Shown here one piece after another: positions 1 through 35,589 of a stretch of DNA of 35,589 bases. The stretch lies in the IMG/VR virus record IMGVR_UViG_3300050132_000506, positions 1-35,589 of that record; one strand, 5' to 3'. This stretch comes from a virus. Made by a program: the position numbers and the translations under genes. The notes beneath the pieces were generated by a model that saw only the letters and a list, made by a program, of their open reading frames with translations, was not told where the DNA came from and ran no database searches. Numbering within the stretch: the stretch's first letter is position 1; each line of letters starts with the position of its first letter.

Positions 1-738
1 ATGGACCAATCGCAAAGGCTCGCAGTCTACAAGGCGCAAACAACCAACGTGCGAGAGCTTGAACTTGCTTGGAGCCATACAAACAAGCAGATTAATTCGC
101 TTTTAATAACCAAGCAGAACAAAGCGGTAGAGATCACCACAAAATCATTAACGCTGATATATTGTGCTTTAGCTGAATCTATATTCTCAAAACTTATCCA
201 TACGCCATACGGACTTACGCTCGATGAAATAGTTCAAGTGAAAAAAGCCGCAAACAACGATGGCGTAAAATATGGCTGGCTGAAGTGCGCAGAACTGTCT
301 ATTCGGCATATTGATGGTTCGAAAAGTGGACACAAGCACAACGTCAGACTTAGACTCACAAGACTAATTGATACTTATATATTTGATCCTAGCCTAATTC
401 GCAACAAACTAGCCCACGGCCAATGGTCAGTGGCGTTAAATAGAAAAAATGACGCCGTAAACAATGCAATAACTTTAGAAATAAAGAAACATAGCATTGT
501 GGAGCTTTACAAAAGAAAACACGCTTTAACAAGCTTTTCTTTAATCATGGAAGACATCATCGAATCTCCAAACAAAGCCCATCACCGAGACTACTGGAAA
601 CACATGACTGAGATGGAGGAAACACAACACAAATTGAGCTCCTGGACATTACAAGTAAAAATTGATCAACTCACCAAGAAGAAGAACTTTAGACCAGTCA
701 AGCCCGGCAGTTCGCCAGATATTCAATGCGACTCATAG
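1..738 (+). CDS. HEPN-domain protein, first gene of a Septu-type locus
   Basis: The 245-residue protein has no signal peptide or membrane segment and looks mostly helical. Residues 134-139 read RNKLAH, which fits the R-x4-6-H motif of HEPN domains with the usual polar residue after Arg. HEPN proteins are commonly RNases in toxin-antitoxin and abortive defence systems. The gene is AT-rich with codon use unlike the phage structural genes. It lies 74 bases upstream of a PtuA-like ATPase on the same strand, so it is probably the first gene of a three-gene operon. The ATG coincides with the first base of the window, so a longer start and the promoter cannot be judged. The HEPN call rests on one motif and helical character. 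RNase activity, or a role as a sensor or silent partner, is inference. Confidence 0.6.
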   Translation: MDQSQRLAVYKAQTTNVRELELAWSHTNKQINSLLITKQNKAVEITTKSLTLIYCALAESIFSKLIHTPYGLTLDEIVQVKKAANNDGVKYGWLKCAELSIRHIDGSKSGHKHNVRLRLTRLIDTYIFDPSLIRNKLAHGQWSVALNRKNDAVNNAITLEIKKHSIVELYKRKHALTSFSLIMEDIIESPNKAHHRDYWKHMTEMEETQHKLSSWTLQVKIDQLTKKKNFRPVKPGSSPDIQCDS

Positions 739-812
739 ACCGAGACAAAAAGTTGCTGCTTCGAAACTAGCTCTATCAGCACCATACCCTAATTGAGAAA
801 GGATGCCAAACA

Positions 813-1997
813 GTGAAGGTAGAAACAATAAATATCCATGCAATAGGTGGGATTCAGAGCTTAGAACTAACATTTAACGCTAGCATGAATATCATCTGCG
901 GCCCTAACGGAGTGGGTAAATCTACAATACTTGACTCAGTCGAACAGATGTTCGCCTACGGACTTAACACATCCATAAAGCGACATATTTCATTTCCATC
1001 TGGAACAATACAAAGCACAGTAATTCACGACAATATTCAGTACGAAAAATCTTTCACTACAACCGAATTCAAGCCTAGTTCTCAAGAGCATCATTGGCCT
1101 GAAATTAGCCATGTTAAATACGTTTTATATTCAAAAACCAACAGAACTTTCAGCTACGTTCCTCTCCAGTCTGTCACTCGGGACGCCTTGCGAACAGAGC
1201 AATCTAACTGGCTTGACAGTAGAGGTGGGATAACAACTCACGACATTAAAAACTGGTTTGTATTTCGCTTTTTATACTCAATACATGAAAACTCTCTTAC
1301 ATCCCAGCAACTCGAAAACTTTAAACTAGCCAAGGACTGCTTTTCTGCGTTAAATCCCAACTTTACTTTTTCAAGAGTGGATGGCAGCAGCAACGATATA
1401 ATGATAAATACCCCCAGCGGCGAAATTCACTATGAATATCTTTCTTCTGGGTTTAAATCATGTATATCGATATTGTTTGGAATAATTAAAGAAATAGAGC
1501 TTCGCTTTATAAACCCCAACATTACAGCCAGAGACTTCGAAGGAATAATACTAATTGATGAATTAGAAATCCACCTTCACCCCGAATGGCAATCTAATAT
1601 ATCAGCCATATTAACAACAACATTTCCTAACGCGCAGTTCATTGTAACCACTCATAGCCCCCACATTGTCCAGTCGGCTGATCAGGATCAAATCATTGCC
1701 TTAGAACAGATCAATGGTCAAACCACAAGAAGAGTGATACCTAACACATCTAATGGATTTAAAGGATGGACGCTCGACGAGGTACTGACAGATCTAATGG
1801 GGATGAATGATACTCGCTCAGCATATTTCAATAATTTAATTTATAGATTTGGACAATCTATTGATGCAGAAGATTATGTTACTGCATGTTTGTACTTCAA
1901 AGAGCTTGATGAGTCTCTCCATCCCGGCAACCAGGCGAGAAAATTGTTTCGACTCCAACTTGCATCAATTATGGGGGAAGATCATGATCAAGCTTGA
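813..1997 (+). CDS. ptuA: PtuA-like AAA/ABC-type ATPase (Septu defence)
   Basis: This 394-residue SMC/OLD-like P-loop ATPase has Walker A GPNGVGKST at residues 30-38, an ABC signature-like YLSSGFKS at 209-216, Walker B IILIDE at 245-250 with catalytic Glu250, and a switch His281 in TTHSPHIV. The 170-residue insert between Walker A and the signature is short, as in PtuA and retron-associated ATPases rather than in SMC proteins. In Septu systems PtuA forms a complex with the HNH nuclease PtuB and gates its DNA or RNA cleavage. The start is a GTG at 813, chosen because AGAAAGGA at 796-803 is well spaced; the ATG at 803 is out of frame. The coding end overlaps the next gene by 14 bases, which implies translational coupling. 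AT-rich composition marks it as cargo. Confidence 0.88.
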   Translation: MKVETINIHAIGGIQSLELTFNASMNIICGPNGVGKSTILDSVEQMFAYGLNTSIKRHISFPSGTIQSTVIHDNIQYEKSFTTTEFKPSSQEHHWPEISHVKYVLYSKTNRTFSYVPLQSVTRDALRTEQSNWLDSRGGITTHDIKNWFVFRFLYSIHENSLTSQQLENFKLAKDCFSALNPNFTFSRVDGSSNDIMINTPSGEIHYEYLSSGFKSCISILFGIIKEIELRFINPNITARDFEGIILIDELEIHLHPEWQSNISAILTTTFPNAQFIVTTHSPHIVQSADQDQIIALEQINGQTTRRVIPNTSNGFKGWTLDEVLTDLMGMNDTRSAYFNNLIYRFGQSIDAEDYVTACLYFKELDESLHPGNQARKLFRLQLASIMGEDHDQA

Positions 1998-2727
1998 ACG
2001 CAATTTTTCGCCATTGTGTCTTCGACCTTTCGACGCAACAAGGCTTACGGACGAGTTTGCGACCACCCAAAAAAACGTCTGGAACATCGAAGAACTTAAG
2101 CTTGCCTTGTTGACTACGAGCAATAGTAAATGTGCCTACTGCGAGTGCAATTTGACGTCTGAAAGTAAGTATATGGAAGTTGAGCACTTTTTTGATAAAA
2201 ACAGATATCCGGAGCATGTCGTAGCCTGGGATAACCTTCTCCCGTCCTGCAAGAGGTGCAATGGTTTCAAAGGCTGCCACGACGTCATGCTCGAACCTAT
2301 TGTAAATCCCTATAAAACAAATCCGATTTTTCATTTCAAACTTAAACATTACCGATTTCAACCAAAAACCGAAATAGCCAAGAACACCATCGACGTAATC
2401 AATCTAAACCAGCTAGACAGGGCCATACAAGTAAGATTCGATTTGGGCGAGATAATTCATCAGGCGATAGACAACGCTAATGAAAGCCTTCAAAAATTTA
2501 CTGAAACTAGAAGTACGCGCACGAAAAATATAATATTAAATCTCACAAAACAACTATTACTGGAATGTCAACCAACAGCATCATACGCAGCTGTAACATC
2601 GACTATACTTCATGACAGCGAATTATACCAAGCATTAAGATCGGGGCTAAATCATTTGGACCTATGGAGCTCCATGTTTGAAGAGCTTCACAACGAGTCT
2701 AAAAAAATCGCACTTGACACAGTATAG
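1984..2727 (+). CDS. ptuB: PtuB-like HNH endonuclease (Septu defence)
   Basis: The 247-residue protein is an HNH nuclease of the type paired with PtuA and with type I-A retrons. Visible features are Cys50-x2-Cys53, Glu67-His68 in VEHFF, Trp82-Asp83-Asn84 in WDNLLPSC, and Cys89-x2-Cys92-Asn93, so both zinc-knuckle Cys pairs and the catalytic His/Asn are intact. The C-terminal 130 residues are helical. ATG at 1984 is preferred over in-frame upstream codons (from 1849) because a GGGGGA ribosome site lies at about 1973-1979 and the start overlaps the end of ptuA. It should act as the effector nuclease of the complex. No reverse transcriptase is visible, so a retron assignment is not supported here. 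Confidence 0.85.
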   Translation: MIKLERNFSPLCLRPFDATRLTDEFATTQKNVWNIEELKLALLTTSNSKCAYCECNLTSESKYMEVEHFFDKNRYPEHVVAWDNLLPSCKRCNGFKGCHDVMLEPIVNPYKTNPIFHFKLKHYRFQPKTEIAKNTIDVINLNQLDRAIQVRFDLGEIIHQAIDNANESLQKFTETRSTRTKNIILNLTKQLLLECQPTASYAAVTSTILHDSELYQALRSGLNHLDLWSSMFEELHNESKKIALDTV

Positions 2728-2742
2728 AGCAAAGAGATAGCC

Positions 2743-2766
2743 CCGTTACTGATTGTCCAGTAACGG
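2743..2766. terminator. Hairpin between ptuB and the convergent Q gene
   Basis: CCGTTACT (2743-2750) and AGTAACGG (2759-2766) form a perfect 8-bp stem with an 8-base loop, directly between the stop codons of two convergent operons. There is no strong U-run on either side, only an AT-rich flank, so it may be a weak bidirectional terminator. Confidence 0.5.
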
Positions 2767-2776
2767 TGTATTAATA

Positions 2777-3775
2777 TTACATTTCAAACCTAACAACCCC
2801 CTCCCCAACCCACTCATTAACCATCCCCATCCGCCCCTGAATCGGCCCCAACTCATTCTCCACCCAAACCTCAGTAGCCTCCCTTATAGACCCAAACCCC
2901 CCAGCGTTCTGCGGAACAATCCCCATCAACTGCGGCGGTATCCGCAAACTAGCCAACACATCATCCCGCGTTTGATTCTTTATCGAATTAAACTCATCCT
3001 TCGCCGTCACCTCACTCACCGGAATAATCTGCAGCCCATCCTTTTTCCCATTCGGTGAGTACACAAACAAATTCCGAAAATTCCCCGGCCCCTTGGCATC
3101 CTTCAACGCCTTGCGCAAAGCATCCACATCAGCCTCATTCTGCGCCGCATCAGTCATATATAAAATAAACCCAGCATGACTCCCATTCTCATAATACTTA
3201 CGCCGAAACAACGTAGCCGACTCGTTCAACAGCGCCGACTGCAGCGCACTAATCCACTCTGGCAACCCATAAATCTCCTGGTGCAGATCCGCCTCACGCA
3301 GATGAAAGATGCTCCCCTGCTCAAACTCATGCTCTTCCTTCCACCCTTGCGCCAAAAAATAACGCCCATCAATACCAGGTCGCATGTACTTCGCCAGCGG
3401 CGGCACCAACTCCCGCGCAGTCCCCAAAACCGAACGCCGTAATTCTAGATACCCATTCCCCAGGCAAAGAAAATCCAACGCGAACTGCTCAAACGCCGCC
3501 CTGGACAACAACGGATGCGGAATAAACGACTTGCTCAACATGTTGCGCTTGAACATCAACCCAGAATGCAGATGCACGCTCGACCGGATCGACCGCGCCA
3601 GCCCATCCAGCGACAACGGCGGCTCATACCAACGCCCGTTAAACCAGCTCTCCAGATAATCAAACATCGCACCGCCGCTCAGTACCGGCGCCGGCTCGCC
3701 AAAGCTGAACACCTCCATACCAGGAGAAGCCAATTCAGCAGGGACTACAGCATCAGAAACCATTACATCACTCAT
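2777..3775 (-). CDS. Q: Portal protein (P2 gpQ family)
   Basis: The 332-residue product matches the P2/PBSX portal family in length (P2 gpQ is about 344) and sequence. It forms the dodecameric ring at the capsid vertex through which DNA is packaged and ejected and to which the tail attaches. Recognisable portions are the FDYLESWFNGRWYEPP start and the long helical stretch after DALRKALKDAKG with the FRNLFVYSPNGKKDGL strand. The ATG at 3775 directly abuts the TAG of the terminase gene, so both are read as one leftward P-Q operon as in P2. The gene ends 11 bases beyond the hairpin shared with ptuB. Confidence 0.95.
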   Translation of the reverse strand: MSDVMVSDAVVPAELASPGMEVFSFGEPAPVLSGGAMFDYLESWFNGRWYEPPLSLDGLARSIRSSVHLHSGLMFKRNMLSKSFIPHPLLSRAAFEQFALDFLCLGNGYLELRRSVLGTARELVPPLAKYMRPGIDGRYFLAQGWKEEHEFEQGSIFHLREADLHQEIYGLPEWISALQSALLNESATLFRRKYYENGSHAGFILYMTDAAQNEADVDALRKALKDAKGPGNFRNLFVYSPNGKKDGLQIIPVSEVTAKDEFNSIKNQTRDDVLASLRIPPQLMGIVPQNAGGFGSIREATEVWVENELGPIQGRMGMVNEWVGEGVVRFEM

Positions 3776-5554
3776 CTAAAAAATCTCCATCCGCCCGGTA
3801 TTGGCAGCCGTCTGCCCCTCAAGCGGTTCGTTATGCAATGCATGAAAAAGCGCCCATGCCAGATCGGCGTGGCCGGTGGTCTCGCTGCGCCCTGCGGTGT
3901 AAGTGAATTGGCGACCGCCAGCGGTCACTGTCTTGCGAATCGCCATCAGCGACTGGGCCATATCAGTCCAGCCGGCGTCGAACTCCAGACGGCCCTTATG
4001 GATCACGTCGTAAGCCTTCAACACCAGCCGTGTCTTCACCTCAGGCGAATAACTGAACGTCGTCACGTTGGGGAAAAACTGCCGCACCAGCTGCGCCACG
4101 CCGCTACCCAGCCCAGTAACGTCAATCCCGATGTAGGTCACCCAATAACGCCCGCACACCGCCTTGATCGCAGCCGCCTGCGACGCAAAATCCATCCCGC
4201 GAAACTGATGCCGCTCCAACACCCGAAACTTGCCACCGGGCACCAGCGGCGGCGCGACCACCACCAACCCGGAACAATCGCCGGTCTCGGCCGGGTCATA
4301 ACCGACCCATACCTGACGGTCACCGAACGGGCGCATGGCAAACGGCTTATAGTCCTCAGACCACTCCACCCAACTGTCGACCATGCAAGGCTGCAGCACC
4401 GACAACGGAAAAATGCTTGCGCCGTCGTCAACAAAGTCGCACATCAACAGGTTGGCAAACGCCTCAGGGCTGTACTCCCGGCGCAGCTCTTCAATATCGA
4501 ACAGGCTACAACCGCCCTGCTCCGCGTCCAGAATCGTGACGATCTGGCGCCACAACCGATCCTCACAAAACCGACCTTGCTGCAGCGCACCGTGCGACAC
4601 ATCCACCTTGGTGTGCATCGCTGCCGGCTTGCCCTTGTTGAAGCGCTCCCCGGTCCAAAACGTGTACGCCTCATGGGCCATGCTTGATGGCGTCGAAAAG
4701 TAGGTTTTACGCCACTTCTTGTGCATCGCCATGCCCGAAGCAACCTTGTTCAACTCCTCAAACTTGAACGTCCAAAAAAACTCATCAAAGTAAAAGTTGC
4801 CGTGATAGCCCTGTGCGGTGCGTGCGTTAGTGCCCAAGAAATACAGCTCAGCGCCATTGGGCAAAACAATTGGGTCACCGGTCAGCTCAACCCCAATCAC
4901 CTCACGGGCAAACGCCAAAATGTAGCCCCGAAACAAATAGGCTTGGTTCTTCGACGCAGACAGGAATATCTGATTACGGCCCGTATCCAGCGCATCGATA
5001 AACGCCTCACGGGCAAAGTAATACGTGGCCCCAATCTGCCGGCTTTTCAGGATTACCCTGGTGCGCTGATTACCCGCCCGGTACCAGTCTTTTTGATAAT
5101 CGAAACAGCCATCAACAAAGGCCTCGCGTAGCTGCTCGACCTGCTCTTCGCTGATATCGTTTTTCGCGGCCTTCTTCTTCGGCCCTTCGTTGCGCTTGGC
5201 CAACTTCGGGTTCAGGTCTGTCTCGGTACCGCCCTCCTGGTACCGCTGAATCCGCGCCTGCCGCTCAAGCTGACGGTGCAACAGGTCGATCTCCTTGAAG
5301 TCGCCGCTGCTCTTCCCATCCTTCAAAATCAATTGCACCAGGCGCGCTTCCAGCGCCCCGCCTATCCGCTCAACACTGTCCGCGCGATCCCATTCGTCTC
5401 GGGCCTTCCAACTGTGCAGCGTTTTTTCTTTCTCCCCCGTCGCTTCCGCGATCTCGCAGACACGCCAGCCCGTCCAGTACAAAAACTTGGCCTGGCGCCG
5501 GGGGTCGAGGGGTAACAACTCTGTGTTCTTCATGGCGGCGATGCTGCCGCCCAT
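3776..5554 (-). CDS. P: Terminase large subunit, ATPase/nuclease (P2 gpP family)
   Basis: The 592 residues equal the usual gpP length. The N-terminus (PRRQAKFLYWTGW and a helix-turn-helix through residue 50) is the P2-type DNA-binding end. The motor shows the deviant Walker A around LKSRQIGAT (169-177), Walker B FYFDEF (254-259) and the coupling STPSS (287-291). The nuclease half carries GYDPAETG (Asp420) and GIDVTG (Asp478). It packages concatemer or circular DNA into proheads and cuts cos with gpM. The start is uncertain: ATG at 5554 has only a distant GGAG, and ATG at 5533 (residue 8) lacks a clear ribosome site. It is divergent from O, sharing a 131-base control region. Confidence 0.95.
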   Translation of the reverse strand: MGGSIAAMKNTELLPLDPRRQAKFLYWTGWRVCEIAEATGEKEKTLHSWKARDEWDRADSVERIGGALEARLVQLILKDGKSSGDFKEIDLLHRQLERQARIQRYQEGGTETDLNPKLAKRNEGPKKKAAKNDISEEQVEQLREAFVDGCFDYQKDWYRAGNQRTRVILKSRQIGATYYFAREAFIDALDTGRNQIFLSASKNQAYLFRGYILAFAREVIGVELTGDPIVLPNGAELYFLGTNARTAQGYHGNFYFDEFFWTFKFEELNKVASGMAMHKKWRKTYFSTPSSMAHEAYTFWTGERFNKGKPAAMHTKVDVSHGALQQGRFCEDRLWRQIVTILDAEQGGCSLFDIEELRREYSPEAFANLLMCDFVDDGASIFPLSVLQPCMVDSWVEWSEDYKPFAMRPFGDRQVWVGYDPAETGDCSGLVVVAPPLVPGGKFRVLERHQFRGMDFASQAAAIKAVCGRYWVTYIGIDVTGLGSGVAQLVRQFFPNVTTFSYSPEVKTRLVLKAYDVIHKGRLEFDAGWTDMAQSLMAIRKTVTAGGRQFTYTAGRSETTGHADLAWALFHALHNEPLEGQTAANTGRMEIF

Positions 5555-5579
5555 GCGTGCTACTCAATAGCTCCGCCCT

Positions 5580-5601
5580 GTGTAAGCCCCGGCGCTACAA
5601 C
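5580..5601. promoter_or_regulatory. Ogr/Delta-type late activator site upstream of O (and P)
   Basis: TGTA at 5581-5584 and TACA at 5596-5599 are separated by 11 bases, and CTACAAC at 5595-5601 is identical to that in two other sites of this window (upstream of V and FI). The dyad lies 96 bases from its centre to the O start, leaving room for a promoter at about the P2-like spacing. CCATAG at 5636-5641 is a possible -10. It is too close to the P start to serve that gene with P2 geometry, so the leftward promoter is not resolved. Confidence 0.7.
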
Positions 5602-5685
5602 TCTGCTGCGTTGCCGCGTCACGCGCGCGACACGACCATAGCCCTCATTGCAACGCACATCGCGCCAACGCATTGAGGAACCCGC

Positions 5686-6519
5686 ATGAAGAAGTTTCGC
5701 AGCAAGTTTTTCCGCGTAGCCGTCGAAGGTGCGACCACCGACGGCCGCCGCATCGAGCGCGACTGGATCGACCAAATGGCCGCCAGCTACGACCGCAGCA
5801 AATACGGCGCCCGCATCTGGATGGAACACATTCGCGGCACCCTGCCCGACTCGCCATTTCGCGCATACGGCGACGTACTGGCCGTCAAAGCAGAAGACAT
5901 CGAAATCGACGGCAAAACCGTCCGCGCCTTGTTCGCCCAGATCGAACCCACCGCCGACCTGATCAACATGGTCAACACCCTCAAACAAAAAATCTTCACC
6001 AGCATCGAAGTCCGTGAAAAGTTCGCCGACACCGGCAAGGCCTACCTCATGGGCCTGGGCGTCACCGATACCCCGGCCAGCCTAGGCACCGAAATGCTCG
6101 CTTTCTCCGCACAGCACCCCGAAGCCAGCCCGCTCAAAGCGCGCAAACAATCGCCAGACAACCTATTCACCGAAGCGTCGGAAACCGACCTGGTGTTTGA
6201 AGAATACGAAGAAAAACCCAGCATCGGCGCCCAGCTGTTCAGCAAGGTTCAAGACCTGCTCAAAGGCAAACAGAACCGCGACGACAGCGAATCCCTCGCC
6301 GTAGGCCAAGCCGTCGAAGCTATCGCCGAGCACGGCAAAAACCTGGCAGACGAATTCGCCGCCGAGCAAAAAGCCAACAACCAATTACGCACGCAGCTGC
6401 AGCAGCTCAGCAGCGACTTCAGCGACCTCAAAACACGGCTCAGCACTACCCAAGACCACAACCAACAGCAGCGCCCGAAGGTACACGGCGGCAGCAACCA
6501 AGCCCTGACTGAATTCTGA
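5686..6519 (+). CDS. O: Capsid scaffolding protein and maturation protease (P2 gpO family)
   Basis: The 277-residue protein guides prohead assembly and then cleaves itself, the capsid and the portal. The serine-protease triad described for P2 gpO aligns: Asp19 in TTDGR, His48 in WMEHIRG and Ser106 in FTSIEV. After about residue 195 the protein is helical and Gln-rich, ending in the coiled-coil scaffold segment that contacts capsid subunits. GAGGA at 5675-5679 is well placed before the ATG. It is the first gene of the rightward late operon O-N-M-L-X-lysis-R-S, following the activator dyad at 5580-5601. Confidence 0.95.
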   Translation: MKKFRSKFFRVAVEGATTDGRRIERDWIDQMAASYDRSKYGARIWMEHIRGTLPDSPFRAYGDVLAVKAEDIEIDGKTVRALFAQIEPTADLINMVNTLKQKIFTSIEVREKFADTGKAYLMGLGVTDTPASLGTEMLAFSAQHPEASPLKARKQSPDNLFTEASETDLVFEEYEEKPSIGAQLFSKVQDLLKGKQNRDDSESLAVGQAVEAIAEHGKNLADEFAAEQKANNQLRTQLQQLSSDFSDLKTRLSTTQDHNQQQRPKVHGGSNQALTEF

Positions 6520-6556
6520 CCCACGGCCAACCCCGCCAGCCTTACCGGAGACACCC

Positions 6557-7597
6557 ATGCGCAACGACACACGAAAACTTTACAGCGGTTACACCCACCA
6601 AGTCGCCCGACTCAACGGCGTCGAAACCGCCACCGCAACGTTCAACGTCGACCCCACCATTCAACAAAAACTAGAAACCCGCATTCAGGAATCCAGTGAG
6701 TTTCTGGGCAAAATCAACGTCATCGGCGTTGATGAACAAGAAGGCGAAAAAGTCGGCCTTGGCATCGGCAGCACCGTTGCCGGGCGCACCGACACCTCAC
6801 AAAAAGCCCGTGAGCCACGCAGCATCGGCACCCTGTCCAGCGACAAGTACAAAGCTGAAAAAACCGACTTCGACACCTTTGTCACCTACCGGCAGCTCGA
6901 CGCCTGGGCGAAGTTCAAAGACTTCCAGACCCGCCTGTCGTCCGCCATTGCCCAGCGCCAGGCCCTCGACCGCATTCAAATCGGCTTTTACGGCACCAAA
7001 GCCGCTGTGCAAACTGATCGCACCGCCAACCCCCTGCTCGAAGACGTCAACATCGGCTGGTTCCAGCAATACCGTACCCATGCCCCCGACCGCGTCATGA
7101 GCGAAGGCGGCACTCCAGGCCAAATCAGCATCGGCAAAGCCGGTGACTTCAAAAACATCGACGCCCTGGTCTATGACGCCATCCAACTGCTCGACCCTTG
7201 GTACCGGCGCAATCCGGGGCTCATCGTCCTGACCGGGCGCGAACTGGTGCACGACAAATTTCTCGCCCTGGTCAACAAAGACCAAGACTCCACAGACGCG
7301 TTGGCCAGCGACCTGATCATCTCTCAGCGCCGTGTTGGCGGCCTGCCGTTGTACGAAGTGCCCTACATTCCCGAAGGCGCGCTGATGATCACCACCTTCG
7401 CCAACCTGTCGATTTACTGGCAGATCGGCGCTCGCCGCCGCTACCTCAAAGAAGAACCTGACTGGAACCGCATCAGCAACTTTGAGTCTTCCAACGACGC
7501 CTACGTCGTCGAGGACTACGGCCTTGGCTGCCTGCTGGAGAACATCAAAGCCGTTGAAGCGCCTGAAGAGCCACCAGCGGAAGGCGGCGAGGAGTAA
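6557..7597 (+). CDS. N: Major capsid protein (P2 gpN family)
   Basis: The 346-residue HK97-fold coat protein aligns along its length with P2 gpN (about 357 residues). Shared blocks include IQESSEFL near residue 45, the ANPLLEDVNIGW stretch, VLTGRELVHDKF, the LIISQRRVGGLP block and the C-terminal VVEDYGLGCLLE. The P2 protein is cut near residue 31 by gpO; the corresponding spot here is around ATATFNVDP (residues 25-33), but the exact bond is inferred. CCGGAGAC ahead of the ATG is the ribosome site. It lies 37 bases after O in the same operon. Confidence 0.96.
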   Translation: MRNDTRKLYSGYTHQVARLNGVETATATFNVDPTIQQKLETRIQESSEFLGKINVIGVDEQEGEKVGLGIGSTVAGRTDTSQKAREPRSIGTLSSDKYKAEKTDFDTFVTYRQLDAWAKFKDFQTRLSSAIAQRQALDRIQIGFYGTKAAVQTDRTANPLLEDVNIGWFQQYRTHAPDRVMSEGGTPGQISIGKAGDFKNIDALVYDAIQLLDPWYRRNPGLIVLTGRELVHDKFLALVNKDQDSTDALASDLIISQRRVGGLPLYEVPYIPEGALMITTFANLSIYWQIGARRRYLKEEPDWNRISNFESSNDAYVVEDYGLGCLLENIKAVEAPEEPPAEGGEE

Positions 7598-7600
7598 GTC

Positions 7601-8305
7601 ATGGCACTCAGCCTCGCCCAGGCCCACCAACGCCGCGCTCGCGCCGCCATGGAGTCAGCCAAAACCGCGCCCCAGCAATCCATGCAAGGCGCCACCGCCT
7701 ACGAGCATCAACTCAACCAGTTGCTGCAGGACCGATTACGCCTAAAGCAGATCCAGTCCAACACCGGCAAGGCCGAACTCAAACTGGTGCTGCTGCCTGA
7801 ATACATCCCCTATATCGAAGGCGTGCTTGGTGCGGGCAATGGTGCTCAGGATGAAGTGCTGACCACCGTCATGGTCTGGCGGATTGATGCTGCGGACTAC
7901 AGCGGCGCACTAGACATCGCCACGTACGTTCTCAAACACAAACTGATCATGCCTGATCGCTTCGAACGCACCACCGGGTGCCTGGTCGCTGAAGAAATCG
8001 CCATCGCGGCCCTTAAAGCACAAAAGACCGGAGGCACTTTCAGTCGCGACATTCTCTACCGCACCGTTGAATTGACCGACGACCACGATATGCCTGACCA
8101 AGCTCGCGCCAAGCTGTACCTCGCCAGCGGTCGCGCCACATTACACGGCATCACCGCCGACATTCGCGGCCAAGCGGGTCAGTCGCAAGCCGGCATCGAC
8201 TTGCTCAAGCGCGCCATCGACCTGCACGACAGTTGCGGCGGCAAAAAAGACCTGGAGGGCGCAGAACGCCTTCTGAAAAAACACACTGCCGAGACCGGCG
8301 GTTAA
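7601..8305 (+). CDS. M: Terminase small/endonuclease subunit (P2 gpM family)
   Basis: The 234-residue protein has the gpM length (P2 about 247) and position directly after the capsid gene, starting 3 bases after its stop with GGCGAGGAG serving as ribosome site. The N-terminus is basic and helical (residues 1-50), followed by a helical body typical of this family. gpM recognises cos and, with gpP, makes the staggered ends during packaging. The C-terminus after residue 180 contains tetratricopeptide-like helices around GIDLLKRAIDLHDSCGG. No anomalies. Confidence 0.93.
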   Translation: MALSLAQAHQRRARAAMESAKTAPQQSMQGATAYEHQLNQLLQDRLRLKQIQSNTGKAELKLVLLPEYIPYIEGVLGAGNGAQDEVLTTVMVWRIDAADYSGALDIATYVLKHKLIMPDRFERTTGCLVAEEIAIAALKAQKTGGTFSRDILYRTVELTDDHDMPDQARAKLYLASGRATLHGITADIRGQAGQSQAGIDLLKRAIDLHDSCGGKKDLEGAERLLKKHTAETGG

Positions 8306-8410
8306 CCGAGCGTCCCCACGCACCCCGCCGGCTCGGGGCGGATCGGCTTGGCCGTTACGCCACAACGTGAACCCCCGACCACCGGCGACCTATTGACGGA
8401 GCGCAACCCC

Positions 8411-8872
8411 ATGAGCGGATTCGTAGCAGGTGGCCCCACCGCTGGCGGCCACATCAACACCGACCCTTTCTGGCCTTCCATCGACCTCGACGATCTGCGT
8501 AAAACGCTGCGCATCGATTCCAGTGTCAGCCAGCCGCGGCTAGAAACAGCAACCATAAACGGCGCCATCACCGTAAATCGCGAACTCGCCGCATGGCGCA
8601 GCAGTCAGCAAGCCGCAGGACACGCCACCTTGGTTGAAGTGCCCAGCGAACAAGTCAACGACGTATCGATCCTGGCGCATCTCTACCTACGCGCGATTCA
8701 AGCCGCCACCGGCGCCGAGATCACCGAGCGCTACCGCTCCTACGACAGCACCAACGCCGGCCACCAGAACGTGGACGAACTCACCCCCAGCATCGACGAA
8801 TACCGCCGCGACCAACGCTGGGCCATACGTGACTTGCTCGGGTGCAATCGCACCACCGTGGAGTTGATCTGA
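8411..8872 (+). CDS. L: Head completion/stabilisation protein (P2 gpL family)
   Basis: The 153-residue protein corresponds to P2 gpL (about 169 residues), which closes and stabilises the DNA-filled head at the connector. The recognisable segment is FWPSIDLDDLRKTLRID near the start and the C-terminal RDQRWAIRDLLG block found across gpL proteins. ATG at 8411 is chosen because GGAG at 8398-8401 precedes it; the frame stays open upstream to a TTG at 8348 but without a ribosome site. The TGA overlaps the ATG of X by one base. Confidence 0.9.
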   Translation: MSGFVAGGPTAGGHINTDPFWPSIDLDDLRKTLRIDSSVSQPRLETATINGAITVNRELAAWRSSQQAAGHATLVEVPSEQVNDVSILAHLYLRAIQAATGAEITERYRSYDSTNAGHQNVDELTPSIDEYRRDQRWAIRDLLGCNRTTVELI

Positions 8873-9084
8873 TGCTAACCAGCGTACGCACCCAACAACA
8901 CGACACCGTCGACGCCCTGTGCTGGCGCCATTACGGACGCACCGCAGGCGTAACCGAAACAGTGCTCGACGCCAACCTGGGGCTAGCCGATCACGGGCCG
9001 ATCTTGCCTCAAGGCCTGACCATCAACCTGCCAGATGCCCACGTCGTCGCACCCCAACGGCAGATGGTGAACCTATGGGACTGA
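8872..9084 (+). CDS. X: Tail protein X (LysM-like, P2 gpX family)
   Basis: This 70-residue protein has the size and fold pattern of gpX: a HDTVDALCWRHYGRT LysM-like start, then a GLADHGPILPQG loop and a hydrophobic strand, ending in VNLWD. In P2 it is an essential tail component of unclear exact position. The start overlaps the L stop codon in the arrangement TGATG, so translation is probably coupled. It sits between the head completion and lysis genes, as in P2. Confidence 0.9.
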   Translation: MLTSVRTQQHDTVDALCWRHYGRTAGVTETVLDANLGLADHGPILPQGLTINLPDAHVVAPQRQMVNLWD

Positions 9085-9111
9085 ACAACCGCCTCCCCGG
9101 AGCCTCCACCC

Positions 9112-9462
9112 ATGGCTGACCCAACCTCCAGCACACTCAGCGGCCTACTCGTAGGACTCGGCCTCGCAGGTGTTCCAATCGTCGACGGCGAAGCGCTATT
9201 CGGCGCCGTCCTTGGCGCTTGGCTGGTAGCCAGCACCAAGCAAAACCTCAAGGTCTGGCAACGCCTCGGCTCACTCCTGCTGTCTGCAGGCGTCGGCTAC
9301 CTGTTCGCGCCCATGGCGTTGGACCTCATGCCCGTCCTCACCAGCGGCGGCGCCGCGTTCGCCTGCGCTCTGCTCATCATTCCCATCAGTATCAAAGCCA
9401 TGATCTGGATCGAAAAAACCAGCCTGTGGGAAATCCTTCGTCGCATCAGAGGGGGTAGCTGA
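9112..9462 (+). CDS. Small membrane protein, holin-type (lysis cassette)
   Basis: The 116-residue protein has hydrophobic segments near residues 10-37 (SGLLVGLGLAGV into GAVLGAWLV), 50-75 and 78-97, and a basic tail RRIRGG. It lies directly before a second small membrane protein and the muramidase, a position where P2-like phages of Pseudomonas carry holin candidates. A holin would permeabilise the inner membrane at the end of infection to let the muramidase out. GGAG at 9099-9102 supports the ATG. Which of the two neighbouring membrane proteins is the holin and which an antiholin cannot be told from sequence. Confidence 0.72.
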   Translation: MADPTSSTLSGLLVGLGLAGVPIVDGEALFGAVLGAWLVASTKQNLKVWQRLGSLLLSAGVGYLFAPMALDLMPVLTSGGAAFACALLIIPISIKAMIWIEKTSLWEILRRIRGGS

Positions 9463-9463
9463 C

Positions 9464-9742
9464 ATGTCCACCCTCAACTTAGCCGTGGCGTTGATCACCG
9501 CAACGGCCTACCTCCTCAGCGCTTTGCGGCTGGCCTGCTACTGCAGGGGCGCATCACGCTTTCGCTGGGGCGTTTCACTGTCCGCCAGCCTGCTCGGCGC
9601 CGCCCTGTGCTTATCGGCGCTCGACATCCTCCTTTCCAAATCGCCAGTCAGTCTTTGGCACGGCGTCAGCACCGTACTGCTCTGCATCCTGATCTTTCGT
9701 TCACGCGGCAACGTCGCCGCCCTGTTGAGGCTAGACCTATGA
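9464..9742 (+). CDS. Small membrane protein, phage holin family 3-like
   Basis: The 92-residue protein has three hydrophobic segments, near residues 4-22, 32-54 and 60-79, with basic residues between (RGASRFRW) and at the end (FRSRGN). This resembles the putative 3-TM holins next to the muramidase in Pseudomonas P2-like phages. It starts one base after the previous gene with GAGGGGGT as ribosome site, and its TGA overlaps the muramidase ATG (ATGA). It may act as holin or as modulator of its neighbour. Confidence 0.75.
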   Translation: MSTLNLAVALITATAYLLSALRLACYCRGASRFRWGVSLSASLLGAALCLSALDILLSKSPVSLWHGVSTVLLCILIFRSRGNVAALLRLDL

Positions 9743-10584
9743 CCGCCACACTCCGTCACGGCGACCGCTCACAAGCCGTGCGCAACCTACAAAAACAACT
9801 CAACGCCAACGGCGCCGACCTCAACGTAGACGCCGACTATGGCGACATCACCGAGATTGCTGTCCGCGTCTATCAGCTGAGCGTCGGCTTGGTCAGCGAT
9901 GGTATCGCCGGGCCAAAAACCTTTGCCAGCCTTTCAGGGATACCCAGTGATCAACTGCTGAAACACGCTGACCTGGTCAACGCCGCGCTACGCCTCAACG
10001 TATCGCTGGCCAGCCTCTACGCGGTCAACGAAGTCGAGTCCAACGGGCTGGGTTTTCTCGCCAACGGCAAACCGGTAATACTTTTTGAGCGGCACATCAT
10101 GTACCGCCAGCTAGCAACTCCCCGGCTGGAAACAGACGACGCCGACGAACTCCAGCGCCACGCCGACCAGCTCGCCGCCCTCAACCCTGCCCTTATCAAC
10201 AAAACACCAGGCGGTTACGCAGGCGGAACGGCAGAACACCAACGGCTCAGCACCGCCCGCTTGCTTGACGACACCGCCGCTCTGGAATCCACCTCATGGG
10301 GCGTGTTCCAGATCATGGGTCTCCACTGGCCGCGTCTGGGCTATCCCAACGTCCAAACCTTCGCCACCGCCATGCACACCAACGAAATGCTGCAGCTCGA
10401 GGCCTTCGTGCGCTTTATCGAAACAGACCCCGCGCTGCACAAGGCGTTGAAGCTGCGCCGATGGGCCGACTTCGCGAAACAATACAACGGGCCGAACTAC
10501 CAACGTAATGCCTATGACAGCAAGCTGCAGCGCGCTTTCGAGCGCCATGCGGGCTATCTCGGCGATTCGGAGCAAGCCGCATGA
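9739..10584 (+). CDS. Endolysin: N-acetylmuramidase with peptidoglycan-binding domain
   Basis: The 281-residue lysis enzyme has an N-terminal peptidoglycan-binding domain (residues 1-66, with GIAGPKTFASL) and a muramidase domain of the type long annotated as DUF3380. The likely catalytic acid is within AVNEVESNG (Glu98/Glu100), followed by ILFERHIMYR and the STSWGVFQIMG block. It should cleave the glycan backbone after holin action. There is no signal peptide, so export depends on a holin. ATG at 9739 overlaps the preceding stop; the frame is open upstream to 9607 but that is the shadow of the membrane-protein gene. Confidence 0.92.
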   Translation: MTATLRHGDRSQAVRNLQKQLNANGADLNVDADYGDITEIAVRVYQLSVGLVSDGIAGPKTFASLSGIPSDQLLKHADLVNAALRLNVSLASLYAVNEVESNGLGFLANGKPVILFERHIMYRQLATPRLETDDADELQRHADQLAALNPALINKTPGGYAGGTAEHQRLSTARLLDDTAALESTSWGVFQIMGLHWPRLGYPNVQTFATAMHTNEMLQLEAFVRFIETDPALHKALKLRRWADFAKQYNGPNYQRNAYDSKLQRAFERHAGYLGDSEQAA

Positions 10585-10787
10585 TTGATCTCGACCGAGT
10601 GCGAAAACTCAAGGTTCAGGATGGCGATTTGTTGATTGTGCCCGCCGAAACCGAAGAACAGGGCATGCATGACCTGATCGAAGCACTGCGCTACGTCATG
10701 CCCAATGCCAAGGTCATCGTCGCGAGGGGGCCGCTCGATCAACTCGACATCGGCGCCATGAACGACGCGGGCTGGTACCGGGCATGA
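10581..10787 (+). CDS. Conserved small protein of the lysis cassette, unknown function
   Basis: This 68-residue acidic, soluble protein has alternating strands and helices (DGDLLIVPAETEEQ; MPNAKVIVARGPLDQLDIG). It overlaps the muramidase stop by ATGA and its own TGA overlaps the ATG of the i-spanin gene, so it is an integral part of the coupled lysis operon. I do not recognise a family. It might be a regulator or be only loosely tied to lysis. Confidence 0.75.
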   Translation: MIDLDRVRKLKVQDGDLLIVPAETEEQGMHDLIEALRYVMPNAKVIVARGPLDQLDIGAMNDAGWYRA

Positions 10788-11227
10788 CCACCCTGCGGCA
10801 AGTCTTGTACGGCGTTGCACTGCTCGGTTCACTGGCACTGCTGCTGTGGGGCCAAGGCCAGCGGATCAAAGTGGCCGAAGGCGTATCGCTTGCAGCAGAA
10901 AACGAGGCCATCAGCGCCCGTGCCGATGCCGGCCGCAACCTGGCCACGTCGAACACCCTGCAAACCACGCTTAACCAGGAACGCAGCGCCCAGACCCTAT
11001 TGCGCCAACAACACGACCAACTGCGCAGAGGCCTGGCCCTACGCGAAAAACAAATAGAGGTATTAAAACGTGAAAACGCCGAACTCCATCTATGGGCTCT
11101 ACAGCCTCTGCCTGCTGCTGCTCGCTGGCTGCGCGAGCGCCCCGCCTTCACCGGCGCCGACGCTTATCGTCAGTGGCTGTCCAGCCGTAGTGCCATGCAA
11201 CCTGCCGGCGACGAACCCAACCCATAA
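10784..11227 (+). CDS. lysB: Inner-membrane spanin (LysB/Rz-like)
   Basis: The 147-residue protein has one N-terminal transmembrane segment (residues 8-23, YGVALLGSLALLLWG) followed by a long periplasmic coiled coil (residues 28-105, rich in Glu, Gln, Leu and Arg). This is the Rz-type i-spanin plan. It would join with the outer-membrane spanin encoded in the same DNA to fuse the membranes in the last step of lysis. The C-terminal third (WALQPLPAAARWLRERPAF) is the LysB-type tail. Its second half overlaps lysC in another frame. Confidence 0.88.
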   Translation: MTTLRQVLYGVALLGSLALLLWGQGQRIKVAEGVSLAAENEAISARADAGRNLATSNTLQTTLNQERSAQTLLRQQHDQLRRGLALREKQIEVLKRENAELHLWALQPLPAAARWLRERPAFTGADAYRQWLSSRSAMQPAGDEPNP

Positions 11228-11327
11228 CGGCGCGCTGCTCACTGACCAGGAGCGAGTTGAATCGGCGTGGTCCGAATGTGCAGCGCAAGTCGACATGGTC
11301 TATCGGCAACAGCAGGTCACCCAATGA
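11070..11327 (+). CDS. lysC: Outer-membrane spanin lipoprotein (LysC/Rz1-like), nested in lysB
   Basis: The 85-residue lipoprotein starts at a GTG inside lysB, in the +1 frame relative to it, with AGAGG at about 11056-11060 as ribosome site. The signal sequence YSLCLLLLAG-C puts the lipobox Cys at residue 21, and the mature protein begins with a Pro-rich stretch (ASAPPSPAP), the hallmark of Rz1/LysC o-spanins. It extends 100 bases past lysB, longer than the fully embedded lambda Rz1. The stop overlaps the ATG of R (ATGA). Confidence 0.88.
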   Translation: MKTPNSIYGLYSLCLLLLAGCASAPPSPAPTLIVSGCPAVVPCNLPATNPTHNGALLTDQERVESAWSECAAQVDMVYRQQQVTQ

Positions 11328-11857
11328 ACAAACCCGACAGCCTCCGCACCCATCTTCTGGCCGCCGTACGCGAACTCCAACACGACCCCGACCGCCTGCT
11401 GATCTTTATCGACAACGGCAACATCCGGTGCACCGCAGCCACCAGCCTGTCATTCGAATACACCTACGACCTGCAAATCATCCTCACCGACTTTGCCGGC
11501 CACCCCGACAGCGTCATGCTGCCGCTACTGGGCTGGGTGCGCGTCAACCAATCTGAACTGTTGGCCAACCTTGAAAAGTCAGCCACCGGCATCCGCTTTG
11601 AGGCAGACGTCCTCAACAACAGCAAAGTAGACCTGAGCCTCACACTGCCGCTCACCGAGCGCGTTATCGTCAAGCTACAGCCTGACGGTACCTACGACGT
11701 GCGCCACGCCGCAGAACCGCAATACACCGCCTACCAAGAAACTGGACTGGTACAAGTCTTCGCCCAGGGCGAACTACTAGCCGAGTGGCAGCCACCGCAA
11801 GCAGGCGACGCAATGGCGTTGACCACGCCGCATCCAAAGCCACCACGTCATGAGTGA
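11324..11857 (+). CDS. R: Tail completion protein (P2 gpR family)
   Basis: The 177-residue protein corresponds to P2 gpR (about 155), needed to finish the tail so it can join the head. The typical N-terminus (MNKPDSLRTHLLAAV, then DRLLIFIDNGNI) and the FEYTYDLQIILTDFAG block are visible. The ATG at 11324 overlaps the lysC stop; in-frame upstream codons have no ribosome site. The last 8 bases overlap S. No oddities. Confidence 0.92.
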   Translation: MNKPDSLRTHLLAAVRELQHDPDRLLIFIDNGNIRCTAATSLSFEYTYDLQIILTDFAGHPDSVMLPLLGWVRVNQSELLANLEKSATGIRFEADVLNNSKVDLSLTLPLTERVIVKLQPDGTYDVRHAAEPQYTAYQETGLVQVFAQGELLAEWQPPQAGDAMALTTPHPKPPRHE

Positions 11858-12305
11858 TCTAGAAGCGCTGGAAGACTGGGTCGGTGTCCTGCTCAACAAA
11901 CTTGAGCCCGCCGCCCGCAGCAACCTGGCCCGCTCCATCGCCCAACAGCTAAGGCGCAGCCAGCAGCAACGCATCACCGCCCAGCGCACGCCATCAGGCA
12001 GCAAGTTTGCGCCACGAAAACAGCGCAATTTGCGGGGTAAACAGGGGCGTATTAAGCACAAAGCGAAGATGTTTAAAAAGCTGCGCACTGCCCGGTACCT
12101 GAAGGCCAAGGGCGATGCGAACGCCATTACGGTTGGGTTTACTGGACGAATTGCTCGTATCGCAAGGGTGCACCAGTACGGCTTAAAAGACCGCCCTGAA
12201 AACGGTGCGCCTGATGTCCGATATTCGAAGCGGGAACAGCTGGGGTTTAGTGCCGCGGATCTGGAGATGGTCCGCGACAGTTTGTTGAAGCATTTGAGTG
12301 AGTAA
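11850..12305 (+). CDS. S: Tail completion/virion morphogenesis protein (P2 gpS family)
   Basis: The 151 residues match gpS length. Features are the N-terminal LEALEDWVGVLLNKLEP helix, a very basic middle (PRKQRNLRGKQGRIKHKAKMF is split around residues 55-75), the VGFTGRIARIARVHQYG block and the C-terminal LGFSAADLEMVRDSLLKHL found throughout the family. It is the last gene of the O operon. Beyond its stop the strand enters an oppositely oriented accessory gene after 20 bases with no clear terminator. Confidence 0.93.
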   Translation: MSDLEALEDWVGVLLNKLEPAARSNLARSIAQQLRRSQQQRITAQRTPSGSKFAPRKQRNLRGKQGRIKHKAKMFKKLRTARYLKAKGDANAITVGFTGRIARIARVHQYGLKDRPENGAPDVRYSKREQLGFSAADLEMVRDSLLKHLSE

Positions 12306-12325
12306 ATCATTCGGGCCGTGCGAGG

Positions 12326-13252
12326 TTAGCCCTTCCCGCAAACACCAGGCTTGAAGTCATATTTTCCGTCTTTTAAAAGCGTCGCGACTATTATTTTCCC
12401 AAATGGTAGTAATGAGACCGAAACGCCTTCTTTTTTCTCTAATCCGCATTCTTCACCGTTGGTATGGAATGAAGAAAAAACTATTAGCCCTTGAGCCGTT
12501 TTCGTTAACTTATCCTTACCAAAAAAAATCTCTACAAAATTCAGAGACCCGAGGACAAGAAAAGCCAAGCCTATCGCCAAGGCATATTCGTTCAATAACT
12601 TCACCGGACGATGCGGCATTCGGGATGGGAAGCGGCGAAAAACAATCCTCACGGCTCGTGTGTGGTTTTCCAGCGCCTTGCCCACGTTGGTTCTTACCAC
12701 AACGTTAATGACTTGGGCAATGTACACCACAGTGCAGATTATTACCAATATATAATAGTAAATAAACAACGCGCCCACTCCAGTTAGCAGACGCTGTGCA
12801 GCCGGCAAATTTTCTGCCCGAGTGTGTGTCGTCTCAACGACGATCGCATCAGCATAGATACTCGCGATGATTGTTACGGCTATTGCCATGATACTGGCAG
12901 CCCACTTAAGCCAAGGGTAATGTTTCTTTATCAATGACACCAAGTCAAATTTTACTGCCAGAAGAGCAATAGGGGTTACTGTGACAATACCTAAAAGAGC
13001 CGTTCCGAGGGGCTTTACGGTATCGACTCCCAAATACATAAGGGCGGTTAGTCCATACAGCAGAAAAGAGCTTGACCATATCACGCAGCAGATTAAATCT
13101 TCTACTGTGGCAGATTTCAAATAGATGGCGGATCTTTTTGTCTGCCGCGCCAGCTTACGAAAATTATCCATATCATTGTAGTGATTATAAACACCGCTCA
13201 ACACTGGAATTAGAAAATAGATTATCAGTAAACAGGTAATCGGCTTTAACAT
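12326..13252 (-). CDS. Six-TM membrane protein, accessory gene (moron) between S and V
   Basis: I do not recognise the family. The 308-residue protein has hydrophobic segments near residues 5-22, 52-75, 83-101, 115-138, 156-186 and 222-243, then a 65-residue soluble tail containing three Cys (268... region EECG and the final VCGKG). The gene is visibly AT-richer than its neighbours and runs against the late operon. An AAGG ribosome site precedes the ATG, and an AT-rich upstream stretch with TATGAAT could be its own -10, so expression from the prophage is likely. P2 has nothing at this place. Membrane-bound prophage accessory genes are often superinfection-exclusion or abortive-infection factors, but that role is inference here. 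Confidence 0.75.
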   Translation of the reverse strand: MLKPITCLLIIYFLIPVLSGVYNHYNDMDNFRKLARQTKRSAIYLKSATVEDLICCVIWSSSFLLYGLTALMYLGVDTVKPLGTALLGIVTVTPIALLAVKFDLVSLIKKHYPWLKWAASIMAIAVTIIASIYADAIVVETTHTRAENLPAAQRLLTGVGALFIYYYILVIICTVVYIAQVINVVVRTNVGKALENHTRAVRIVFRRFPSRMPHRPVKLLNEYALAIGLAFLVLGSLNFVEIFFGKDKLTKTAQGLIVFSSFHTNGEECGLEKKEGVSVSLLPFGKIIVATLLKDGKYDFKPGVCGKG

Positions 13253-13366
13253 GTCGTTACCTTAGCGATAAATTCATATCTTTATCGGCCACACATTACA
13301 AAACTTAAAAAATCACCTGAGTTAGTACTGGCATCACGATTGGAGTTGAGCCGATTTCGGATAGAA

Positions 13367-13444
13367 TCAACTTGCAGCCTGCAACTTCTTCCACTCCCGA
13401 TCCACCGCCCTCTTCGCACTGGCCTTAGCTCGATAGGCTTTCAC
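13367..13444 (-). pseudogene. Relic of a gene D C-terminus
   Basis: Read on the minus strand, 25 codons from 13444 down to a TGA at 13367-13369 encode a peptide whose core SAKRAVDREWKKL matches the C-terminus of gpD in this window (TAKRAVDREQRKL) at equal spacing, with a Tyr six residues ahead in both. A TAG lies in frame directly upstream, so it is not an intact gene. It points the same way as the six-TM gene that follows it, suggesting that the accessory gene arrived with the end of a D gene. Confidence 0.7.
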
Positions 13445-13464
13445 CTAGGCCGGCGCAGGGTTCG

Positions 13465-13486
13465 TTGTAGCCCTGCCCACTACAAC
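13465..13486. promoter_or_regulatory. Ogr/Delta-type late activator site upstream of V
   Basis: TTGTAG (13465-13470) and CTACAA (13480-13485) form a perfect 6-bp inverted repeat; TGTA and TACA are 11 bases apart, as in the sites upstream of O and FI. Its centre is only about 56 bases from the V start codon. CAATAT at 13519-13524 is a possible -10. Confidence 0.75.
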
Positions 13487-13530
13487 CCTATCTAGCTGCA
13501 CCCCGCACGCGCGAACGCCAATATGGCGGC

Positions 13531-14133
13531 ATGAACGATTTCGCCGCTTTAGCCCGCATGCTCGAAAATTTGATCCGCTTCGGAACCATCGCCGAAGTCC
13601 AGATGAAACCGCCCCGTGTCCGCGTTAAAACCGGCGAGTTGCTTACCGGCTGGCTGCCTTGGCTGGCATTACGCGCCGGTGCAGATGTCGACTGGGACCC
13701 GCCGACTGTTGATGAGCAGGTCATCTTGCTAAGTCCCTCCGGCCAACTGGCTAACGGTGTCGTTATCACTGGTATTTACTGCGATGCGATACCTGCCAAC
13801 GGCGACCGTGCCGGCTTGCACCGCCGCACCTATCGCGACGGTACGGTTATCGAATACGACAGCGTTGCGCATCATCTGAGCGCGGTCCTGGTTGAAGGCG
13901 GTACTACCGATCTAATCAGTAAGGGCGGGATTCACATTGTGGGTTCGATCACCCATGAGGGGGATTACACCCAGCAGGGGAATTTCACTCAAACAGGCAG
14001 TTACGACCAAACCGGCGACCAAAATATCAGCGGCTCTGTTACCGCTTCCGCCGACGTGATTGCTGCGGGAGTAAGTTTGGTTGGCCACCTCCACGTCGGC
14101 AACCTTGGTGCCCCAACGAGCCCACCGCTATGA
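13531..14133 (+). CDS. V: Baseplate assembly protein / tail spike (P2 gpV family)
   Basis: The 200-residue protein is the P2 gpV homologue (about 211 residues), the trimeric membrane-piercing spike under the baseplate. The N-terminal OB-type domain aligns (LARMLENLIRFGTIAEV; WLPWLALRAGADVDWDPPTVDEQVILLSPSG; GVVITGIY). The C-terminal third is a beta-helix of short repeats (THEGDYTQQGNFTQTGSYDQ), ending near the apex motif VGHLHVG, whose HxH can hold iron in P2. The ATG at 13531 has no ribosome site ahead of it. It starts the V-W-J-I-H-G operon. Confidence 0.95.
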   Translation: MNDFAALARMLENLIRFGTIAEVQMKPPRVRVKTGELLTGWLPWLALRAGADVDWDPPTVDEQVILLSPSGQLANGVVITGIYCDAIPANGDRAGLHRRTYRDGTVIEYDSVAHHLSAVLVEGGTTDLISKGGIHIVGSITHEGDYTQQGNFTQTGSYDQTGDQNISGSVTASADVIAAGVSLVGHLHVGNLGAPTSPPL

Positions 14134-14474
14134 ACCGAGAAACCGGAGCGGCGCTCGATCTGCATGCCCACATCAGCCAATCCATCGTCGATATTTTGGG
14201 TACCCGGATCGGTACGCGAATCATGCGTCGGGAGTACGGCAGCCTTTTGCCTGAACTCATCGATGAGCCATTCAACGACGTCACTCGATTACGGGTTTAT
14301 GCAGCCATCGCTATGGCGGTTATCCGCTGGGAACCGCGCATTGGCTTGACCCGCGTGCAGTTTTTCGGCGTGACCTTGGCCGGCAATGTTGTGTTTGACC
14401 TGGACGGCACGTTGATTGACGGAAACGCGCCTCAGAGCCTGAGCATTCCGCTGCAGCTGGGGGCCAGCGTATGA
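14130..14474 (+). CDS. W: Baseplate wedge protein (P2 gpW, gp25-like)
   Basis: The 114 residues match gpW (about 115), a member of the T4 gp25/lysozyme-like baseplate family that links the tail tube base to the sheath and wedge. The conserved block is LGTRIGTRIMRREYGSLLPELID, with the EYGS motif seen throughout the family. It overlaps V and J by ATGA junctions, implying coupled translation. Confidence 0.95.
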   Translation: MNRETGAALDLHAHISQSIVDILGTRIGTRIMRREYGSLLPELIDEPFNDVTRLRVYAAIAMAVIRWEPRIGLTRVQFFGVTLAGNVVFDLDGTLIDGNAPQSLSIPLQLGASV

Positions 14475-15385
14475 ACACTTTTACTGCTATCGACCTCAGC
14501 CAATTGCCTGCCCCCCAAGTGGTCGAGCAGATCGACTATGAGCAGATATTGAATGAGCGCAAAGCCTTTGCCATCAGCCTTTGGCCAGAAGACCAGCAAG
14601 CAGAAATTGCCGGACGCCTGGCGCTGGAATCAGAACCGCTGACCAAGCTGCTGCAGGAGAACGCCTACCGTGAAATGCTGTGGCGCCAGCGCGTAAACGA
14701 GGCGGCTCAGGCAAATCTGTTGTCTTCGGCCAAGAGAAGCGACCTGGAACAACTGGTCGCTAACTTCAATGTGCGCCGCTTGATCATTCAGCCGGGCAAC
14801 CCGACAGCTGTACCGCCGATACCAGAGACGAAAGAAAGCGACGACAGCCTGCGCGAACGCGGACAAATGGCGTGGGAGGGCCTGAGTACTGCTGGACCAC
14901 GCAACAGCTATATCTTTCACGCCCGCAACGCCGATGGGCGTGTGGCCGACGCTACGGCAGTAAGCCCAACACCCGCCGTAGTGGTCGTCACGGTGCAATC
15001 AGCTCTCGGTGACGGCAATGCCGACCCTGAGCTGCTTCGCATCGTCGCCGCTTACCTGAGCGACGAAGACCGGCGCCCTGTGGCTGATCGGTTGACAGTG
15101 CAAGGTGCCGAAATTATTGAATACGCGGTCTCGGCCACGCTGTACCTGAGCACCCTAGGTCCGGAGTCGGAGCCAATCCTCAAAGCCGCAGAAAAGCGCC
15201 TGCAGAAATACACCCAGCAGCGCCGACGCTTAGGCATGAGCATTTCCGAATCGGCACTGCATGCGGCGTTGCATGTCGAGGGCGTGCGTAAGGTCGCGCT
15301 ACATGAGTGGATAGACATCAGCGCAACCGACTCCCAAGCGCCTTACTGCACAGCGATTCGCCTCAGCATCGGCGGCCAAGAATGA
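14471..15385 (+). CDS. J: Baseplate wedge protein (P2 gpJ family)
   Basis: The 304 residues match gpJ (about 302), the baseplate J-like wedge protein. Recognisable stretches are the N-terminal IDLSQLPAPQVVEQIDYEQIL, the LLQENAYREMLWRQRVNEAAQ helix and the ERGQMAWEGLSTAGPRNSYI block. It forms the wedge arms with gpI and gpW. The stop overlaps the ATG of I. Confidence 0.95.
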   Translation: MNTFTAIDLSQLPAPQVVEQIDYEQILNERKAFAISLWPEDQQAEIAGRLALESEPLTKLLQENAYREMLWRQRVNEAAQANLLSSAKRSDLEQLVANFNVRRLIIQPGNPTAVPPIPETKESDDSLRERGQMAWEGLSTAGPRNSYIFHARNADGRVADATAVSPTPAVVVVTVQSALGDGNADPELLRIVAAYLSDEDRRPVADRLTVQGAEIIEYAVSATLYLSTLGPESEPILKAAEKRLQKYTQQRRRLGMSISESALHAALHVEGVRKVALHEWIDISATDSQAPYCTAIRLSIGGQE

Positions 15386-15999
15386 ACGACCGGTCGTTGC
15401 TGCCACGCAATGCCAGCCAATTGGAGCACCTTGCGGCCCAGGCACTGGCGCAAATCCAGTTGGTGCCGGTTCCGTTGCGTGATCTGTACAACCCCGATAC
15501 CTGCCCGCTGGAGCTTCTGCCGTACTTGGCGTGGGCATTTTCGGTAGACCGTTGGGACAGTCAGTGGCCAGAAACGGCGAAGCGCTCTGCGATCCGCTCG
15601 GCGTATTTCATCCACTCCCGCAAAGGCACTATCGGCGCTCTACGGCGGGTTGTTGAGCCGCTGGGCTATTTGATCGAAGTCAGCGAGTGGTGGGAAACCA
15701 TACCGCTTGGGACACCTGGCACATTCATGCTCGAAGTCGGCGTACTCGACACCGGCATCACCGAGGAAATGTACCTCGAACTGGCCGCGCTCATCGACGA
15801 CGCCAAGCCGCTTACCCGACACCTCACAGGGCTGGCTATCAGCCTGGGCATTACCGGCCAGATCAACATCGGCGCCTGCCTGTACGAGGGCGACGAGACC
15901 GACGTGTTTCCACCCCCGCAACACGACATTGAAATCGCTGGGCATATCAGCCTGAGCGGCGGCGAACACAGCATCGACACTTTGGACGTTTACCCATGA
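15382..15999 (+). CDS. I: Baseplate/tail protein I (P2 gpI family)
   Basis: The 205-residue protein (P2 gpI about 176) has the family signature LPYLAWAFSVDRWDSQWPE and RSAYFIHSRKGTIGALRRVVEPLGY. gpI connects the wedge to the tail fibre. The extra length is a C-terminal extension after about residue 170 (acidic, GDETDVFPPPQHD). The ATG at 15382 overlaps the J stop; upstream in-frame codons were not used. Confidence 0.93.
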   Translation: MNDRSLLPRNASQLEHLAAQALAQIQLVPVPLRDLYNPDTCPLELLPYLAWAFSVDRWDSQWPETAKRSAIRSAYFIHSRKGTIGALRRVVEPLGYLIEVSEWWETIPLGTPGTFMLEVGVLDTGITEEMYLELAALIDDAKPLTRHLTGLAISLGITGQINIGACLYEGDETDVFPPPQHDIEIAGHISLSGGEHSIDTLDVYP

Positions 16000-17834
16000 T
16001 TGATCAAAACTCGAAATTCTTCGCGATCCTCACTGCCATCGGTGAAGCCAAGCAGGCCAATGCCGACGCACTGGGCATTGCATGGCTGATCACCCAAATG
16101 GGCGTCGGTGATGCCAACGACACCGACCCGCTGCCGGACCGCCTGCAGACTAGGTTGATCAATGAGCGACGGCGAGCGCCCCTTAATCAGTTGGTCACCG
16201 ACCCGAAAAATCCTGGCTTATTGATGGCCGAGCAGGTCATTCCCGCTGACGTTGGCGGCTGGTGGGTTCGTGAGGTAGGGCTGTACGACGCGGACGGTGA
16301 TCTGATCGCCATCTCCAACTGTGCGCCCAGCTACAAGCCGCTGCTTTCCCAGGGGTCAGGACGCACGCAGGTCGTGCGGATGACATTCATCATCAGCAGC
16401 ACGGCTAACATATTGCTCAAGATTGATCCTAGCGTGGTTATTGCGACCCGCGACTATGTGGATCGCAAGGTGCTGGAGGAATTGGACAAACTCGATTTTA
16501 AGCATTCGGTGTTGGTAGCGACCACACGCTCGGTGGTGTTGGCCGGTTTGTACCCCATTGACGACACGCCGATCTCAGCTGCCACGCGCATCCTGGTTAA
16601 AGATCAGGAAGACCCGAAAGAACATGGCATTTGGTTAACGGCCGATGGACCATGGTCGCGAGCGCGCGATGCAGACGACGATCAGGAAGTTACACCAGGA
16701 TTGTTTGTGCACGTCGAAGAAGGCAGCGCCAACGGCGATAGCGTCTGGCAGTTGGTGACCGATGCTCCCATTATTCTAGGCGCAACCGATCTTGGTTTTG
16801 AGATTGTTTCAGGACGCTCAGGCGTCGCTGTGGGAAGTTACCGAAATGTATCGGTGGACAAACTTGGTCGGGTGATCGCAGGCACCAATCCAACGACGGC
16901 CGAGGGGTACGGTCTGGCTGAGGATTTGGCCTGGCCACTGTCGATGATGCCGTCGGCCACCATCGCCACCGAAGAGTTGCGAGTGCTGGTCACTGCGCGG
17001 ATGGAAGGCAAAGTTTCGGTACTGGCAGGACAGACGCTTTGCATAGGCGAAGACGTCGTTGCAGGCAAGCTGGCTCGGCCAAGGATGTTTACTACGGCAG
17101 ACTGGACCAGCCCGCAATTGCTGGAAAATGAAGAGTACTTCTTGCGGGCGCACGTTGTCGGCGGCGAGCTGAGCTTTTACATGCAGCGGGGGACAGTATT
17201 CGATGCCGTTCCTATGTCCCTGAAAGGCATACCGGGCGGCAGCAGCGGCGGCGGTTTTATTTCGACCGCCCTGGACCTCTGTATCGCCCGAATACAGATT
17301 GGCGCGGCCGGTACCTTACCGGTGGTACATCGAATGTACAGTAGTGGGCGGACGACATGGGCACAGATGCTCAATGGAACGGGGGTTGCTTATTTACCTC
17401 TTGACCCGCATGTCCGAAGCGCTCGTCTGGTCGTGGCAAATCCGGTGCCAGCGATTGACGCTGTTAGTTCGATTGTCTTTGAAACTAGTAATTGGCTTGG
17501 TGGCAATTATATCTACATGACACCTGGTTCCCAGTCCATCGCATCAATGCAAGGATGGGGTGCAAGTCGTGGCGTGTGTGGGCTTATGAGCAACAACGTC
17601 GTCAATGATGTAACGGTTTCCACGCTCACGGCGAGTTTCGATCACAAGGAAGCACGTTCACTTTGGCAGTGTTACCAAACCGAGCACACGTTGGGTGACG
17701 TGACCGCCATCAGCGACGAACTGCTGTTCAGCATGGGCATTAAAAACCATCCTCAAACCGACTATGACAATGGCATCGCGATCAACTTTTCCAGCGCGGT
17801 CAACATGCAGCTGACCTGGGAGGTAATCAGATGA
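15996..17834 (+). CDS. H: Tail fibre protein (P2 gpH-like)
   Basis: The 612-residue receptor-binding fibre starts with the conserved P2-type tail-collar domain (roughly residues 1-155, including GGWWVREVGLYDADGDLIAI), which attaches to the baseplate. Residues about 165-275 are a separate module (VLVATTRSVVLAG to ATDLGFEIVSG). The rest is Gly/Ser-rich beta structure (PGGSSGGGF) with a distal tip that I cannot match and that should set host specificity. It overlaps I and G by ATGA-type junctions. Confidence 0.9.
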   Translation: MIDQNSKFFAILTAIGEAKQANADALGIAWLITQMGVGDANDTDPLPDRLQTRLINERRRAPLNQLVTDPKNPGLLMAEQVIPADVGGWWVREVGLYDADGDLIAISNCAPSYKPLLSQGSGRTQVVRMTFIISSTANILLKIDPSVVIATRDYVDRKVLEELDKLDFKHSVLVATTRSVVLAGLYPIDDTPISAATRILVKDQEDPKEHGIWLTADGPWSRARDADDDQEVTPGLFVHVEEGSANGDSVWQLVTDAPIILGATDLGFEIVSGRSGVAVGSYRNVSVDKLGRVIAGTNPTTAEGYGLAEDLAWPLSMMPSATIATEELRVLVTARMEGKVSVLAGQTLCIGEDVVAGKLARPRMFTTADWTSPQLLENEEYFLRAHVVGGELSFYMQRGTVFDAVPMSLKGIPGGSSGGGFISTALDLCIARIQIGAAGTLPVVHRMYSSGRTTWAQMLNGTGVAYLPLDPHVRSARLVVANPVPAIDAVSSIVFETSNWLGGNYIYMTPGSQSIASMQGWGASRGVCGLMSNNVVNDVTVSTLTASFDHKEARSLWQCYQTEHTLGDVTAISDELLFSMGIKNHPQTDYDNGIAINFSSAVNMQLTWEVIR

Positions 17835-18352
17835 GGGTGATTCAAGACGTCCATCAGATTGATGGTGAACTCCGTCCGCCTTCGCCTTCGCAGGCTCATG
17901 TCTGGAGGGATGGCCAGTGGGAACACGATCCGGTTAGACACTCTGAACTGATGCAAAAGGAGTTCCAGCGCCTGAGCGCAAGCATCGATATGGCCGCCGA
18001 CACTGCCCGCCGCGAGGTCGTGGGTGACCCCCTGCGTGCTCTCGAGTACGACCGGGCCGCCAATGATGCGCAAGTCTTCAAAGATGCGGGCTATCTGGCA
18101 AACGCAGCGCCACGTAGCGTGGCCGCCTGGGCCATCGGCGAACGCACCGTTCGGCAGGCTGCCGACGAGATCCTGCGTGAAGCCGATGCCTATATCGAGG
18201 TGCTTTACTGCCTGCGCGAAACCCGTCTACAAGCCAAGGAAGCCTTGCGCAGCTTGATGGCTGAGGGTGATACAACCGCTGCCCAGCGGCTCACCGATCA
18301 AGCGATTATCGACATTAAGAAAATAGCGGGGGGTGTCGGAAATGCCAAGTGA
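17831..18352 (+). CDS. G: Tail fibre assembly protein (P2 gpG position)
   Basis: The 173-residue mostly helical protein follows the fibre gene, overlapping it by 4 bases, where P2 has the fibre chaperone gpG (about 175 residues). The N-terminus contains the HVWRDGQWEHDP motif typical of phage fibre-assembly proteins, followed by long helices. GGGAGG precedes the ATG. Role as chaperone is from position and the N-terminal motif; the C-terminal half is not diagnostic. Confidence 0.8.
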   Translation: MRVIQDVHQIDGELRPPSPSQAHVWRDGQWEHDPVRHSELMQKEFQRLSASIDMAADTARREVVGDPLRALEYDRAANDAQVFKDAGYLANAAPRSVAAWAIGERTVRQAADEILREADAYIEVLYCLRETRLQAKEALRSLMAEGDTTAAQRLTDQAIIDIKKIAGGVGNAK

Positions 18353-18812
18353 TACCCACCGCATTCAACTGCTCTATAGCACCACACGCAAACCCTTTAG
18401 CGCTTTGATACGTGCCGTGACATGGTCGCGCTGGAGCCATGTTGCGCTGATTGATGGCGAACACATTATTGAATCGGTCGCCAATGGGGGCGTACGTCAA
18501 TACCCGTTAGAACAGGCTATCAGTCTGGCCGCTGACCATTGCATCGTCGATCTACCTGCCCGCGATCCGCAGGCCATTCTTGACGCTGCACGCAGTCAGC
18601 TCGGAAAACCCTACGACTGGACAGCAATTCTCGGTCTGGGCTTGCACCGCGATTGGCAAAAGGATGACTCCTGGTTCTGCTCGGAGCTGGTCGCCTGGGC
18701 GGCGGCTGAAGTCGGTGAGCACTGGTTTCGGCCAGAGGCGCTGCGTCGGGTGACGCCACAGCATTTGTGGATGTTACCGCCCCGGCAGGAGCCAAGGTTA
18801 GTCACTGTATAA
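18342..18812 (+). CDS. Permuted NlpC/P60 (YiiX-like) cysteine hydrolase
   Basis: The 156-residue protein has the layout of the circularly permuted papain-like hydrolases: His33 in WSHVALI, Glu44 in HIIES, and further on Cys113 in WFCSELVAWA, with GKPYDWTAIL between. Such enzymes cut peptide or lipid-linked amide bonds, and some act on cell-wall peptides. It lacks a signal peptide. ATG at 18342 is preferred over GTG at 18333; a GGGGGG run lies just upstream of both. It overlaps the end of G by 11 bases and ends the V operon. A virion-linked entry enzyme or a cargo enzyme are both possible. Confidence 0.75.
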   Translation: MPSDTHRIQLLYSTTRKPFSALIRAVTWSRWSHVALIDGEHIIESVANGGVRQYPLEQAISLAADHCIVDLPARDPQAILDAARSQLGKPYDWTAILGLGLHRDWQKDDSWFCSELVAWAAAEVGEHWFRPEALRRVTPQHLWMLPPRQEPRLVTV

Positions 18813-18821
18813 AGAGGGCGA

Positions 18822-18851
18822 TCAGCTCAAGTGTTGTAGCACTTGAGCTGA
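18822..18851 (+). terminator. Strong hairpin ending the V operon
   Basis: A perfect 12-bp stem (18822-18833 with 18840-18851) encloses the loop TTGTAG. It lies 10 bases after the hydrolase stop. There is no U-run downstream, so it may be a weak or factor-assisted terminator or an mRNA-stabilising end. Confidence 0.65.
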
Positions 18852-18945
18852 ACGCCAACCCGCAGCACTAACCTGCAAGCCGACCAAGGCCCTCTGCTCA
18901 CGCGCGAGCGACAGAGAGCCTACCAGACACAAGGTTTTGCAGACC

Positions 18946-19137
18946 ATGCAGGAAATACGTTGTGGCCAATGCGGCCGCAAGCTTGCCGCAGTACGCGGTT
19001 TCCTTGAATTACAGATCAAGTGCCCGCGCTGCCGGACACTCAACCATTTGAAGGCCGAGAGCCTCCTGACGCCGCCACTGAGCGCACCCCATCATCAGGA
19101 GACATCATGTCTACAAAACCCATCGTCCGTTGGATAG
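18946..19137 (+). CDS. com: Com-like zinc-finger translational regulator
   Basis: This 63-residue protein has Cys6-x2-Cys9 and Cys26-x2-Cys29 around a basic, hydrophobic middle, matching Com of phage Mu and its relatives in Pseudomonas and enteric P2-like phages. In Mu, Com binds mRNA and frees the ribosome site of the mom DNA-modification gene. Here it likewise lies upstream of a DNA methylase, overlapping it by 31 bases in another frame, and a hairpin covers the methylase ribosome site. ATG at 18946 has AAGG about 11 bases ahead; a TTG at 18937 is also in frame. The C-terminal part beyond residue 35 is encoded in the overlap and unlikely to be conserved. Confidence 0.85.
   Translation: MQEIRCGQCGRKLAAVRGFLELQIKCPRCRTLNHLKAESLLTPPLSAPHHQETSCLQNPSSVG
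19063..19101 (+). promoter_or_regulatory. Hairpin that sequesters the methylase ribosome-binding site
   Basis: CTCCTGA at 19063-19069 is exactly complementary to TCAGGAG at 19095-19101, and the latter contains the Shine-Dalgarno sequence AGGAG of the methylase gene starting at 19107. The 25-base loop separates the arms. This is the arrangement expected for Com-dependent translation. Confidence 0.65.
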
Positions 19138-19901
19138 GCGGCAAACGCCGACTTGCCGCTCGGATACTCCCGCTCTTTCCTCCCCACAGTTGCTACGTCG
19201 AACCTTTTGCGGGCGGCGCTGCATTGTTTTTTCTACGTCCAACGCCGGCTAAGGTCGAAGTGTTAAATGATATCAATGGCGAATTGATCAACCTTTACAG
19301 GGTGGTACAGAACCATCTGGAGGAGTTTGTAAGACAGTTCAAATGGGCGCTGTCGAGCCGACAGGTGTTCAAGTGGCTGCAAATGACACGAACCGAAACC
19401 CTCACTGATATCCAACGTGCTGCGCGATTTTATTACCTGCAGCAATCTGCTTTTGGTGCCCGTGTTGACAGCCAAAGTTACGGCACGGCAACCACGACAC
19501 CGCCTGGGCTTAACCTGTTGCGATTAGAGGAAAACCTTTCAGCTGCCCATCTTCGACTGAGCAGAACCTGCATCGAGCATTTGGGTTGGGAGGAGGTGAT
19601 CAGAAAGTATGACCGCGAACACACGCTGTTCTATTGCGACCCTCCGTACTGGCAAACGCAGGGTTACGGCGTCCCATTTGAGATTGAACAGTATGAGGCT
19701 CTGGCAAAGCTGCTGAGCGAGATCAAAGGCAAGGCAATTGTCAGCCTTAATGACCATCCGGATATTCGCAAAATATTCGCAGGGTTTTATATGCGATCTG
19801 TCGAAATTAAGTACACCGTCGGAGTCGGTAAGGGCTCCAGCGCAAACGAGGTTCTGATTTTTAACTGGAATGTGGACGCCCAGGCTAACCGCACGCTGTA
19901 A
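19107..19901 (+). CDS. DNA adenine N6-methyltransferase (Dam/D12 class)
   Basis: The 264-residue enzyme has the class alpha order: WIGGKRRLA (residues 9-17), the AdoMet motif VEPFAGGAALFF (31-42) and the catalytic DPPY (178-181). It should methylate adenine in the phage DNA and so blunt restriction or adjust regulation; the target sequence cannot be read from it. Start at 19107 is supported by AGGAG at 19097-19101, which lies in the hairpin described above. The frame stays open upstream to 19020 inside com. The TAA is embedded in the late activator site for FI. P2 carries the Z/fun cargo gene at this G-FI junction, so it is a known variable site. Confidence 0.9.
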   Translation: MSTKPIVRWIGGKRRLAARILPLFPPHSCYVEPFAGGAALFFLRPTPAKVEVLNDINGELINLYRVVQNHLEEFVRQFKWALSSRQVFKWLQMTRTETLTDIQRAARFYYLQQSAFGARVDSQSYGTATTTPPGLNLLRLEENLSAAHLRLSRTCIEHLGWEEVIRKYDREHTLFYCDPPYWQTQGYGVPFEIEQYEALAKLLSEIKGKAIVSLNDHPDIRKIFAGFYMRSVEIKYTVGVGKGSSANEVLIFNWNVDAQANRTL

Positions 19902-19917
19902 CACCCGTCGCTACAAC
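19896..19917. promoter_or_regulatory. Ogr/Delta-type late activator site upstream of FI
   Basis: TGTA (19897-19900) and TACA (19912-19915) are 11 bases apart and CTACAAC (19911-19917) is identical to the sites ahead of O and V. The first half overlaps the stop codon of the methylase. Its centre is 85 bases from the FI start. Confidence 0.75.
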
Positions 19918-19952
19918 CCTTCCTCCTCGCCGATCCAACGCGCGCGCGGCAA

Positions 19953-19982
19953 CCTGTGCAGTGTCACCACTCACTGCACAGG
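19953..19982 (+). promoter_or_regulatory. Stable hairpin in the FI leader
   Basis: CCTGTGCAGTG (19953-19963) and CACTGCACAGG (19972-19982) form a perfect 11-bp stem with an 8-base loop. The only plausible ribosome site for FI (CAGG) is at the base of the 3' arm, 8 bases from the ATG at 19991. It may limit sheath translation, stabilise the message, or terminate com-methylase transcripts. Confidence 0.6.
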
Positions 19983-19990
19983 CATAGCCC

Positions 19991-21160
19991 ATGGCCGACT
20001 ATCTTCACGGCGTGCGGGTCCTCGAAATCAACGAGGGCACGCGGCCCATCCGCACTGTTTCAACTGCTGTCATCGGCATGGTTTGTACCGCCGAAGATGC
20101 AGATGACGCCACTTTTCCCTATGACACCCCGGTTTTAATCACCAACGTACAAACCGCCATCGGCAAGGCCGGCACCAAGGGAACGTTGGCTGCCAGCTTG
20201 CAGGCGATTGCTGACCAGACCAAGCCCATGACGATTGTGGTCCGGGTCAAAGAGGGCGCCGACGAGGCTGCCACCAACTCCGCGCTGATCGGCACCACCA
20301 GCGCCAGCGGGCAATACACCGGCATGAAAGCCTTGCTTGCGGCCAAGGCTCGGTTGGGTGTGGTACCGCGGATTCTTGGCGTACCAGGACTCGACAGCCA
20401 GCCGGTTGCAACGGCCTTGGTGGCGATTGCTCAGCAGTTGCGCGCGTTTGCGTATGTCAGTGCCTGGGAATGCAAAACCAAGGAAGAAGCTGTTGCTTAC
20501 CGTGACAATTTCGGCGCGCGTGAAGTGATGGTCATTTGGCCAGAGTTTCAGAATTGGAGCACCGCGACCAATAGCACCGTTGTGGCACCGGCTGTGGCCC
20601 GAGCGCTTGGCTTGCGGGCTAAGATCGATCAGGAAACAGGCTGGCACAAGACCCTGTCCAACGTGGCCGTCAATGGCGTGACGGGTATCAGCGCCGATGT
20701 GTTCTGGGATCTGCAGAACCCGGCCACCGACGCCAACTACCTCAACGGCAATGAAGTGACTACGTTGATCAACGAAGGCGGCTTCCGTTTCTGGGGTAGC
20801 CGCACCTGCAGCGACGACCCGCTATTCGCCTTCGAAAATTACACCCGTACAGCTCAGGTACTCGCCGACACCATGGCCGAGGCGCACATGTGGGCCATCG
20901 ACAAACCCATGCACCCGTCACTGGTGCGCGACATCGTCGAGGGCATCAACGCCAAGTTTCGCGAGCTGATCGCTCAGGGGTACTTGATCGGCGGCAGCGC
21001 TTGGTTCCCGGATGAGATCAACGACAAAGACGTGCTCAAGGCCGGCAAGCTTTACCTGGACTACGACTACACGCCGGTACCGCCGCTAGAAGACCTGACC
21101 CTGCGCCAACGCATTACCGACCGTTACCTGATGGACTTTGCCAGTCGCATCAAAAGCTAA
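19991..21160 (+). CDS. FI: Contractile tail sheath protein (P2 gpFI family)
   Basis: The 389 residues match P2 gpFI (about 396). The N-terminus [25 protein letters not shown] is the sheath signature, and the C-terminal domain ([16 protein letters not shown] is split around residue 290; [20 protein letters not shown]) forms the contacts that carry contraction. It is made in high copy and sits first in the F operon, after the activator dyad and a leader hairpin. No oddities in the coding sequence. Confidence 0.96.
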
Positions 21161-21175
21161 AAAGGAACCATCGCT

Positions 21176-21691
21176 ATGGCCATGCCCCGCAAACTGAAAA
21201 ACATGAATTTGTTCAACGACGGCAACAATTACTTGGGCGTGGCTAAGAGCGTCACTTTGCCCGCCCTCGGTCGCAAAATGGAGGCCTATCGCGGTGGCGG
21301 CATGAACGGCCCGGTGAAGGTAGACCTAGGGTTTTCTGACGACGGTATCCAGCTTGAATGGAAAACCGGTGGCCTGGACTTGATCGTTTTGCGCCAGTTC
21401 GGCGCGACCAAAGCAGCCGGCGTGCCTTTGCGTTTCACCGGCTTCTTCCAGCAGGACGATACCGAGGAAGTCAGCCAGGTAGAAATTACTGTCCGGGGCC
21501 GTCACGAAACCATCGAGATGGGCGACGCCGCACCTGGTGAAGATACCGAACACGGCATTACCACGACCTGCAGTTATTACAAGCTCACCGTTGATGGCGA
21601 AGAAATTATCGAAATTGACCTGCTCAACTTTATCGAGAGGGTCAACGGCGTGGACATGCTGGAAAAACAGCGCAGCGCCCTGGGCATCTGA
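21176..21691 (+). CDS. FII: Tail tube protein (P2 gpFII family)
   Basis: The 171 residues match gpFII (about 172), which builds the inner tube inside the sheath. Typical stretches are MPRKLKNMNLFNDGNNYLG at the start and the GGGMNGPVKVDLGF and EEIIEIDLLNFIERVNGVD blocks. AAAGGAACC before the ATG is a good ribosome site. It follows FI by 15 bases. Confidence 0.96.
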   Translation: MAMPRKLKNMNLFNDGNNYLGVAKSVTLPALGRKMEAYRGGGMNGPVKVDLGFSDDGIQLEWKTGGLDLIVLRQFGATKAAGVPLRFTGFFQQDDTEEVSQVEITVRGRHETIEMGDAAPGEDTEHGITTTCSYYKLTVDGEEIIEIDLLNFIERVNGVDMLEKQRSALGI

Positions 21692-21727
21692 TCGAACATC
21701 AATCATCCCTAACTTCCGGAGAACACC

Positions 21728-22057
21728 ATGCTTACCCCAGAAAACACCGTTGAATTACCCGTAGTCGATGACAACGTCGTCACGCTCGACACCCCAATCA
21801 AACGTGGCCTGAGTGAAATCACGCATGTCACGCTGCGCAAGCCAGCCTCCGGCGAGCTGCGCGGTATTCAATTGGCTGAGCTGATCCAGCTCGACGTGGC
21901 CAGCCTGATCAAAGTCATTCCGCGCCTTACTAGTCCGAGCCTTACAACACCAGAGGTATCGGGTCTTGACCCCGCAGACCTACTGGCCATCGGCGGCAAA
22001 ATTGTTGGTTTTTTGTTGCAGAGGTCGGCGAAGACGGACGCATCCCTCGTTGCGTAG
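21728..22057 (+). CDS. E: Tail assembly chaperone, short form (P2 gpE)
   Basis: The zero-frame product is 109 residues (P2 gpE about 91) and starts with a good CCGGAG ribosome site. It has the E-type pattern RGLSEITHVTLRKPASGELRG and an acidic/hydrophobic helix. It is the short partner of the frameshifted E+E' chaperone that handles the tape measure before tail tube assembly. The T6G slippery run lies at codons 94-96, so the last 13 residues occur only in the unshifted form. Confidence 0.93.
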   Translation: MLTPENTVELPVVDDNVVTLDTPIKRGLSEITHVTLRKPASGELRGIQLAELIQLDVASLIKVIPRLTSPSLTTPEVSGLDPADLLAIGGKIVGFLLQRSAKTDASLVA

Positions 22058-22185
22058 AAGACGCGATGGCCGACTTGGCTGTGGTGTTTCACTGGGCGCC
22101 TGCCGATATGGACGGGCTGGGCCTACAAGAGTTGATGGACTGGCGCGAACGAGCGCGGATCAGGAATAGCGCCGATGGCCAATAA
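21728..22185 (+). CDS. E': E+E' frameshift tail assembly chaperone
   Basis: A -1 shift at 22009-22015 extends E (96 residues) by 56 residues, giving 152. The shifted part contains the conserved block ADLAVVFHWAPADMDGL and LQELMDWRERARIRN, which is the GpE family core, so the second frame is clearly coding. It has no start of its own. As in P2 the two forms in a fixed ratio chaperone the tape measure. The stop at 22183-22185 overlaps the start of T by 11 bases. Confidence 0.9.
22009..22015 (+). promoter_or_regulatory. -1 frameshift slippery site T-TTT-TTG
   Basis: TTTTTTG lies across the codons GGT TTT TTG of E, exactly in the phase X-XXY-YYZ needed for a -1 shift. P2 uses the same heptamer at the same place. 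The new frame stays open for 56 codons. Confidence 0.9.
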
Positions 22186-24733
22186 TCTGCAACTGCGTGT
22201 GCTGCTCAATGCGATAGACAAAGTCACCGGTCCGCTGCGCGGTATTCAGCGGCAGTCCACCTTAGCTGGGCAGGCGCTCAAAGCGGCAAGGGACCGGCTC
22301 AAAGGCCTCAACGACTCGCAGAAACAAATCAACGGCTTCCGCGAACTAAAGCAGGGGCTGAGTTCCACCCGAACCGAACTGCGATCAGCTCAGGAGCGCA
22401 CCCAGGCACTGGGACGCGCACTGTCCCAAACGCAAAATCCAACACGCGCAATGACAAGAGAGTTTGAGCAAGCCAAGCGTGCAATGCAGCAGCTCAAGCA
22501 GCAGGAAACAGCCCAAACGCAGCAACTCCAACAGATGCGTCAGCGGTTGAACGCTGCAGGAATTTCGACACGATCACTGGGAGAGCATGAGCGACGTTTA
22601 CGCCAGGACATCATAAATGCCAACCAGCAAATGGAACGTCAGCGTCGACGCCTTGAAGATCTCACCCGCCAACAACAACGGCTGACTCGGGCCAGTCAGA
22701 CATATCAACGTCAACAGCAGGCTGTAGGTAAGTTAGCTGGCAAAGGGGCGACGGCCGCCGCCAGCGGCGGGGCGGCACTTTATACCGGGGCGAGGTTACT
22801 AAGGCCGGGGATTGAGTACGGCGCCCAAATGGGCGAATTGCAGGCTGTAACTCGTCTGGAAAAAGCCGATGAACGTTTCAATGCTCTCAAGCAGCAGGCG
22901 CGTGATCTTGGGGCCTCTACAGCGTTTAGTGCTACACAGGTCGGCGCAGGCCAAACCTTCCTCGCACGCGCGGGTTTCACGCCAGAAGCCATCAATGCCT
23001 CTATGCAAGACGTGCTCAATCTTGCACTTGCCAACGGAGTAGATCTGGCGCGAACAGCAGATATTGCTTCGAATATCAGCAGTGCCTTCAAGATAGACCC
23101 GGAGGTTGGCAGCAACATCACGCGAGTTACCGATGTACTTTCCGCCGCTTCGTCCCGAGCAAACGTCAACCTCGAAATGCTCGGCGACACCATGAAATAC
23201 ATGGGCTCAGCCAAAGGTCTCGGGCTAACGCTTGAGCAGGCCGCGAGCATGGCAGGCTTACTGGGCAACATCGGCATTCAAGGCAGCCAAGGCGGCACGA
23301 CAATGCGCGCCATGCTAAACCGCCTGACGGCCCCAGCCAAACAAGCGAAGAAATCCATAGCTGAGCTTGGCCTTAAAGTCGGTGATTCCAATGGCAACCT
23401 TCGCGCGATGCCCGACATCCTCCAGGACGTGGCCAACGCCACCGCCAATATGGGCAACATTGAGCGCGCCGAACACCTCAAGATTATTTTCGGAGAGGAA
23501 GCGGGCTCCGGTATGGCAGAGCTTATTAATAAGCAGGGAACAGGAGCCCTGACAGCACTATTGGGCGAGATACAAAACGCCCAAGGTGAAAACGCTAAAA
23601 TGGCACGCATCCGAGCCGACAATATCGACGGCGACCTTAAAGGTCTGCGCAGTGCTTGGGAAGAAGTTGGCATCAGCATTACCGACGTGAACGACGGGCC
23701 ATTAAGGGACTTCATCAAAAGCATTACTGACGTTGTTCGTAATGTTGGTCAATGGATCAAGGCTAACCCGGAATTAAGCGCAGGACTGTTCAAGACCACT
23801 GCCATCGTTGCGGGCCTGATGGTGGCAGTGGGTAGCCTGACGGTGGGAGTCGCCGGCGTCTTGCTGCCATTTATTGCGCTCCGCTTTATGTTTGCGATGT
23901 TGGGTATTCGCCTGCCGGGTTTGATCGGACTGCTATGGAGCCTGGGAAAGAGCGTTATTCCGTTCGTAGCAAAGGCAGTGGTTTTGCTTGGTCGTGCTCT
24001 GTTAATGAATCCGATAGGGCTGGCGATTACTGCAATCGCTACTGCTGCGTACTTGATTTATCAAAACTGGGACGCGGTGAAGCTTTATTTTCTCAGTGCT
24101 TGGGAGGAGATCAAGGCAGGCTTCAGCGGTGGTGTTGGTGGCATCCTTACAACGTTGGCCAACTTCAGCCCTATTGGGTTGGTGTACCAGGCATTTGCTG
24201 GCGTACTGAGTTATCTGGGCATTGATCTGCCAAGCCGCTTTACCGAGTTCGGCAGCCTGATCGTCAATGGTTTGGTTAATGGTCTACTGGCGAGCCTTGG
24301 CAAAGTGAAGGGCGCCATTGGGACGCTTGGCGATTCCACCGTTGGTTGGTTCAAAGAAAAGCTCGGTATCCACAGCCCATCACGGGTATTTGCGGAGCTG
24401 GGCGGGTTCACCATGGCTGGCCTGACTCAAGGGTTGCAAGCGGGTGAAAACGGCCCATTGAATGCCGTGGCCAGGCTCACGAAGCAACTGACCGCTGCCG
24501 GGGCGCTGGCCTTGGGTGCCAGCGTTACCCCGGCGCTGGCCATCGACAACCGAGCGCCCATCAGCGGCGGTGGTGCGGCGTCTTATCAAAGTAACGACCG
24601 CTACGAAATTAATATCCATCCCAGCCCCAACATGGATGCCAACGCCGTCGCCCGCGCCGTGCGTGCAGAACTGGCACGCATCGACAGTGAAAAATCTGCC
24701 CGCAGGCGCAGCCGCCTGCAGGACCAGGAGTAA
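22175..24733 (+). CDS. T: Tail tape measure protein (P2 gpT family)
   Basis: The 852-residue protein (P2 gpT about 815) sets tail length. Residues 20-190 are a long coiled coil rich in Gln and Arg. About 205-510 is the TP901-type tape-measure core (MGELQAVTRLEK; GNIGIQGSQGGTTMRAMLNRL). Residues about 530-625 are hydrophobic helices likely to insert in the host membrane at injection. The C-terminal part has LGIHSPSRVFAELGG, a motif typical of tape measures. Longest structural gene; no frame anomalies. Confidence 0.95.
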   Translation: MANNLQLRVLLNAIDKVTGPLRGIQRQSTLAGQALKAARDRLKGLNDSQKQINGFRELKQGLSSTRTELRSAQERTQALGRALSQTQNPTRAMTREFEQAKRAMQQLKQQETAQTQQLQQMRQRLNAAGISTRSLGEHERRLRQDIINANQQMERQRRRLEDLTRQQQRLTRASQTYQRQQQAVGKLAGKGATAAASGGAALYTGARLLRPGIEYGAQMGELQAVTRLEKADERFNALKQQARDLGASTAFSATQVGAGQTFLARAGFTPEAINASMQDVLNLALANGVDLARTADIASNISSAFKIDPEVGSNITRVTDVLSAASSRANVNLEMLGDTMKYMGSAKGLGLTLEQAASMAGLLGNIGIQGSQGGTTMRAMLNRLTAPAKQAKKSIAELGLKVGDSNGNLRAMPDILQDVANATANMGNIERAEHLKIIFGEEAGSGMAELINKQGTGALTALLGEIQNAQGENAKMARIRADNIDGDLKGLRSAWEEVGISITDVNDGPLRDFIKSITDVVRNVGQWIKANPELSAGLFKTTAIVAGLMVAVGSLTVGVAGVLLPFIALRFMFAMLGIRLPGLIGLLWSLGKSVIPFVAKAVVLLGRALLMNPIGLAITAIATAAYLIYQNWDAVKLYFLSAWEEIKAGFSGGVGGILTTLANFSPIGLVYQAFAGVLSYLGIDLPSRFTEFGSLIVNGLVNGLLASLGKVKGAIGTLGDSTVGWFKEKLGIHSPSRVFAELGGFTMAGLTQGLQAGENGPLNAVARLTKQLTAAGALALGASVTPALAIDNRAPISGGGAASYQSNDRYEINIHPSPNMDANAVARAVRAELARIDSEKSARRRSRLQDQE

Positions 24734-24738
24734 TCAGC

Positions 24739-25179
24739 ATGATGCTTGCCTTGGGCATGTTTGTATTCGGCCTGCACACCGCCGCGTATCAGGAAATGCA
24801 GCGCCAGACAGACTGGCGTCACCCCAGCAGTAACCGTATTGGTGTGCAGCCGGCGCGGCAGTTTGTTGGGTGTGGTGAGGATGCGATTACGCTGCCTGGC
24901 TTGATCCTGCCGGAACTCGCTGGCACAGCCCTCAGCCTTGATGCGCTTCGCCTGATGGCCAACACCGGCAAGGCGTGGCCCATGGTTGAGGGGAGTGGTC
25001 GAATTTACGGCCTGTGGGTGATCGAAAGCCTGAGCGAAACCAAGACATTGTTTTTTCGCGACGGCACACCACGCCGGATCGAATTTACCCTGAACCTGAA
25101 ACGCATAGACGATAACAGCCTCGACCTGCTGGGGGCGGCGACCAATGTTGGAGTGAGTCTGCTCAGGGGATTGCTGTGA
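24739..25179 (+). CDS. U: Tail protein U (P2 gpU family)
   Basis: The 146 residues correspond to gpU (about 159), the tail terminator-like or hub-associated protein. Typical stretches are LGMFVFGLHTAAYQEMQRQTD and GRIYGLWVIESLSETKTLFF. CAGGAG before the tandem ATGs at 24739/24742 is the ribosome site. It follows T by 5 bases and its stop overlaps the GTG of D. Confidence 0.95.
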   Translation: MMLALGMFVFGLHTAAYQEMQRQTDWRHPSSNRIGVQPARQFVGCGEDAITLPGLILPELAGTALSLDALRLMANTGKAWPMVEGSGRIYGLWVIESLSETKTLFFRDGTPRRIEFTLNLKRIDDNSLDLLGAATNVGVSLLRGLL

Positions 25180-26435
25180 TCGAGGCCGGCATCGCAAGCG
25201 GGACGGGATACCTGCAGAACGGCGTTGATCGCTATAAACGTGATGCCGCTTACCCTGTGCCGGCTTACCGCCTGACGGTGGACGGTAAGGACATCGCCCA
25301 GTTGATCAGTGGACGGTTGATGAGCCTGGAACTGACTGACAACCGAGGATTGGAGGCCGATCAGCTGAGTATTACGCTGAGCGACCATGACGGCCTGTTG
25401 GCAATACCTCCTACCGGTGCAGTGGTTCGGCTGTGGCTCGGCTGGAGCAATACCGGCCTGGTAGATAAGGGCACGTACACCGTTGATGAGACCGAACACA
25501 GTGGCGTGCCGGACGTGTTGAGCATTCGCGCTCGATCTGCAGATCTGCGCAAAGGGTTGAAGACCAAGCGCGAGCGCAGCTGGAGCAAGACCACACTGGG
25601 TGACGTAATGCGCGATGTCGCGGTGGGCAATGGACTCAAGGCAACCATTGCCGAAGCGCTGGGCGCTGCGAGCATTCTGCAGCTTGACCAGGCTAACGAG
25701 TCTGACGCCAACCTGATCAGCCGTTTGGGTGAGGAATTCGACGCAGTGACCAGCGTTAAGGCAGGGTGCTTACTGTGCATCCCTGCGGGCGGCGGCAAGA
25801 GCGCCAGCGGCATGAACCTACCGCACATCACGCTGACCCGCGCCGATGGTGACCAGCACCGTTACCTACAGGCTGACCGCGACAGCTACGACGGAGTGCG
25901 CGCTTATTTCTACGATGTGAACAGTGCCAAAAAACAGGAGGCCGTTGCCGGTGGCGGAGACAACCTCAAAGATCTGCGACACACCTACAGCGACCAACAG
26001 TCCGCGCTACGCGCCGCCCGAGCAGAGTTCCGGCGCCTGCAACGCGGCAGCGCCACCCTCAGCTACGCCCTGGCCATGGGCAGGCCGGATCTGATACCCG
26101 AACTGACGTACACGCTTCAGGGCGTGAAGGCGGAAATCGACGAGATCATCTGGTACGGCGGAAATGTACAGCACAGCCTCAGCGCAGACGGCGGCTACAC
26201 CGTGAGCCTGGAGCTGGAGAGTAAGTTGCCCGAGGATGGGGTTGAAGACCTCGTGGAGGAAAGCGAGGGGGGTTACACGGGGATCATCGCGTACTACCGC
26301 GATCAGAAAACAGGAAAGGAAAAGACGGCGACTGCTGGGGATCAGACCAAGCCGAGACGGTTGAAGTGGTTGTATTCAAACCAGCATACGGCGAAACGGG
26401 CAGTGGATCGAGAACAAAGAAAACTGGGCAGTTAA
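25176..26435 (+). CDS. D: Baseplate hub / late control protein D (P2 gpD family)
   Basis: The 419-residue protein (P2 gpD about 387) is the hub homologous to T4 gp27. Features are the N-terminal PAYRLTVDGKDIAQLISGRL, the ANLISRLGEEFDAV block and the basic C-terminus TAKRAVDREQRKL, the same end that survives as a relic at 13367-13444. The start is GTG at 25176 overlapping the U stop (GTGA). The TAA ends at 26435, immediately against the stop codon of the opposite-strand gene, with no room for a terminator. Confidence 0.95.
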   Translation: MIEAGIASGTGYLQNGVDRYKRDAAYPVPAYRLTVDGKDIAQLISGRLMSLELTDNRGLEADQLSITLSDHDGLLAIPPTGAVVRLWLGWSNTGLVDKGTYTVDETEHSGVPDVLSIRARSADLRKGLKTKRERSWSKTTLGDVMRDVAVGNGLKATIAEALGAASILQLDQANESDANLISRLGEEFDAVTSVKAGCLLCIPAGGGKSASGMNLPHITLTRADGDQHRYLQADRDSYDGVRAYFYDVNSAKKQEAVAGGGDNLKDLRHTYSDQQSALRAARAEFRRLQRGSATLSYALAMGRPDLIPELTYTLQGVKAEIDEIIWYGGNVQHSLSADGGYTVSLELESKLPEDGVEDLVEESEGGYTGIIAYYRDQKTGKEKTATAGDQTKPRRLKWLYSNQHTAKRAVDREQRKLGS

Positions 26436-27698
26436 CTACGCACCTCCAGTTTTTTTGTCGCACTCCTCTCTCAAAGAAGGGTCACAAAAAAGCGAAACAG
26501 CCCTAAACACAACGTAAGACATAATAGCGATAGACGTCCAAGTAATTGCCACCCACGGCACAGCTTCCATCTCAGAATAATAAAAAAACATACCAAGTGC
26601 CACACCGAAGGAAACAAGCACAACCAGACCGACCACTTCTAGCAATATAGCCTGATACCGATATCTACTACGAAGCAATTTGTAAGGCGCATCGAACTTT
26701 AACTTTACCGCATTATGCTTCCCTTTAATCAAATCCCATTCCGCGGTCATCTCAAGAAAAATAGTGGACAGAGTATTCCTTTGATTCAATATCAAAAACA
26801 ACATGAAAATTGCAAAGACAAGCGAGCCCACAAGAATGAAAAAATTCTTTAAAGAAAACCCGCCAACCACTTCCATTTGGCCGCACACAACAACCAATGC
26901 GACTGGAACCGCAAGAAGCTGATTCTGTATATCAGAAAAAACCTTATTAATTTTAGACAGTGCTTCAAACTTACTTTTTTCGACCTCTGCCTTTATTTTC
27001 TGGAACGAAAACTCAGAAACATATAACTGATAGCTGGATGATACACGCCGCGCAAACTCTTCAAACCTAGACATAATCAGGCCAACGTGAAACTTTTCGT
27101 CCCCAACCTCCTTCTTCATCTCCAGAAGTATCGATTTAACAATGGTACGCTTCTGCTCCACGTGAGCTTCTGTCTTTATATACTCTAGGGCAAAACCCGC
27201 GACTCCACTCAGGCAAGACATTTCCTCACGACTATATTCAAGGAACAGCTCAATTTTTTCCCCATGAAAGAAAATAAGCTTCGCAGCGCCTTTAGGCACA
27301 ACGTGATCAGCTAACGGAGGAGAAAATAACCCTATCAATGTAACAGCATCAATATACGAACGAACTACTTGAGGCGCGCTATCATAATCACCATCAAACA
27401 AATAGTCGATATCAGCCAAATAAAATTTAGCAGGCACAGACTGACGGCGCTGACTAGATGCAAGTAAATCATCTAACGAGAAAGCAAAAAAAGCATTCTG
27501 CTCCAGAGGAGGCATAAAAAACACCTCTCTGTTAGTAGGAGACGAACTTTGGAGCATTCCAAACCGCTCCAACTTCGTAGAGGCTTCTTCAAATACTTCT
27601 TCGGGAAGACTACCCCTCAAACGGCCTTGCTCGAGCGTGCGGTTTTCCAGCAGTTTGTAAACTGCGACAGCTAGCTCAATCTTCGTCGTTGGCAGCAT
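26436..27698 (-). CDS. Four-TM membrane protein, partner of the NdpA-like protein
   Basis: I do not recognise the family. The 420-residue protein has a soluble N-terminal half (about 255 residues; the first 60 could be a winged helix) and hydrophobic segments near 259-280, 284-305, 350-374 and 382-403, with a basic helix before the first. The last 18 residues are charged and carry two Cys. ATG at 27698 is chosen because the next in-frame start upstream is a TTG at 27731 further into the preceding gene; it overlaps that gene by 23 bases, so translation is likely coupled. The gene is AT-rich. As a pair with a DNA-binding protein this looks like a sensor/membrane-effector module, an inference. 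Confidence 0.72.
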   Translation of the reverse strand: MLPTTKIELAVAVYKLLENRTLEQGRLRGSLPEEVFEEASTKLERFGMLQSSSPTNREVFFMPPLEQNAFFAFSLDDLLASSQRRQSVPAKFYLADIDYLFDGDYDSAPQVVRSYIDAVTLIGLFSPPLADHVVPKGAAKLIFFHGEKIELFLEYSREEMSCLSGVAGFALEYIKTEAHVEQKRTIVKSILLEMKKEVGDEKFHVGLIMSRFEEFARRVSSSYQLYVSEFSFQKIKAEVEKSKFEALSKINKVFSDIQNQLLAVPVALVVVCGQMEVVGGFSLKNFFILVGSLVFAIFMLFLILNQRNTLSTIFLEMTAEWDLIKGKHNAVKLKFDAPYKLLRSRYRYQAILLEVVGLVVLVSFGVALGMFFYYSEMEAVPWVAITWTSIAIMSYVVFRAVSLFCDPSLREECDKKTGGA

Positions 27699-28719
27699 TT
27701 TGAGCACCGAGAGCCTTATCCATCTCAGCAAGCAAATCTGCTGGAGGATTCATTATAACTAAACCTTGCAACTCCGGATCATAGTAGACAGTTTCATTCC
27801 GAAGATCATTAACATCAAAGCTTACACTAACACTACCAAACCGTCTACTAACCCTCATTAACTTTTTGTAAGTAGCAGGATTTGGTGAAAAAACTTCGCT
27901 CACCTCGTACTCATTATCTCTTATGAAATTTATGAACGACTCAGGAGCTTGATCATTTATGATTGCCGACAACGCCACCAAATTTACTGGCTCATCATTG
28001 GCTTTCTTTTCAACACAATGAGCATATAGACGATCAGTTGCGACTTGCCTTCTCAGTGGCTCCCAACCCTCACTTTCAAAATAATCGTTCAGCGCTGCAA
28101 CCGTCACCTCTGTATTGTGTCGAGCATCAGTGTATTCAGTACACGCCAATGCTACTCGAAAATACTTAGTGACATCCGCATCAGCCGCCCGTCTTTTTAT
28201 AAACGAAAGATATGGCTGCTCATTATTTTGCCACTTTTGAATATCAATCCGTGCTGCCTCGTACAAATGACTAACGTCAAATGACAAGGAGTCATTCAAA
28301 TCAAGGGTGGCTTCATCGATGCCTACACCTTCCTTAAGCTTCAACATCGCTATAAGAAGCCAATCTCTGCCCTGATTATGATATCGAACAAAAAGCGGCC
28401 AGGTCGTTGTAGCCATCCACTGCTCTTGCATAGGAACAGATATCAGAGAACACACGCCTCGACTAAATTCGACGAGATCTAATTCCTGATCGATATATTT
28501 CTTCATAAGAACAGGAAACTGATGAATTAACGCGTTATCACCAAATGTCCCATACCCGTTACTTAGTCGGGTGTAAAGGGTAAGCACTTCGCCCCCCAAG
28601 GTATCAAGGCGCGCATCAATAGGCAGTATCACATCACGCGGCTTTATTGTTACCGCACCATCACCGTTAGTTTCACGAGCCTTGAGAACCCCATGAATAA
28701 TCGACTCAGTAATTTCCAT
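27676..28719 (-). CDS. NdpA/YejK-like nucleoid-associated protein (NA37 family)
   Basis: The 347-residue protein resembles E. coli YejK (335 residues) along its length: LYTRLSNGYGTFGDN near residue 48, FSRGVCSLI, the RIDIQKWQNNEQPYLSFIKRR block, and AALNDYFES, then a C-terminal VYYDPELQGLVI strand. NA37 proteins bind DNA on the nucleoid. Chromosomal yejK is normally elsewhere; here it is an AT-rich accessory gene in the D-to-immunity gap, followed by a membrane protein with overlap. No strong ribosome site is visible. An AT-rich upstream region (28740-28790) may hold its promoter. A role in recognising foreign or replicating DNA is plausible but inferred. Confidence 0.8.
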   Translation of the reverse strand: MEITESIIHGVLKARETNGDGAVTIKPRDVILPIDARLDTLGGEVLTLYTRLSNGYGTFGDNALIHQFPVLMKKYIDQELDLVEFSRGVCSLISVPMQEQWMATTTWPLFVRYHNQGRDWLLIAMLKLKEGVGIDEATLDLNDSLSFDVSHLYEAARIDIQKWQNNEQPYLSFIKRRAADADVTKYFRVALACTEYTDARHNTEVTVAALNDYFESEGWEPLRRQVATDRLYAHCVEKKANDEPVNLVALSAIINDQAPESFINFIRDNEYEVSEVFSPNPATYKKLMRVSRRFGSVSVSFDVNDLRNETVYYDPELQGLVIMNPPADLLAEMDKALGAQNAANDED

Positions 28720-28950
28720 AGTTCTGCTGCGCCCTAGCTAATTAATTTAATGACGGATAAAGCGCCGTTTATTTTTTCGGGCTTACCATCGAAGGCATAA
28801 ATGAGATGAGAACACATCGAGGAGGGCGTGGCGCTGTGCATAGATCACGTCCCTATGTCGATTCGGCAGACTCGTAATCCCTATACTCGGGCTTTGACGA
28901 GTGGATCATCGGCATCCTTCCCTGACTGATCCGTTCCCAATAGGTACAGA
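28720..28950. other. Intergenic region between the accessory cassette and the repressor
   Basis: The first 80 bases (minus-strand view) are AT-rich and could contain the NdpA promoter (TTTATCC and TTAAAT with suitable spacing). The remainder shows only a short ACTCG/CGAGT repeat at about 28885-28902. I see no gene, no attachment core and no terminator-like hairpin with a U-run. Confidence 0.4.
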
Positions 28951-29385
28951 TTAAGCTGGCCGTTTGATATCGGCAAGGGCCGCTGACAACTCCTCCACAC
29001 GCAGCTCCAGCTCCCGAGCTCTTTTCTTCTCTGCGATCACACTACGCACGTTGCGTTGATCTTCATCGCTCAGCGACCGCAACAAGGTGATCACGCGCTC
29101 TTCCCAAGGGTTGAGCACTTGGTCGTCCGAAAGCTGTAAGGGTGAGCCATCGCGACGCATAGGACCCGTTCCGCCTAGCAACCAGTCCAGGGACACGCCT
29201 AAACGCTCGGCAACATCTACGCAAATTGAATACGGCGTACTTTCGCGGCTTTTCCAGCTGCTTAATGTCTGCGGACTGACACCTAAGGCCGTAGAAAGCC
29301 CGGCATCCGTATCAGTGCCCGTTATAGATTTGAGGCGGCCCAAGACCGCAGCCGTACTTTTATTACGCAATTTGACTATTTCCAT
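28951..29385 (-). CDS. CI-type repressor-like protein
   Basis: The 144-residue protein has a helix-turn-helix of the phage CI family at residues 12-70 (GLSTALGVSPQTLSSWKSR, then the linker LGVSLDWLLGGTGPM typical of this family). The C-terminus (105-144) is a helical/coiled-coil dimerisation tail, with no LexA-type peptidase domain, so it would not be RecA-cleaved. It is transcribed leftwards. No Shine-Dalgarno is visible. It is one of two repressors in the region; which of them governs lysogeny is open, but the other adjoins the early operon. Confidence 0.85.
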   Translation of the reverse strand: MEIVKLRNKSTAAVLGRLKSITGTDTDAGLSTALGVSPQTLSSWKSRESTPYSICVDVAERLGVSLDWLLGGTGPMRRDGSPLQLSDDQVLNPWEERVITLLRSLSDEDQRNVRSVIAEKKRARELELRVEELSAALADIKRPA

Positions 29386-29407
29386 TTGATATACGCATTT
29401 TAAGTAA

Positions 29408-29419
29408 GCATGTTTATGC
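29408..29419. promoter_or_regulatory. Short inverted repeat upstream of the CI-like gene
   Basis: GCAT-GTTT-ATGC is a 4+4 inverted repeat 23 bases upstream of the repressor start, in an AT-rich stretch that could hold its promoter. A possible autoregulatory operator, with weak support. Confidence 0.3.
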
Positions 29420-29589
29420 GCAACGAGTACACATTAACCAACTAGGTAAAGCCTAAGCATGACCAGAACCAATGACGAGGCGATTTTTCCTACATCAAAA
29501 CGAGATAAAACTCATCGGAAAAACTTCGATAGCGAGCAACAGCAACATGAATAAAAACCAGATTCAGGCTGGCTGACAAACAGACATAA

Positions 29590-29610
29590 GCCCCGGCACT
29601 TGTCCGGGGC
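29590..29610 (-). terminator. Intrinsic-type terminator of the leftward small gene
   Basis: GCCCCGG (29590-29596) and CCGGGGC (29604-29610) form a 7-bp GC-rich stem with a 7-base loop. Read leftwards it is followed by TTATGT. It lies 12 bases after the stop of the 54-residue ORF and is typical of Pseudomonas terminators. Confidence 0.75.
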
Positions 29611-29622
29611 CTGCTGGAGGTA

Positions 29623-29787
29623 CTACTCAGGCGCCTGCGTAAAAGCCTCCAACATTCGCAGAACATCTTTTTGCCGCTGGGCGCTGATGACCCTGAACAT
29701 AGCAAGCAGCTTCACTTCTTGATCACTGTGGCAGTTCGCATCTATGACTGACACTTGGTTTTCCGGCACGCCGCTGTTCTCCATCAT
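29623..29787 (-). CDS. Small hypothetical protein in the immunity region
   Basis: The 54-residue protein starts at the first of two ATGs (29787) with an excellent AAGGAG eight bases ahead. The C-terminal half (EVKLLAMFRVISAQRQKDVLRMLEAF) is an amphipathic helix resembling the tail of phage repressor proteins, but there is no helix-turn-helix. It may be a small antirepressor or dimerisation partner; function unknown. It is followed by a clear terminator, so it forms its own transcription unit or the end of one. Confidence 0.65.
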   Translation of the reverse strand: MMENSGVPENQVSVIDANCHSDQEVKLLAMFRVISAQRQKDVLRMLEAFTQAPE

Positions 29788-29915
29788 GCGAATACTCCTT
29801 TCACGCGCAACGGGCACCCAGCGCCAACATGGCACCGTTAAGGTCTCCCGGGGAACAGCCCATTTTCATCACGTTTGGGTGTGTCACCAGCCTGCAACTA
29901 TGAGCGCCTGTTACA

Positions 29916-30431
29916 TCACAGCTGTCCAGGTCTAGCCCGGACATCAAGTATCTTGTTATTGACCGGATTGAAGTCGCATTCATAGATGTGCTTTTGGAAA
30001 GCGCCGAAACCGTTCTGAAATTCGATTTTATCGCCGATGAAGGTCAGCGTGCCTTGCTCCTGATTTAACCAACGGAAATGGCTGAATTTCGTCTCGAAAG
30101 TGCCGTCAGTCCAACGAGAGGTAAATTTTGCGAGACGCGCTACCGAATCCTTGCAATACACGCCGGCGGCAATGCCGTACTTGTCTCCAGCGCATTGCAG
30201 ATCTTTGCGACAGGTGGCTTCATCGATTTGGGTTTGCTTCTCATCTGGCTTATCACTTTTACCGCCCGAACACATTGACACGACGACGGCGATGATGATG
30301 ATCACCAAAAGTATGACGCCGCCAATTGTGCTCCCAGTGGTAACGCCTGGATTCGCGACACCGCAATTGGGACATGTTTTTGCCGAGGTATCGACATTGT
30401 GTTTACAAGATTTACAGGGCTTCAACGCCAT
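29916..30431 (-). CDS. Zinc-ribbon membrane protein, unknown function
   Basis: The 171-residue protein has an N-terminal zinc ribbon (Cys6-x2-Cys9 and Cys20-x2-Cys23), one transmembrane segment at about residues 36-54 (IGGVILLVIIIIAVVVSM), and a C-terminal domain of about 110 residues with four further Cys (DEATCRKDLQCAG; VYCKD; YECDF). AAAGGA precedes the ATG. It lies between the two repressor genes on the same strand, so it is probably made in the lysogen and could be an exclusion-type protein. Related zinc-ribbon membrane proteins exist in bacterial genomes with unknown roles. Confidence 0.72.
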   Translation of the reverse strand: MALKPCKSCKHNVDTSAKTCPNCGVANPGVTTGSTIGGVILLVIIIIAVVVSMCSGGKSDKPDEKQTQIDEATCRKDLQCAGDKYGIAAGVYCKDSVARLAKFTSRWTDGTFETKFSHFRWLNQEQGTLTFIGDKIEFQNGFGAFQKHIYECDFNPVNNKILDVRARPGQL

Positions 30432-30515
30432 TCTTCTATTCCTTTAAACTTCCATGAAACCGACCCTCTTGGTCAGCGTGTTACATCCGTTTTTAAAACT
30501 TCAGTTGAGATCTGC

Positions 30516-30863
30516 TTAGCGAGTGTCCTTCTTCCCACTTAAACCTGCGGCAGTTGCAAATGCAGATGCCATACGTAGCAACAATTGGCGGTCCGTGTCG
30601 TTGACACGCCAATAGACCTCAAGGAACTCCGCTGAATCGGCGTTGATGCTGTCAGCTAACTGTGGCTTACGCTCCCCTGTCACCACGTAAAGGACGTCGA
30701 CGCCTTTTTCTGCCACGGCAGCGAGATAAGTCGCATCTGGGCTTCCAACGCCTTTCTCGTAATTTATTTGAGTGGTTTTTCCAACCCCTCCAGCCGCCCC
30801 TAAATCAGTCTGGCTGAGCTTTAGGCGCGCCCTTTCTTCCTTCAGCCGAACGCCGATGGCCAT
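30516..30863 (-). CDS. XRE-family repressor, lysogeny control
   Basis: The 115-residue protein has a helix-turn-helix at residues 3-62 (RLKEERARLKLSQTDLG, then GKTTQINYEKGVGSPDATYL) and a helical C-terminal tail of the short P2-type repressors. ATG at 30863 is chosen over an in-frame TTG at 30878. It is divergent from the early operon across an 84-base region containing three copies of TTGAACC or its complement, so it is the best candidate for the main immunity repressor. No peptidase domain, so induction probably does not run through RecA cleavage. Confidence 0.88.
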   Translation of the reverse strand: MAIGVRLKEERARLKLSQTDLGAAGGVGKTTQINYEKGVGSPDATYLAAVAEKGVDVLYVVTGERKPQLADSINADSAEFLEVYWRVNDTDRQLLLRMASAFATAAGLSGKKDTR

Positions 30864-30867
30864 ATTT

Positions 30868-30910
30868 TTGAACCTCAAGCATTGACAGGTTCAAATAATT
30901 GAACCAATAT
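30868..30910 (+). promoter_or_regulatory. Early promoter with repressor operators
   Basis: The -35 is a consensus TTGACA at 30882-30887 and a -10-like CAATAT is at 30905-30910, 17 bases apart. The spacer is filled by the palindrome GGTTCAA-N4-TTGAACC (30888-30905). A third half-site, TTGAACC, is at 30868-30874. A repressor bound in the spacer would block the rightward early operon. Confidence 0.75.
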
Positions 30911-30947
30911 CGTCACATCATCACGCGAAATCACACGAATCCGAACT

Positions 30948-31190
30948 ATGCACGCCACCTACGCCCCCGAGCAAGCATGCCAAGCCGCCAAAATTCGCTT
31001 GGAAATGAAAGGCATGTCAGTTAAGGACTTTGCCATTCAGCATGACCTTCATCCCTCGACCGTGTATGCGGTACTGAACGGGCAAAAAAAATGCCTGCGC
31101 GGTGAGGCTCATCGCGCCGCCGTTTTACTCGGTATCAAAGATGGTGTCGTCGACCTTTCACTCACATTCACAACTGCAACGTGCCAATAA
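30948..31190 (+). CDS. BcepMu gp16-like DNA-binding regulator (Cox position)
   Basis: The 80-residue protein resembles the BcepMu gp16 family: MSVKDFAIQHDLHPSTVYAVL is a helix-turn-helix, followed by LRGEAHRAAVLLGIK. It is the first gene after the early promoter and divergent from the repressor, the place of cox in P2, where the product blocks the repressor promoter and aids excision. The same job is inferred here. No obvious ribosome site; ATG is the first in frame. Confidence 0.82.
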   Translation: MHATYAPEQACQAAKIRLEMKGMSVKDFAIQHDLHPSTVYAVLNGQKKCLRGEAHRAAVLLGIKDGVVDLSLTFTTATCQ

Positions 31191-31202
31191 GGGACTACCA
31201 AC

Positions 31203-31394
31203 ATGTACCAGGACTCAAAACGTATCCGCAAACACCGCGCCACCCTGAATCTTGACGACTACGAACAAGACCTCATCGACGCCCTGGTCAATTACACCGG
31301 CATCGAGCAAGCCAATGTACTGCGCAGCTTGGCGTTTATTGAGGCGCGGGAGCTGCTGTTGCCTGAGCTTAGTTTAGCGGCAGCAGCGTCTTGA
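31203..31394 (+). CDS. Small ribbon-helix-helix-like protein
   Basis: The 63-residue protein has a basic start, then a strand RATLNLDDYEQDLIDAL and two helices (GIEQANVLRSLAFIEARELL), a ribbon-helix-helix pattern. It sits 12 bases after the Cox-position gene in the early operon. It probably binds DNA as a dimer; target unknown. Confidence 0.7.
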   Translation: MYQDSKRIRKHRATLNLDDYEQDLIDALVNYTGIEQANVLRSLAFIEARELLLPELSLAAAAS

Positions 31395-31420
31395 ACCCAG
31401 TCACCGTCGAGTAACTGCTG

Positions 31421-31594
31421 ATGCCACAGGTTGGATTTACTTATACCGATGAAGAACAAGCACTGTTAGAGCGGGTCCGTCAGTTCAAAGACCTGAGCAG
31501 TATTGATCAGGCTGCTGAGTGGTTGATTAAAGCTCGTTTACGTCGAGCTGCCATGAAGTTGTGTGGACGTAACAGAGCGTTGTACTCGGTATGA
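31421..31594 (+). CDS. Second small ribbon-helix-helix-like protein
   Basis: This 57-residue frame (ATG at 31421, TGA at 31592-31594) is short but has the same plan as its neighbour: strand MPQVGFTYTDEEQALLERV followed by two helices (SSIDQAAEWLIKARLRRAAMKL) and a basic end. It has a modest GAG ahead of the start. It fills most of an otherwise empty stretch of the early operon. Probable DNA-binding protein. Confidence 0.6.
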   Translation: MPQVGFTYTDEEQALLERVRQFKDLSSIDQAAEWLIKARLRRAAMKLCGRNRALYSV

Positions 31595-31595
31595 A

Positions 31596-31645
31596 CAGGC
31601 AATAACGGATTTTTTACTCACTTCAACTCGGGCTCCGATTGCCTG
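31596..31645 (+). promoter_or_regulatory. Long stem-loop in the early operon
   Basis: CAGGCAAT (31596-31603) pairs with ATTGCCTG (31638-31645), and after a two-base bulge CGGA (31606-31609) pairs with TCCG (31634-31637), giving a 12-bp interrupted stem with a 24-base loop containing TTTTTT. It starts 2 bases after one gene and ends before the next. It may act as a processing or attenuation element. Confidence 0.45.
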
Positions 31646-31667
31646 AATAACTCATAGGGAACATGAC

Positions 31668-31856
31668 ATGACCAATTTATTGATCGAACGCCGTGATGAG
31701 GTAGACGCCCTGCTCAGCACCGCCGAAACCTGCTTTCAGCAACTTCGCCGCCGATTCAAATCAGCCCAGGGCGAAGAGGACGTGATCGATATAAGAGCAG
31801 CCATCGCCGACACGGTTTTCCCGCTGAATCTGGCGCATTACGCGCTCGCCGAGTAA
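31668..31856 (+). CDS. Hypothetical protein, early operon
   Basis: The 62-residue protein is helical and charged (IERRDEVDALLSTAETCFQQLRRRF is broken over residues 6-30). AGGGAACATG precedes its ATG as a usable ribosome site. I do not recognise a family; comparable short proteins occur between cox and the replication gene in P2-like phages. Confidence 0.6.
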   Translation: MTNLLIERRDEVDALLSTAETCFQQLRRRFKSAQGEEDVIDIRAAIADTVFPLNLAHYALAE

Positions 31857-31904
31857 ATCGCTGTTCCAACCCCTGCCATTTGAACCTGTCGTACCGAGCC
31901 CGTT

Positions 31905-32189
31905 ATGAGCACCTACAAGCTGATCTGCCCCCACTGCCACCGAGGTATGCGAGTCCGCACCAGCGACGGTGTGCATATTTTCCTGCGGGTGTCGTACCTG
32001 CAATGCACCAACGTGGCGTGTGGCTGGTCGGTACGTGCCGAGTTTCAAATGACCCATGAAATGTCCCCCAGCGGGATGCCCAACCCTGAGGTCAAGCTGC
32101 CTATCGCTGACAGCATGCTACGCCGCGCCGCGATGAGGTCGCCGACTGACCAGCTGGACCTGATTGATCAATTGGAGCAAGCACAATGA
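31905..32189 (+). CDS. ogr: Ogr/Delta-like late transcription activator
   Basis: The 94-residue protein has Cys8-x2-Cys11-x22-Cys34-x4-Cys39, the exact spacing of the zinc-binding motif of P2 Ogr and P4 Delta, with the basic MRVRTS stretch and QCTNVACGWS in between. Ogr binds dyads upstream of late promoters and recruits RNA polymerase. Three such dyads are present upstream of O, V and FI. P2 places ogr after D, next to int; here it is in the early operon, so late genes will follow early transcription directly. The C-terminus after residue 50 is longer than in P2 Ogr (72 residues). Confidence 0.88.
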   Translation: MSTYKLICPHCHRGMRVRTSDGVHIFLRVSYLQCTNVACGWSVRAEFQMTHEMSPSGMPNPEVKLPIADSMLRRAAMRSPTDQLDLIDQLEQAQ

Positions 32190-32563
32190 GCCAACATCTG
32201 TTCAACCAAGATTATCGGAACAGCATGCAGCAAGCAGCGTTTGCGTACCTGCAACGCCACGATGCGCAGTACCTTGGTGACTCAGACCTTCTGTTTGATA
32301 ACTGCGTGCGGCATTTAACCTTCTCCTTAGACGTGCCGGCGTTTTTGGCTCAAAAGCTCACTCACAATGCCTGGACGGAACTGCGGGCATTGCGTCGCAG
32401 CGAGACCGCCGCAAGGGCGGTGCTGGTTCTGACTACACCTCTAAGCCCCTATGCACTCCTGATCGACGCTCGCACCCATCACCGTTACTGCATATCCGCA
32501 CGTTTGCTACCTCAGCAGTTGCTTACTCAGCAGCCTGCAGCGCAACAACGCACGTCTTCGTAA
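32186..32563 (+). CDS. Hypothetical protein, early operon
   Basis: The 125-residue protein overlaps the ogr stop (ATGA). The N-terminus is helical (MQQAAFAYLQRHDAQYL) and the middle has strands (AVLVLTTPLSPYALLIDA); the C-terminus is Gln-rich. No motif recognised. Coupled translation suggests it belongs with ogr. Confidence 0.62.
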   Translation: MSQHLFNQDYRNSMQQAAFAYLQRHDAQYLGDSDLLFDNCVRHLTFSLDVPAFLAQKLTHNAWTELRALRRSETAARAVLVLTTPLSPYALLIDARTHHRYCISARLLPQQLLTQQPAAQQRTSS

Positions 32564-32638
32564 TACCCATTTAACCAAGCGCCCTTCTCCCATTTGTCGT
32601 GGGTTTGGGTGAGCTATGTCCGTAATTAGAGGTGGAAC

Positions 32639-32872
32639 ATGGAAAACACAGTTGCTCTGAACGTCCAGCTATCCCCTACGCAGGCCGAGGCTCTTTGGTT
32701 GGATTTGACTGCGCAGTACGCGCAGCAACTCAACGAACACTGGTATGACGATCGATTTCGCCTGATTCCTGACGGGCTTCGGCATGACTCCATTCGTAAG
32801 GAGTTTCCTGCTATGGAGGCCCAGAAACGGCTCATTGGCGCGCTCAGGTTTACCCTGGGCACAGCGAAGTAA
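32639..32872 (+). CDS. Hypothetical protein, early operon
   Basis: The 77-residue protein has AGAGGTGG before the ATG. It contains a helical LSPTQAEALWLDLTAQYAQQL stretch (residues 12-31) and a basic middle. It ends 5 bases before the replication gene. Function unknown. A 75-base gap precedes it with only an imperfect CTCCCA/TGGGTGAG repeat. Confidence 0.62.
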   Translation: MENTVALNVQLSPTQAEALWLDLTAQYAQQLNEHWYDDRFRLIPDGLRHDSIRKEFPAMEAQKRLIGALRFTLGTAK

Positions 32873-32877
32873 TCTCG

Positions 32878-35589
32878 ATGCGAAATGACCTACTCCACCA
32901 GATCTTGCAACGCTTGGAGTCCGATTACGGCCTGAAACATCGAGCCGGCAAGTTCATGCGTGGTGGCACTTGCCCTGCCTGCAGCAAGAAGGAGTTGTTC
33001 ACCCATCACGCTGACCCTTGGGTGCTGCGCTGTGGCCGCGAGAGCAAATGCGGCCAAACCTGGCACGTCAAAGAAATTTACGAGGATCTGTTCGAGGACT
33101 GGAGCAAGCGGGCGCCGTCGACCGAGCAACAACCCACTGCGACCGCCCGGGCGTATTTGGAGTTTGCCAGGGGCTTTCGGCTTGAGCTGATTCAAGGCTG
33201 GTTTACCCAAGAGAACTACTGGTCCGGAGATCTTAATGCGGGCAGTGCGACGGTACGCTTTGCTCTAGAAAAGGGTGGCTACTGGGAACGGCTGATTGAT
33301 AAGCCAAGCCGTTTCGGTGGCCAAAAAGCCCGATTTAAACCGGGCGGCAGCTATACGGGCGTGTGGTGGTGCCCACCGAGCTTGAACCTGTTGGAGGTGA
33401 AAGAGCTGTGGATCGTCGAAGGGATTTTTGACTGCATAGCCCTGACGCATAACGACGTCGCGGCGGTGTCCGCGATGTCGTCCAACGCGTTCCCCGAAGC
33501 GTCTTTAAAGGAGCTGTCACGCCAGCGCGGCGGTAAATTGCCGAAGCTGATATGGGCTTTGGATAACGAGCCAGGTGCACACAAATATACCAAGCGCTGG
33601 GTCCGCATGGCGCGGGCACTCGGCTACGTGTGTGAGGCCGCGCAGATACCCCAGCCCGACAACCGCAAGGTGGACTGGAATGATCTGCACCAGCGCTGGC
33701 AGTTCATCGACAACGACGAAGACCGCGCCGAGCAGCGACAGAAAGACTTAAAGGTCGCTCGCCATTACGGCGCGTTGTTGATCGCCGAAAGTGCGGCTGA
33801 AAAAGGCGCGCTGATATACGAATGGCGCGAGCGGCATGAGTTTCACTTTGGTTTCGAGAGCCGCCTGTACTGGTTCAAAATGGATTTGGACAAGTTCAAC
33901 AAAGCCATGCAGGCGCTGGAATCGTCTGAGCGTCACGAAGACCAGTTACTCAACGATAACCAACGGCGCGACAAGGCTCTGCGCCAATGCGGCGGCGTGG
34001 TGGAAATCGCAAACTGCTATCCCCAGGCGCTGTACTTCCAGCGTAACGAGGTAACGGACGAGTCCTGGTACTACTTCCGCGTCGACTTCCCCCACGACGG
34101 CGGCAGTGTCAAAAACACGTTCACCGGTGGCCAAGTCGCGGCTGCCAGCGAGTTCAAGAAGCGACTGCTAAGCATGGCCGCCGGCGCAGTTTTTACCGGC
34201 ACCGGTCAGCAGCTCGACAAGCTTTTAAAAGACCAGCTTTACGGTCTAAAAACCGTAGAAACCATCGACTACGTTGGCTATAGCAAAGAGCACGGGGCCT
34301 ATGTGTTCGGCGATATCGCAGTGCGCAATGGCATCGTCAGCGTGGTGAACAAAGAGGACTTTTTTGAGTTCGGCAAGCTGCGTCTGAAGACGCTGCAGAA
34401 GTCGATTGCGATGCACATCCAGCGCGACAGCAAGGAATACCGCACCGATTGGTTACCGATGCTTTGGCTGTGCTTTGGCGCCAAAGGCGTTATTGCCTTG
34501 GCATTCTGGTTTGGCTCCCTGTTTGCTGAGCAGATCCGCGCCAAGTACAAATCGTTTCCCTTTCTGGAAGCCACGGGCGAAGCCGGCGCCGGTAAAACCA
34601 CCCTGCTCACGTTCCTTTGGAAACTGCTGGGTCAGGAGAAAGAAGGATTTGACCCGTCGAAATCGACTCGCGCCGGTCGCCAGCGAGCCATGGGCCAAGT
34701 TTCGAACATGCCGGTGGTGCTGATTGAGGGGGACCGCAACGAGCCGGACAAAGCCCATGTCAAAGGCTTTGACTGGGACGAACTGAAAGACTTTTTTGGT
34801 GGCGGTACGCTCGGCACCCGAGGCATGAAAACCAGCGGTAACGAGACTTACGAGCCTCCGTTTCGCGGGACCATCGCCATCAGCCAGAACGCGGATGTCA
34901 GCGCGTCCGAGGCGATCCTGACACGTATCGTCAAGCTGCACTTTGCGCGGCCACAGGTCACCACAGAGAGCCGCTCGGCGGCTGACAATCTGAACCTGGT
35001 CCCGGTCGAGCAGCTAAGTCACTTCCTTCTGCAGGCGGTGCGATCCGAAGCGCAGATCATGCAAAAGTTCAGCGAGCGCGTCCTGGTGCACGAACAGCAA
35101 CTGCGCACGCTGAAAGAGATCCGTGTTGAGCGAATCATCAAGAACCACAGCCAGATGATGGCGTTGGTGGACTGCCTACGGTTGATCTGCCCGCTCGATG
35201 AAAACCAGTTGGTTACCACTCATCAACAGCTTTTAGTCATGGCCCTTGAACGCCAAGGCGCAATCAGCGCCGACCACCCGCTGGTAGCTGAATTCTGGGA
35301 AGTCTTCGATTACTTGGAGTCTTTAGGCGAAGGCCCGCAGGTCAATCACAGCACCGACCCGAAATTGATCGCAATCAACCTCAACGAGTTTGCGGAAAAA
35401 GCCAGCGAACATCGACAGAACCTGGCTGATCTTAAAACCCTGCGCACCCTCCTCATGGACAGCCGCAGCCGCAAGTATCTAGAGAGCAACAAGCCAGCCT
35501 ACAGCGCTGTGCGCGCTGCACAGGCGGCGTGCAATCCAATGTTTAGCAAACCAACCACCGTGCGCTGCTGGATGTTCCAGAGCGTTTGA
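32878..35589 (+). CDS. Primase-helicase with zinc-binding and TOPRIM domains
   Basis: The 903-residue protein begins with a CHC2-like zinc finger (Cys32, Cys35, Cys52, Cys58), followed by a TOPRIM domain (Glu181 in WIVEGIFD, Asp229 in WALDNEPGA) and, from about residue 520, a superfamily helicase ATPase with Walker A GEAGAGKTT (567-575) and a VVLIEGD strand. It should prime and unwind phage DNA. P2 instead uses the rolling-circle protein gpA; none is visible here, so replication is likely of a different type, closer to P4 alpha or phiCTX-like proteins. The TGA coincides with the last base of the window, so the gene is complete. Confidence 0.88.
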   Translation: MRNDLLHQILQRLESDYGLKHRAGKFMRGGTCPACSKKELFTHHADPWVLRCGRESKCGQTWHVKEIYEDLFEDWSKRAPSTEQQPTATARAYLEFARGFRLELIQGWFTQENYWSGDLNAGSATVRFALEKGGYWERLIDKPSRFGGQKARFKPGGSYTGVWWCPPSLNLLEVKELWIVEGIFDCIALTHNDVAAVSAMSSNAFPEASLKELSRQRGGKLPKLIWALDNEPGAHKYTKRWVRMARALGYVCEAAQIPQPDNRKVDWNDLHQRWQFIDNDEDRAEQRQKDLKVARHYGALLIAESAAEKGALIYEWRERHEFHFGFESRLYWFKMDLDKFNKAMQALESSERHEDQLLNDNQRRDKALRQCGGVVEIANCYPQALYFQRNEVTDESWYYFRVDFPHDGGSVKNTFTGGQVAAASEFKKRLLSMAAGAVFTGTGQQLDKLLKDQLYGLKTVETIDYVGYSKEHGAYVFGDIAVRNGIVSVVNKEDFFEFGKLRLKTLQKSIAMHIQRDSKEYRTDWLPMLWLCFGAKGVIALAFWFGSLFAEQIRAKYKSFPFLEATGEAGAGKTTLLTFLWKLLGQEKEGFDPSKSTRAGRQRAMGQVSNMPVVLIEGDRNEPDKAHVKGFDWDELKDFFGGGTLGTRGMKTSGNETYEPPFRGTIAISQNADVSASEAILTRIVKLHFARPQVTTESRSAADNLNLVPVEQLSHFLLQAVRSEAQIMQKFSERVLVHEQQLRTLKEIRVERIIKNHSQMMALVDCLRLICPLDENQLVTTHQQLLVMALERQGAISADHPLVAEFWEVFDYLESLGEGPQVNHSTDPKLIAINLNEFAEKASEHRQNLADLKTLRTLLMDSRSRKYLESNKPAYSAVRAAQAACNPMFSKPTTVRCWMFQSV

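Follow-up and report, generated by a model that had tools for sequence, protein, structure and literature searches.

A gene D tail beside an antisense membrane-protein gene in the S-V junction of a P2-like Pseudomonas phage: a candidate case of cargo moved between slots

In P2-like phages, acquired genes have been described at the TO-region, Z/fun and orf30 (PMC3091744). The locus analyzed here is most similar to P2 orf30 and these other acquired loci, the likeness being the presence of cargo between genes S and V. It differs from the orf30-type loci in that its cargo bears part of structural gene D, a gene of another locus, and this fragment would mark the cargo's former address. S-V as a locus for acquired genes was already known; a D tail attached to the cargo was not seen in the other S-V loci examined.

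A second likeness is to the cargo that P2-like phages of Pseudomonas carry downstream of D, with OQ658368, L244 and L104 as examples. In a subset of these phages the first codirectional gene begins 4-161 bp past the D stop (relatives such as L089, L090, L094, L098, L104, L123, L144, L148 and L162), compared with 114 bp in the unit described here. In this subset of D-site cargos, a D tail is ordinarily followed by a spacer and a codirectional gene. By contrast, the present unit lies in S-V, is antisense and has kept the D tail alone. The third comparison is with the prophage membrane-bound superinfection-exclusion morons as a general class, which resemble the S-V gene in being stand-alone, small multi-TM proteins in a cargo slot, although no sequence or structural relation between its product and the characterized exclusion proteins was found.

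The S-V junction and its cargo

Profile searches of the window, by which we mean the whole 35,589-nt stretch of DNA, identified genes R, S, V and D and an ogr-like gene. Judging by this gene content, the window covers most of the genome of a P2-like Pseudomonas phage, and its S-V region resembles that of the Citexvirus phages of P. aeruginosa. The S-V interval is 1225 bp and contains one antisense ORF and the proposed relic of gene D. The features relevant to the analysis are as follows.

11850-12305, plus strand: gene S (tail completion; PF05069, E 4e-38), left border of the slot
12326-13252, minus strand: six-TM cargo gene, a 308-aa ORF containing six hydrophobic segments and a C-terminal domain with conserved Cys269 and Cys305
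13253-13366, minus strand: spacer from the relic stop to the six-TM start, 114 bp, 39% GC
13367-13444, minus strand: gene D 3'-end relic, frame GTG...TGA, 25 codons, with a homologous core at 13388-13435 that extends towards the stop
13465-13485, no strand assigned: TTGTA-N11-TACAA dyad (TTGTAGCCCTGCCCACTACAA), which forms the right border of the slot and is the putative Ogr site for late promoter PV
13531-14133, plus strand: gene V (baseplate spike; PF04717, E 9e-16)
25176-26435, plus strand: the phage's own gene D (PF05954, phrog_52), whose tail shares 56% identity with the relic across the 48-nt core
31905-32189, plus strand: ogr-like activator gene (PF04606, E 1e-14), whose product would act on the PV site

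Among 80 relatives, the distance between S and V was 61-69 bp in 17, which we considered empty, and 536-2149 bp in the 63 that held cargo. The cargo was a single gene as a rule and came from many unrelated families, including Shedu SduA, PD-T7-4, FRG/PDC-S15 and HEPN-Toprim proteins. Individual junctions of this kind were L024 (Shedu SduA), L027 (with its family, PD-T7-4), L055, L067 and L075 (HEPN/Toprim). Judged by these contents, the S-V junction is a small defense slot in the P2-like phages of Pseudomonas. The window also showed the features of an orf30-type slot, as its nonessential S-V gene was absent or replaced in relatives and its V side was bordered by a putative Ogr-type PV site. 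The dyad before V in the window has the form TGT-N13-ACA, versus the P2 late-promoter consensus of TGT-N12-ACA (PMC3931495), and a dyad-like TGTA...TACAA stretch was also visible just 5' of V in relatives. The dyad is compatible with a putative Ogr-dependent PV promoter.

A preliminary description of this DNA had drawn attention to the inverted orientation of the cargo. The six-TM gene is indeed antisense; however, the cargo of the 63 filled slots was antisense in 37, sense in 24 and mixed in two, so that the inverted orientation is the commonest filled state and nothing special. No D tail was present in any of the 63 other filled junctions examined. It is therefore the D tail, and not the slot or the orientation, that sets the window apart from the other S-V loci.

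Identity of the gene D relic

The relic frame, 13367-13444 on the minus strand, translates as VKAYRAKASAKRAVDREWKKLQAAS followed by a stop, and sits 114 bp upstream of the six-TM ATG on the same strand. The window thus contains a D 3' end in frame to its stop, directly upstream of and codirectional with a cargo gene. The stop-ended frame of 25 codons reported in the preliminary description was confirmed, with homology to gpD over approximately 16-20 of the codons (the Y...WK core at 13388-13435, continuing towards the stop). The leading VKA, or first two to three codons, and all of the sequence 5' of about 13435 were not gpD-like. The GC content of the relic was phage-like (56%), while that of the six-TM gene (44%) and the spacer (39%) was cargo-like.

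With only 16-20 homologous codons, the relic might have been a chance peptide match, or the end of an unrelated cargo gene with a similar basic helix, and the database statistics called for in the preliminary description led us to reject both possibilities. A tblastn search of the relic peptide against 161 loci returned, besides the relic itself, gpD C-termini for all of the matches listed (best E 2e-9), and these C-termini typically read ...RLRWLYASEKTAKRAVDREWKKLQ... At the nucleotide level, blastn of positions 13253-13530 against 50,697 phage records (2.3 Gb) matched 37 of 39 nt at the D 3' end of the P. aeruginosa phage OQ658368 (E 8e-8), in a gene annotated as "tail protein". A degenerate pattern for KASAKRAVDREWK, searched in all IMG/VR contigs (2.9 million viral) and in 84,980 GTDB genomes, was found at 23 places (22 in IMG/VR and one in GTDB), every one of them a gpD C-terminus, with the matches in L175 and L186 truncated by contig ends. 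Aligned without gaps, the 48-nt core scored 41/48 at best against a D tail; three shuffled copies, compared at 5.5 million positions, each reached 29/48. Together, these comparisons confirmed the relic as a true gene D 3' end.

The D gene from which the relic derives appears not to be that of the window phage. Over the 48-nt core the relic was 85% identical to the D genes of L187 and L162, the best donors, versus 56% to the phage's own D, which indicated that the relic came from the D gene of another phage. This bears on the possibility that the phage inverted or duplicated its own D together with the adjacent cargo. That explanation has the attraction of a D gene with cargo alongside in the same genome, but the difference in identity argues for transfer between phages, or a later replacement of D, rather than a simple in-genome inversion. 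Moreover, the cargo now beside D is convergent with D and unrelated to the six-TM gene. We consider an intragenomic origin to be very improbable, and the suggestion that the present D-adjacent cargo of this phage was the source fails because that cargo points towards D.

D-site homologues and the probable origin of the cargo block

If the six-TM gene was formerly D-adjacent cargo, its relatives might be expected beside D in other phages, a check that the preliminary description had proposed. The only other phage-borne members of the family that we found, in L244, L211 and L206, lay without exception downstream of D and in the same orientation. L244 is an intact IMG/VR phage contig (FI-FII-T-U-D) in which D is followed by a 228-aa gene and then the six-TM gene. 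In the L211 prophage the order is D, a cargo gene, a second D tail (93 aa), further cargo and finally a six-TM gene that shares 92% identity with its L244 counterpart. In the L206 prophage remnant, a 74-bp gap separates a decayed D tail from a split six-TM gene; no further tail gene was found in the 19 kb covered. The expectation of a six-TM homologue next to D was thus borne out at the level of the family, with partial D tails in L211 and L206 as well, but not for a close relative: the D-adjacent proteins were only 23-26% identical to that of the window and formed one well-supported clade, together with a fourth, split copy in L220. The closest relative of the window protein, L233 (34%), with which it paired with full support in the tree, was chromosomal with no phage genes around it. 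The exact gene of the window was therefore not seen beside D.

Extra partial D 3' ends were located past a full D, after a cargo gene, at L211:7559-7838 (93 aa) and L104:8463-8553 (30 aa, decayed), and look like scars left when the cargo beside D was turned over. Proteins with an FRG domain (PF08867) occurred in both slots, antisense in S-V (L011, L033 and L035) and codirectional after D (L144, L146 and L108).

Based on the D-site geometry, the extra D tails of L211 and L104 and the presence of FRG proteins in both slots, the simplest history is that of one moved block of D tail plus cargo, and we give this reading a probability of about two in three. The source would have been the region just past gene D in another P2-like phage, and the block would have consisted of the last 16-20 D codons with their stop, the 114-bp spacer and the codirectional six-TM gene. 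It would have been inserted in antisense orientation by illegitimate recombination, in a co-infected cell or a polylysogen, with the S stop on one side and the Ogr-dependent PV promoter on the other, in a Citexvirus-like phage whose S-V junction acts as a single-gene cargo slot. The D tail would have stayed behind as a non-functional scar. We infer that relic and cargo arrived together in a single step. The preliminary proposal of a block moved from a D-adjacent site into S-V thus retains its support from the relic and the D-adjacent homologues, but with a donor D from another phage.

Several findings go against a block transfer, namely the separate clade of the D-adjacent homologues, the chromosomal setting of the window gene's nearest relative, the lack of similarity between the spacer (13253-13366) and D-downstream DNA in the loci compared, and the absence of a D tail from the other S-V junctions examined. 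The alternative is that two independent events occurred, in which illegitimate recombination between phages left a stray D 3' end and a six-TM gene from a host chromosome landed separately. The chromosomal location of the nearest relative and the unmatched spacer are consistent with such a history, as is the finding that the unit of relic plus six-TM gene was in no second phage. However, two rare events within one slot of ~1.1 kb would have had to reproduce the order, orientation and spacing seen at the D sites of L206, L211 and L244, and we consider this history unlikely, although it is the most serious competitor to the transfer of one block.

As for how such blocks might arise, we speculate, at somewhat less than even odds, that recombination within the 3' end of D swaps the cargo at the D site. 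New cargo would then lie directly after D, ahead of the old D tail and the old cargo, as in L211 and L104, and units of D tail plus cargo could be pasted into S-V. The D tail would in that case serve as a marker by which the movement of cargo between hotspots can be tracked.

How single defense or conversion genes enter the few slots of temperate phages that tolerate them can seldom be seen, since the junctions leave no trace. A scar from a structural gene reveals the former address of the cargo, and the one described here would be a fossil indicating that passenger genes are transferable between parking places in P2-like phages. A search for orphan D tails makes the traffic of cargo from slot to slot and from phage to phage testable.

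The six-TM protein family and its possible role

Whole-genome searches of roughly 770 Pseudomonadaceae genomes identified 27 distant six-TM homologues, the majority of which were in host DNA without P2 genes. No close relatives were found in the scan of INPHARED, PLSDB, IMG/VR and GTDB, and scans of IMG/VR with the L233, L206 and L208 proteins produced no further members. The gene had no match above cut-off to a Pfam, NCBIfam, PADLOC, PHROGs or PDB family. Judged by these homologies, it belongs to an uncurated Pseudomonas membrane-protein family common to chromosomes and P2-like phages, to which the present finding points.

In the family alignment, Cys269 and Cys305 of the C-terminal domain were nearly invariant. 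The charge distribution was positive-inside in three of five loops in most of 16 family members, which would imply a periplasmic C-terminus. The predicted fold was of low confidence (mean pLDDT 47). The product would accordingly stand alone in the inner membrane, with a C-terminal domain that lies in the periplasm and carries a Cys pair. Expression in the lysogen would be from a promoter of its own. A promoter scan gave results no better than for shuffled sequences.

The location in a slot for defense genes, the stand-alone gene, the predicted periplasmic C-terminus and the conserved Cys pair together suggest that the six-TM protein may be a membrane exclusion or defense moron, acting in superinfection exclusion or defense. 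PADLOC, Pfam, NCBIfam and PDB searches gave no match above cut-off to a known defense or exclusion family. A role as the immunity partner of a toxin was also considered and rejected, as there was no obvious recurring partner among the neighbors listed around the homologues.

Some minor observations were made on the cargo of both sites. The FRG protein of L035 also matches PDC-S15. L244 has, between the 228-aa gene and the six-TM gene (7619-7810, minus strand), a 63-aa antisense ORF resembling the C-terminus of a phage repressor, which is perhaps another recombination scar. The cargo beside the window phage's own D, at 26436-28719, is a convergent pair of genes, the product of one being 431 aa long (phrog_5023) and that of the other a nucleoid-associated protein of NA37/NdpA-like type. 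A similar pair, of a TM protein and a protein of ~340-380 aa, recurs after D in L083, L085, L111, L139 and L155, and pairs of this type may represent a two-gene system.
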